This document shows positions 1 through 43,347 of a stretch of DNA of 43,347 nt, piece after piece. The position numbers were made by a program, and so were the translations under genes. The DNA lies in contig NZ_JAAKEG010000015.1 in the NCBI RefSeq assembly GCF_011039075.1, forward strand, positions 1 to 43,347. The letters are read 5' to 3'. Numbering within the stretch: position 1 is the stretch's first letter; each line of letters begins with the position of its first letter. The notes under the pieces were generated by a model that worked only from the letters and a program-made list of their open reading frames with translations, had not been told where the DNA came from and ran no database searches. The DNA comes from Adlercreutzia sp. ZJ304 (GTDB lineage: Bacteria; Actinomycetota; Coriobacteriia; Coriobacteriales; Eggerthellaceae).

Positions 1-2
1 AT

Positions 3-2312
3 GCACAGTGGGCATATGAAGTTACATTAGATGCAGGTGATGGCATCGCAACTTATGGAGAAGGATTTTCTAGTCCTATTTATGCTTGGAAAAACCACGG
101 GTATGTAAAGAGCGTGCCTGAATGGAGTGCATCAACAACTACAAACCCAACCATCATAAATACAAACACTGTAATAGTGACAGCAGAGAAGGAAGGCTAC
201 ATATCTCAAGGCTATCAAAGTGGTGGTACTACATATATCAAAGCAGATGGCAAATTGAGTTCAAGTGCGGCGCCAATGTTTACAAGCGCTCAAACATGGA
301 CGTGTGGTTGGTCTGCTATTTCCTACACCATTCACTTCGATGGTAATGGCAATACGGGCGGAAACATACCTTCTGACATAAATGCCACCTATGATGTTGA
401 ATATTCGGTGCCCACTGCAACACCCACAAAAGCAAGCTACACATTCAGAGGCTGGGCGAAAGACCGTGCTGCCACTTCTCCCGATTATATAGTAGGCGGC
501 GATAAACTCATTAACCTTACCACCGAAAATGGCGCAACCGTAACGCTATATGCAGTATGGGAAGAAAATACAGCAACCATCCGTTTTGCTATAGCTAACG
601 ATAGTGCAGGCTGGGGTACATTAAGTAAAACTTCAGAGACTATTGGGGTAGTTAATGGCGCTACATCATGTATAGCAACTTCTAATGCCGGCTATGCTCT
701 TGAAGGCTGGTATGACGGTGCCACCAAAATTACTACTACAGATGAAGCTAACAATGCCTATATTGATAGTGAAAACAGTAATACTTTGCATGTGCACAGT
801 ACTCCAACCAGCCTGCTGCAGGATAAAACCTACACTGCAAAATTCATAGGCGAAACTATTACGCTTTCGTGGGATTCGTGCGGTGGTAGCCAAGTGGGCG
901 ATACTACGCAAGTGTATTCGTCTTCGTCGAAAGTAATTTTGCCCACCACTGTACCCACTCTCGAAGGCTATTCGTTTGAGGGCTGGTGGACGCGAGAATC
1001 GGGCGGCACGCAAGTTTTTAATACCACAGCATTGCCTACTTCGGACACTACCTACTATGCACATTGGCAAATTGGTAATTACAGTGTGTCATATCAAGAT
1101 GCCGATACAGAAGAAGCCTCATCAGCTAATTTCGCCTATGGAACCACCATTACTATGAATCCTGACGGCGGTACATTTTCGCCTGCCACGCCGGAAGGGT
1201 GGACTGCTTCCGGTTCTGGTTTTACACGCAATATGCCAGCTGAGGCTATAGAGTTGCCTGTGCCCACGCGCGACAAGTTTAGTTTCAAAGGTTGGCGGCT
1301 TAACAACACCACATTTACGGCTGTTTGGGATAAGGCAGTTTATAGGATATTACTAAATGGTGGTGAAGGTGTGAATGCGATTTCAGCCTCGCAATACAAC
1401 TATACTTACGGCAATCAAGAGACGATTACTTTGACGGTCACGGCAAGGTCGGGCTATGACGTAAATCGTGCAGTTTGTGTTTGTTCGGATGCAGGTGTCA
1501 CCATAACAGCCAATGGCGGGGGCACATTTTCAGCCAAAATTGGGCAGGACGTTTGGGGCGATATAACCTTTACAGCAACGTGCCCCAAGGCATATTCCTA
1601 CACACTTGAATACTACGACAATGCGGGTGGCGATACGCCTATAGCCACGCAAACTGAAACCGGGAACAAGGTGACATTGCCAGATGAAACCGATGAGCGC
1701 TTCAGGAAAGAAGGCTATCTGCTTCTAGGTTGGGCTGATGCGCCGAACGCTACCGCCGTAACGTATCAAGCTGGTGCGGAAGTTGACGCGCTAACAACCG
1801 AAGATGGCGCGGTTGTAAAGCTATATGCGGTGTATGCATTGCGCTTGTCGTGCAGCATTCCAGTTGAGATGCCACTGAAGTTCAACGTGGAAACCGGCAA
1901 GTCTATTCCGGCTTCTATAGAAGTGAAGTCGGACACTGTGGTTCCGATTAATTTCAGTGCGTATGCTTTAGCGACTGAAACTGGTTTGTGGTTATTCCCG
2001 AATGCGGATAATCGCGACAACGTTACGTTTAATTTCAAAGATGCCAACGTAGTGTTCAAACTGCCGCTGCTGTATACCGAGCCCGGTTCGCCAACATACC
2101 GGATGCTTGTGGAGCGGCTTGAGGCAAATGGTGCGAAATCGCTTCTTATGTCGCTGGAAACGAATGGTGCCGATTGGCGACCTAGCGATGAATGGAACCA
2201 ATCTCCAAGTAACGGTCAAGCGGGATTAAACGGATTAGATGAGGGATCTGCCATCTATCAACTGAATGATTCGATAGCGCAGATTTGCTGGTATGTATCA
2301 GCTTCTGAATAA
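3..2312 (+). CDS. InlB-repeat (Listeria-Bacteroides repeat) surface protein, 5' end outside window
   Basis: The frame is open from base 3 with no stop, and it begins with residues AQW, the usual end of an InlB B-repeat. The gene therefore starts left of the window; the GTG at 114 is not the true start. Several degenerate repeats of about 70-80 residues follow, each with a Y-x-F-x-GW core and a closing LYAVW, YYAHW or FTAVW. After the last repeat (LYAVYAL) comes a C-terminal domain from about base 1840 starting IPVEMPLKF. It resembles the core of the small secreted protein at 3236 (ITVPVNLTL). The chain ends without an LPXTG-like signal or membrane segment, so it is not sortase-anchored by itself. 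InlB-type repeats usually serve adhesion or spacing on the cell surface. It is followed 39 bases later by the next gene of the locus. The family call is firm; the ligand is unknown. Confidence 0.85.
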   Translation, partial: AQWAYEVTLDAGDGIATYGEGFSSPIYAWKNHGYVKSVPEWSASTTTNPTIINTNTVIVTAEKEGYISQGYQSGGTTYIKADGKLSSSAAPMFTSAQTWTCGWSAISYTIHFDGNGNTGGNIPSDINATYDVEYSVPTATPTKASYTFRGWAKDRAATSPDYIVGGDKLINLTTENGATVTLYAVWEENTATIRFAIANDSAGWGTLSKTSETIGVVNGATSCIATSNAGYALEGWYDGATKITTTDEANNAYIDSENSNTLHVHSTPTSLLQDKTYTAKFIGETITLSWDSCGGSQVGDTTQVYSSSSKVILPTTVPTLEGYSFEGWWTRESGGTQVFNTTALPTSDTTYYAHWQIGNYSVSYQDADTEEASSANFAYGTTITMNPDGGTFSPATPEGWTASGSGFTRNMPAEAIELPVPTRDKFSFKGWRLNNTTFTAVWDKAVYRILLNGGEGVNAISASQYNYTYGNQETITLTVTARSGYDVNRAVCVCSDAGVTITANGGGTFSAKIGQDVWGDITFTATCPKAYSYTLEYYDNAGGDTPIATQTETGNKVTLPDETDERFRKEGYLLLGWADAPNATAVTYQAGAEVDALTTEDGAVVKLYAVYALRLSCSIPVEMPLKFNVETGKSIPASIEVKSDTVVPINFSAYALATETGLWLFPNADNRDNVTFNFKDANVVFKLPLLYTEPGSPTYRMLVERLEANGAKSLLMSLETNGADWRPSDEWNQSPSNGQAGLNGLDEGSAIYQLNDSIAQICWYVSASE

Positions 2313-2351
2313 AGCGGCAAATAGGGACGAGAGATAGAGAAGAGGAAAACA

Positions 2352-2933
2352 ATGTCAGATAACAAAGTGAAGAACAAGCAGCCAGCGCCGCATGTTGGGC
2401 GGAAAGCGCAAGGCGCTGGCGCTCAGAGTAAGAGTCACACAGGTAAAACCATTGCCATAGTGGTAATTGCGGTTCTTATAGTAGTCGGCATAATTGCTGG
2501 CATTGTATATGCTTTGTTCTTCTCAAAAGATAATTTCTACGACTCAAATTCCATAGTGGGTCAGGCACCATACAAGACACGAGAAGAAATTCAGGCAGAG
2601 CTTGACCGCAAAATAGAAGAGGGCATGTTCAACATAAGCATAGCTTCTGTTATTGAATTTCAAGATGGCTCGTCTTCAGGTACTGCATATATAGAAAATG
2701 TGCCCGGCAATCAATATGTAATGCAGGTAGATATAAAGCTAGATGAAACTGGAGAAACCATTTATGAATCCGGCGGCTTGAAACCCGATTCCTACATTAA
2801 AGACATTGCTCTTACTCGTGACCTAGATGCAGGAACTTATCAAGCGACAGCAACATTTCATGCAATAGACCCCGAGACACTAGAGGAACAAGGTCAAGCC
2901 GCCGCAAAAATAACTTTGAACGTACTGAACTAG
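2352..2933 (+). CDS. type II membrane protein of the fibre locus, paralog of the 3950 gene
   Basis: Not a family I can name. It has a lysine-rich cytoplasmic tail of about 30 residues, one membrane helix (about 33-56, IAIVVIAVLIVVGIIAGIVY), then an extracytoplasmic domain of about 130 residues. That domain opens with EEIQAELDRK at residue 78 and continues with an all-beta pattern (IENVPGNQY, DETGETIYESG, AGTYQATATF). The protein at 3950 has the same architecture and near-identical motifs, while their N-termini and helices differ. An AGAGG-type ribosome binding site precedes the ATG. It lies between the adhesin and the small secreted subunit, so a role as membrane-bound assembly or anchoring factor for the surface structure is a reasonable inference, without direct proof. 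Confidence 0.8.
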   Translation: MSDNKVKNKQPAPHVGRKAQGAGAQSKSHTGKTIAIVVIAVLIVVGIIAGIVYALFFSKDNFYDSNSIVGQAPYKTREEIQAELDRKIEEGMFNISIASVIEFQDGSSSGTAYIENVPGNQYVMQVDIKLDETGETIYESGGLKPDSYIKDIALTRDLDAGTYQATATFHAIDPETLEEQGQAAAKITLNVLN

Positions 2934-2952
2934 CTTCACCGTATCAACCAAA

Positions 2953-2968
2953 TGTTTCACGTGAAACA
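2953..2968. promoter_or_regulatory. parS site, ParB (Spo0J) binding
   Basis: The 16-base palindrome TGTTTCACGTGAAACA matches the chromosomal parS consensus TGTTNCACGTGAAACA exactly. The palindrome extends by two bases on each side. It lies in the gap after the first fibre-locus membrane protein. parS sites load ParB for chromosome segregation and usually cluster near the replication origin. No parA or parB gene is visible in the window. Confidence 0.88.
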
Positions 2969-3022
2969 TTTTATGAAACATAAGCAGCAAGAACTTTGAC
3001 AGCTAGTTGAGAAAACAATGCA

Positions 3023-3143
3023 GTTAAGGCGGGATGTCGGTGTGCTCACAAAGCGAGTTCCGCAGCGAACAGAAATGTCCTGTGGACATTTCTGCCGAGC
3101 GAGGACTGTAGAGCGACTGAGCATTCCTACATCCCGCCTTAAC
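3023..3143. repeat. 121-bp nested inverted repeat upstream of the small secreted subunit
   Basis: The outer arms 3023-3037 and 3129-3143 are perfect 15-base complements (GTTAAGGCGGGATGT). Pairing continues inward to 3048/3118 with three mismatches in 26. In the centre sits a second perfect hairpin, AGAAATGTCC-TGT-GGACATTTCT, at about 3071-3093. There is no T tract, so it is not a standard terminator. It could be a MITE or palindromic element, a leader RNA structure for the 3236 gene, or, less likely, an invertible segment. Confidence 0.75.
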
Positions 3144-3235
3144 GAACAAACTAGCAAGGAAGAAAAGGTATCAAGAGGTAAGGGCCCTCTGGATATAGAA
3201 ATGGAAATGGTCATAACTAAAAAGGAGGAAAGACC

Positions 3236-3832
3236 ATGAAAAAGACAAGAAAGCTGATGGGTGCATTTGCCCTGTCCGCTGCGTTGGCGATTGGGTGCGC
3301 CATGCCAGCGTTCGCAGCAGCAGGTGACTACGATGGACAAGGCTCTATCACCGACGCTAAGACAGATGTATTCCTGCAAGGTGTTGCCGATAGTCAACAA
3401 CAAATTAGCATTACAGTGCCTGTGAATTTAACCCTTTCTGCCCCGGAAAATGGTGGCACTATTACAGCTCCTAGTGCAGCTGCATACACTATTACCAATC
3501 GCGGTGCAGCGTTAGTAAAGGTTTCGAGTGTTACTCCGGCTGTGGCGGCTAACTTCACTTTAAGTGAAGAGGCTTTAAGCACTTCATTCCAAAAAGATGC
3601 AAACAGTGCAACGGTTCATCTAACTATGAAGACCGACACTCTATCTACACCAATTGTTATTAAAGGGGAAGCCGCAATTACTCTTCCAGGTACTCATTTT
3701 GACATTGCCGGTGGCGATAGCTTAGGTATCAGCTTAGCTGGACAGGCATATCCTTCCGAACAAGGTAATTTCAGCGTCGATGCATCTGTTAAGGCTGTAG
3801 CTCTAACTTATACCGTTGCGCTTGCTGGTTAA
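3236..3832 (+). CDS. small secreted fibre/pilin-like subunit
   Basis: A 198-residue protein with a clear Sec signal peptide (MKKTRK, hydrophobic stretch to about residue 24, cleavage near AFA-AAG). The mature part of about 170 residues is predicted beta-rich and threonine/serine-rich, has no cysteines, and shows the core ITVPVNLTL...TITNRGAALVKVSSV. A related core forms the C-terminal domain of the adhesin at the left edge. The ribosome binding site AAGGAGG is the strongest of the locus. Together with the double hairpin just downstream, this suggests a highly expressed major subunit. It lacks a sortase motif, so retention at the surface would need a partner. The specific family is not recognised; pilin-like is an inference from size, secretion and context. 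Confidence 0.8.
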   Translation: MKKTRKLMGAFALSAALAIGCAMPAFAAAGDYDGQGSITDAKTDVFLQGVADSQQQISITVPVNLTLSAPENGGTITAPSAAAYTITNRGAALVKVSSVTPAVAANFTLSEEALSTSFQKDANSATVHLTMKTDTLSTPIVIKGEAAITLPGTHFDIAGGDSLGISLAGQAYPSEQGNFSVDASVKAVALTYTVALAG

Positions 3833-3859
3833 AGCATGTAGCGAAAGAATCAATGTAAA

Positions 3860-3925
3860 AAATTGGTAGACAGTTTACCAATTTGCCCGTGGGAGCCGCC
3901 AAACCGTGTGGGCGGCGGCTCCCAC
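3860..3925 (+). promoter_or_regulatory. tandem mRNA hairpins after the small subunit gene
   Basis: Two adjacent hairpins lie in the 117-base gap to the next gene. One has 9-base arms at 3860-3868/3876-3884 (AAATTGGTA). The other has 12-base perfect GC-rich arms at 3889-3900/3914-3925 (GTGGGAGCCGCC). Neither has a T run. Such structures between a secreted subunit and downstream genes commonly stabilise the upstream mRNA or attenuate transcription; this role is inferred. Confidence 0.6.
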
Positions 3926-3949
3926 ACCCATCCTTAAAGGATAGATACC

Positions 3950-4618
3950 ATGAACAATAACTTAAAACCACCGTCTTGCGACGGGAAGACTAAAGATTTA
4001 CCGCAAATGCATAACAATGACGGTATATATAATCCACGTACAGCGCCTAAGAGTAATGCGACAACAGATTCTGCAAGCAGTTCCGCTGCTGATGGGGTTA
4101 ATAATTCTGGCAAGCGCAAGCGCGGAGCCGCTTTCTATATCGCTATTGTTATAGCATTGCTAGCCATTATTGCGGCTTGTGTGTTCACTTATCTTTGGTG
4201 GCAAGACCAGCAGGTTGGTTCGCGCGATAGCAATGCGCTAATAGGTCAGCTAGAAGGCAAGTCGCAAGAGGAAATTCAGGCAGAGCTTGACCGCAAGGTT
4301 GAAGAGGGCATGTTCAATATAAGCATTGCCAGCAGGGTTGAATTTGAATCGGGTACGTCTAAAGGGCCACTTCGCATAGAAAATGTGCCGGGTAATAGAT
4401 ATTTAATGCAGGTGGAAATTTTGCGCGACGATACGGGTGAAGTTATTTATAAGTCGGGCGTAATAGATCCGAACTATCACATTCAAGAAGCGGAATTAGA
4501 CGTAGCGCTTCCGGCGGGTACTTATGAATGTACAGCGTTGTTTTATGCGTTAGACCCAGAAACTGAAGATCAGATAGGAAAAGTTGCAGCCAAGATGGTG
4601 ATAACAGTTCTAAATTAA
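3950..4618 (+). CDS. type II membrane protein of the fibre locus, paralog of the 2352 gene
   Basis: A 222-residue protein: hydrophilic N-terminal tail of about 60 residues, one membrane helix (about 63-88), then a periphery domain with EEIQAELDRK at residue 107. IENVPGNRYLMQV, DDTGEVIYKSG and PAGTYECTALFYALDPET follow. These blocks align end to end with the protein at 2352, down to the closing VLN. Even the DNA around EEIQAELDRK is nearly identical, so the domain is under constraint or was recently exchanged. The ribosome binding site is AAGGAT. It is followed 18 bases later by the LAKTG protein, suggesting co-transcription. The biochemical function is unknown. Confidence 0.8.
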   Translation: MNNNLKPPSCDGKTKDLPQMHNNDGIYNPRTAPKSNATTDSASSSAADGVNNSGKRKRGAAFYIAIVIALLAIIAACVFTYLWWQDQQVGSRDSNALIGQLEGKSQEEIQAELDRKVEEGMFNISIASRVEFESGTSKGPLRIENVPGNRYLMQVEILRDDTGEVIYKSGVIDPNYHIQEAELDVALPAGTYECTALFYALDPETEDQIGKVAAKMVITVLN

Positions 4619-4636
4619 AGGGAAAAGGGATGCGCT

Positions 4637-7195
4637 ATGGGAAGCACTATTCATACATATATAAATAAGCTGATAGCGTGTCTTTTATCGGCGGCTCTTG
4701 TTGTGGGGTTATCGCCGGGTGCGGCGTTTGCTGCATCTTATGCAGGTTCGGATTCTGCCACGTACGAGGATAAAGACTTCAACAGCGCCAGCGGTCAATT
4801 CCAAAGCGACATTTACTTTATTGGGCAAGAGACGTTTGCTGTAGTTGACCCGACAACTTCTATGTATGAGCGAGAATTTGTAGCGGGAAACGCCATTGAA
4901 ATGTATGTAAAAGGGGCTGCTAATTTTGTGGACAGTCTTACGGCTACGTGGAAAATGGCAGAGGCGGTGTATACGGGAGTTGATACGCCAAACTATGCGG
5001 CGGCGTATGCAGCAGCGCAAGTTGTGGCGGCGCACGAAAACGACAGCATTGCATTAGACAACCAGACTAGAGCAGTTGTCTGCAGGCATTTTCCGCAAAA
5101 CGATGGGCTGGAAGCTAACAAAACTTATTGGTATTGGCTAGAGGTGGAAAATGCGTCGGGTCAGGTGGCGGTGCAAAACACGGATAAGCCTTTTGTAGTT
5201 ATACGCGAAACGGGCTATAGAGTAGGACCCTACTACGATGATTTGGCTGCGGATGGGGCTGCTTATACTTGGATGGTGGCGGGCGGTCCGGTGGCTAATA
5301 TTGATGGAGTTAATGTAAATACCGGTGTTAACGGTGCAATTTATAAGGGGTCTACGCTTTCTAGTGTTGTGTCGCCGTCTGTGTCGTCAGTGTATGAGTT
5401 TTTAGAGCAGGTGGCTGTAGCTGATAGGGATACAAGTGGCAATGCTATGAAGCTTAGTAAGGTGTGGCAGGTTGCTATACGTGGAGTGAACGAGGGTTTC
5501 GAAGCCTACAAGGAAGACATTTTCGTTAAATTGAATACCGATGCTGTAGAGGGTTTTGACACGAACGCTCTTGATGACTACAAGCTGTTTATGCTTGACG
5601 ATAGCGGGCAGACGTGGAGGTCGGTCGACTTGATGGACGCTGCGGCGGCGGCAAGTGTCGGCATTACCGATGTTGCGGTTGAGGCAACGGGCATTACGTT
5701 TAAGCTGACGGGCACAAATACTACAGGCAATATTGGCGTGTTTGGTTTGGCAAAGCGCATGACGCAAGAAGAAACTGACTATTCTTTCCGTGTTACTCCG
5801 CAATTCAGCAGCGGCGGACAGATAAACAATAATGGTGGCGCGTTCGCGTATGGGGCGCACCCAATGTTTGTGTTCGATCCTTATCCGGGATACAAGGTTG
5901 ATAGTGTAGCGCTTTTAGTTGGTGGTGGCAGTTCGCGCAGCGGTCAGGTTCGGTATGAAATTCCGCATGTGTCGCAAGTAGGTGCGCAGGCGCCATATGG
6001 CACATACAGTGGAAACACTTACACTTTTCCCGCCGATTTTAACGACGGCGGCAGTATGTCAGATGTCACTTTCTCTGTGACGTTTACTAAAGCCGATTCT
6101 TATGTGCCGCCGGCGCAGGGTCAAGTTCCTGCCGTGCAGCTGACTGCAGGCAATGCCCCACAGCTTTTGACTGATGTGCCGCATGGCAGTGTGTATTTTG
6201 GCGCCAAGATAAACGAAACGCGCGTGAATGCTGGCGAAACGAAGCGATTTGAAGCGAACAAAACTTACGGGTCATTCACTATGAAGACGAACGATCCTAT
6301 GATGCTTTATTTCGAACCTGTTGATGGGTGTAAGGTTGAGTCGGTAACAATAAATGGTGAAACGCATACTGTATATGGAAGTTCTTACGTTATTCCATCG
6401 TTTAATACCAATATGTCTATAAAGGTCAACTTCGCATTTACTATGATCGAGCCTGTGTTCTACTTTAAGGTGAAAGCCGATTACGATAGCAGTCAGGCGC
6501 GCGTGGGCTTTGGGCAAAGCGGCGTTCAGTGGGTTGATTCTATTAGTGTGGCTCAGGGCGATCATACTACATTTATTGTTGAGCCGCACGCTAATTATGT
6601 GCTTCAAAGTGCTGTTGTGTCTTATGGTGAAGGCACGTCTGAAACTGATGCAACAACTTGGATTTCAGAGCAAGGCATTCTTACTGTCCCAAATATTCAA
6701 CGTGATACTATCGTTAGCTTCGTGTTTAAGAAAACCAACGAGCCGCCTGTACCTGTGCCGGCTGACACGTTTACCGTAACTGCGCGCGCTGTGGGTAAGG
6801 GCGGTTTTATATCTGGTAGTGGTACTGCTGGCACACTTTCTGCGACGGTTCAAGCCGGTGGTAGTTACACAATAAATTATCAGGTGCATTTGGGTTACAG
6901 GGTTGTATCCATTACCGATAACGGCAAAAGCATGAATTTTAGTTTGCACGATAGGTCGTATACGGTATTTAACATTGCCGAAAACCACGACGTTGTTATA
7001 GCGTTTGATACGGTTAGTTCATGTCCACCGGCTGGCGTAATATCGCCCACAAAAAGGATAATTCACCGGTTGCAATCGCTTGCTAAGACGGGCGACTTGA
7101 ATGTGCCAATTGCAATTAGTTTTGCTGCGGTAGCTGTAGTTGCTGGCGGTACTGCTGTATTTCTTTTGCGTCGCCGCAAACGAGCCGCTAGCTAG
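4637..7195 (+). CDS. LAKTG-anchored cell-wall surface protein
   Basis: An 852-residue secreted protein with a signal peptide at about 1-32 (cleavage near AFA-ASY). The large ectodomain includes repeated beta segments of the form VxSVxxNGE / VDSVALLVG that end in predicted beta-sandwich modules. The C-terminal sorting signal is LAKTG at 815-819, followed by a hydrophobic helix and RRRKR. LAKTG is an accepted sortase-substrate variant in Gram-positive bacteria. No sortase gene is in the window. As the only anchored protein of the locus it probably serves as the base or a covalently attached adhesin. Its stop overlaps the convergent mscS stop by 8 bases. Ectodomain ligand unknown. Confidence 0.83.
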   Translation: MGSTIHTYINKLIACLLSAALVVGLSPGAAFAASYAGSDSATYEDKDFNSASGQFQSDIYFIGQETFAVVDPTTSMYEREFVAGNAIEMYVKGAANFVDSLTATWKMAEAVYTGVDTPNYAAAYAAAQVVAAHENDSIALDNQTRAVVCRHFPQNDGLEANKTYWYWLEVENASGQVAVQNTDKPFVVIRETGYRVGPYYDDLAADGAAYTWMVAGGPVANIDGVNVNTGVNGAIYKGSTLSSVVSPSVSSVYEFLEQVAVADRDTSGNAMKLSKVWQVAIRGVNEGFEAYKEDIFVKLNTDAVEGFDTNALDDYKLFMLDDSGQTWRSVDLMDAAAAASVGITDVAVEATGITFKLTGTNTTGNIGVFGLAKRMTQEETDYSFRVTPQFSSGGQINNNGGAFAYGAHPMFVFDPYPGYKVDSVALLVGGGSSRSGQVRYEIPHVSQVGAQAPYGTYSGNTYTFPADFNDGGSMSDVTFSVTFTKADSYVPPAQGQVPAVQLTAGNAPQLLTDVPHGSVYFGAKINETRVNAGETKRFEANKTYGSFTMKTNDPMMLYFEPVDGCKVESVTINGETHTVYGSSYVIPSFNTNMSIKVNFAFTMIEPVFYFKVKADYDSSQARVGFGQSGVQWVDSISVAQGDHTTFIVEPHANYVLQSAVVSYGEGTSETDATTWISEQGILTVPNIQRDTIVSFVFKKTNEPPVPVPADTFTVTARAVGKGGFISGSGTAGTLSATVQAGGSYTINYQVHLGYRVVSITDNGKSMNFSLHDRSYTVFNIAENHDVVIAFDTVSSCPPAGVISPTKRIIHRLQSLAKTGDLNVPIAISFAAVAVVAGGTAVFLLRRRKRAAS

Positions 7196-7982
7196 ATGTT
7201 TCCTCTTCGGCGCGTGCATGCACGTAGGGGGCGATGGCGCGTATCACTGAATCGCGTGCAGGTTTTACTTTCGACGCATCAGTAAGAGTGAATGAAAGTG
7301 TGCCTTTGAAGCCGTCTGCGGTAACTTCCGTAAAAGCCACCGATGGATCTTTGCGCAGCTTGCTTACACGGGTAAGTGCTTTTTGCGCTGCATCTTCTAT
7401 GCGGTGGGCAACCGTTGTTAGGCGCTGTTCGTTGTTAGTGGCAACAATGGGAATAGATACGTTTTCCGGATCGGTTAGCTTCAGCAACGCTGTTGTATTG
7501 ATTATGGAATTCGGAATTATGACTGTGGTGCCATCTGGATTGTCTATTGTTGTGTGTCGCCAAGTTACGTCGCGCACTATGCCGTTTACTCCGTTTGCGC
7601 CTAGCTGTATGTTGTCGCCGGGTTCTACGATGCGCGACAGACTTACCTGTAAGCCCCCGATTAGGTTTGATATTGTGTCTTGAAAGCCCAGCGAAATTGC
7701 GATGCCGCCTACACCAAGCGCTGTGATTATGGCGCTAACATTTATGTTGAAGCATACCGACAACATAAAGCTGATGCCTATCAACCATATGCAAACACGT
7801 ATTACATTTACAAAGATGGAGCTTTGTGGCAGCAGCGAACCGCGCTTCAAAATTCGGCGCAACAATATTACGCAAATACGCGATACCAGCGCGGTTATTG
7901 CCAATATAACAACGATGCCTAAGGCAGTGGTTATCCAGTCGGTGTGGATGAATTTATCGAAATTGTTATATAGGCTATCCAT
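7188..7982 (-). CDS. mscS: small-conductance mechanosensitive channel, MscS family
   Basis: At 264 residues it has the length of E. coli-type MscS. There are three N-terminal membrane helices (about 15-37, 58-80, 83-105). The pore-lining TM3 and following beta domain are recognisable as IITALGVGGIAISLGFQDTISNLIGG. The conserved cytoplasmic motif DVTWRHTTI...GTTVIIPNS follows. The channel releases solutes on hypo-osmotic shock from the cytoplasmic membrane. It starts 7 bases after the nrdG stop with AGGA as ribosome binding site, so it is probably translated from the nrdG mRNA. Family assignment is secure. Confidence 0.93.
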   Translation of the reverse strand: MDSLYNNFDKFIHTDWITTALGIVVILAITALVSRICVILLRRILKRGSLLPQSSIFVNVIRVCIWLIGISFMLSVCFNINVSAIITALGVGGIAISLGFQDTISNLIGGLQVSLSRIVEPGDNIQLGANGVNGIVRDVTWRHTTIDNPDGTTVIIPNSIINTTALLKLTDPENVSIPIVATNNEQRLTTVAHRIEDAAQKALTRVSKLRKDPSVAFTEVTADGFKGTLSFTLTDASKVKPARDSVIRAIAPYVHARAEEETSS

Positions 7983-7989
7983 ATATTTC

Positions 7990-8589
7990 CTACCAGCTTG
8001 CCGGTTTTGGTGGTGTGAAGCTAGGCTGGCTCCACTCTACTATTTTGCCTGTATTACGGGTGGCTTGCATGTCTATAATTCGTTGGTTCGACGATCCTCG
8101 CCATTTCAAATCTAGCGATTTGAGGCTTTCCACAAATGGACCATCTATAAGTACGTCTGCTGCATTTAGCAGTTTTGCTATAGCTGCCGCTTCCGGGGTT
8201 TCGTCTTGGGTGCGTTTTAGCAGGTCTTCATAAAGGTATCCCGTGAACACCCACAAGCCGTAGCCTTCCGCTTTTATGCGGCTGGCAAGTTCGGCACAGG
8301 CTTGCGGCTGTTCAAATGGTTCACCGCCGCTTAGGGTTACATCGTGTACAAGACCGTTATTGCGAATGTCTTGCATTATGGCATCAAGTGAAGTTTCGAT
8401 GCCGCCTTGCGCATCCCAACTTTCAGGGTTATGACAACCGGGGCATGCGTGTGTGCATCCCTGCACAAATACAGCGTAGCGAAGTCCGGGTCCGTCAACT
8501 ATAGAATTTGGGTCAGCCCCGAAAAGCCGCACGCTGGTAGGTGCAGATTCCGGAGCAGGCGTAGAGTCGGTGTTGGAAGTGTTGGGCAT
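7990..8589 (-). CDS. nrdG: anaerobic ribonucleotide reductase activating protein (radical SAM)
   Basis: NrdG installs the glycyl radical on NrdD using S-adenosylmethionine and a 4Fe-4S cluster. The cluster motif CTHACPGC (CxxxCxxC, Cys45, 49, 52 from the chosen start) is followed by HNPESWD and the glycine-rich TLSGGEP, typical of NrdG. The frame is open upstream to an ATG at 8685. I prefer the ATG at 8589, because GAAAG lies in front of it and the family needs no long N-terminus; the extra 32 residues would be low-complexity. It lies downstream of nrdD with a hairpin between them, and mscS follows closely. Confidence 0.92.
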   Translation of the reverse strand: MPNTSNTDSTPAPESAPTSVRLFGADPNSIVDGPGLRYAVFVQGCTHACPGCHNPESWDAQGGIETSLDAIMQDIRNNGLVHDVTLSGGEPFEQPQACAELASRIKAEGYGLWVFTGYLYEDLLKRTQDETPEAAAIAKLLNAADVLIDGPFVESLKSLDLKWRGSSNQRIIDMQATRNTGKIVEWSQPSFTPPKPASW

Positions 8590-8700
8590 ATTTGTTCTTT
8601 CAGCTGATTGTGCGTTGCGTTTTGTGTTAGTCGGTTGCGTGGTTGGCTGGTTCGTTGTTTTGTATGTTTGCGTTTGCGTATTCATAACTGTAATTATAAA

Positions 8701-8734
8701 AGTAGCCCGCTGGCATTGCTGTGCGCGGGCTACT
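8701..8734 (-). terminator. hairpin between nrdD and nrdG
   Basis: Ten-base perfect arms (AGTAGCCCGC / GCGGGCTACT) with a 14-base loop. On the minus strand they are followed by TTTTATAATT. This is a terminator or attenuator that would lower nrdG relative to nrdD. Confidence 0.7.
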
Positions 8735-8757
8735 AAATTTACTCTATTGTTGACGAG

Positions 8758-11088
8758 TTACACAGACGGAATAGAGTGCTTCACTCTTTCGCTTTCCTCG
8801 GCGCGTTTAGCGTCGTTAAAGCGGTCTAGCGTACCTACCAGATAACCGGTGATGCGGCGAATGCGCTCAAAACCTTGCTTGCCGTCGTTTTCGCTGCGAC
8901 CGCATTTTGGACATGTATCGCCGATGATGCCGTTGTATCCACATACCGGGTCGCGGTCAACCGGATGATTGATAGAGCCATAGCCCATTCCACTTTCCTT
9001 CATGTAGCGAATAACCGATTCAAACGCCTCAAGATTTTCTGTGGGGTCGCCATCAAGTTCGATATAGCTTATGTGACCGCCGTTGGTTAGTGCATGATAC
9101 GGTGCTTCAATAGCAATTTTGTCGAATGCGGTTATGTCGTAGTACACCGGCACATGGAAACCGTTGGTGTAATAATCGTGGTCGGTTACGCCGGGGATAA
9201 CGCCATAGCGTTCACGGTCGAAGCGAACGAAGCGACCCGAAAGACCTTCGGCAGGCGTAGCGATAAGCGTGTAATTCATGCCGCGCTCGCGTGATACGCT
9301 ATCGCAGTAGCTGCGCATGTGACCAATAATTTCAAGCCCCAAGCGCTGTGATTCTTCTGATTCGCCATGATGCTTGCCTGTTAGAGCAACCAAGCATTCC
9401 GCTAAACCAATGAAGCCAGTTGTTAGCGTGCCGTGCTTTAGCACTTCGCGCTGCTCTTCGTCGTGCGCTAGCTTTTCAGAGTCAATCCAGACACCCTGAC
9501 CCATAAGGAACGGCGCGTTATAAACCTTTTTGCGAGCCTGAATTTCAAAGCGCTCTTCTAGTTGCTTGGTGACTAGCTGCAGTTTGCTGTCAAGCAAATC
9601 GAAGAATAGGTCTAAGTCGCCTTTAGCGCGGATAGCCAAACGTGGCAGATTGATTGAAGTGAACGATAAGTTGCCACGACCGGGCGTTACTTCGCGTTCT
9701 GGGTCGAATGTGTTGCCTATGACGCGCGTGCGGCATCCCATGTAGGCAATTTCGGTTTCGGGTGTGCCTTTGTAGTATTGGGCATTAAACGGTGCATCTA
9801 GGAAACTGAAGTTCGGGAATAGACGCTTTGCCGAGCAATGAATAGCTAGCTTAAACAGGTCGTAGTTAGGATCTTCCGGATTATAGTTCACACCTTCTTT
9901 GACGCGGAAAATCTGTACTGGGAAGATGGGGGTTTCACCGCTGCCTAGGCCTTCTTCGGTGGCTAGCAGCATGTTTTTTATAACCATGCGACCTTCAGGT
10001 GATGTGTCCATGCCATAGTTAACGCTGCTGAAAGGCGTTTGTGCGCCTGCGCGGCTGTGCATGGTGTTCAGATTGTGCACTAATGCTTCCATAGCTTGGA
10101 ATGTTGCGCGGTCAGTGTCTTTTGCGGCGCTTTTCTTGCTGTAGCCTATTATGGCTGCAATTGAATCTTCGGCGATTCCAGCCTGACGCAGCTGATCTTC
10201 TATTGCGTTTTGGAATTCTTCGCTCATGTCTAGCGCTGCCCACTGACCGGTGGCATCTTCTACTTTTGCCATTATGTCTTCAGCCATTGTGCGTTCGTCT
10301 TCCACATTGCATAGCAAATCTAGTGCTTCGGCTAAGTGCTTTTTGAACAGACGACGATGCGTTTTGCGCACGCCATCTGCCAGACCATAGTCGAAATCGC
10401 AAACGCTTTGACCGCCGTGTTGGTCGTTTTGGTTGCTCTGAATTGCGATACAAGCTAGGGCTGTGTAGCTGGCAATGTCGTTCGGTTCGCGCAGTACGCC
10501 ATGACCGGTGGAGAAGCCGCCCTTGAACAACTTTTTCAGCTCTATTTGGCAGCAAGTAGTAGTAAGCGTGTAGAAATCCATATCGTGAATGTGGATATCG
10601 CCTTCGCGATGTGCTTTGGCAAAACGCGGGTCAATAACGCACATTTCGTAGAATTGTTTTGCGGATTCGCTGCCATATTTAAGCATTGTGCCCATGGCTG
10701 TGTCGGCATTAATATTGGCGTTTTCGCGCTTTAAGTCAGAGTCGGAAGCTTTGCTGAATGTAATATCTTTTAGAGTTTGGATTAGACGACTGTTTACATC
10801 GCGCACACGGCTGCGCTCGGCGCGATACAAAATGTACGACTTGGCTGTTTGTACAAAGCCGCTTTCAATAAGGGTTTCCTCTACAAGATCTTGCACGCCC
10901 TCTACAGTAGGGATGCCTTCGATAGCGCCGTCATCAATTTTCTGCGCAACTTTGTGTGCGATTTGATCGGCGGTTTCGCGATCTTGCATGGCAGCGCATG
11001 CCTGAAAAGCCTTCTCAATAGCTGCAGCTATTTTTTCCTCATGAAATTCGGTTTTACGACCATCACGCTTGATAATGGCTTGTGGCAT
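8758..11088 (-). CDS. nrdD: anaerobic ribonucleoside-triphosphate reductase, class III
   Basis: NrdD reduces NTPs to dNTPs under anoxia with a glycyl radical. The N-terminal ATP-cone begins at once (IIKRDGRKTEFHEEKIAAAIEKAF). The catalytic barrel contains TTTCCQIEL, STGHG and NDQHGGQS. The C-terminal zinc site is CGYNGIIGDTCPKCGR, and the radical site is RRITGYLVG, with its glycine about 30 residues from the end. At 776 residues it has normal family length. The start has GGAAG six bases upstream. The promoter region carries an NrdR-box pair (11199-11245), so repression by the ATP-cone regulator NrdR is likely. nrdG follows after a hairpin. Confidence 0.96.
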   Translation of the reverse strand: MPQAIIKRDGRKTEFHEEKIAAAIEKAFQACAAMQDRETADQIAHKVAQKIDDGAIEGIPTVEGVQDLVEETLIESGFVQTAKSYILYRAERSRVRDVNSRLIQTLKDITFSKASDSDLKRENANINADTAMGTMLKYGSESAKQFYEMCVIDPRFAKAHREGDIHIHDMDFYTLTTTCCQIELKKLFKGGFSTGHGVLREPNDIASYTALACIAIQSNQNDQHGGQSVCDFDYGLADGVRKTHRRLFKKHLAEALDLLCNVEDERTMAEDIMAKVEDATGQWAALDMSEEFQNAIEDQLRQAGIAEDSIAAIIGYSKKSAAKDTDRATFQAMEALVHNLNTMHSRAGAQTPFSSVNYGMDTSPEGRMVIKNMLLATEEGLGSGETPIFPVQIFRVKEGVNYNPEDPNYDLFKLAIHCSAKRLFPNFSFLDAPFNAQYYKGTPETEIAYMGCRTRVIGNTFDPEREVTPGRGNLSFTSINLPRLAIRAKGDLDLFFDLLDSKLQLVTKQLEERFEIQARKKVYNAPFLMGQGVWIDSEKLAHDEEQREVLKHGTLTTGFIGLAECLVALTGKHHGESEESQRLGLEIIGHMRSYCDSVSRERGMNYTLIATPAEGLSGRFVRFDRERYGVIPGVTDHDYYTNGFHVPVYYDITAFDKIAIEAPYHALTNGGHISYIELDGDPTENLEAFESVIRYMKESGMGYGSINHPVDRDPVCGYNGIIGDTCPKCGRSENDGKQGFERIRRITGYLVGTLDRFNDAKRAEESERVKHSIPSV

Positions 11089-11194
11089 GGTTGCTTCCTT
11101 TCGTTTGCTTTTATTCAGCCATTGTTCGTTTGTAAGGTTCCACCTGCGAAATGATATGTTTAATCAACATTCTTTCCACAGGCTTTATACCAAC

Positions 11195-11203
11195 TTATCC
11201 ACA
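11195..11203 (+). promoter_or_regulatory. DnaA-box consensus in the nrdD leader
   Basis: TTATCCACA is a perfect DnaA box. It overlaps the first NrdR box, and the near-match CTTTCCACA lies about 20 bases away. A second perfect copy occurs at 11585-11593 inside the small downstream gene. DnaA controls nrd genes in some bacteria; occupancy here is untested. Confidence 0.5.
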
Positions 11204-11245
11204 ACATCTTGTGGTTGTATTTAATGTAGCGGGTATATATAGTAT
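11199..11245 (-). promoter_or_regulatory. tandem NrdR boxes over the nrdD promoter
   Basis: Box 1 (11199-11214, CCACAACATCTTGTGG) and box 2 (11230-11245, CGGGTATATATAGTAT) fit the consensus ACACWATATMTWGTGT at 13 and 11 of 16 positions. Their centres are 31 bases apart, the spacing characteristic of NrdR. A plausible minus-strand promoter (-35 TTGCGC at 11262-11267, 17-base spacer, -10 TACTAT at 11239-11244) overlaps box 2, consistent with repression. Apart from these sites and the DnaA box I see nothing else in 11089-11379. Confidence 0.75.
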
Positions 11246-11379
11246 ATTGCTAGACGCGAAGGCGCAAGTGATTTTCACAAGTTTTTTAATTTCTGTAGGT
11301 TACAAAATTGGAAATTGGTGGCTTTTAAGATATTGCAGCTTAGGGTTTTTTATTGGGGTTGCTTTGAGAAGTTGTTGGC

Positions 11380-11649
11380 TTATGAAACTGTGCCGTAGAC
11401 TTGCCCCCAAGCGTGACCGATTATGGCTGAATTTAATTGGGTGGTTAGGCGTTCGCGTGTGTATTCGCCCGGAGGCAATAAATTGACGATGCTCATTAAG
11501 TCGTCGGGCAAATCGGACGATTCTGCTGCTAACACTGTTTGCAAGCGCGTTACGGTGTCGTCTTCGGTCATATCGCGATACAGATTATCCACAACAGCTT
11601 GAAGAGCGCCGTAGTGTTTGCTTCTGTCTATGTTGGTGCCTTGTGCCAC
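11380..11649 (-). CDS. hypothetical acidic 89-residue protein
   Basis: No recognised family. It starts at GTG, is rich in acidic residues (RDMTEDD, ESSDLPDDL), and has no membrane segment, signal peptide or cysteine. Predicted mostly helical. It lies 29 bases after the methyltransferase-like gene on the same strand and is probably co-transcribed with it, so a partner or regulator role is possible but unsupported. Weak GAAAG ribosome binding site. Confidence 0.6.
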   Translation of the reverse strand: MAQGTNIDRSKHYGALQAVVDNLYRDMTEDDTVTRLQTVLAAESSDLPDDLMSIVNLLPPGEYTRERLTTQLNSAIIGHAWGQVYGTVS

Positions 11650-11678
11650 AGTTTTCTTTCTGCTTGCAATGTTTTCAA

Positions 11679-12668
11679 TCAGGTCAAATTGTTTATAGCC
11701 TTGGCTACTTTTTCGCGCAACTGAGTGGCAATGTCTTCAACAGGGGGCATGTTTTCAGCATTGCGCGTAACAGTTGTGCCGGATAAAAGTATTGCATCTA
11801 AGTCGTCGGTGGCAGCCACTAAAGCGCCGGTGTATGCAGGTGTGGCTTCTCCGGTTGCGCGCAGGAATTGCACGCCGCTTTCGCGCAGGGCATCGGCGGC
11901 ATCTACCATAGTTTCGGCATCGTAATACGGGTTTTCAGGTGTTGGCGCGGTTTGGTCTTCGTTGCGGTGCGAAACGTACAGCTGTGTCAGTATAGGCAAA
12001 CAGATTGCTTGGCGAATGCTGGAAGCTATGCGGCAGGCATCGGATATAGGTGCACCTGTTTGGAACCCTGCTGTTTGGGCTCCGTATTCAGCCATAACAG
12101 TTACTGCGTCTAGTATTGTTTCGCCGCTGGGTAAAAGACCTTGTGCATCTATGTTGACAGATGCCAGAATAGGGGCATCGCTTACCTTGCGCATGCCTAT
12201 TAGTGCGCATTTTAGGTCGGTTATGCGTGTAAAACCATTTAGGAAAAAGGCATCGAACGTTTCGTTTTCGAACAGTAGGGCTGCTCGTTTGTATTGATCG
12301 CAGTTTTCATTTAGAGATGCTTTCGACGAAGCATCCAACGGAAGTCCGCATGGTCCTATTTCTACCAAAATATGTTGTGGTTTTTGTGCTTGCATTATGC
12401 GAATTGCTGTATGCGCCAGCTCTTGTGCACGTTCGCGCATGTTTGTATGAGTAAGTCGGGCTGGTGTTAAGGTTGCTGTAGGTGCTATTAAGCATTGAAC
12501 ACCAGTCAGCATGTCAAGTTTATATGCCTCTTCGAATACTTCAGGTTCTAGGAGCAAGGTTAACTCGCCGTCGCGCGCTACGTTTAATCCTAGTTTTTCC
12601 AACCCGGTCATAATCGGTTCAGATAGCACAAGCATATCTTTATGGAATCGCAGTTGTATATCAGCCAT
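11679..12668 (-). CDS. homocysteine S-methyltransferase-like barrel without zinc cysteines
   Basis: A 329-residue protein that follows the MetH N-terminal/homocysteine methyltransferase barrel: IEIGPCGLPLD matches the usual GSIGPTG, DAFFLNGFTRITDLKCAL matches the DxxxxETFxxxxExxAA strand, and PILASVNIDAQGLLPSG follows. The three zinc-binding cysteines are absent. The usual GxNC strand reads GFQTG, and the C-terminal GGCCGTTP strand reads RATGEATPAY. Homocysteine activation by zinc is therefore unlikely, and a different substrate or regulatory role is possible. A good start (AGGTGG then ATG) and intact length argue against decay. It is followed by the 89-residue protein. Confidence 0.75.
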   Translation of the reverse strand: MADIQLRFHKDMLVLSEPIMTGLEKLGLNVARDGELTLLLEPEVFEEAYKLDMLTGVQCLIAPTATLTPARLTHTNMRERAQELAHTAIRIMQAQKPQHILVEIGPCGLPLDASSKASLNENCDQYKRAALLFENETFDAFFLNGFTRITDLKCALIGMRKVSDAPILASVNIDAQGLLPSGETILDAVTVMAEYGAQTAGFQTGAPISDACRIASSIRQAICLPILTQLYVSHRNEDQTAPTPENPYYDAETMVDAADALRESGVQFLRATGEATPAYTGALVAATDDLDAILLSGTTVTRNAENMPPVEDIATQLREKVAKAINNLT

Positions 12669-12786
12669 ATATTTCCACCTTGTCTTACGACTTCAGCTAA
12701 ATTATGCACAACAGTACAATCTAGCAGGAATCTGGTATGAATCTAGCAGCAATCTTGCATGGCATACCAATCTTTACATATCAAAC

Positions 12787-14610
12787 TCAACATTGCGTGT
12801 GTTGTTCGTTTCTCGTTTCGCTATCTTCAAAAGCTCCAGTTTGACGGTTCCATAAATTTGAATATTCTCCACCGGCTTTTACTAAGTCGGCATGCGGACC
12901 ATCTTCCACAATTTGTCCATGGCTTAGCACCACTATGCGGTCTAAGCTGGCAACAGTGGATAGGCGATGTGCAACCACAATGGTAGTGCGATTAGCCATC
13001 AATTTACGCAATGCGTCTTGTACCAATGCTTCACTTTCGCTGTCTAGTGCGCTAGTGGCTTCGTCTAAAACAAGAATTGGTGCGTCGGCTAGCATGGCGC
13101 GCGCTATGGCTATGCGCTGGCGTTGTCCACCGGAAAGTTTTACACCGCGCTCGCCAGTAAGTGTGTCAAAACCCTGAGGAAGCCGTTCTATAAATTCCAA
13201 TGCGTTAGCTCTTTTTGCCGCTGCGCGTATTTCCTCTGCGCTAGCGTCGGGGCGTCCGTAAGCAATATTTTCGGCGATGGTGCGATGAAACAGCATGGCT
13301 TCTTGAGGCACATATGCGATATTACGTCGCAGGCTTTGCTGCGTTACGTCGGCTACGCTTTGACCATCTATTAATATCTTTCCTTTTTGAATGTCAGCCA
13401 AGCGCAGTAAAAGCTTAGTTAGTGTGGTTTTTCCAGCGCCGCTCATGCCGACCAAGCCCACACGTTCGCCTGCGGGAATATGTAGGTTGAAATCGTCGAA
13501 CACTACTGTTTCTGCGCCACCATCGGTATAGCTGAATCCGATGTTGCAAAAATCTATGGTGCCTTGCTTTACCACAAGCGGCTTTGCGTTGGGTTTATCA
13601 GCCACAAGGCGTGGCTCATCTAGTACGGCGGTCATGCCACTTGCATCACCAAACACCTGATTCAGCCGTTGCAGTCCAGTATTTATAAAGTTGAACTGGT
13701 TTGTAAGTGTGTATGTATAGGTGAACATCATTACTAATGTGCCGGCTGAAATTCCAAACCACGCATTGCCGCCGGCTATGAATACGGTAACTATACTCAT
13801 AATTACCACAGTAATGCATGCGGTTATAACACCGCGCGCAATAGATGATTTCATGCGCTTTGAATCGCGGCGCACAACATCGCGATTTGCTGTGTCGAAT
13901 AGTTCGCGTTCGTAATCTTCGCGACCACAAGTCTTTACTGCCAAGATATTGGTAACTGCATCTGATAATTCACCTGACAATCTATTTTGTGCGGCAGCAG
14001 CTTTTTCATTTAGATGCAAGATACGTTTGTACATCAAGTAAGACACGCTGGCGTATATAACCAATAACACCATCAATATACCCACGTATACCGGCACAAG
14101 TGGTAACAATAGTAGGCAGGTGAAAGTTACAGAGCAGCAAACCGGCAAGAAAGGAAACACGATAGTATTTATTAGCAACGTGTAGGCGCTCATAAATTTC
14201 GAAGTTTGACTTACAAGTGTGCCACCGAAGCGGCTGGAATGAAACGACATAGACTGATTCGACAGTGCGTCAAATGCCATAGTAGCAAGGTCGTAATTTA
14301 CGGCTATTTGCAGTTTCCAAGAAACGTAATCTTGAAGTTTGCTGCATGTTTGACCGCAGACGTTAATTAATATTAGCGCTGCAATATAAGGTCCAAACAC
14401 AGAAAAGACCTGATCGGACGCTACTGAACCTTCTGCTACGCGGTCTACAATTAGGCTCATAACATATGGGTTTCCATATGTTAGAAACCCAACAAAACCA
14501 ATTGTAGACAATAGCAGCGCTACAAAATACCCCAAGTGATTACGTGTGGCTATCCAAAAATAGTGCAGCGTGCGGCGTGTTGCAGAGTGATTGTTCCTAG
14601 TGCTATTCAT
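12787..14610 (-). CDS. ABC exporter half-transporter (membrane plus ATPase)
   Basis: At 607 residues it has the usual MsbA/LmrA/MdlB layout. An N-terminal membrane domain of about six helices spans residues 25-310. The ATPase domain carries Walker A GMSGAGKTT, signature LSGGQRQR and Walker B ILVLDEATSALD, with the H-loop in VVAHRLST. It would act as a dimer in the cytoplasmic membrane. Homodimer versus heterodimer cannot be decided: no second half-transporter is adjacent. Substrate unknown (lipid, peptide or drug). No clear Shine-Dalgarno before the ATG. Confidence 0.9.
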   Translation of the reverse strand: MNSTRNNHSATRRTLHYFWIATRNHLGYFVALLLSTIGFVGFLTYGNPYVMSLIVDRVAEGSVASDQVFSVFGPYIAALILINVCGQTCSKLQDYVSWKLQIAVNYDLATMAFDALSNQSMSFHSSRFGGTLVSQTSKFMSAYTLLINTIVFPFLPVCCSVTFTCLLLLPLVPVYVGILMVLLVIYASVSYLMYKRILHLNEKAAAAQNRLSGELSDAVTNILAVKTCGREDYERELFDTANRDVVRRDSKRMKSSIARGVITACITVVIMSIVTVFIAGGNAWFGISAGTLVMMFTYTYTLTNQFNFINTGLQRLNQVFGDASGMTAVLDEPRLVADKPNAKPLVVKQGTIDFCNIGFSYTDGGAETVVFDDFNLHIPAGERVGLVGMSGAGKTTLTKLLLRLADIQKGKILIDGQSVADVTQQSLRRNIAYVPQEAMLFHRTIAENIAYGRPDASAEEIRAAAKRANALEFIERLPQGFDTLTGERGVKLSGGQRQRIAIARAMLADAPILVLDEATSALDSESEALVQDALRKLMANRTTIVVAHRLSTVASLDRIVVLSHGQIVEDGPHADLVKAGGEYSNLWNRQTGAFEDSETRNEQHTQC

Positions 14611-14693
14611 GCACGCTAGTATAACCTCAAGTGCATGCCAAACTGGTAGTGAATTGATATGTTGTGGGCGATAATGCTATCAACTTGTTTACC

Positions 14694-15593
14694 CTAAGCC
14701 TGATTGAAGGTTACTCGTCCGCTGGCTATGAATACATTGAAATTGCTCTTTCCGCTTCCAACTTTATAAACATTATCGTTTTGCTGCGTGTTATTTGTGG
14801 GGAAATTGCAAGTGAAAGAACCTGACATTTTATCTACTGTAGCCAAGAAACTGCTATCTGTAGGTAATGTCATGTCTACGTTGCCGCTAGCTATTTGCAA
14901 ATTGGCGTTAGAGGGGCATTCTTGAAGACAAGTTAAATTGATGCCTCCACTGGCTATATCCAAGTCAACAAGTTGGGAGAAAACTCCGCGTATATTTGCA
15001 TCGCCGCTAGCCACGTTTATTTGTAATTTGTTTGCACGCAGTTTTTCGCTATTTACATTTCCGCTTGCTAAGTCAATTTTAAGAGAATCGCAGCCGATAG
15101 ATCCAAGGTTATAGGTGCCGGATGCAGCTTGTAAAGTGAAGGAGTCTAAGTGTTCGCCAAGTGTTTTGGGAATAGTAAGGGTTAGATTCTTATGCGACGT
15201 AGCTGAACAACCCACCAGCCATGATTGTTCCCAACCATATGCAACTTGCAGCGTATTGTTGTGTACGCGCCAGCGCATTTTTTGGCGCTCTGGCATTCTT
15301 GATGAAGACGTTTCGCTTAACACGATTTCGTTAGAGTTGCTTTCATCTAAAACAACATCTACTGCGCCAGCCAACCATTGCAGTTCAATATTTTTTATGT
15401 CGTCAGCGTTTATGTTAGCGCTGCCCATATTTTCAAATTGAGCTGCATCAAATTCAGTCATGAAATGTTTGTTGAATTGCTGGAAGGCGCGCGAACAGCC
15501 TACGCTGCAACTAAAAATGCCGCCACACAGTACAAGACAAAGCAATATAACAAGAGATATTTTTACATAGGTGGCTTTTGTTAGTTTTGTCAT
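14694..15593 (-). CDS. DUF4097-type beta-repeat envelope protein
   Basis: A 299-residue protein with an N-terminal membrane anchor (about 10-32, rich in cysteine). A right-handed beta-repeat domain follows, with short phased repeats of the kind IDLASGNVNSE, INVASGDANIR, LDIASGGINLT and LQIASGNVDMT. This is the DUF4097 pattern, commonly found beside membrane-bound HTH regulators as an envelope-stress or antimicrobial-response module. The upstream HTH gene ends 5 bases before this start, so the two are co-transcribed. Function beyond that association is inferred. Confidence 0.8.
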   Translation of the reverse strand: MTKLTKATYVKISLVILLCLVLCGGIFSCSVGCSRAFQQFNKHFMTEFDAAQFENMGSANINADDIKNIELQWLAGAVDVVLDESNSNEIVLSETSSSRMPERQKMRWRVHNNTLQVAYGWEQSWLVGCSATSHKNLTLTIPKTLGEHLDSFTLQAASGTYNLGSIGCDSLKIDLASGNVNSEKLRANKLQINVASGDANIRGVFSQLVDLDIASGGINLTCLQECPSNANLQIASGNVDMTLPTDSSFLATVDKMSGSFTCNFPTNNTQQNDNVYKVGSGKSNFNVFIASGRVTFNQA

Positions 15594-15598
15594 GTGAA

Positions 15599-16393
15599 CT
15601 ACCTTTTATCCTGAGTGGTTTGATGAGTGGCTTTATAGTTTGGATCGTGCAATATAAGGCTAACCACCCAGTAATAGAAAGGTATGGTTAAAAATACGAT
15701 CCATCCCGGATGCCATAAGCCGCAGAAAAACCCGAGGAACAAATAAATAACTATACAGAGCAGCGGATAGGGAAAAATTCGCCATGCGCGGCTGGTTTTT
15801 TGCGCATTTACGTCTGCGGTATTTGGCGTGATGGTTTCAGCAGATGAATTTGGCGCTACGGGAATTTCTGAAGCCGGAACAGATTGAGTGTTCGTGTTCA
15901 TGCTGGAACCAGATACAGCTTGAGGTGCTGCGCCGTATGCTTGTTGGTATGCGTTAGGTTGCAAATTCGGTGCGCTTTCTTGGAAATCTTCAATAGTGGT
16001 TTTAGGTGAAGCAATTTCTTCTGTGGCTGCTTCAGTTTCGCTGATTGCTGCATTAGCTTCTGTTGGCGTTGATGTTTCATTTAGTGCTGGCGCATCTTCG
16101 GCTGATTTCTCGGGCTGTTTAGTTTCTGGTGAGCTTTCTATTGCAGTTTCTGCTTCAGCTTTTGCTTCTGTTTCAGATTCGACTTCTGGCGTAATTCCGC
16201 GAACTAAATCGTCTAGCGATATTTCGTACAATTCAGAAAGCGCGACTAGATTTCCTATGTCTGGAGCTGATTCCGCTCTTTCCCATTTCGAAATAGCTTG
16301 GCGCGATAATCCTAGCTTCTTAGCTAGTTCTTCCTGACTTAAACCCTGCGAGCGTCGCAGTTCTATTAGTCGGTCAGCAAACTCGTAGCTCAT
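15599..16393 (-). CDS. XRE-family HTH regulator with C-terminal membrane helices
   Basis: A Cro/C1-type HTH occupies about residues 5-60 (IELRRSQGLSQEELAKKLGLSRQAISKWE). A low-complexity Glu/Ala/Thr/Pro linker of about 130 residues follows, then two membrane helices (YPLLCIVIYLFLGFFCGLW and IVFLTIPFYYWVVSLIL). I chose the ATG at 16393, preceded by GAGGGA, over an upstream ATG at 16450. It probably senses an envelope signal and controls itself and the DUF4097 gene. Divergent from vapBC across a 250-base AT-rich gap. Confidence 0.87.
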   Translation of the reverse strand: MSYEFADRLIELRRSQGLSQEELAKKLGLSRQAISKWERAESAPDIGNLVALSELYEISLDDLVRGITPEVESETEAKAEAETAIESSPETKQPEKSAEDAPALNETSTPTEANAAISETEAATEEIASPKTTIEDFQESAPNLQPNAYQQAYGAAPQAVSGSSMNTNTQSVPASEIPVAPNSSAETITPNTADVNAQKTSRAWRIFPYPLLCIVIYLFLGFFCGLWHPGWIVFLTIPFYYWVVSLILHDPNYKATHQTTQDKR

Positions 16394-16582
16394 AAAATTC
16401 CCTCGTTTGTTGGCTGTCATACTATCTGCCTTTCGAGTATGTAGTAGCAATGCGGGTTGCGTAAGAAATTTCAGTAGTCATTTTTAAATTTCTTTGCAAC
16501 TGTTAGTTGCATTATTAATTTGCGCTGGTAAAACAATACTTTTAGCATACATGCAATATTAATTCATTATGCATGAACCTGC

Positions 16583-16618
16583 TTGCATAATAATAGAACA
16601 TATGTATAATACATGCAA
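16583..16618 (+). promoter_or_regulatory. vapBC promoter and likely operator
   Basis: -35 TTGCAT (16583-16588), 16-base spacer, -10 TATAAT (16605-16610). The promoter is bracketed by the inverted pair TTGCAT ... ATGCAA (16613-16618), and more ATGCA-type half sites lie within the preceding 40 bases. The arrangement suggests autorepression by the VapB DNA-binding domain. Confidence 0.65.
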
Positions 16619-16644
16619 GATGCATTTAATAAAAAGGAGGCATC

Positions 16645-17010
16645 ATGCCAGCATTGCAAGTGCGAGATTTTCCTGCCGATTTGTACGAAGATCTAAAAAA
16701 ATGCGCTGCTCGTGAACATCGCAGCATGGCACAACAAACTATAAAAGCTGTTGAAGAAATGCTAAATAGGCGCAAGTTTTCCGTATTCTCTTCTGCGAAA
16801 AAAAAGACGTTTGATGTAGAAACGGATGCGGAACGAATTCGCCGTATTGAAAAACGCAAAGCTTTGTTTGCTGAAATAGAAGAGCTCAGTAAGAAGCTTC
16901 CTAAAGATTTACCTGATGCCGCCGAAATAAACAGAATGGGGCACTATGAAAGAGATAAACGGATTATGGAGCCACTTGGTATCGAGGTTTCTTACGACGA
17001 CTACATTTAA
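16645..17010 (+). CDS. vapB: VapB/FitA-type antitoxin
   Basis: The N-terminal ribbon-helix-helix (MPALQVRDFPADLYEDLKKCAAREHRSMAQQ) matches FitA-like antitoxins. At 121 residues it is longer than the usual 70-85, with a basic middle (RIRRIEKRK) and a C-terminal tail that should wrap the toxin. AAAGGAGG lies in front of the ATG. The gene ends 10 bases before vapC. It neutralises the toxin and represses the operon. Confidence 0.85.
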   Translation: MPALQVRDFPADLYEDLKKCAAREHRSMAQQTIKAVEEMLNRRKFSVFSSAKKKTFDVETDAERIRRIEKRKALFAEIEELSKKLPKDLPDAAEINRMGHYERDKRIMEPLGIEVSYDDYI

Positions 17011-17020
17011 GGATGAAACG

Positions 17021-17431
17021 ATGATAGTTCTCGACAGCAACGCAGCCATCAATATAGTCAAAAATACTGATGAGGGAAAAGCGCTTCAAGCTCTTATTTT
17101 GGACAATGAAGAAGTAATAGCCCCCGACCTTTTTGTATATGAAGTATCGAATATTGTGAGAAATTATATTCAGTTCAAAAATACAGATATTAAAACGGCT
17201 ATGGACTTCGGAAGAAATGCGTGTGGCTTAGTAGACGGATTTGTCAATTGCGAAGATATGTGGGACGAGGTTACGGCAGAGGCTGTACACAACCAACACT
17301 CTTCGTACGATATATTTTATTTTGTGCTTGCACGTCGGAATAATGCTACGCTTTTTACACTTGATAAGAAGCTGCAAGAAATTTGTGTAAAAAATAAAGT
17401 AAATTGTGTGTATTTGGATGAAGAGTTCTAA
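17021..17431 (+). CDS. vapC: VapC toxin, PIN-domain ribonuclease
   Basis: A 136-residue PIN domain with the acidic metal-binding residues in place: Asp5 in MIVLDSNAA, Glu in PDLFVYEVSNIV, Asp in SSYDIFYFVLAR and Asp in TLFTLDKKL. VapC toxins cleave tRNA or rRNA when freed of antitoxin. The ATG at 17021 is chosen: it is 10 bases after vapB with AAGGA in front, and an earlier in-frame ATG at 16946 would overlap vapB by 65 bases. Confidence 0.88.
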   Translation: MIVLDSNAAINIVKNTDEGKALQALILDNEEVIAPDLFVYEVSNIVRNYIQFKNTDIKTAMDFGRNACGLVDGFVNCEDMWDEVTAEAVHNQHSSYDIFYFVLARRNNATLFTLDKKLQEICVKNKVNCVYLDEEF

Positions 17432-17451
17432 AAAGATATTTACTAGTAAGA

Positions 17452-18600
17452 ATGATAACTGTTGCTGACATATTGGCATTACCTGCTTTTCACAAATGGG
17501 ATTTGTTGGGTGGTAGCTTTTTGCTTTCGCAGCGCAAAGTTTGGAACATGGGGATAGTAGATGCAGCTGTAGCAGAAGATGCGTATAGCGATTATCGACC
17601 GGGCGAATTTATTGTTTCAAACTTAGGGTTTGCGCGAGACAATTACGAATTGGCTGAGCGTTCGCTCTGTGCTATGTTGTCGCGCGATTTGGCAGCGATG
17701 GCGATACGTAATGTGTATGGTATTCCCATAACCGATGCTATTAAAAAAGCTAGCAACAAGTCGGGAACGCCGCTAATAGTTTACGAGGGTGAATATTACG
17801 AGCAAATAATTTTTCAGGGGATGAAGCTGCTCGAGCGTGACAAGATAGATTCCGATATCGCACGTTTAATTGATGGGCTTTTGCAAAGTCGTACTCCTGA
17901 AAGTATTCGTGAGGTTTTTTATCAAGCAATTAAAGCGTCAGGCTCTACTGTGCAATGTGCTGTACTGCGTCCAATTAATGGTGACGAAGCATCGCTGTAT
18001 GCTCAGATAGACGAGTTGGTAGGTGTTACAACATTTATCAAACGAGAATGGGAGCGCGTAGAAACAGCAAGCGTGTTTCGATATCACGATTGCGCCATAG
18101 TGCTGGTGACATACAATCGACCTCCGGCGGCATTTTCCATTCAAACTGAATCGGAATTCATGCAGCTTTTGCAGCCTCATGGGCGGCTAGTCGGTGGCAT
18201 TAGTGAAGAATTACCGCTTAGTGAAGGCGACTTGGCAGTACGTGAAGCGTTTGCTGCGCTAGAAAATGCGAAGCCCGGCAAGCAGCCTATTGTGCGTTGG
18301 GCAGCTATGGGTGTATCCGCTTTCAAAAAAGCAGCCCAGAGCGATAGGCTTATATCTAGTACATGTGAACTCTACAAGCAAATGCTGCAAGATCAGGATG
18401 AAAAGAGCGATTCTAATTTATTGGGTACAGCTGAAGCTTTTGCCGCAGCACGTGGAGATGTGCGTGCAACTGCCGAAGCACTATTCCAGCATCGAAATAC
18501 AGTGCGCTACAGGCTACATAAACTGAAAGCAGTACTAAATATGGAAGACGCATCTGACCGCGAACTCGCGTATTTTCTTATGTTGGTGTTTTTAGTCTAA
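17452..18600 (+). CDS. PucR-family transcriptional regulator
   Basis: A 382-residue protein with the N-terminal PucR domain (MITVADILALPAFHKWDLLGG) and the C-terminal PucR-type HTH (RGDVRATAEALFQHRNTVRYRLHKLKAVLNM). Members sense purine, amino-acid or aromatic metabolites and activate neighbouring catabolic or transport genes. The likely target is unclear: downstream lie a palindrome-bearing promoter region with a 54-residue ORF, then the convergent Na+/alanine symporter. It starts 20 bases after vapC but is not obviously part of that module. Confidence 0.88.
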   Translation: MITVADILALPAFHKWDLLGGSFLLSQRKVWNMGIVDAAVAEDAYSDYRPGEFIVSNLGFARDNYELAERSLCAMLSRDLAAMAIRNVYGIPITDAIKKASNKSGTPLIVYEGEYYEQIIFQGMKLLERDKIDSDIARLIDGLLQSRTPESIREVFYQAIKASGSTVQCAVLRPINGDEASLYAQIDELVGVTTFIKREWERVETASVFRYHDCAIVLVTYNRPPAAFSIQTESEFMQLLQPHGRLVGGISEELPLSEGDLAVREAFAALENAKPGKQPIVRWAAMGVSAFKKAAQSDRLISSTCELYKQMLQDQDEKSDSNLLGTAEAFAAARGDVRATAEALFQHRNTVRYRLHKLKAVLNMEDASDRELAYFLMLVFLV

Positions 18601-18608
18601 AAGTTATA

Positions 18609-18658
18609 TTTGTACGATTGTACAAATAGCATTAATAAATTGTGTTCGTTCGTACAAA
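18609..18658 (+). promoter_or_regulatory. palindromic operator-like sites after the PucR gene
   Basis: TTTGTACGATTGTACAAA (18609-18626) is a perfect 7-4-7 inverted repeat. A second half site, GTACAAA (18652-18658), recurs about 32 bases later. The pair lies 60-110 bases before a 54-residue ORF and looks like binding sites for a dimeric regulator, possibly the adjacent PucR protein. Confidence 0.5.
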
Positions 18659-18718
18659 CCATAAAGAAACATATGCAACTAATATTGCTTCCACGCTAGA
18701 TAGAGAAAGGAAATAAGC

Positions 18719-18883
18719 GTGTTAAGCAAAAAGACTTTAGAGATGATAGAAAATCTTAGTGGACTAGAAAAGCAGTATTGCTTCGAACTTCTTACCAGAC
18801 TAAAGAATTTGAATATGCGCGATTATTCCGACAGTGCTGTTTGTGCTGTAGCTTCTGCACCAACAATGCCTATTAAAAAATAG
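18719..18883 (+). CDS. small 54-residue hypothetical protein
   Basis: Starts at GTG with AAAGGA eight bases upstream and reads LSKKTLEMIENLSGLEKQYC..., a mostly helical acidic peptide with no membrane segment. The stop falls inside a 12-base perfect hairpin. A clear ribosome binding site, an upstream operator-like palindrome and a downstream hairpin together suggest a real transcription unit. No family recognised. Confidence 0.5.
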   Translation: MLSKKTLEMIENLSGLEKQYCFELLTRLKNLNMRDYSDSAVCAVASAPTMPIKK

Positions 18884-18891
18884 GCATTGTT
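18862..18891. terminator. hairpin between the small ORF and the convergent symporter gene
   Basis: Twelve-base perfect arms (AACAATGCCTAT / ATAGGCATTGTT) with a 6-base loop. It lacks a strong T run on either strand but lies where two convergent units end. Confidence 0.5.
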
Positions 18892-18927
18892 TAATAGGCG
18901 CATTCAAACTTTCATTCCAGATTTGTT

Positions 18928-20463
18928 TTAGGCTTTAACCGGTTCAGATAATTCATCAGCTTCAGGCATTGCTTCGCGTGAAAGAGTATCTTCATAAGGT
19001 ACTTTCCAGTCGGCTTCGTCGCTGGGGCGCGGTGTCATATTAGCTTCTATGCCATTTGCAGCTTTAAGCCGGCTAAAGTAGCTTTGAGTTTCGCGTGCAA
19101 CCACACCAGACAGCACAATAAGAGCAATCATATTTGGTATAGCCATACAAGCATTGAAGATGTCGGCAATAGTCCATACAGCAGAAACAGTTAGATATGG
19201 ACCAATGAATACGGCAGCAATGTAAAGCCAGCGGTACACCTTAACAGCTATCATAGAGCCGTTGGTGAAATACTCTAAACAGCGCTCGCCGTAATAATCC
19301 CATCCAAGTATGGTGGTAAATCCAAACAACGCTAGGCACAGCATTAAAATAAACGACACAATTGTTCCATCAATAAAACTCATGCCACTTTGGAACGCCG
19401 CTATAGTGACTCCGGCGCCTTCCAAACCCGGTGTTAGATAAGCGCCTGACATAACGATTGCAAGACCTGTCATGCTGCAGACTATTATGGTATCTAGGAA
19501 AGTACCGGTCATAGAAATAAGACCTTGGCGCACGGGCTCGTTAGTGCGTGCTGCGGCAGCGGCAATAGGGGCGGAACCCAAACCGGCTTCATTAGAGAAA
19601 ATACCGCGAGCAATGCCCTTCTGCATGGCAATTATAATGGCACCTAGCATGCCGCCAGCTGCCGCCTGTAGACCAAATGCACTTTCAAAAATAGTTACGA
19701 ATGCTGCTGGCAATTCGGTTATGTTGGCAAAAATTAGTATCAGAGAAAATACCACATAGATAATTACCATTGTAGGTATTACCTTTTCTGACACGCTAGC
19801 AATGCGGCGCAGTCCGCCTACAAGCACAAGACCAACAAGAAGCGCCAACACAAGAGAACTTATAACAACAGCCCAAGAATATTCCATGCCAAATAGCATT
19901 ACAGTAGCTGTGTTATTAGGGTCGAAGAAATTCGTAATAGCGCCGGTAATAGAGTTTACTTGAGTGATTGTTCCGATGCCCATAAGTCCAGCACATAGTC
20001 CAAAGAACGCAAACAGTTTCGCAAGCCATTTCCAACGTGAACCCATGCCGCGCTCAATATAGTAAAACGGACCGCCTAACACATGACCATCTTTACGAAT
20101 GCTGCGGAATTTAATAGCCAGCAATCCTTCGGAATATTTGGTAGCCATGCCAAATAAAGCAGCTAGCCACATCCAGAACAAAGCGCCCGGACCGCCAGCA
20201 ACGATTGCGGTTGCTACGCCAACAATGTTTCCCGTACCGATAGTGGCTGATAGAGCTGTGCATAACGCTGCGAAGCTGCTAACTTCACCCTTGCCACCTT
20301 TTTCGTTTTTCAGCATGTAGCGCAAAGCGCGTGGTAGCTGCGAAAATTGCAAGCCTTTCAGCCTTACAGTTAATAGTAAGCCGCCGAAGAGGATAAGTAC
20401 CATTAGAGGTACACCCCAGACAAAGTCATCTATGATAGCCAAGATATTATCGAATGTTTCCAC
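18928..20463 (-). CDS. sodium:alanine/glycine symporter, AGCS family
   Basis: A 511-residue integral membrane protein with about ten helices and clear AGCS motifs: [29 protein letters not shown] near the N-terminus, then GMATKYSEGLLAIKFR and IFSNEAGLGSAPIAAAAA. It imports alanine or glycine with sodium. The glycine riboswitch in its leader points to glycine as effector and probably substrate. I place the start at the GTG at 20463, because GAAGGAG lies six bases in front. The upstream ATG at 20490 has no ribosome binding site. A 122-base diverged copy of part of this gene lies at 22025-22146. Confidence 0.92.
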   Translation of the reverse strand: METFDNILAIIDDFVWGVPLMVLILFGGLLLTVRLKGLQFSQLPRALRYMLKNEKGGKGEVSSFAALCTALSATIGTGNIVGVATAIVAGGPGALFWMWLAALFGMATKYSEGLLAIKFRSIRKDGHVLGGPFYYIERGMGSRWKWLAKLFAFFGLCAGLMGIGTITQVNSITGAITNFFDPNNTATVMLFGMEYSWAVVISSLVLALLVGLVLVGGLRRIASVSEKVIPTMVIIYVVFSLILIFANITELPAAFVTIFESAFGLQAAAGGMLGAIIIAMQKGIARGIFSNEAGLGSAPIAAAAARTNEPVRQGLISMTGTFLDTIIVCSMTGLAIVMSGAYLTPGLEGAGVTIAAFQSGMSFIDGTIVSFILMLCLALFGFTTILGWDYYGERCLEYFTNGSMIAVKVYRWLYIAAVFIGPYLTVSAVWTIADIFNACMAIPNMIALIVLSGVVARETQSYFSRLKAANGIEANMTPRPSDEADWKVPYEDTLSREAMPEADELSEPVKA

Positions 20464-20563
20464 GTCTTCTCCTTCAACCTGTTTGCGCATTTTGCGCAGC
20501 CCATAAATATGAAGGAAAGCGTAGAGAGAACGCTGCGCGCGCGAAGCTAAAGCTTGTGCGCTG

Positions 20564-20644
20564 CTCTGTCCTTTTGCCTGAGAGTTTCAGCAGATGCTTT
20601 CTGCCTTGCCCCTTCGGCACCCACTTCCGTGGGATTCTCCAGAG
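20564..20644 (-). ncRNA. glycine riboswitch (single aptamer)
   Basis: On the minus strand the leader reads CTCTGGAGA ... GTGCCGAAGGGGCAA ... ACTCTCAGGCAAAAGGACAG, the conserved core of the glycine aptamer. The ends CTCTG and CAGAG close P1. Only one complete aptamer is visible; a short CGAAGGGG upstream may be a relic of another. The roughly 100 bases between aptamer and start hold GC-rich complementary stretches usable as expression platform. A -10 like TATAAT (20709-20714) lies upstream. Confidence 0.92.
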
Positions 20645-20802
20645 GCCCCTTCGCGTCCTGTTTCTTGGCGATTCAAGACGTTTCAGCGGGGTGCGCTATG
20701 CAGCGTCAATTATAAGCATGCTGTTAAGCATGCGTCTAGAACGTAACATTGAATTAACAATAGCCGTTCTTTATGGCGGGGTGAGTGGGGCTGTTGGGCT
20801 TT

Positions 20803-20879
20803 TTTGAACCAGCCCAAGCGCCAGAGAGTGTATGCATATTGTGATGCCGTTTAAGTTCTTCACGCGATTCGCCGGTGTT
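20803..20879 (-). pseudogene. fragment of a yafQ toxin gene
   Basis: 77 bases match 22245-22321 inside the intact yafQ gene with a single difference. They encode about 25 residues of the toxin middle (ELKRHHNMHTLSGAWAGS). Homology stops sharply on both sides. A recent duplication or gene-conversion relic. Confidence 0.8.
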
Positions 20880-20910
20880 ATTTGGGCACCGTTTTGCATG
20901 TCCTGATATA

Positions 20911-20939
20911 TTGACTATATACATATAAATACATATAGT
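20911..20939 (+). promoter_or_regulatory. brnTA promoter
   Basis: -35 TTGACT (20911-20916), 17-base spacer, -10 TATAGT (20934-20939). The expected transcription start falls at or next to the A of the brnT ATG (20946), implying a leaderless mRNA. ATATAC/ATAT repeats around the -10 could be the operator. Confidence 0.65.
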
Positions 20940-20945
20940 ATAAAT

Positions 20946-21254
20946 ATGATTAAATATGCATTTATAACATTCGAATGGGATGATGCCAAGGCGGAATCGA
21001 ACCAAAAGAAACATGGTGTCTCTTTTACGGAAGCATCTACGGTATTCTATGATCCATATGCAATCGTGGTCGATGACGAGCCGCATTCTTACGACGAGGA
21101 AAGATTCATTATCGTTGGCGTTAGCGCCGTTGCTCATGTTCTGACGGTATGCCATTGTTACCGTCAGACCAATGAGGTGATTCGGATTATTTCTGCTCGC
21201 AAGGCAACAAAAAACGAAGAGAACAGCTATTGGAGGTATCGCAATGAAAGCTGA
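20946..21254 (+). CDS. brnT: BrnT-family ribonuclease toxin
   Basis: A 102-residue protein with the BrnT signature FEWDDAKAESNQKKHGVSFTEASTVFYDP, then DEERFIIVGVSA and IRIISARKATKNEE near the end. BrnT folds like RelE-type RNases and cleaves RNA when not bound by BrnA. No Shine-Dalgarno precedes the ATG, and the promoter puts the RNA 5' end at the start codon. The antitoxin gene overlaps its 3' end by 11 bases, toxin first, as in known brnTA operons. Confidence 0.88.
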   Translation: MIKYAFITFEWDDAKAESNQKKHGVSFTEASTVFYDPYAIVVDDEPHSYDEERFIIVGVSAVAHVLTVCHCYRQTNEVIRIISARKATKNEENSYWRYRNES

Positions 21255-21447
21255 ATACGATCTCTCGAAGGCGCGCCCTAATCCTTATATAGACAAATTG
21301 CGGCGTCCAGTAACACTGAATCTCGATACCTATGCGATCGACTACTTCAAGCGAGAAGCCGACCGTACGGGCATACCCTATCAGCGACTAATCAATATGT
21401 ATCTTGTTCAGTGCGCCAGACAAGAAAAGCACGTCGAGTTCGTTTAA
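21244..21447 (+). CDS. brnA: BrnA-like antitoxin (ribbon-helix-helix)
   Basis: A 67-residue protein, shorter than classical BrnA. It has the strand-helix-helix pattern VTLNLDTYAIDYFKREADRTGIPYQRLINMYL typical of BrnA/CopG-like antitoxins. GGAGG lies just before the ATG, inside brnT. It should bind BrnT and repress the promoter at 20911-20939. Confidence 0.82.
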   Translation: MKAEYDLSKARPNPYIDKLRRPVTLNLDTYAIDYFKREADRTGIPYQRLINMYLVQCARQEKHVEFV

Positions 21448-21632
21448 ATATAGAGAAGGGCGAGACTTCGAAACACACTGAAACTTTGCCTTTAGCTTAA
21501 TCGGGAAACTGTAGAATCTCGTGCATTCTTACGATAGTTTTCCATTTTAACTCTTCTACTCGCCTATATATGATAAGCCGCATTCGGTTGATAAAGCATT
21601 GAACGCAACTTCGGTAATTTCAGCCAGAAAAG

Positions 21633-21911
21633 ATGAATCTTTGGTATTCAGATATTGATTCAGTAAAACGAATCAAATCAATGCTCAATGAAAAAATCTT
21701 ACAAATAGAGATACAACTTGAATCCATTAAACAAGAAGATTCTCCTATTACCATCCTAAAAGCACCTAATACGATCGACGAAGTTAAAGATAACGATGTG
21801 AGTACAATTGAACTGGGTTCAAAGAAGCAAGTCAAGGTTATTTCCAGAAGTCTTAAATTTTTGAATAGATGTAGTGACGAGCTCGCAGAAATTATCTCTA
21901 AAAATATTTAG
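21633..21911 (+). CDS. hypothetical coiled-coil protein, 92 residues
   Basis: The first half (VKRIKSMLNEKILQIEIQLESIKQ) has a heptad pattern; the rest is polar, ending in a short helix. No family recognised. The ribosome binding site is weak (AGAAAAG directly before the ATG). It sits in a patchwork zone between toxin-antitoxin genes and a symporter fragment, so it may be a remnant of a mobile-element gene. The 185 bases before it hold no other gene I can support. Confidence 0.4.
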   Translation: MNLWYSDIDSVKRIKSMLNEKILQIEIQLESIKQEDSPITILKAPNTIDEVKDNDVSTIELGSKKQVKVISRSLKFLNRCSDELAEIISKNI

Positions 21912-21950
21912 CAAATAGAATATGATTTTTCTACCACTCGTTAGATATGG

Positions 21951-21987
21951 TGTTGCAGATATCATATTGAAAATGATACCTGCAACA
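21951..21987. repeat. 15-bp near-perfect inverted repeat
   Basis: Arms 21951-21965 and 21973-21987 (TGTTGCAGATATCAT) differ at one base, with a 7-base loop. No T tract. It lies 40 bases after the hypothetical gene and 38 bases before the symporter fragment, so it could be a terminator without tail or a junction structure. Confidence 0.5.
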
Positions 21988-22024
21988 GTCAATTTCACTT
22001 AAGACACCTTGTGGAATCACTGTT

Positions 22025-22146
22025 GATTGCGGTTGCTACGCCAACAATGTTGCCCGTGCCGATAGTGGCTGATAGAGCTGTGCATAAAGCTGCAAAGCTA
22101 CTAACTTCACCTTTACCGCCTTTTTCGTTTTTCAGCATTTAGCGAA
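22025..22146 (-). pseudogene. fragment of an AGCS symporter gene
   Basis: About 122 bases align without gaps to 20203-20324 inside the intact symporter, with roughly a tenth of positions changed. No start and no flanking coding capacity remain. It abuts the end of yafQ (overlap 22139-22146). It is either a remnant of a second symporter gene or a duplicated segment from the neighbour. Confidence 0.8.
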
Positions 22147-22432
22147 ATATGTCTTCGTGTGTTCCGGTGCGCTGGAAATAGGCTATGCCGTCAACTTCGC
22201 GCCAGACCAGTAACCAGTCTCCGGCGTTACAAATATGACATTCGTTTGAACCAGCCCAAGCGCCAGAGAGTGTATGCATATTGTGATGCCGTTTAAGTTC
22301 TTCACGCGATTCGACGGTGTTTTCCAGTATAAGAAATATGCATTCTTTAAGACGCTTCATGTTTCGGTGTTTTTTCTTATTGCGCTTTACGTCTCTATAA
22401 AAGATAGGTGAGTATGATGCACGAAGATTCAT
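22139..22432 (-). CDS. yafQ: YafQ-family endoribonuclease toxin
   Basis: A 97-residue RelE-superfamily toxin. The C-terminal block LLVWREVDGIAYFQRTGTHEDIF and the central HTLSGAW match YafQ, including the catalytic-region histidine and aspartate of the last motif. YafQ cleaves mRNA on the ribosome. It begins directly after the dinJ stop (no gap), antitoxin first. A piece of this gene is duplicated at 20803-20879. Confidence 0.9.
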   Translation of the reverse strand: MNLRASYSPIFYRDVKRNKKKHRNMKRLKECIFLILENTVESREELKRHHNMHTLSGAWAGSNECHICNAGDWLLVWREVDGIAYFQRTGTHEDIFR

Positions 22433-22702
22433 TTATATTCCTAAAGCTTCGAATAACTCTTCTGCAGAGTTATATACCTCACTGCTACCGGTTGCTATCA
22501 TTTTGTCGGTATCACGGATGGCTTGCATGCTCTCTTCGTTTGGCTCTTCGCTAACAAAATAGAGCGGGATGCTTTTGGTATGAGCCATTTGAGTCCAGAA
22601 AGCTCTAGTGGCAGTAGCTAAGTCTAAGCCATAATATTTTGCAACTTTCGAAGCCTCGTTTTTGATATCTTCATCTATTCGCACGGCATAAGTTGTAGTC
22701 AT
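22433..22702 (-). CDS. dinJ: DinJ/RelB-family antitoxin
   Basis: An 89-residue protein with the N-terminal ribbon-helix-helix (YAVRIDEDIKNEASKVAKYYGLDLATATRAF) followed by the IPL motif and a toxin-binding tail ending EELFEALGI. Start chosen at ATG 22702 with GAGA upstream; an earlier in-frame ATG at 22780 would cross the operator. It binds YafQ and represses the operon. Confidence 0.9.
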   Translation of the reverse strand: MTTTYAVRIDEDIKNEASKVAKYYGLDLATATRAFWTQMAHTKSIPLYFVSEEPNEESMQAIRDTDKMIATGSSEVYNSAEELFEALGI

Positions 22703-22720
22703 AATGTCTCGATTCAATAT

Positions 22721-22757
22721 GTTTGCATGTGTTATATATTGTATCACGTGTGCAAAC
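22721..22757 (-). promoter_or_regulatory. dinJ-yafQ operator/promoter region
   Basis: Inverted repeat GTTTGCA (22721-22727) and TGCAAAC (22751-22757) encloses an AT-rich core with -10-like TATAAC/TACAAT, 20-55 bases upstream of dinJ. This is typical of a DinJ autoregulatory site. The rest of the gap to paaK (22758-23022) holds nothing else I can support. Confidence 0.55.
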
Positions 22758-23022
22758 ATTTTCCAACAGCTCCCTATCAAACATCTTTAACCATAGCTGC
22801 GGGTAGGGCTAATACCAACCTGTTTGCTAAAGCAATGAAGTAATTGAAAAATAAATCGCTAGCTGCTGCCATCGGTTTTTCTAATAGCGCGCTATCTGAA
22901 CTTAGCGAAGCTAATTGTATTGTGAAAGACAACCTTTTTTGGTTTCATAAATAACGCTGCGCCGCACCAAAAAATAACACCAGCCAACGCAGTAAACGCA
23001 CTTCTAAGAAACAGGAGACAAC

Positions 23023-24363
23023 ATGGCAAAAAAGCATATTCCGTACGATCAAAAATACTACGATCCAGAAATAGAATGCATGCCACGCCCACAGCTAGAA
23101 GCTATGCAACTTGAACGCTTGCAGCAAATGGTGAAGTACGCATACGAAAATACCGTCTACTACAAGCGCTCATTCGACGAAGCTGGCGTGTGCCCTGAAG
23201 ACATCAAAACGCTTGCTGATATTCAGAAACTTCCATTTATCGACAAGAAAACAGAACGCGACACGCAACATGTAGGTAGCTTCTTCGGTGAAATGTGCAG
23301 CGTACCCGAAGAAGACGTAATCTTCATGGCAACAAGTAGCGGCAGCACGGGCGTACCTACAGTAAGTCCTTTCACGCAGGAAGACTTCGACCTGTGGCAA
23401 GACACCGAAGCGCGCCTGTTTTGGCAAGCGGGCATGCGCCCGAACGATCGCTACGTTCATGGACTGAACTTCGCGCTATACGTAGGCGGACCCGACGTAA
23501 TAGGCGCACAGCGACTAGGCGCGCTGGCTATTTGGGTGGGTGCCGTTCCCAGCGACCGTCTTCTGTTTGTGTTGAAGCAGTACCAGCCTACAATTATCTG
23601 GACATCGCCATCGTATGCGTGGACGCTTGGTGAAAAAGCCAAAGAAAAAGGCTTCGACCCGCGTACCGACTTCAATATTCACACCATTATTGTGGCAGGA
23701 GAGCCGGGCGGCTCTATTAAAAGTACACGCGAAGCCATTGAAAACCTTTGGGGTGCAAAAGTTGTAGACTTCTTCGGTCTGTCTGACATATATGGTGCCT
23801 GTGCAGCTATGTGCGAAGCGAAGGACGGTTTGCACATTGTGGAAGACCAGATACTGGTAGAAACGGTAGACCCAGCTACAGGAGAGATTTTGCAACCGGG
23901 CGAAATGGGCGAACTGGTATACACAACGCTGTGCAAGAAAGCGCGTCCAATGATTCGTTTCCGCACAGGCGATATCGGCTATGTCTCTAACGACAAGTGT
24001 GAATGCGGGCGCACGCTAGCGCGCATCCATATAACTGGACGCAAAGACGAGATGTTTATTGTGGGCGCAGTAAATGTGTTCCCAACAGATATTGAATACG
24101 TTGTACGCGCCGAACGTGGACTTACCGGCGAATACAGCATTCGCGTATACGACGAAAATTTCACAACGCGCTATGAAGTATCGGTAGAGCGTGCGCAGGG
24201 TTCTGATGAGCCGTTTGACGAAGTGGCGCGCCGCGTGGAAGGTGCGCTAAAAGCGCACACTGGCGTGCGCCCGGCAAAGGTGTTGGTGTACGATGCTGGC
24301 AAGCTGGGAACTTCCAGCGAACACAAAGCTTCGCGATTCGTAGACGAAAGGAAGGCAAAGTAA
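23023..24363 (+). CDS. paaK: phenylacetate-CoA ligase family adenylate-forming enzyme
   Basis: A 446-residue protein with the AMP-binding P-loop MATSSGSTGVPTVSPFT, the central DFFGLSDIYG, FRTGDIG, and the C-terminal TGRKDEMFIVGAVNVFP of PaaK enzymes. These activate an aryl-acetate or related acid to its CoA thioester with ATP. No phenylacetate degradation genes are nearby. In anaerobes such ligases usually act on products of aromatic amino-acid fermentation, so the substrate is open. AGGAG precedes the start. The stop TAA is immediately followed by the ATG of the LysR-like gene. Confidence 0.88.
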   Translation: MAKKHIPYDQKYYDPEIECMPRPQLEAMQLERLQQMVKYAYENTVYYKRSFDEAGVCPEDIKTLADIQKLPFIDKKTERDTQHVGSFFGEMCSVPEEDVIFMATSSGSTGVPTVSPFTQEDFDLWQDTEARLFWQAGMRPNDRYVHGLNFALYVGGPDVIGAQRLGALAIWVGAVPSDRLLFVLKQYQPTIIWTSPSYAWTLGEKAKEKGFDPRTDFNIHTIIVAGEPGGSIKSTREAIENLWGAKVVDFFGLSDIYGACAAMCEAKDGLHIVEDQILVETVDPATGEILQPGEMGELVYTTLCKKARPMIRFRTGDIGYVSNDKCECGRTLARIHITGRKDEMFIVGAVNVFPTDIEYVVRAERGLTGEYSIRVYDENFTTRYEVSVERAQGSDEPFDEVARRVEGALKAHTGVRPAKVLVYDAGKLGTSSEHKASRFVDERKAK

Positions 24364-25017
24364 ATGTCTGTTACTTTTTCAATTTCTCAGCAGCATTATC
24401 TGTTCAGTGTACAGGCGTTTGCCCACACTATATTGTCGCTGGGCGGTGATGAATATTCGTATGCGCTGCGCGACCGCACCACAGCTGGCGTTTTGGAAGA
24501 CGTGGCAAACGGCACAAGCGAGCTAGGTGTTATAGTGCAAACAAGCGATACGGCAGCTGAACTTGATGCAGCTATAGCCGATGCGGGGCTACAATTTGTA
24601 AAACTGGCAGAAAGTGCGCCTCGCGTTGCATTGCCGGTAAGCCATCCGCTTTCAAACGCTTCCAAACTTTCGCTTAACGATTTATCGGGTTGGCCTTACA
24701 TCTGCTTTGATCAAGGCGACGATGCGCCGCTTGCATTCGCAGAAGAAGCGCTTGCTGGCGTTGCGCGAAACAAAGTTGTGAAATGTACCGACCGCGCCTC
24801 GCTTTCCGAACTTGCTACTGCGCTAAATGGCTACACCGTAACAAGCGGAATATTGGTGGGAATTGCCGACGGATCAAGCCTAACTACAGTGGAGTTGGAA
24901 ACAGATGTGAAGCTTCATTTGGGCTATGTGTGTCGCACAGACGAACCACTTAGCGAAACGGGGCATCGATATGTGGATAAACTAACGAGAGGGCTGGCTC
25001 TTTATGCTCGGTCGTAG
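24364..25017 (+). CDS. stand-alone LysR-type effector-binding domain
   Basis: A 217-residue protein with the fold pattern of LysR substrate-binding domains (VANGTSELGVIVQTSD, RVALPVSHPLSNASKLSLNDLSGWPYICFDQGD, VVKCTDRASLSELATALNGYTV). No helix-turn-helix is present: the protein begins directly with the first strand of the effector domain. It is coupled to paaK with no intergenic base. It may bind the same acid or CoA product and act as a sensor or modulator of the ligase. Confidence 0.78.
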   Translation: MSVTFSISQQHYLFSVQAFAHTILSLGGDEYSYALRDRTTAGVLEDVANGTSELGVIVQTSDTAAELDAAIADAGLQFVKLAESAPRVALPVSHPLSNASKLSLNDLSGWPYICFDQGDDAPLAFAEEALAGVARNKVVKCTDRASLSELATALNGYTVTSGILVGIADGSSLTTVELETDVKLHLGYVCRTDEPLSETGHRYVDKLTRGLALYARS

Positions 25018-25043
25018 CGCATGCATGATAGAATTGTTTGCGT

Positions 25044-25118
25044 GCCCCTGTAGCTCAATGGATAGAGCACTGGTCTCCTAAACCGGGTGTGCAGGTTCGA
25101 TTCCTGTCAGGGGCACCA
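25044..25118 (+). tRNA. tRNA-Arg(CCU)
   Basis: Full cloverleaf: acceptor GCCCCTG/CAGGGGC, D stem GCTC/GAGC, anticodon arm CTGGT-CTCCTAA-ACCGG with anticodon CCU, T arm with TTCGATT, and encoded CCA. It lies between the LysR-like gene and sufC. Confidence 0.96.
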
Positions 25119-25287
25119 TTTCCTTCATTTCGCAATACTGAACATGAACCGCTAAATTGCATAAATTTCTGTTCATTTTTTGTTATAAAAAACCACCTTG
25201 CATTCCTGCTTTTGATTGATAGTATGACATCAATAAATGGTAGCGTGCGTCGGCAAATGTGGGCGCACATGGACGCAAGGAAAAACG

Positions 25288-26064
25288 GTGCTAGAGATAA
25301 AAGATCTTGTATTTGAAGTGCCTGCTACAAACGGCACTGGCGAAAAGAAGCGCATTATTGACAACTTGTCGCTTACAGTAAACGACGACAAATTCATAGT
25401 TATAACTGGTCCGAATGGTGGCGGCAAATCTACCCTAGCTAAGCTAATAATGGGTATTGAAAAGCCCACTTCGGGCACAATTCTATTCAATGGCGAAGAT
25501 ATAACTGGCATGTCAGTTACCGAACGTGCCCGCTTGGGCATTGGTTACGCTTTTCAGCAGCCTGCGCGCTTCAAAGGTATGAAAGTGAAAAAGCTGCTAG
25601 ATATAGCTTCGGGCAAAAAGCTGCCTATGTTAGCGTGCAACGAATATCTATCGAAAGTTGGTCTGTGCTCAGCCAGCTATTTAACGCGCGAAGTGGATAA
25701 AAGTCTGTCAGGTGGCGAAGTGAAGCGTATTGAAATAGCCACCATTTTGGCACGCGACCCGAAACTTGCCATTTATGACGAGCCAGAAGCTGGCATAGAC
25801 CTATGGAGCTTCGACCGTCTTACCGAGACATTCCGCGACATACACGAAGCTAAAGGCGGACGTTCTATTGTGATAATTTCGCATCAGGAACGCATAATTC
25901 AGCTGGCAGACGAAATAATGGTACTGGCGGATGGCAAAGTAAGCGAAACCGGCACACCCAGCGAAATAATTCCCAAACTTGGTCTTATCTCAAAAGGAAT
26001 GAATGGCTGCCAGTTAACCGAACCTACCGAGCTGCATCTAACCGAAATTCCTACCACTTGCTAG
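25288..26064 (+). CDS. sufC: SufC/SmsC ATPase of Fe-S cluster assembly
   Basis: A 258-residue ABC ATPase with Walker A GPNGGGKST, the SufC-specific YAFQQPARFKG, signature SLSGGEVKRIEIA, Walker B KLAIYDEPEAGID and H-loop ISHQ. It powers scaffold rearrangement during Fe-S assembly in the cytoplasm. I chose the GTG at 25288 with AAGGA seven bases before. Next is the single SufB/D-type gene; no sufS, sufU or sufE follows, so this is the minimal two-gene (SmsCB-like) form. Confidence 0.9.
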   Translation: MLEIKDLVFEVPATNGTGEKKRIIDNLSLTVNDDKFIVITGPNGGGKSTLAKLIMGIEKPTSGTILFNGEDITGMSVTERARLGIGYAFQQPARFKGMKVKKLLDIASGKKLPMLACNEYLSKVGLCSASYLTREVDKSLSGGEVKRIEIATILARDPKLAIYDEPEAGIDLWSFDRLTETFRDIHEAKGGRSIVIISHQERIIQLADEIMVLADGKVSETGTPSEIIPKLGLISKGMNGCQLTEPTELHLTEIPTTC

Positions 26065-26153
26065 GCGAAGGCGGAAGAAAAGGCGAAGACAGAAGCAGCA
26101 CAATCAAAATTCGCAATTAATTGACCAACGTAGTTTCTACATAAGGAGAAAAA

Positions 26154-27083
26154 ATGGCTAATGAGCTTTCATCTATAGATATGAATCTTTTAGCAGAAAT
26201 AGCCAACATACACGGCATGCCAAAAGGCGCGGTCAACATTCGTAAAGATGGCGAATTGGTGGAGCGCCATTCGTCGGCAAACATAGAAATATCCACCAAG
26301 ACCGACCACCCCGGCATAGATATACATATTGCACCCGGTACGCGCGGAGAAACTGTACATATTCCAGTCATAGTAACTATGGCGGGCGTGAAAGATGTGG
26401 TGTACAACACCTTCTACATTGGAGAAGACTGCGACGTAAATATAATAGCCGGATGTGGCATTCATAATTCTGGCGACGAAGCGTCCGAACACGACGGCAT
26501 ACACACTTTTTATTGCGGAAAAAATTCACGTGTACGTTATATTGAAAAACACTACGGCGAAGGCGAAGGTACGGGAGAGCGCATCTTGAATCCTGTTACC
26601 AACGTAATAATGGAGGAAGGTTCCCAATGCGAAATGGAGTTGGTACAGCTGCGCGGGGTTACATCTACCGTGCGCGACACCAACGCTGAACTTGCTGCCG
26701 GAGCTAAGTTGGTGCTAACGGAAAAACTGCTTACGCACGACAATCAGACAGCCACTTCGAATATGAAAGTGGAACTTAAAGGCGAAGACTCTAGTGTGCA
26801 GGTTATATCGCGCTCGGTAGCGCAAGACAATTCAGTTCAGGTGTTCAACCCGCTAGTAATAGGCGAAACAGCATGCCGCGGGCATGTGCAATGCGATGCC
26901 ATAATTATGGGAAACGCAAAGGTTAAAGCTATTCCGGGAATAGAAGCTGCTAGTGAAGATGCCATGCTAGTACATGAAGCAGCCATAGGTAAAATAGCTG
27001 GCGATCAAATAGTTAAACTGACAACACTAGGTCTTACGGAAGAAGAAGCTGAACAGGAAATACTTGACGACTTCTTGAATTAA
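26154..27083 (+). CDS. sufB: SufB/SufD-type scaffold protein (SmsB-like)
   Basis: A 309-residue protein, shorter than classical SufB (about 470), with the SufB/D beta-helix core: DVVYNTFYIGEDCDVNIIAGCGIHN and the C-terminal FNPLVIGETACRGHVQCDAIIMGNAKVKAIPGIEA...LVHEAAIGKI. The HEA motif and the cysteine in the C-terminal helix are retained. It pairs with the ATPase gene 89 bases upstream. Length and gene pair fit the ancestral SmsCB system found in anaerobes. AAGGAG precedes the start. Confidence 0.9.
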   Translation: MANELSSIDMNLLAEIANIHGMPKGAVNIRKDGELVERHSSANIEISTKTDHPGIDIHIAPGTRGETVHIPVIVTMAGVKDVVYNTFYIGEDCDVNIIAGCGIHNSGDEASEHDGIHTFYCGKNSRVRYIEKHYGEGEGTGERILNPVTNVIMEEGSQCEMELVQLRGVTSTVRDTNAELAAGAKLVLTEKLLTHDNQTATSNMKVELKGEDSSVQVISRSVAQDNSVQVFNPLVIGETACRGHVQCDAIIMGNAKVKAIPGIEAASEDAMLVHEAAIGKIAGDQIVKLTTLGLTEEEAEQEILDDFLN

Positions 27084-27092
27084 CCAAACTAA

Positions 27093-27117
27093 AAGCCCCT
27101 CTGTGTTAGAGGGGCTT
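27093..27117. terminator. bidirectional terminator
   Basis: Arms AAGCCCCTCT/AGAGGGGCTT with a short loop. On the minus strand they are followed by TTTTAG, so it terminates the convergent zinc-ribbon gene and probably also sufB. Confidence 0.8.
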
Positions 27118-27146
27118 CGTTGGTTTGTGAGTCTGTATTTGATAGC

Positions 27147-28232
27147 CTAAACTTGGTCGGGATGAGTGTTTGCGCTGGCAGAAACTGTGGGATCGGTAAT
27201 CCAGTCGCTTGCATAGCGTGCGGTCCAATGACCAAGAGCACGGAACGTTAACAAGTATTGGAATGCAGTGGCGAAGCATCCTATGATGTAGCAAATTAGA
27301 ATAGCTGGAATCAACGTGCCAATTATTGCTAAAGCTGCAGCTATAATTTCGGGTGTGTAATAGCTTTCAGGTGAGTAATAGCCGCTGTAAGAATAAGCAT
27401 CGCTATAGTAGCTAGTCATGGCAAGGCTCATAATGTCGCCGCCTACAAACAGGGCTGCTATTCCTATGATAACAACCGTTATAACGCACACGCACGCCGC
27501 TATGATAAGAGCAGGCACAATGCTTATGCATAAAAGCGATCCGGGGCTACGCTTAAACGCTGTCCATATGGCGCTAAAGTCAAAACCTGCGCCTAGTCTG
27601 TCAGCCAGCGCGGTGCGCATGAGTGCCGCATCCAGAAACATTTCTACGAAAAAGGCTATAGCAATACCGGCGATCCAGCCCAGCAGAGGTACTATGCTCA
27701 ATATTCCGGCTACGATGCTACCTACTAGACCAAATACTAACGACAGCAAGAACCAGAATGCGCCGTTTACAAAGCCACGGTTTACGAAAATACCCTTCGG
27801 CATAGGTGCTATTTTTCCCATGGGAAGTTGGCGTGCCCAACGCATGCAATAACCGGGAACAATCCAGTTAAGAATGGGGACTATGTTGATAAGTCCAAGC
27901 AACAGTGTGTGACCAAACCAGCCCTCGCTGTGTTTTATATCATCCCATGCGCTAGATATGCAGCCTTTCTTGTAAACCTGTGCAGCGGGTTGCTGATATG
28001 TTGCTTGTGCGGTGGGTTGTGGCTGCGGTTGTGCAGTTGGCTGCTGTGCAGCTGCGGGCTGCGGTTGCGATTGCGGTTGTGCGGCGGCAGGCTGTGCTTG
28101 CGATGCTGCCTGCGCTGCAGGTTGTTGCGGCGTTTGCGCCTCCGCATTTGCCGGTTTTGGCAATTCCGCGCTACAGCTATAGCAAACTGCATTGCCATCT
28201 GGGTTTTCTTTTCCGCATTTTGGACAGAACAT
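27147..28232 (-). CDS. zinc-ribbon membrane protein (DUF4013-like)
   Basis: A 361-residue protein. An N-terminal zinc ribbon with Cys3, 6, 17 and 20 (CPKCGKENP...CYSC) is followed by about 60 residues of Gln/Ala/Pro low complexity, then an integral membrane domain of about six helices with GYCMRWARQLPMGKIAPMPKG, resembling DUF4013. Function is unknown; such proteins recur in Coriobacteriia and other anaerobes. It is transcribed from the opposite strand to sufB and ends at the shared terminator. Confidence 0.75.
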   Translation of the reverse strand: MFCPKCGKENPDGNAVCYSCSAELPKPANAEAQTPQQPAAQAASQAQPAAAQPQSQPQPAAAQQPTAQPQPQPTAQATYQQPAAQVYKKGCISSAWDDIKHSEGWFGHTLLLGLINIVPILNWIVPGYCMRWARQLPMGKIAPMPKGIFVNRGFVNGAFWFLLSLVFGLVGSIVAGILSIVPLLGWIAGIAIAFFVEMFLDAALMRTALADRLGAGFDFSAIWTAFKRSPGSLLCISIVPALIIAACVCVITVVIIGIAALFVGGDIMSLAMTSYYSDAYSYSGYYSPESYYTPEIIAAALAIIGTLIPAILICYIIGCFATAFQYLLTFRALGHWTARYASDWITDPTVSASANTHPDQV

Positions 28233-28260
28233 AGTACTTCTCCTTTTATAGTTGCGGGCG

Positions 28261-28788
28261 CTATTGCAGCGCCTTTATCACCTTATCGGCTGCTTCCGTT
28301 ATGGAAAGTCCATCAACGTTAACTGTTATGTCTGCATATTTCTCGTACAGCGGTATACGCTCTTCGTATAAATCGGCAAGACTCATCCCGCGCGCACGAC
28401 GCATAACAACACCGCGCTCATCAAAGCCGGGGAAGCGGCTTTCCAGCTCTTCTAATTCAACTTTAAGGTAGACTACGCGACCGTTTTTTGCCAAATGCTG
28501 CATACCTTCGTGCGAATATATAGCCGAACCCCCTGTAGAAATAATAGCGCGCTTAAATTCCAGATCTGCCAAAACTTTGCCTTCAACCTCGATAAATCCA
28601 TCAGGACCCAGCGTGTCAATCAATCGTTGCAAGGTTTTGTCGCAGCGCTGCTGAATTATAAGATCGGCGTCAACGAATTCGTAGTTCAGAATTTTCGCCA
28701 ACACAACTCCGATAGTAGATTTCCCTACACCGGGCATGCCTATAAGCACTATGTTATTGCGAGTTTGCTCGGTGGAATTCTCGTGCAT
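28261..28788 (-). CDS. shikimate-kinase-like protein, lacks one substrate arginine
   Basis: A 175-residue P-loop kinase: Walker A GMPGVGKST, the shikimate-kinase FVDADLIIQ and a C-terminal LID ending ERIPLYEKYADITV. However, the motif FRxxE that supplies a shikimate-binding arginine reads FIEVE, and the usual GGG after the second strand reads TGGSA. So it may be a true but divergent AroK or a kinase of another small molecule. Start at ATG 28788 with GGAGGG in front; the longer reading to 28869 has no ribosome binding site. No other aro genes in the window. Confidence 0.8.
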   Translation of the reverse strand: MHENSTEQTRNNIVLIGMPGVGKSTIGVVLAKILNYEFVDADLIIQQRCDKTLQRLIDTLGPDGFIEVEGKVLADLEFKRAIISTGGSAIYSHEGMQHLAKNGRVVYLKVELEELESRFPGFDERGVVMRRARGMSLADLYEERIPLYEKYADITVNVDGLSITEAADKVIKALQ

Positions 28789-28878
28789 TCTGCCCTCCTT
28801 CAGTATGCGCGTTCTGTGTTTCTTCCCGTTATTGTTGCGCGACGGTTTTGCGATTTCACGCGTGGTCAATATTACACG

Positions 28879-29823
28879 TTATTTTGACCTTTCTAAACAG
28901 TTTGGATTTTCTGAAATCGAAACGTTAGTTTTCCGTGACGGCTTTTTTAGCGGAAAGGCTTCAGACAGCACTATAGCGCAGAAGATAAGGACAAAACCTA
29001 TAACTAACGGTACTGTAAGAGTTTCTCCATATAGCGCTACGCTGAAAGCAACTCCGAACACCGATTCAAGCGACAGAAGCAGCGAGGCTTGCGATGGGTG
29101 GATATATTTTAGGGCTGTGTTTTGAAAAACCATAGCTACGCAGGTGCAAGCAACAATTAGATATGCCATGTTTGCAAAATATGCAGGCGGTATGGCGGCG
29201 AAGTTGGGCATGGGTTCAGTGGCTGCGCCCACTACAATGCCTAGTGCTCCGCTAACCCAAAACTGATAGACGGTTAACACAATTGCGTCGCGATTTTTTG
29301 CAAGCACGGCGGTAGCTACAATGTGTGCGCCGAAGAAAAAGCCGCCTATTATTGTCATGAAATCGCCGAATCCCACTGATAGCGTATCGCCTGAAAGCGA
29401 CACAAATCCCACACCGGTTATGCACAATGCTGCAGCTGCAAGATTGTAGCGTGTTGGGCGCTTGCGGGTAACGAACCAGAACATGAAGGGTACCAGCACA
29501 CAATAAATATCGGTTAGAAAAGCATTTTTGCCCGGGGTGGTAAAGTTCAGTCCCACTGTTTGAGCCCAGTATGCCGCAAAAATTAGTGCACCTAAAATAG
29601 AGCCTGCGCGCAGTGATTCTGCGTTTAAGGCGTGTCGCATGCGTTTCGCAAACACAAGTGTCAGCAAAAGCGCTGTGAGCAGGAAGCGCACGCCAATTAA
29701 CCATGAGGGTGGGAAAGCGTCTATGGTGTCTTTCATGACTACAAACGAGCTGCCCCAAATAAGTGCGGCGGCGGCGCACATTAGTTTATATACAAATGGA
29801 GGTAGGGGCTGCATGCGCGACAT
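28879..29823 (-). CDS. EamA/DMT-family transporter
   Basis: About 314 residues and ten predicted membrane helices, two EamA repeats. The N-terminal repeat has AAALIWGSSFVVMKDTIDAFPP, and the second half has HPSQASLLLSLESVFGVAFSVALYGE. Members export amino acids or metabolites in the cytoplasmic membrane. The ATG at 29823 lies one base after the stop of the upstream gene (TAATATG), suggesting coupling; a GTG at 29835 is an alternative. Substrate unknown. Confidence 0.87.
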   Translation of the reverse strand: MSRMQPLPPFVYKLMCAAAALIWGSSFVVMKDTIDAFPPSWLIGVRFLLTALLLTLVFAKRMRHALNAESLRAGSILGALIFAAYWAQTVGLNFTTPGKNAFLTDIYCVLVPFMFWFVTRKRPTRYNLAAAALCITGVGFVSLSGDTLSVGFGDFMTIIGGFFFGAHIVATAVLAKNRDAIVLTVYQFWVSGALGIVVGAATEPMPNFAAIPPAYFANMAYLIVACTCVAMVFQNTALKYIHPSQASLLLSLESVFGVAFSVALYGETLTVPLVIGFVLIFCAIVLSEAFPLKKPSRKTNVSISENPNCLERSK

Positions 29824-29824
29824 A

Positions 29825-31291
29825 TTATGAATCACCCAATTTGGCGCTTTGCTGGTCGGTGGTATTTTCCAGCGCCAAGGCTAAAGCTATGCCTTTTGGC
29901 GTGCGTCTTGGTATGTAGTTTGCGCACACGCCTATACATATTCCAGTAATAAGGAATGCGGCAAATGTTAGCCAATTCCCAAATACGATAGCTGCGATTG
30001 CGGAAAGCGCTATGAATACCAAGGCGACAATGGCAAGCACTTTCTGAGCTTTGAAGCTGCGCATGTCAAATAAGTTGGCTTCTTGCAGGCGTTTTGTTGT
30101 GTTGTCGGGATTGATTTCGCTTTCAGCTATATGATTCCACGAGTTAAAGCGCGCTAGCATTTCGCTGTCGGAGGTTATTGATGCTATTTCTGCATCGGTT
30201 AGCGCGGGCAGTTTGTCGCGATGTTTTTCGCGACAAAGCACCATGTATGTTGCGCCCGATGCAATTAGCGCTGCAGCGCATACAGCCAATGCGGCTATAT
30301 TCATACTTAGCGTATTTACGACATTGTTGCTCCAAGTGTCGGTCCACGATTCTTCTTCGGTGCGGGCATTGTCTAACCGTGTGCCCGAATAGGCTTGCTT
30401 TGCTTCTACCGTCAGATTTGGTAGCCACGTTACTGGAAAAATAATATGTGCGTTTGCGTATTGTCCCTTTGGAATGTATGGCACTTTGTAGGTAATGGTG
30501 CCGTCTGTTCCTATATCGAATTCGCCGATTGCTCCGTGTCCCCAAGCTAGTACTGTTTTGCCCGGGGTTATGGTGGCGCTTTCCGGAACTGGTAGCTGCA
30601 CCGTTGCTATAAGATTATGCGTTTCTGTGTCATTGCGTGCGGGGGCGTAATCCCAATATATTTCTGCCACATCGTCATAGGCGGCTATTGCGTTTTCAAC
30701 TGAGTAGTCTATTTCAAAAATTGTACGGTTGGTGGTGGGTTGGAAGAAAGCATATAGCGCATGTTGGCGATCGTCTAATGCCCATGAGTTATCTGCGGGG
30801 AAGACAGGCGCGCTTTCGCCTGTTTTTTGGGGTGTTTGCGAATCGGCGTACTCTTTTTTCATGTTTCCGCCGGAATCTTTAACGGCTTCGCGCCAATCGG
30901 AATTAAAAGTTACTTGAAAGAGCGTAATCCAATCGCCTTCGACGGTGTTTTCTTCATTAACTTTCGCCATGCGAACTGAGGATACGTTTATTTTTGCGTC
31001 TTCGGGGAAGCCGGTGAACGACCAGCGTAATGTGTCATATTCGCCGTTGAACGCGAATACGCGATGTTCAATTATGTGCATAGTGCCTGTTGTTTGCACT
31101 TGGGCGGTTATGTCTACGCTGGGGTTTTCTAAGGTGGGCTCTGCTGCTATAGCGGAGAGCGGCAAGGCGAGCGAAAGCATTAGCGCAAGTGCTGTTGTCA
31201 GCGCTGTTGTTATGGTTGCTTTCAATATGTTGAAGTTAAGACTCAATGTTTCTCTGCGTTCTCCGTTTGTGAAGTTTTGTAATGGTTTCAT
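29825..31291 (-). CDS. DUF2207-like membrane protein
   Basis: About 488 residues. A signal peptide (hydrophobic run ending SAIAAEP) is followed by an extracytoplasmic beta domain (MHIIEHRVFAFNGEYDTLRWSFTGFPEDAKI), one helix around residue 330, a cytoplasmic part, and two closely spaced helices near the end. This is the DUF2207 layout. Start uncertain: ATG 31291 lacks a clear ribosome binding site, and a TTG at 31246 directly before the signal peptide is equally possible. It may form a unit with the DMT gene. Function unknown. Confidence 0.75.
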   Translation of the reverse strand: MKPLQNFTNGERRETLSLNFNILKATITTALTTALALMLSLALPLSAIAAEPTLENPSVDITAQVQTTGTMHIIEHRVFAFNGEYDTLRWSFTGFPEDAKINVSSVRMAKVNEENTVEGDWITLFQVTFNSDWREAVKDSGGNMKKEYADSQTPQKTGESAPVFPADNSWALDDRQHALYAFFQPTTNRTIFEIDYSVENAIAAYDDVAEIYWDYAPARNDTETHNLIATVQLPVPESATITPGKTVLAWGHGAIGEFDIGTDGTITYKVPYIPKGQYANAHIIFPVTWLPNLTVEAKQAYSGTRLDNARTEEESWTDTWSNNVVNTLSMNIAALAVCAAALIASGATYMVLCREKHRDKLPALTDAEIASITSDSEMLARFNSWNHIAESEINPDNTTKRLQEANLFDMRSFKAQKVLAIVALVFIALSAIAAIVFGNWLTFAAFLITGICIGVCANYIPRRTPKGIALALALENTTDQQSAKLGDS

Positions 31292-31356
31292 TATAAACAT
31301 GCAGCGTAGTTTATTGACCCGCAGGCTTTGCTCGGGTAACATGCAGGGTTACATGC

Positions 31357-31447
31357 GGAGGAGTGACCGAGAGGCCGAAGGTGCTCGCCTGCTAAGTGAG
31401 TAAGCCCCAAAAGGGCTTCTAGGGTTCGAATCCCTACTCCTCCGCCA
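31357..31447 (+). tRNA. tRNA-Ser(GCU)
   Basis: Class II tRNA with acceptor GGAGGAG/CTCCTCC, anticodon arm CTCGC-CTGCTAA-GTGAG (anticodon GCU), a long variable arm (GCCCCAAAAGGGC), T loop TTCGAAT and encoded CCA. tRNA-Ser genes are frequent integration sites, and the DNA downstream looks mobile. Confidence 0.96.
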
Positions 31448-31806
31448 GCCCTACCTATTTCGCGAACAGCACTATACAGGCGTTTCTTTTATCTCACCCA
31501 ACTCGTATAACTTGAAAAACGCTGATTTTCGTTCGGTTGTTCCCAAAATGCTCCCAAAAACGAAGCAGCCACAAAACCACCAAATTCGTGGTAACACTAT
31601 TGGCAACACAAAAAGCACCGTTTCTCAAAGTTCGCCCAGCTAGAAGCGCATTTTCAAATACTCATTTAGCTGATTCCCCTCATCTGCGCAGCCCTAACCG
31701 TTTTTAGAAAAACGCTAAAAACAGTCAGGGAACCCCTGCGCACAGTCCTTTTCTCCTTCCTTACAGGAAGGGGCGGCTCATTCTAACACGCTGCTCACAA
31801 CGTCAA
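31448..31806. other. gene-free segment downstream of tRNA-Ser, island-like
   Basis: No gene supported in about 360 bases. It contains the direct repeat GTTCCCAAAA / GCTCCCAAAA (around 31538-31560), reminiscent of integrase arm sites seen next to tRNA attachment sites, and several short hairpins (for example CCTTCCTTACAGGAAGG around 31766). A left end of an integrated element is an inference; no second att copy of the tRNA end is in the window. Confidence 0.35.
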
Positions 31807-31861
31807 AGCGCATGAGTTTTATAAAAAATGAAACTCGCATTTTTTATAAAACTCATGCGCT
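31807..31861. repeat. 24-bp perfect inverted repeat
   Basis: Arms 31807-31830 and 31838-31861 are perfect complements (beginning AGCGCATGAGTTTTAT) around a 7-base loop. The stem is AT-rich with inner A6/T6 runs. It is far longer than a usual terminator stem and belongs to no gene nearby. Candidate recombination site, MITE core or strong bidirectional terminator. Confidence 0.85.
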
Positions 31862-31948
31862 ATCGCGTTTCTGCTTCCTCTTTGACATTGTTGCGCCGCG
31901 CGTTCATTTGCCGCCATCTTCCGAAAGGAAGTTCGATGACAGGACCAG

Positions 31949-32218
31949 ATGATGGGAGTCGAAATGAGCAAGTTCCCGGAGCGCGTAACAGAGCAGCGTC
32001 AAGCAGTGGTAGAGAAGATAATCGCGGACATGACCACCAAAGGCTACGAATGGATTGAGCCGTTCGAGTACGGACACGCGCCGCAGAACCCGATTTCAGG
32101 CACGACCTACAAGGGCGGCATCTCCCTTCTAATCCGCTGCCCAGCTGGGCAGCCAGTCCCCGCTCTCTTTTTCGCGTTCCGAGACGTTACAAAGGACCTC
32201 CTCGTACCAAAAGGCTAA
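31949..32218 (+). pseudogene. truncated ArdC-type antirestriction (N-terminal ssDNA-binding) gene
   Basis: About 89 residues resembling the start of ArdC/DUF1738 proteins: the pattern KGYEWIEPF...APQNPISGTTYKGGISLLI corresponds to the conserved W-x-P-W ... NP-x-(S/T)G-x-x-Y-x-G motif. It then runs into unrelated sequence and stops after less than a third of a normal ArdC. GGGAG precedes ATG 31964. ArdC is carried by plasmids and conjugative elements, which supports a mobile origin for this region. Probably non-functional. Confidence 0.6.
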
Positions 32219-32287
32219 TGCTTCAGATTCGGCTTTAGCTTCAGGCGAGGACTCATACTCCATCCAAGGGTCAAGCGCACTCGACAT
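32129..32287 (-). CDS. short 52-residue ORF with strong ribosome binding site
   Basis: Starts at ATG 32287 with AGGAGG seven bases in front, the best such site in the island. It reads SSALDPWMEYESSPEAKAESEALAFWYEEV..., acidic and helical, with no known family. It follows the ribbon-helix-helix gene by 56 bases on the same strand and overlaps the ArdC remnant antisense, so its C-terminus may be formed by a deletion junction. Confidence 0.5.
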   Translation of the reverse strand: MSSALDPWMEYESSPEAKAESEALAFWYEEVLCNVSEREKESGDWLPSWAAD

Positions 32288-32343
32288 GCAGATACCTCCT
32301 TCCAAATAAGTACATACTGAACGTCACAAAGTGACGGAATTTG

Positions 32344-32550
32344 TTAATCAACAACCTGCTCCTTGGAATTCTTGTCCGAGCGCTCCTTTTCCAATTTTTC
32401 TTCATAATCATGAATAACGTCCCACATGAACGCACGTACAGCTTGAGTCGTATTTTGCCGTGGCTCACCAGCCTGTAAGGCAGCCTTAAAGCGACGATAC
32501 ATATCCGGCTCAACACGAATAATTACTTGCTGCATTTCAACGGATTTCAT
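32344..32550 (-). CDS. ribbon-helix-helix regulator or antitoxin-like protein
   Basis: A 68-residue protein: strand QQVIIRVEPDMYRRFKAALQAGEPRQNTTQAVRAFMWDVI, the ribbon-helix-helix pattern of small plasmid regulators, then a charged tail (EEKLEKERSDKNSKEQ). Start at ATG 32550 with GGGAG upstream. Tandem 18-base repeats lie just upstream and are its likely operator. The small acidic ORF follows. Either a copy-control/transfer regulator or an antitoxin whose toxin is missing. Confidence 0.7.
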   Translation of the reverse strand: MKSVEMQQVIIRVEPDMYRRFKAALQAGEPRQNTTQAVRAFMWDVIHDYEEKLEKERSDKNSKEQVVD

Positions 32551-32570
32551 TAGAATCTCCCTTCTTCGGG

Positions 32571-32613
32571 TAGCTATATGATAGTAAGTAGCTATATGAT
32601 AGTAAGTAGCTAT
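32571..32613. repeat. tandem 18-bp direct repeats upstream of the RHH gene
   Basis: TAGCTATATGATAGTAAG occurs twice back to back (32571-32588, 32589-32606), followed by a third partial copy TAGCTAT. Each copy contains the half-palindrome CTAT...ATAG. Position and spacing suit cooperative binding of the RHH protein. CTATC/GATAG half sites recur in the 32739-32781 promoter region. Confidence 0.75.
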
Positions 32614-32738
32614 CAAATCGTCAACCAAAAAAATGAAAACTCCGAATCGCAAGCTAAACGGATTCGTAACAACCATTCAACAGGCATCCTTAATTATCGG
32701 CCAATAACAAATCGTTTAAGCCAATTCGCAATTTGCTA

Positions 32739-32781
32739 TTGACAAAATAGAAACTATCAAAAAGATAGTTAATTTTTGATA
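32739..32781 (+). promoter_or_regulatory. promoter and palindrome before the 62-residue gene
   Basis: Perfect -35 TTGACA (32739-32744) with a poor -10 (GATAGT at 32764-32769, 19-base spacer). The palindrome AACTATC-AAAAA-GATAGTT and a further GATAG lie over the -10. These half sites match the repeats at 32571-32613, suggesting shared control. Confidence 0.5.
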
Positions 32782-32816
32782 GATGGCAACTGAATCCGAA
32801 GAAAGAAGGAAATATC

Positions 32817-33005
32817 ATGAACAATAATCACCATCGTTATGAGAGCATTAAGAAGCTTCTCGACACTTTGCCTTCTAAAGGTTACGAATTTATCAGATTT
32901 ATTGAGGATTGTTTTTGGGAGCTCACTGAAAAATCTACAGGCAAGCAAATTATAATGCGGATACGCTCTCACGACGACGGTAGCTGTGCAGACATCATTC
33001 CTTAG
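32817..33005 (+). CDS. hypothetical 62-residue protein
   Basis: Preceded by GAAGGA at good spacing and by a TTGACA promoter. Sequence MNNNHHRYESIKKLLDTLPSK... then EFIRFIEDCFWELTEKSTGKQ; soluble, with a predicted helix followed by strands. The KGYEFIRF...ELTEKSTGKQ part faintly recalls the start of the ArdC-like fragment nearby, but this is weak. No known family; probably an accessory-element gene. Confidence 0.55.
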   Translation: MNNNHHRYESIKKLLDTLPSKGYEFIRFIEDCFWELTEKSTGKQIIMRIRSHDDGSCADIIP

Positions 33006-33028
33006 TACGTAAAACAAATAGAATCGAA

Positions 33029-33147
33029 GGGGCTGTAACAGAAGTCCCATCAATAAGAAACCTGCTACAATATGTGGTGGGTTTCTTGCATTTCATTTCA
33101 ATATATAGCGGTTCAAGATAACCATTCAAGACTTTTGTTACAGCCCC
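33029..33147. mobile_element. MITE-like element, 119 bp
   Basis: The ends GGGGCTGTAACAGAAGTC (33029-33046) and GACTTTTGTTACAGCCCC (33130-33147) are inverted repeats with one mismatch in 18. Inside is a second imperfect hairpin (AAGAAACC...GGTTTCTT). No transposase and no coding capacity. Ends beginning GGGGCTGT resemble those of insertion sequences, so this is probably a non-autonomous derivative. A target duplication is not evident. Confidence 0.65.
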
Positions 33148-33173
33148 TTTATTGCTCATATCGAGTTATAAAC

Positions 33174-33896
33174 CTACAAATAATCTTCGAGGTCAACAAT
33201 GGAACGATAAAGAACAGTATGGCGGCTGTCTATGTTGCAATCTCTGTGAAAATGACCGCAGAACCAGTGCCTATATTCCAGCTTGTCCTCTACCTCGTCT
33301 AAGAAATCCGTCAACTCGTCATTGACAGCACCAACGCCAATAAAGCCCTTATCGCCTATGGCTTCTGCGAGATAGCGCGTTGCACAGGTGTGCGAGAGGA
33401 CGAAATCGACGCGCCAGCCGTAGCGAGCAAGATTCTTCCTCGCATTAGCGTATTCAGCTTCGTCCGGCATTTCCTCCGGAAACCAAGTTCCCCAACTCTG
33501 CTGTATCGCCTTGTCTATCGACTGCGCACCACCCATGCAGAAGAACGAATAACCGCCTATGTCGTAGACCTCACCGCGCATGAGATGGACAATATTCTCG
33601 TATCTCGGATAACGGTGAACCGCTCCACCATGCCATTTCTCAATTTTTAGATGATTGAGATAGTCGAAGTGCTCATGGTTGCCGTCGATGAAAAGGGCGG
33701 TCCAAGGCTTAGCCGCCAAGGAGCGCAAATCATGGTCGCTATCAAACAAGTCCGAGGGCATCCCGAAGTCACCGAGGACAATCAGATAATCATCCCTCGT
33801 CAACTTCGCGCCCTCGGGGAAGTTCCAGACCTCGAAGCGGTCGAAGTCCTTGCTTCCAACCATGCCGTGGGTATCGCCAGTGAGATAGACAGCCAT
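33174..33896 (-). CDS. calcineurin-like metallophosphoesterase
   Basis: A 240-residue protein with all metal-site motifs: GDTHG at the N-terminus, GDFG, GNHE, SHTC and GHFH. It would hydrolyse a phosphomono- or diester in the cytoplasm with two metal ions. The ATG at 33896 lies 5 bases after the stop of the 79-residue gene, so it is the last gene of a three-gene cassette. Distant relatives occur in phages and mobile islands beside P-loop kinase-like proteins. Substrate unknown. Confidence 0.9.
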   Translation of the reverse strand: MAVYLTGDTHGMVGSKDFDRFEVWNFPEGAKLTRDDYLIVLGDFGMPSDLFDSDHDLRSLAAKPWTALFIDGNHEHFDYLNHLKIEKWHGGAVHRYPRYENIVHLMRGEVYDIGGYSFFCMGGAQSIDKAIQQSWGTWFPEEMPDEAEYANARKNLARYGWRVDFVLSHTCATRYLAEAIGDKGFIGVGAVNDELTDFLDEVEDKLEYRHWFCGHFHRDCNIDSRHTVLYRSIVDLEDYL

Positions 33897-33901
33897 GACG
33901 G

Positions 33902-34141
33902 TCAATCGGAGCAGTCAGGCAAACTCGCCAGATAGTCATCTAACTCCTCAAGCAAATTGGGATATCGACCCTTCCCGGTATCACGGAAGGCTACGGCTTC
34001 TGCAATGAAGTCCTCCAAGCGTTCAACCTCCCGACGATGCATCTCATATGGCAGGTCTTTCATGCTATACACCTTGTCACTCACATCGTCGTGAACAAAA
34101 AGGTTGCCATGCTCGTCCATCGCGATATTGACCTTATTCAT
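33902..34141 (-). CDS. small acidic protein of the kinase/phosphoesterase cassette
   Basis: A 79-residue protein with no known family. It has an N-terminal strand-turn pattern (NIAMDEHGNLFVHDDVSDKVYSM) and a helical C-terminus (RREVERLEDFIAEAVAF...LLEELDDYLASLPD). Its ATG overlaps the stop of the upstream kinase-like gene (ATGA), and its stop is 5 bases before the phosphoesterase start. Such tight packing suggests a partner or inhibitor of one of the two enzymes. Confidence 0.72.
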   Translation of the reverse strand: MNKVNIAMDEHGNLFVHDDVSDKVYSMKDLPYEMHRREVERLEDFIAEAVAFRDTGKGRYPNLLEELDDYLASLPDCSD

Positions 34142-34692
34142 GCTCCCACCAACGACCCTTCTATGTAGTCACTGACATACTGTCCGCTTCCGAGAACGAC
34201 ACGCTTTGTCGGGTTCATAGACTCGTAGTACCTTATGAAATAGGCGAAGTCACCATAAAAAACCTCGATGAAGGACTGCGCATTTCCCCTGTCCTTGTAT
34301 CGCTGCAAATACTCATCGGCCAAATCCGCACGGGGATAGACCAGCGTGTAAGGCTGGTAACCGCCATTGAAGCATTCTGCTTCAAAAGTAACCATCACAG
34401 GAATAATAGGCGGCGCAAGAATGAAGCGGTACTCACCACTTCGCTGAACCTCGGACAAATAGTGATAGTAGTTCATCGACCACTCGTCGCATATGTCGCT
34501 CTCGCAGCAAGGCGAAGCCTTCAACCTCTCCGCTTCAAGCAGGGAATGAGCGCATATAGGCTTCTTGTACTTGAATCGACCAATCCTCGCATCAAGCACG
34601 CCATCAAAACCACCTGCATAGGTCTTGCCCGTACCGGGATAGGCGAAAACCACTTCACATTCACCGGAACGCTTAAATTGAACAGAAGTCAT
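34138..34692 (-). CDS. P-loop nucleotide/polynucleotide-kinase-like protein
   Basis: A 184-residue protein with Walker A AYPGTGKT near the N-terminus, a substrate-strand region, and the C-terminal block LVYPRADLADEYLQRYKDRGNAQSFIEVF. This block is seen in a family of phage and mobile-element P-loop proteins related to dNMP or polynucleotide kinases. Start at ATG 34692 with AAAGGG upstream. First gene of the cassette, overlapping the next by 4 bases. Enzymatic activity is an inference from the motifs. Confidence 0.72.
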   Translation of the reverse strand: MTSVQFKRSGECEVVFAYPGTGKTYAGGFDGVLDARIGRFKYKKPICAHSLLEAERLKASPCCESDICDEWSMNYYHYLSEVQRSGEYRFILAPPIIPVMVTFEAECFNGGYQPYTLVYPRADLADEYLQRYKDRGNAQSFIEVFYGDFAYFIRYYESMNPTKRVVLGSGQYVSDYIEGSLVGA

Positions 34693-34952
34693 AACCAACC
34701 CTTTCAACAAGCATCCTATTGATGGAGTTAAATTCTCGATAGATGCCAAGAACGTTGCCAAAGGATGCACGCTCAACTAAACCACCCAGCATCCTGCAAG
34801 GTGAACGGTGCTTTTCCTTGCAGGACTAGCAGGGAAATCCTTATTCCTCCACCACAATCCCAACAGCGCTCGAAGAAATTGCGGTATTCGCTGATAATGT
34901 AGAACAAAGCCATTTCCTTATCAATCGCCTTGCTGTGCTTTTTTGTAAAAAA
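34693..34952. other. intergenic segment with 10-bp inverted repeat
   Basis: Contains TCCTGCAAGG (34792-34801) and its exact complement (34816-34825) around a 14-base loop, upstream of the cassette. A short open minus-strand stretch (KAIDKEMALFYIISEYRNFFERC) may be a gene remnant but has no start or ribosome binding site. No other feature supported. Confidence 0.35.
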
Positions 34953-34982
34953 TGAAGAGATCGGCTTACGCCGATCTCTTCA
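34953..34982 (-). terminator. intrinsic terminator of the metal-chelate importer operon
   Basis: Thirteen-base perfect arms (TGAAGAGATCGGC / GCCGATCTCTTCA) with a 4-base loop. On the minus strand they are followed by TTTTTTAC. Confidence 0.92.
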
Positions 34983-35025
34983 TGAGAGATGAGAAAACAA
35001 TAGAACTTATTGCGCTTTTGCCACT

Positions 35026-36144
35026 TTAGCGAGGAAGCGCTCCTTGCAAAATCTCACTCAATTCAGCATCTGTAAGGTCTTTGTTGTACATCGTCTTGTA
35101 GTAAGCTTTCGTAACGTCTTCGATGCTGTTGTTGAACTTGTCAGGATAGAGCAGGCGTGGCAGCCACTGCATGCCCATCAACTGATTCACGGTGGGGGGA
35201 TTATTCATCCAGCACCATGGATTGTTCGGTACTTCATAGAAATTGTTGTTGGCGATGGCTGCGATGCCGCTCCATGCCGGATCGCTGCCTACAGTGTCGT
35301 AGATGCTGCCTTTTTGGAAGATAATCAACTCCGGATTCCAAACAGCAATTTGTTCAAGGCTGATTTCGTTGCCATTGCCCTTACCGGAAACATCGTCTAC
35401 TACAACTACATTATTCGCAACCATGTCAATGACCTGCGCTTGGAAGGAAGTCTTTGCAATGGCGTTTAGCCCGTTCTCGCCAAGTAGATATGCCATGTTT
35501 ACACGTTCAGATTCGGGGATTGTGTCCATCGTGCTCTTCACTTCGTCATAAACGCAGGTGCAATATTCGGAAAGCTCGTTGCCGCGCTCTTCCATTCCGA
35601 GAAGTTCGCCGAGCGTTTCGTAAGCTGCGCCGTAGTCTTCGAGATAAGCCTCAACGAAAACAACGGGGATGCCGAGCTGCTCCTGAAGCGCATCAAGGCT
35701 TTCCTGCGTGTCTTTCTTTACTTCGCCAGTGTCGATGATGACCTGCGGATCAGCGGCGGCAACCGCCTCGCGATTGAGGTCGTCCTTCGCACCGAGTACT
35801 GCACCGAAGACCGGGTAATCCTTGAACTTTTCACCGAAGATAGCGAGCTGGTCATCGCTAAGCGGCTGAGATAGACCTACCATCTTGTCCGGTGCCATGG
35901 TGAGCAGAACCTGCTGTGCGGTATGACCCGATGGACATATCCTCTCGATGTTCGCCGGCAGCTCCACCTCGCGCCCAAGTGAATCTGTGAACATACGCGT
36001 TTCTGGCTGCGCCTGAACTGCTTGGCTGCTGGATGCCTGATTGTTTGATGTGCAGCCTGCGAGAGCAACGGTTCCCATACATAGTGCACCGACGCACAGC
36101 AGCGCGGTCGCCCCTCTCAAAACTGACTTCTTAGATATTCGCAT
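35026..36144 (-). CDS. ABC importer substrate-binding lipoprotein (FecB/BtuF type)
   Basis: A 372-residue protein with a lipoprotein signal ending LAGC (acylated cysteine) and a type III periplasmic-binding fold: RICPSGHTAQQVLLTMAPDKMVGLSQPLS, AVAAADPQVIIDTGE, and SLEQIAVWNPELIIFQKG. It binds a siderophore, haem, cobalamin or a metal chelate outside the cell. Start at ATG 36144 with AAAGGA upstream, overlapping the ATPase gene by 14 bases. Last gene of the importer operon. Confidence 0.9.
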   Translation of the reverse strand: MRISKKSVLRGATALLCVGALCMGTVALAGCTSNNQASSSQAVQAQPETRMFTDSLGREVELPANIERICPSGHTAQQVLLTMAPDKMVGLSQPLSDDQLAIFGEKFKDYPVFGAVLGAKDDLNREAVAAADPQVIIDTGEVKKDTQESLDALQEQLGIPVVFVEAYLEDYGAAYETLGELLGMEERGNELSEYCTCVYDEVKSTMDTIPESERVNMAYLLGENGLNAIAKTSFQAQVIDMVANNVVVVDDVSGKGNGNEISLEQIAVWNPELIIFQKGSIYDTVGSDPAWSGIAAIANNNFYEVPNNPWCWMNNPPTVNQLMGMQWLPRLLYPDKFNNSIEDVTKAYYKTMYNKDLTDAELSEILQGALPR

Positions 36145-36955
36145 CGATCCCATCCTTTCCAATTTCTTCTCGATTGCGTTTTATCTCTTTAACGGGCACG
36201 CACACGCGTACCTTGTCGCCATAAAGGGAGTTGACCTCGACATCTATGCTGTAAAGACCGCTGATAAGCTTCGACGTAATGACGTTATATGGAGAGCCGT
36301 AAGCGGCTACGCGACCCTCTTTGATGACAAGTGTTTTGTCGGAATAGAGGAATGCGTGGTCGGGATTGTGGGTTGATTGCACGATTGAGAGGCCTTCTCG
36401 AGCAAGCTGTCGAACGCATGAGAGCACGCGCATGGTGTTTCCGTAATCAAGCGCACTTGTGGGTTCGTCCATAACGATGGTGTTTGCATTCTGCGCGAGC
36501 GCTCGCGCCACTAAGACGAGCTGCTGTTCGCCACCAGAAAGATGCGTGTACATGCGATGCGCGAAATTCTCAATACCGACGCGTTCTAGCGCTTCATACG
36601 CACGGCGGCGCTGGCTGCAGCCGGGATTGCTCAGCATCTTCAGATCGGCGCCGGTTGCCATGAGCACTACATCGAGCACTTCGTAGTCGTATACGGGTGC
36701 GTGCGACTGTGGAATGTATGACACTTCTTTGGCGCGCTCGCGAATAGAAAGATTCTTGATGTTCTTGCCATTCACTTCGATTATGCCATCGTAATTGCTG
36801 TTTAGACCCAAGATGCAGCGGAACAAGGTGGACTTTCCTACGCCGTTTGGTCCGAGCACGTTCACGAGCGTGCCATCGGGGATGTCGAACGTCAGGTCGT
36901 GCAGTACCTCATGGTTGCCGTATGCAAACGTAAGATTCTTCACCGATATGCTCAT
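36131..36955 (-). CDS. ABC importer ATPase (FecE/BtuD type)
   Basis: A 274-residue ATPase with Walker A GPNGVGKST, signature HLSGGEQQLVLVARAL, Walker B TIVMDEPTSALD and H-loop STHNP. It drives uptake with the FecCD-type permease, whose gene overlaps it by 4 bases. The C-terminal extension of about 40 residues ends in a charged tail. Confidence 0.94.
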   Translation of the reverse strand: MSISVKNLTFAYGNHEVLHDLTFDIPDGTLVNVLGPNGVGKSTLFRCILGLNSNYDGIIEVNGKNIKNLSIRERAKEVSYIPQSHAPVYDYEVLDVVLMATGADLKMLSNPGCSQRRRAYEALERVGIENFAHRMYTHLSGGEQQLVLVARALAQNANTIVMDEPTSALDYGNTMRVLSCVRQLAREGLSIVQSTHNPDHAFLYSDKTLVIKEGRVAAYGSPYNVITSKLISGLYSIDVEVNSLYGDKVRVCVPVKEIKRNREEIGKDGIDANI

Positions 36956-38022
36956 ATGCGCTTCCTTCTAGTAATGAGATAGAGGAAGAATGGTGCGCCG
37001 ACAAATGCGGTGAGGATGCCGATTGGGATCTCGGCGGTAGTTGCTAGGCGTGCGATATCGTCAACAAGCAGGAGAAAGCCTGCGCCCATTAGCATGGATG
37101 CTGGGATTAGTTTACGATAGTCGGCGCCGACAAGCATGCGACAAAGATGTGGAATGACGAGTCCGACCCAACCGATCATGCCAGTGACGGATACGCATGC
37201 CGCCGTAAGGAATGTAGCGGAAACTATAACGACAATTCGGATGCGACGGGCGTTCACTCCCATTGTGGATGCCTCGTCGTCGCCCATGGTAAGGATGTTG
37301 ATTCGCCAACGCAATGCGAAAAGAACCGCACATCCGATGAATAGGATTGGGAACACGGTTGCCACCTGCGACATCTTCGCGCCGGTAAGGCTTCCCATTA
37401 GCCAGTATGTGATATCGGCGAGTTCATCAGAAGGATCGGCAACCAGTTTGCAGTACGAAACAGCCGCTTGAAAAAGCGAGCTTACCATGACTCCTGCAAG
37501 CACTATCACCATCATATGGTTTCCCTTTGCGCGAGCGCTTATCAGCAGAACTATCAATACGGTAAGGAGCGCAAAGCAGAAAGCGGACACCGATACCACC
37601 GCAGCGGTAAAACCTAGCAGGATCGCGATAGCTGCACCAAATGCAGCTCCTTGGCTTGCGCCTAGAATATCTGGTGAAACCAGCGGGTTTTGGAAGGTGC
37701 CTTGGTATGCGGCGCCGGCAACAGAAAGACAGCAGCCCACCATAAGTGCGAGCAAGATGCGAGGGAGACGCACATTAAAGAAAAGAGTGGACTGCTGCTC
37801 TGTCCAAGTTACATCTAGCGGAATGACGCAGTTAATCAGCATTGCAACTGCCTGACCGGGGTCGATAGGGTATCTTCCCAGCATGAGCGAAATGGCGGCA
37901 AGCATTACCATGAAGATAGCCAGTCCGAGAATGATGACATCGGCATGCGTACTCAACTTAGAGCGGCGCTTACAGACCTCAACTTCCTTGCCATGCTTCT
38001 TTTCGGCAGACTGGGTTTGCAT
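36952..38022 (-). CDS. ABC importer permease (FecCD/BtuC type)
   Basis: A 356-residue protein with about ten helices and the family motifs FFNVRLPRILLALMVGCCLSVAGAAYQ, DILGASQGAAFGA, GWVGLVIPHLCRMLVG and the coupling region. Transports the iron-, haem- or cobalamin-type ligand delivered by the lipoprotein. AAGGAT precedes the ATG. A CTCATTTATA motif, shared with the upstream region of the NTPase gene, lies 40 bases before the start. Confidence 0.94.
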   Translation of the reverse strand: MQTQSAEKKHGKEVEVCKRRSKLSTHADVIILGLAIFMVMLAAISLMLGRYPIDPGQAVAMLINCVIPLDVTWTEQQSTLFFNVRLPRILLALMVGCCLSVAGAAYQGTFQNPLVSPDILGASQGAAFGAAIAILLGFTAAVVSVSAFCFALLTVLIVLLISARAKGNHMMVIVLAGVMVSSLFQAAVSYCKLVADPSDELADITYWLMGSLTGAKMSQVATVFPILFIGCAVLFALRWRINILTMGDDEASTMGVNARRIRIVVIVSATFLTAACVSVTGMIGWVGLVIPHLCRMLVGADYRKLIPASMLMGAGFLLLVDDIARLATTAEIPIGILTAFVGAPFFLYLITRRKRI

Positions 38023-38057
38023 GTATTATCCTTACAAGGGATTAATCTAATATAAAT

Positions 38058-38073
38058 ATTATACTCATTTATA
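38058..38073 (-). promoter_or_regulatory. shared motif upstream of the importer operon
   Basis: CTCATTTATA (38064-38073), with ATTATA (minus-strand TATAAT) beside it, recurs at 38739-38748 before the NTPase gene. Position and sequence suggest a common regulator, possibly Fur-like (minus strand ATGAG-TAT-AATATT), but no full Fur box is present. Confidence 0.45.
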
Positions 38074-38136
38074 GATATTTCAAAAGAGAAAATTCTTCTA
38101 TGCGGAAAATTGTTGATATTTCGCTGTAAGGGCTTG

Positions 38137-38706
38137 CTAAAGCGAGATCGTTTGAGAGCCGCCCCATTTGCTGGCAAAACGATTTACTACCTTTTCCGTC
38201 AATTCACGGCGAGCAACTACTATTGCATTTGGGAAATTATCGCTTGCACCCGCTTCGAGAAGCTTCATGGCTTCAAGAAGACCTGCATTATGGTCCAGCT
38301 CTAAGCGCCCGAGTTCATCGACTACAAGCATTCCGTGAATCTTATCTGCCTTAATTTGCTTTGCAATCCATGCGAAATGCGCATTCACTCGCGCAATTGC
38401 TTCATCCGAAATATGCCAACCAAGCCCTACTTTGCCAGCTTGGCTTCGCTGGTTAAACGAACCATTAGCTTTAGCCAGATCCTTCCGCTTTGCGAATTCG
38501 AATCTCTCCATCTTAGGCAGCAGAATGCTTTCGATGCCAAGTTTTTCGAAACCTTGGCTATTAGCATATTCGCTATCAGATCTAATCCAGATGCCTGCAG
38601 AAATAACACCATAGCATTCGATGCCTTCGGCACCTAGTGTCTTAACACGCTCTTCCAGCCAGCGGCTCTTTCCTGCTTGAACCTTGCCTGTAAGAATGTA
38701 GAGCAT
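38137..38706 (-). CDS. THEP1-like nucleoside-triphosphatase
   Basis: A 189-residue P-loop protein with Walker A TGKVQAGKS at the very N-terminus and Walker B HGMLVVDELGRLEL, typical of the NTPase_1/THEP1 family. These hydrolyse NTPs; cellular roles are poorly defined. It is transcribed just before the metal-chelate importer and shares an upstream motif with it, suggesting a role linked to uptake or handling of the ligand. The C-terminus (VVNRFASKWGGSQTISL) closes without further domain. Confidence 0.82.
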   Translation of the reverse strand: MLYILTGKVQAGKSRWLEERVKTLGAEGIECYGVISAGIWIRSDSEYANSQGFEKLGIESILLPKMERFEFAKRKDLAKANGSFNQRSQAGKVGLGWHISDEAIARVNAHFAWIAKQIKADKIHGMLVVDELGRLELDHNAGLLEAMKLLEAGASDNFPNAIVVARRELTEKVVNRFASKWGGSQTISL

Positions 38707-38734
38707 TTCTTTTCCTAGCGTACCTCGTAAAATA

Positions 38735-38768
38735 TATTCTCATTTATATATTATACTGAAATCAGTAT
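38735..38768 (-). promoter_or_regulatory. NTPase promoter with palindromic operator
   Basis: Contains the shared CTCATTTATA (38739-38748), a minus-strand -10 TATAAT (38750-38755), and the perfect palindrome ATACTGAAATCAGTAT (38753-38768) lying in the spacer before a weak -35 TTATCA (38773-38778). A classic arrangement for repression; the regulator is unknown. Confidence 0.55.
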
Positions 38769-38851
38769 CAACTGATAAATTGATGAGATAAAACACTTCA
38801 ACAAACGATTTAGGAAACGCCCTGCGCAGCTTGTTGGGCGAGAACCTGTAA

Positions 38852-38967
38852 TTAAGCGATTTCTTGATATGGCATATCTTTTATGCGCGCAATGGTTGAG
38901 GATAAATCGTTTGTAATAAGATAGTTTATGTTTGCTATTTGGGTAGCTGTCAACAAAAAATGCTGAA
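38852..38967 (-). pseudogene. C-terminal remnant of a PIN-domain protein
   Basis: About 38 codons read HFLLTATQIANINYLITNDLSSTI..., matching the last motif of PIN nucleases (D-x-x-L-x-AtA...yLiTnD). No upstream part of the domain or start exists in frame. The rest of the gap 38769-39021 shows no gene. Confidence 0.45.
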
Positions 38968-39021
38968 ACGGCTGTTGACGGTGCTTTTCTCTTGAGAAGT
39001 TATTACTTGAAAGAGGTTTAT

Positions 39022-39261
39022 ATGAAGCTGGATTTGTATATAAAACCCACATGCCCGTATTGCATGCGCGTTGTGAACGCCATTGACGATATGGGTGATG
39101 CGGCTGCGCATATTGAAATGCGCGATATAAGTTCCGATGCGACTGCGCTACAAACACTAGTAGAAGTAGGTGGCAAACAGCAAGTTCCTTGCCTTTTTGT
39201 CGATGGTAAGCCTATGTACGAAAGCGCTGATATAATAAATTGGCTGCGTGCGAATTGCTAG
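39022..39261 (+). CDS. glutaredoxin-like thiol oxidoreductase
   Basis: A 79-residue protein with the active site CPYC at residues 11-14 and the GSH-binding VPCLFVDGKPMYESADIINWL (cis-Pro in QVPCLF). Start at ATG 39022 with AGAGG upstream; an earlier TTG in frame is not supported. Reduces disulfides or acts in redox balance. Its last codons overlap the tadA reading frame. Confidence 0.88.
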   Translation: MKLDLYIKPTCPYCMRVVNAIDDMGDAAAHIEMRDISSDATALQTLVEVGGKQQVPCLFVDGKPMYESADIINWLRANC

Positions 39262-39740
39262 ATGATGAAGCATACATGCGGCTAGCTTTAGAAGAGGCTC
39301 AAGCGGCTTTTGCGGAAGGCGAAGTGCCTATAGGTGCCGTAGTAGTTTATCAGCCTTTTGATGCGGGCACGCGGCGTGCGCTGGCAGAGCCTTGCGTTAT
39401 TGCTAGGGCTCACAATATGCGTGAACAGTTGTGCGATCCGGCAGCTCATGCAGAGTTTTTGGCACTGGAACAGGCTTCGCGCGAATTAAATGCATGGCGG
39501 CTTTCTGACTGCACGGTGTATGTAACGCTTGAGCCATGCATAATGTGCGCGGGGCTTATGCATCAGGCACGTGTGCGGCGTTGCGTATATGGTGCCTCCG
39601 ATAAGAAAGCCGGGGCATTGGGCACGCTTTATAGCGTGCATAATGATGAGCGACTGAATCATCGTTTTGATGTTGTAGCTGGTATACTTGGCGAAGAATG
39701 TGCCGACATTTTGCGAAAATTTTTCAAGCAACGCCGTTGA
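39240..39740 (+). CDS. tadA: tRNA-specific adenosine deaminase
   Basis: TadA converts A34 of tRNA-Arg(ACG) to inosine. The catalytic motifs are present: HAEFLALE with the catalytic glutamate, and PCIMC zinc site (PxxxC of the deaminase fold). At up to 166 residues it has normal length. The N-terminus overlaps the glutaredoxin gene; ATG 39276 or TTG 39255 are alternative starts. An insert of about ten residues lies before RAHN. Confidence 0.9.
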   Translation: MAACELLDDEAYMRLALEEAQAAFAEGEVPIGAVVVYQPFDAGTRRALAEPCVIARAHNMREQLCDPAAHAEFLALEQASRELNAWRLSDCTVYVTLEPCIMCAGLMHQARVRRCVYGASDKKAGALGTLYSVHNDERLNHRFDVVAGILGEECADILRKFFKQRR

Positions 39741-39854
39741 GTAATTAAGCTTGCGATTTATCGAAATTTCGCATTTGGACTATTTCGCGGTAACATTTTT
39801 CAAATTATATTTGACTGAATTTGATTAAATTAGCGATACGAACGGAATGCGGAT

Positions 39855-40913
39855 ATGGAAACCCTAACTGTAGACATGATGGCTGAAGCTAGAAATGCTC
39901 AGTGGTCAGCTGATACATTCTTAGGGCCGGGTGCTTTGAAAGTAATAGCGCCAGCGAAAGTGAATTTGTTTTTAGCTGTGGGTAGGCATCGTGAGGATGG
40001 TTATCATGATGTTGTAAATGTAATGCATGCGCTAGCATTACATGACGTTCTTTATTTTCATCGTAATGCTCAGTCTTGGTGCGCGCCAGAAAAGTTACCC
40101 TCGCATATGGCAGCGGTAGGTCCAGCTAACAATTTGCTTGTAAATATAACAACGGCAGATAAAACTCAGGCTGCCATCAGGGCGCTTGATGTTCCGGCTT
40201 TAGAAAATTTGGTAACTCGAGCTTTGGCAGAGTTGGCGCATGCGATTGATTACAAAACATCCGAAAGCATATCTATTCACATAGAAAAAAACATACCTCA
40301 TCAAGCTGGATTAGGTGGAGGTTCGTCAGATGCGGCAGCAGCGTTGGTGGCAGCTGCGAACATGTGGGGCTTGCCGTCCGATGCTCCGGTGTTATACGAA
40401 GTAGCTTCTTCACTTGGTGCCGATGTGGCGTTTTTCTTACAGGGAGGATGCGCGCTTTTAAGTGGCGCGGGGGAATGTTTGAAATCGCGTTTGCAGCCCG
40501 CTAAGACCCCAATAGTGTTAGCGAAGCCACATGCGGGTGTTTCTACCGCACAAGCCTATGCGCGTTTTGACGAAGATGCGCAGTTTGTGCCATCCGATTT
40601 ACTGGCGCAGGTTGAAAGTGCGAAATTAGCTAGCGAAGTTCCGCTGTATAACAACCTTTCGTCTGCGGCAGAATTTCTGGTGCCTGAATTGGTTAGCGTT
40701 CGCGAAAAGCTAGAGGAATATCTTGCGGGGGATATATCTGCAGCAGCGCCGTCTGCAGTTTGCAACCAAGTATTACTGTGCGGCAGCGGTTCTTGCACAT
40801 TTGCCATAACTGACAGTTTTTCGCAAGCATCACGTATTGCCGCTGAAGCCAGAACGAATGGTTGGTGGGCACGCGCAACAACGCTAAGCAGTTTGAAAGC
40901 AGCCATATTATGA
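39855..40913 (+). CDS. ispE: 4-diphosphocytidyl-2-C-methyl-D-erythritol kinase
   Basis: A 352-residue GHMP kinase of the MEP isoprenoid pathway. Contains PAKVNLFLAVGRHREDGYH near the N-terminus, the ATP-binding HQAGLGGGSSDAAAALVAA, and a C-terminal GSGSCTFA. Slightly longer than usual because of an N-terminal extension of about 30 residues. Its stop overlaps the ATG of the next gene (ATGA). Confidence 0.94.
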   Translation: METLTVDMMAEARNAQWSADTFLGPGALKVIAPAKVNLFLAVGRHREDGYHDVVNVMHALALHDVLYFHRNAQSWCAPEKLPSHMAAVGPANNLLVNITTADKTQAAIRALDVPALENLVTRALAELAHAIDYKTSESISIHIEKNIPHQAGLGGGSSDAAAALVAAANMWGLPSDAPVLYEVASSLGADVAFFLQGGCALLSGAGECLKSRLQPAKTPIVLAKPHAGVSTAQAYARFDEDAQFVPSDLLAQVESAKLASEVPLYNNLSSAAEFLVPELVSVREKLEEYLAGDISAAAPSAVCNQVLLCGSGSCTFAITDSFSQASRIAAEARTNGWWARATTLSSLKAAIL

Positions 40914-41332
40914 TAGGTCTTCTTGCTCGACTTTCGCGCAGTTTACCGCTAGTAATAGCGCTTATAGTTCTGGCTATTGTTATATACATGGTAGTTACTT
41001 ATGTGCACTCTAAAGCGCGCGCTAAAGAGGTGCTTATTAGTGTATTTACCGTGCTTTGTGCAGCCATATCAATATTTTTCGGGCTAGCCTCGCTTTATGC
41101 AGTTATAGATAACAACTCATCCGTATTGGAATTAGCCGCAAGCTTTGCTGTAGTGGGTGTTCTGGGTCTTATTATCACGAGAATTTGTAACCACTTTTTC
41201 AAGAAGAATAACCCGCATTACAGCCAGAAAGCGCAAAAAGCTACAGTTGAGTCGGACAGCACTAGCGTAACGCGGAGTACCATTTTTTGGAAAATATACG
41301 ACTTGTTGGGGAATTTTCGCCCAAAAAAATAG
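40910..41332 (+). CDS. small integral membrane protein coupled to ispE
   Basis: A 140-residue protein with three predicted helices (about 11-29, 40-65, 72-92) and a basic C-terminal tail. No known family. The start overlaps the ispE stop by 4 bases, so it is translationally coupled. It converges with the amidohydrolase gene, 15 bases apart. Confidence 0.75.
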   Translation: MIGLLARLSRSLPLVIALIVLAIVIYMVVTYVHSKARAKEVLISVFTVLCAAISIFFGLASLYAVIDNNSSVLELAASFAVVGVLGLIITRICNHFFKKNNPHYSQKAQKATVESDSTSVTRSTIFWKIYDLLGNFRPKK

Positions 41333-41347
41333 GCTACTGAGGTTGCG

Positions 41348-43042
41348 CTAGCGTAAAAAGCCACCCACATAGGTAGCTAAAACTTTTATGTTGGGTATAT
41401 CTTCTGTATCGCATATTAGTGGGTTGCTACTAAGTATGGTTATGTCGGCAAACTTGCCGGATTCGAGACTGCCAAGCTCATCTGCTCGACCAGTAGCCAT
41501 TGCGCTTCCTAAAGTGTAGGCGCGCAATGCTTCGGCTACAGTTATATGTTCGCTGACTGACCAGTCGCTTGAGGGCAGTCTGGTGTCTGCGTCGCGACCG
41601 GTAACGGCGGTATACACAGCAGACAGCGGGTCTATATTTGTAACCGGCGAATCGGTGCCGAAAGCTAGCGTTGCCCCCGATTGCAAAAGTGTACGCAGCG
41701 GCCAAATATAAGGCAGCCGCTCATCTCCAAGATCGCGCTTGGGACCTCCGGGATCCAGCGTTATGTGTCGTGGCTGCACCGAGGCAATTACGTCTAAATT
41801 TGCAAGGCGTTCTATATCGTGTGGTTGGAAGTTTTCTACGTGTTCCAAAGTGAAAATGGGTTTTGGTGTAGGGCATTTTTCAAAAATATCTAGTGCTTGG
41901 TGTATGGCTTCATCGCCTATTGTGTGGATGCGCACGCTTTGGTTGGCACGTGCAGCTTCAAACACCAGCTGTTTCATGGCAGGTGGGCTAATTGTGGGGC
42001 GCCCGCAATCGTCGGGGAAGCGTGCGTTTGTATATGGTTTGTGCAGCCATGCGGTGTGTTGGCTGGATACGCCGTCAAAGAATTGTTTGAATCCGCAGGC
42101 GCGCAACATTGGGCTTTGCAGACGGGCTTGCAGTTCGCTAAGGCGCGTAGTGCCGGATAAAAGCGTGGGGAATAAATGCGTGCGCACAGTAAGTTCGCCA
42201 GTGTTTTCTAAGTGTTGAAATAAGTCGTCGCGCACGAAATCGACACCGGGTGTAGCGCTAAGTGCCATATCGCATATTGCCGTTATGCCATGCGCATTAA
42301 GTTGTGCTTGGAAATTGCGATATGCATCCAATAATTCTTCGGTACTGAACGTGGCAACTATTTTCGGCATAAGTTCCATAGCGGCGGTTTCGCGCACGAT
42401 GCCAGTAAGTTCGCCTGCGGCATTTTTTTCGTATGTGCCGCCTAATGGAGCTTGTGAGCTTGGGTTTAGCCCCAATTCTTCCATGGCGCAAGAGTTTAGC
42501 CACAGTGTATGGGCATCGCCGGAATACATAGCTACCGGTCTGTCGGAGTAGGCTGCATCAAGTGAATGTTTGGACGGCATAACCGGTGGATTCCATAGAT
42601 ATTCGCGCCATCCTTGTGTTAGTAGCCATGAACCTTTCGGGCGTCGCTGCGCTAACGGGGCAAGTCGTTCCACGCAATCTTGTTCGTTTGCGCCTACGAA
42701 CTGCTCTGCCAAGGGCGACGCATATAGTGCAGAATGAAAAAAGTGCAGATGTGCGTCGTGAAATCCGGGCATTACAAAGGCGTTTTTGTAGTTGAGTATT
42801 GCAGCGTTTTTGCTAGTGGGGAATTCAGTGGTAAGTGCTGTGGCTATTTTGGATGCAGGTGTGGTGGTTGTGTCGGCTTCGTCCGACAGCATTTCTACTA
42901 TATGTGCAGCGGGTGCTACCCAGCATATGCGGTCGGCATATATGCCTACGGCTAGCGGCTTTGCTTCGTCGTTCAGCCCCGTGAACACATTTTGTGACAC
43001 GATTACAGTGTTAGCAGGGGTGTTGTTTTTTGCTATATTCAT
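41348..43042 (-). CDS. YtcJ-type metal-dependent amidohydrolase
   Basis: A 564-residue protein of the Amidohydro_3 group: metal motif PGFHDAHLHFF, SGDAHTLWLNSCAMEELGL, IHTIGDEAIHQALDIFE, LEHVENFQPHDIERLA, and the final FGTDSPVTNIDPLSAVYTAVTGRD. The C-terminal AFESGKFADITIL-like segment is read as SLESGKFADITILSSNPL. Members hydrolyse amides or deaminate heterocycles; the substrate cannot be deduced. Cytoplasmic, no signal peptide. Confidence 0.9.
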   Translation of the reverse strand: MNIAKNNTPANTVIVSQNVFTGLNDEAKPLAVGIYADRICWVAPAAHIVEMLSDEADTTTTPASKIATALTTEFPTSKNAAILNYKNAFVMPGFHDAHLHFFHSALYASPLAEQFVGANEQDCVERLAPLAQRRPKGSWLLTQGWREYLWNPPVMPSKHSLDAAYSDRPVAMYSGDAHTLWLNSCAMEELGLNPSSQAPLGGTYEKNAAGELTGIVRETAAMELMPKIVATFSTEELLDAYRNFQAQLNAHGITAICDMALSATPGVDFVRDDLFQHLENTGELTVRTHLFPTLLSGTTRLSELQARLQSPMLRACGFKQFFDGVSSQHTAWLHKPYTNARFPDDCGRPTISPPAMKQLVFEAARANQSVRIHTIGDEAIHQALDIFEKCPTPKPIFTLEHVENFQPHDIERLANLDVIASVQPRHITLDPGGPKRDLGDERLPYIWPLRTLLQSGATLAFGTDSPVTNIDPLSAVYTAVTGRDADTRLPSSDWSVSEHITVAEALRAYTLGSAMATGRADELGSLESGKFADITILSSNPLICDTEDIPNIKVLATYVGGFLR

Positions 43043-43069
43043 ACAAGAGGTTTGATGAGGACCGCAGTC

Positions 43070-43347
43070 TTATATTCCAAATTCTTTGAATAGCTGTTCA
43101 CGATAGGCTGGGTCTTTAGAGGCTTTAAGTACGTCAGCTTCACGTCCAGCGGCAAATAGGTGTTCGATAAGAGAATTATAGTGAGCTGCTTCTTCCGCTC
43201 GTCCACGTTCCAGCCCACGTTCTAACCCACGTTCTTCTCCCTCTTTTAGAGCAGCTCTGCGGGCTATACGTACTTCTCGCTCCCAATCTTCTCCTATTGT
43301 ACTTACAGAAAACACCTTATTCACCCACTCTCTATCTTTATTGGCTT
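43070..43347 (-). CDS. PD-(D/E)XK transposase-family (Rpn-like) protein, C-terminal part
   Basis: The frame is open to the right edge (ANKDREWVNKVFSVSTIGEDWE...), so the GTG at 43324 is not the start. The charged repeat GEERGLERGLERGRAEE and the end YREQLFKEFGI match the C-terminus of Rpn/PDDEXK_2 family proteins linked to recombination. The catalytic domain lies outside the window. Base composition is like its neighbours. Confidence 0.75.
   Translation of the reverse strand, partial: ANKDREWVNKVFSVSTIGEDWEREVRIARRAALKEGEERGLERGLERGRAEEAAHYNSLIEHLFAAGREADVLKASKDPAYREQLFKEFGI

Follow-up and report, generated by a model that had tools for sequence, protein, structure and literature searches.

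A kinase-fold gene of phage type, an orphan small gene and a metallophosphoesterase gene side by side in a tRNA-Ser islet of Adlercreutzia: a probable one-genome assembly

Introduction

When a gene for a kinase-like protein (here kin), a gene for a small protein (small) and a gene for a calcineurin-type metallophosphoesterase (MPE) are packed together in a bacterial genome, do they form a functional cassette, or were they brought together locally? The question is raised by a locus of Adlercreutzia sp. ZJ304 (Eggerthellaceae; RefSeq assembly GCF_011039075.1), for which a first-pass annotation, made from the sequence, proposed that the small protein couples the two enzymes, possibly in an RNA end-repair or anti-phage function. 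We analyzed the 43,347 nt of contig NZ_JAAKEG010000015.1 (hereafter the window) together with genomes of the same genus, family and class, and with phage and viral sequences.

Results

Gene layout and transcription

The three genes are real ORFs in an operon-like arrangement, all on the minus strand (Table 1). Codon statistics, trained on 19 other genes of the window, scored the own frame best for each of them, and the score of small (0.106 bits/codon) was above the 99% shuffle level of 0.068, in agreement with the small acidic protein previously placed between the two enzymes. The earlier description of three overlapping genes holds for kin and small, which share 4 nt (ATGA), but small and MPE overlap solely if MPE begins at its TTG codon. 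The ATG is the likely start and is preferred over the TTG, and it lies 5 nt beyond the stop codon of small. Upstream of kin, a hairpin ends an ABC-transporter operon (domains PF01497, PF00005 and PF01032), so that kin-small-MPE is probably a separate transcription unit in which kin has its own promoter; the promoter candidates found did not rise above chance level. Within this unit, the three genes are probably co-transcribed.

Table 1. Coordinates of the three genes and of surrounding features in the window.
Feature	Position (nt)	Strand	Description
tRNA-Ser(GCT)	31357-31447	plus	3' end (31431-31447) is one islet boundary
Truncated ArdC N-terminal domain ORF	31949-32218	plus	PF08401, E 1e-4, just over cut-off; mobile-element remnant
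Small ORF	32344-32676	minus	Weak phrog_28287 match, E 7.6e-4; ribbon-helix-helix-like by eye only
MPE	33174-33905	minus	243 aa from TTG (33905) or 240 aa from ATG (33896)
small	33902-34141	minus	79 aa, acidic by residue count
kin	34138-34692	minus	184 aa from ATG; AAAGGG 5' of start
att-like copy of tRNA-Ser 3' end	34838-34854	plus	TCCTTATTCCTCCACCA; decayed, 3 transitions; other proposed boundary
Terminator-like hairpin	34952-34983	minus	14-bp; end of upstream ABC-transporter operon, separates it from kin

The tRNA-Ser islet

The three genes sit between tRNA-Ser(GCT) and the ABC-transporter operon, in what had been taken for a mobile island. This assignment stands, in the form of an islet bounded by the tRNA: a search of the window with the tRNA 3' end returned two matches (0.05 expected by chance over the whole window), and an att-like copy of the tRNA's final 17 nt, on the same strand as the tRNA, was found just upstream of kin. 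The truncated ArdC ORF fits a mobile origin of the islet. Third-position GC content (GC3) was higher in kin, small and MPE (0.56-0.62) than in most flanking core genes (0.39-0.47); because GC3 was also raised in the ABC-transporter genes (0.55-0.61), this contrast is not specific to the islet and is a weak indication of such an origin. We identified no integrase within the islet, and the four Phage_integrase matches in the genome are all on other contigs. Long, near-perfect inverted repeats are also present inside the islet (31799-31869, with 32-nt arms, and 33027-33149, with 20-nt arms), and are possible remnants of mobile elements or terminators.

The matching locus was found in another genome of the genus (G010, contig 16), where the flanking genes follow the order of the window: ispE, a deaminase-like gene, MPE, tRNA-Ser(GCT), DUF2207, EamA, a shikimate-kinase-like gene and others. 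The G010 MPE is 66% identical to that of the window, and upstream of it the 17 nt of the tRNA end recur without a mismatch (G010 7078-7094; 0.04 matches expected by chance), whereas kin, small and an intact ABC transporter are absent from this locus. The shared flanks and the tRNA-end copies in both genomes indicate that an MPE-containing tRNA-Ser islet is present in each, although the G010 MPE could also represent an independent insertion into a tRNA hotspot. In our sample of the genus (three genomes), kin is absent from both other genomes, and no MPE was detected in G011 (86% genome completeness).

Conservation of the three genes

A functional coupling of kinase and phosphoesterase, as first suggested, would be expected to recur; a search for the triplet in other genomes gave the opposite result. 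MPE was found in 40 of 138 family genomes, as a solitary gene with varying neighbors, while kin was found in three (and in 7 of 396 class genomes), elsewhere with no MPE adjoining. The two occur together in this genome only among the 138, and the small protein is likewise confined to it (1/138). The family genome search gave no MPE match in the kin-bearing genomes G062 and G019, and no MPE of the PHROG_1649 type was present near kin in G062, G019, G765 or G537 (the latter on a 3-kb contig). Similarly, none of 80 viral MPE loci, read for about 3 kb on each side, contained a relative of kin or small. Hence, kin-small-MPE is not a conserved cassette within the collections searched, and the pairing of the two enzymes was seen in no other genome. 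The ATGA overlap and the 5-nt spacing could nonetheless reflect a real coupling that is too young or too rare to appear elsewhere. As judged by sequence comparison, the small protein is an orphan with no detectable relative in the collections searched (none in phages or viral contigs, and no significant plasmid match).

The viral loci revealed no recurring partner of MPE either. The commonest neighbor, a second and shorter gene that resembles a metallophosphoesterase by its motifs, was near MPE in only 8 of the 80 loci (L103, L134, L139, L163, L165 and others), and in one bacterial locus (L043:6500-7090). In four viral loci (L122, L129, L133 and L170), a gene with the OB-fold domain PHA02142 (PF21189; one member scanned) lies within 1.5 kb of MPE; this domain is known from RNA-ligase-like proteins. 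A tRNA gene was located within about 7 kb of MPE in 3 of 16 further family loci, so MPE is not generally found beside tRNA genes in the family. The genome under study also carries a broken second MPE copy (L002:1501-1680, corresponding to G000:C25:69164-69343; 53% identity over 59 residues, with an internal TAA), which stands upstream of an ORF that appears AbiEi-like by eye.

A phage-type kinase fold

The kin protein was matched to phrog_4182 (E 3.8e-20, residues 38-206 of the 212-aa ORF) and had no match in Pfam, NCBIfam or PADLOC. Most members of phrog_4182 come from T5-like, T4-like and jumbo phages, with sporadic annotations such as nucleotide kinase, AAA ATPase or polynucleotide kinase. 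The motifs of kin comprise a Walker A sequence (AYPGTGKT), D34 and a LID-type RYKDRG (R131, R135), and the residues that it has in common with its phrog_4182 relatives include the P-loop Lys23, D34, N74, Y75, P120, R131, R135 and G136. Compared with members from the T5-like phage SB10, Bacillus phage AR9 and Acinetobacter phages, kin is about 30% identical and retains the P-loop, D34, YP and R..RG, but it lacks the DSDSS and SSH motifs (phage LDSDSS reads LDARIG, and SSH reads APP) and has an insertion in the 38-64 region. These motif changes are partly common to other relatives from the same class. Because kin has replaced both SSH and the second Asp of the phage DSD motif, its specificity is possibly altered.

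An AlphaFold model of kin (pLDDT 79) has a P-loop kinase fold. Its best Z scores (8-9.6) were tied between adenylate, gluconate, CINAP-type and other kinases, which ruled out the choice of a single kinase family from the fold search, and its best viral fold matches were to phrog_4182 itself. When PDB sequences were searched with the kin sequence or with a kin profile, no match was better than chance, and single-protein scans (kin and the G062 kin against viral contigs, kin against genome contigs) recovered no relatives. Going by the model, kin is most likely a relative of nucleotide or small-molecule kinases with a generic fold. Pnkp and T4 Pnk-type 5'-kinases carry a DxxR motif after the P-loop. 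At this position kin reads D34-A35-R36-I37 and the family consensus is DSDSS; the motif is thus absent, and an assignment of kin to the Pnkp type is not supported. The kinase domain of Clostridium thermocellum Pnkp does share the P-loop kinase fold (4jt2, Z 8.3; 4gp7 by Foldseek), but kin has neither DxxR nor a fused phosphatase or ligase, and the match is tied with those to many unrelated P-loop kinases. The phosphoesterase encoded next to kin is a separate protein and represents a different MPE branch from that of Pnkp. Of the original description as a polynucleotide- or nucleotide-kinase-like P-loop protein, the kinase-like P-loop character is retained, and the Pnkp type is not.

In G062, kin lies about 0.5 kb from a gene for a 753-aa AAA_13 protein (L053:6024-8285), which matches PDC-S06 (E 6e-242) and PrrC (E 7e-18) in PADLOC.

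A metallophosphoesterase close to Dbr1

The recognition of MPE as a calcineurin-type phosphoesterase was confirmed by a PF00149 match (E 2.1e-8, above the cut-off), by the motifs GDTH, GDFG, GNHE, SHT and GHFH, and by metal ligands (D8, H10, D43, N73, H74, H169, H215 and H217) that are invariant in both alignments. The protein also matches the metallo-phosphoesterase family PHROG 1649 over its whole length (E 3e-30), with the same metal-binding motifs. Members of that family are encoded by stand-alone genes in phages and bacteria, whereas the window copy is part of a three-gene operon, and no known substrate was found for any PHROG 1649 member.

A profile of 11 MPE family members identified one solved family clearly, the RNA lariat debranching enzyme Dbr1 from Entamoeba (E 5e-7, profile residues 2-218). 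Dbr1 was also matched (E 3e-5) by a second profile, built from the window MPE and 33 viral relatives. The structural model of MPE (pLDDT 90) had its top Z score with Dbr1 (15.0 over 208 residues), nearly tied with aq_1956 (14.8) and purple acid phosphatase (14.5). Its best Foldseek match was chain L1 of the human intron lariat spliceosome (8ro2), which we take to be the Dbr1 paralogue CWF19L1.

Dbr1 is nonetheless distinguished from other enzymes of this fold by Cys14, which replaces the first metal-site Asp, by a lariat recognition loop (residues 130-158) and by a C-terminal domain (PMC4176325). The profile matches to Dbr1 (4peh, 4pef, 5k71), the only clear ones to a solved family, extend over the whole MPE domain; in place of Cys14, however, the window MPE and all its relatives have Asp8, and MPE ends 23 residues after GHFH, with no C-terminal domain. 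An identification of MPE as Dbr1 itself was rejected on these two grounds. In a sequence alignment, the lariat recognition loop corresponds to MPE residues 122-149, which are of near-equal length with single-residue gaps and include the family-invariant D128, E142 and P144, while the invariant R158 of Dbr1 is not matched. MPE may thus belong to a prokaryotic branch close to Dbr1; no bacterial Dbr1-like MPE was found described in the literature. It is most likely a two-metal phosphomonoesterase or phosphodiesterase that belongs to this Dbr1-like branch and has nucleotides or RNA as substrates. No reverse transcriptase (RVT_1) was detected in this genome at the threshold used, which leaves no obvious native source of retron or group II intron lariats as a substrate.

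Discussion

Taken together, the locus is probably a local assembly of accessory genes in the tRNA-Ser(GCT) islet, confined to one genome. MPE, which is a solitary gene elsewhere and is present at the same locus in G010, would be the older resident; a phage-type gene with a P-loop kinase fold and an orphan small ORF would have been added upstream of it, and the three would now probably be read as one transcript. The putative roles of kin and MPE are those suggested by family membership and predicted fold, and an obligatory two-enzyme pathway is not indicated.

Kin and small might instead be decaying, phage-derived passengers that abut MPE by chance and no longer have a function. The loss of the family motifs from kin (DSDSS to DARIG, SSH to APP) and its absence from the other two genomes of the genus are consistent with such passengers, yet all three ORFs are intact and carry an in-frame codon signal, and kin keeps its P-loop, D34 and the LID arginines. 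Moreover, part of the motif changes recurs in other relatives from this class, as would be expected of a form specific to the clade rather than of a gene in decay, and we consider functionless passengers unlikely. RNA end repair, as proposed in the first-pass annotation, would have kin phosphorylate 5'-OH ends and MPE remove 3' or cyclic phosphates, in the manner of a Pnkp that lacks its ligase. A kinase and a calcineurin phosphoesterase do share one operon here, the nearest solved relative of MPE is an RNA enzyme, a gene for an RNA-ligase-like OB domain is close to MPE in 4 of the 80 viral loci, and Pnkp kinase domains from Clostridium are among the fold matches of kin, tied with many other kinases. 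Some phage RNA-repair neighborhoods also hold calcineurin-like phosphoesterases and nucleotide kinases (PMC7824862, PMC9503650). Nonetheless, such repair appears distinctly improbable, given that kin lacks DxxR, that no ligase was identified in the neighboring genes scanned, and that the pair of enzymes is not conserved.

An anti-phage or toxin-antitoxin operon, with one of the enzymes under the control of the small protein, could be expected in a tRNA-bounded islet with mobile-element remnants, and the short acidic ORF between two enzymes and the PDC-S06/PrrC-like gene near kin in G062 would be in keeping with it. That neighbor is, however, a single and anecdotal case among the kin loci; the small protein is an orphan that is coupled to neither enzyme elsewhere; many phages themselves have members of the kin and MPE families; and PADLOC gave no match at E ≤ 1 for the three proteins and three nearby ORFs of the window. 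The anti-phage role raised at the outset is hence not borne out, and we regard an operon of this type as highly unlikely.

If the locus is a local assembly, as we favor, the kin-small-MPE arrangement matters little in itself, because it was seen once. Of wider interest is the MPE family, which is widespread in phages and bacteria and is nearest to Dbr1 by both profile and fold. It is a long shot that MPEs of the PHROG 1649 type are a prokaryotic sister group to Dbr1 and cut 2',5' bonds or another unusual type of phosphodiester linkage, with a member here joined to a phage kinase; possible targets would include the RNA of retrons or group II introns and 2'-linked signal nucleotides. Should the family act on 2',5' linkages, this would be relevant to the handling of retrons, group II introns or 2'-linked signaling nucleotides by prokaryotes and phages.

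A further lead is the phage P-loop kinase family phrog_4182, whose bacterial members show altered motifs. The kin domain is N-terminal in a protein of about 760-810 aa in Pseudomonas phage OBP and in a related viral contig (L058:2492-4924 and L089:2992-5268), and among 14 control genomes, one phrog_4182 match was found, in Methanocaldococcus jannaschii.
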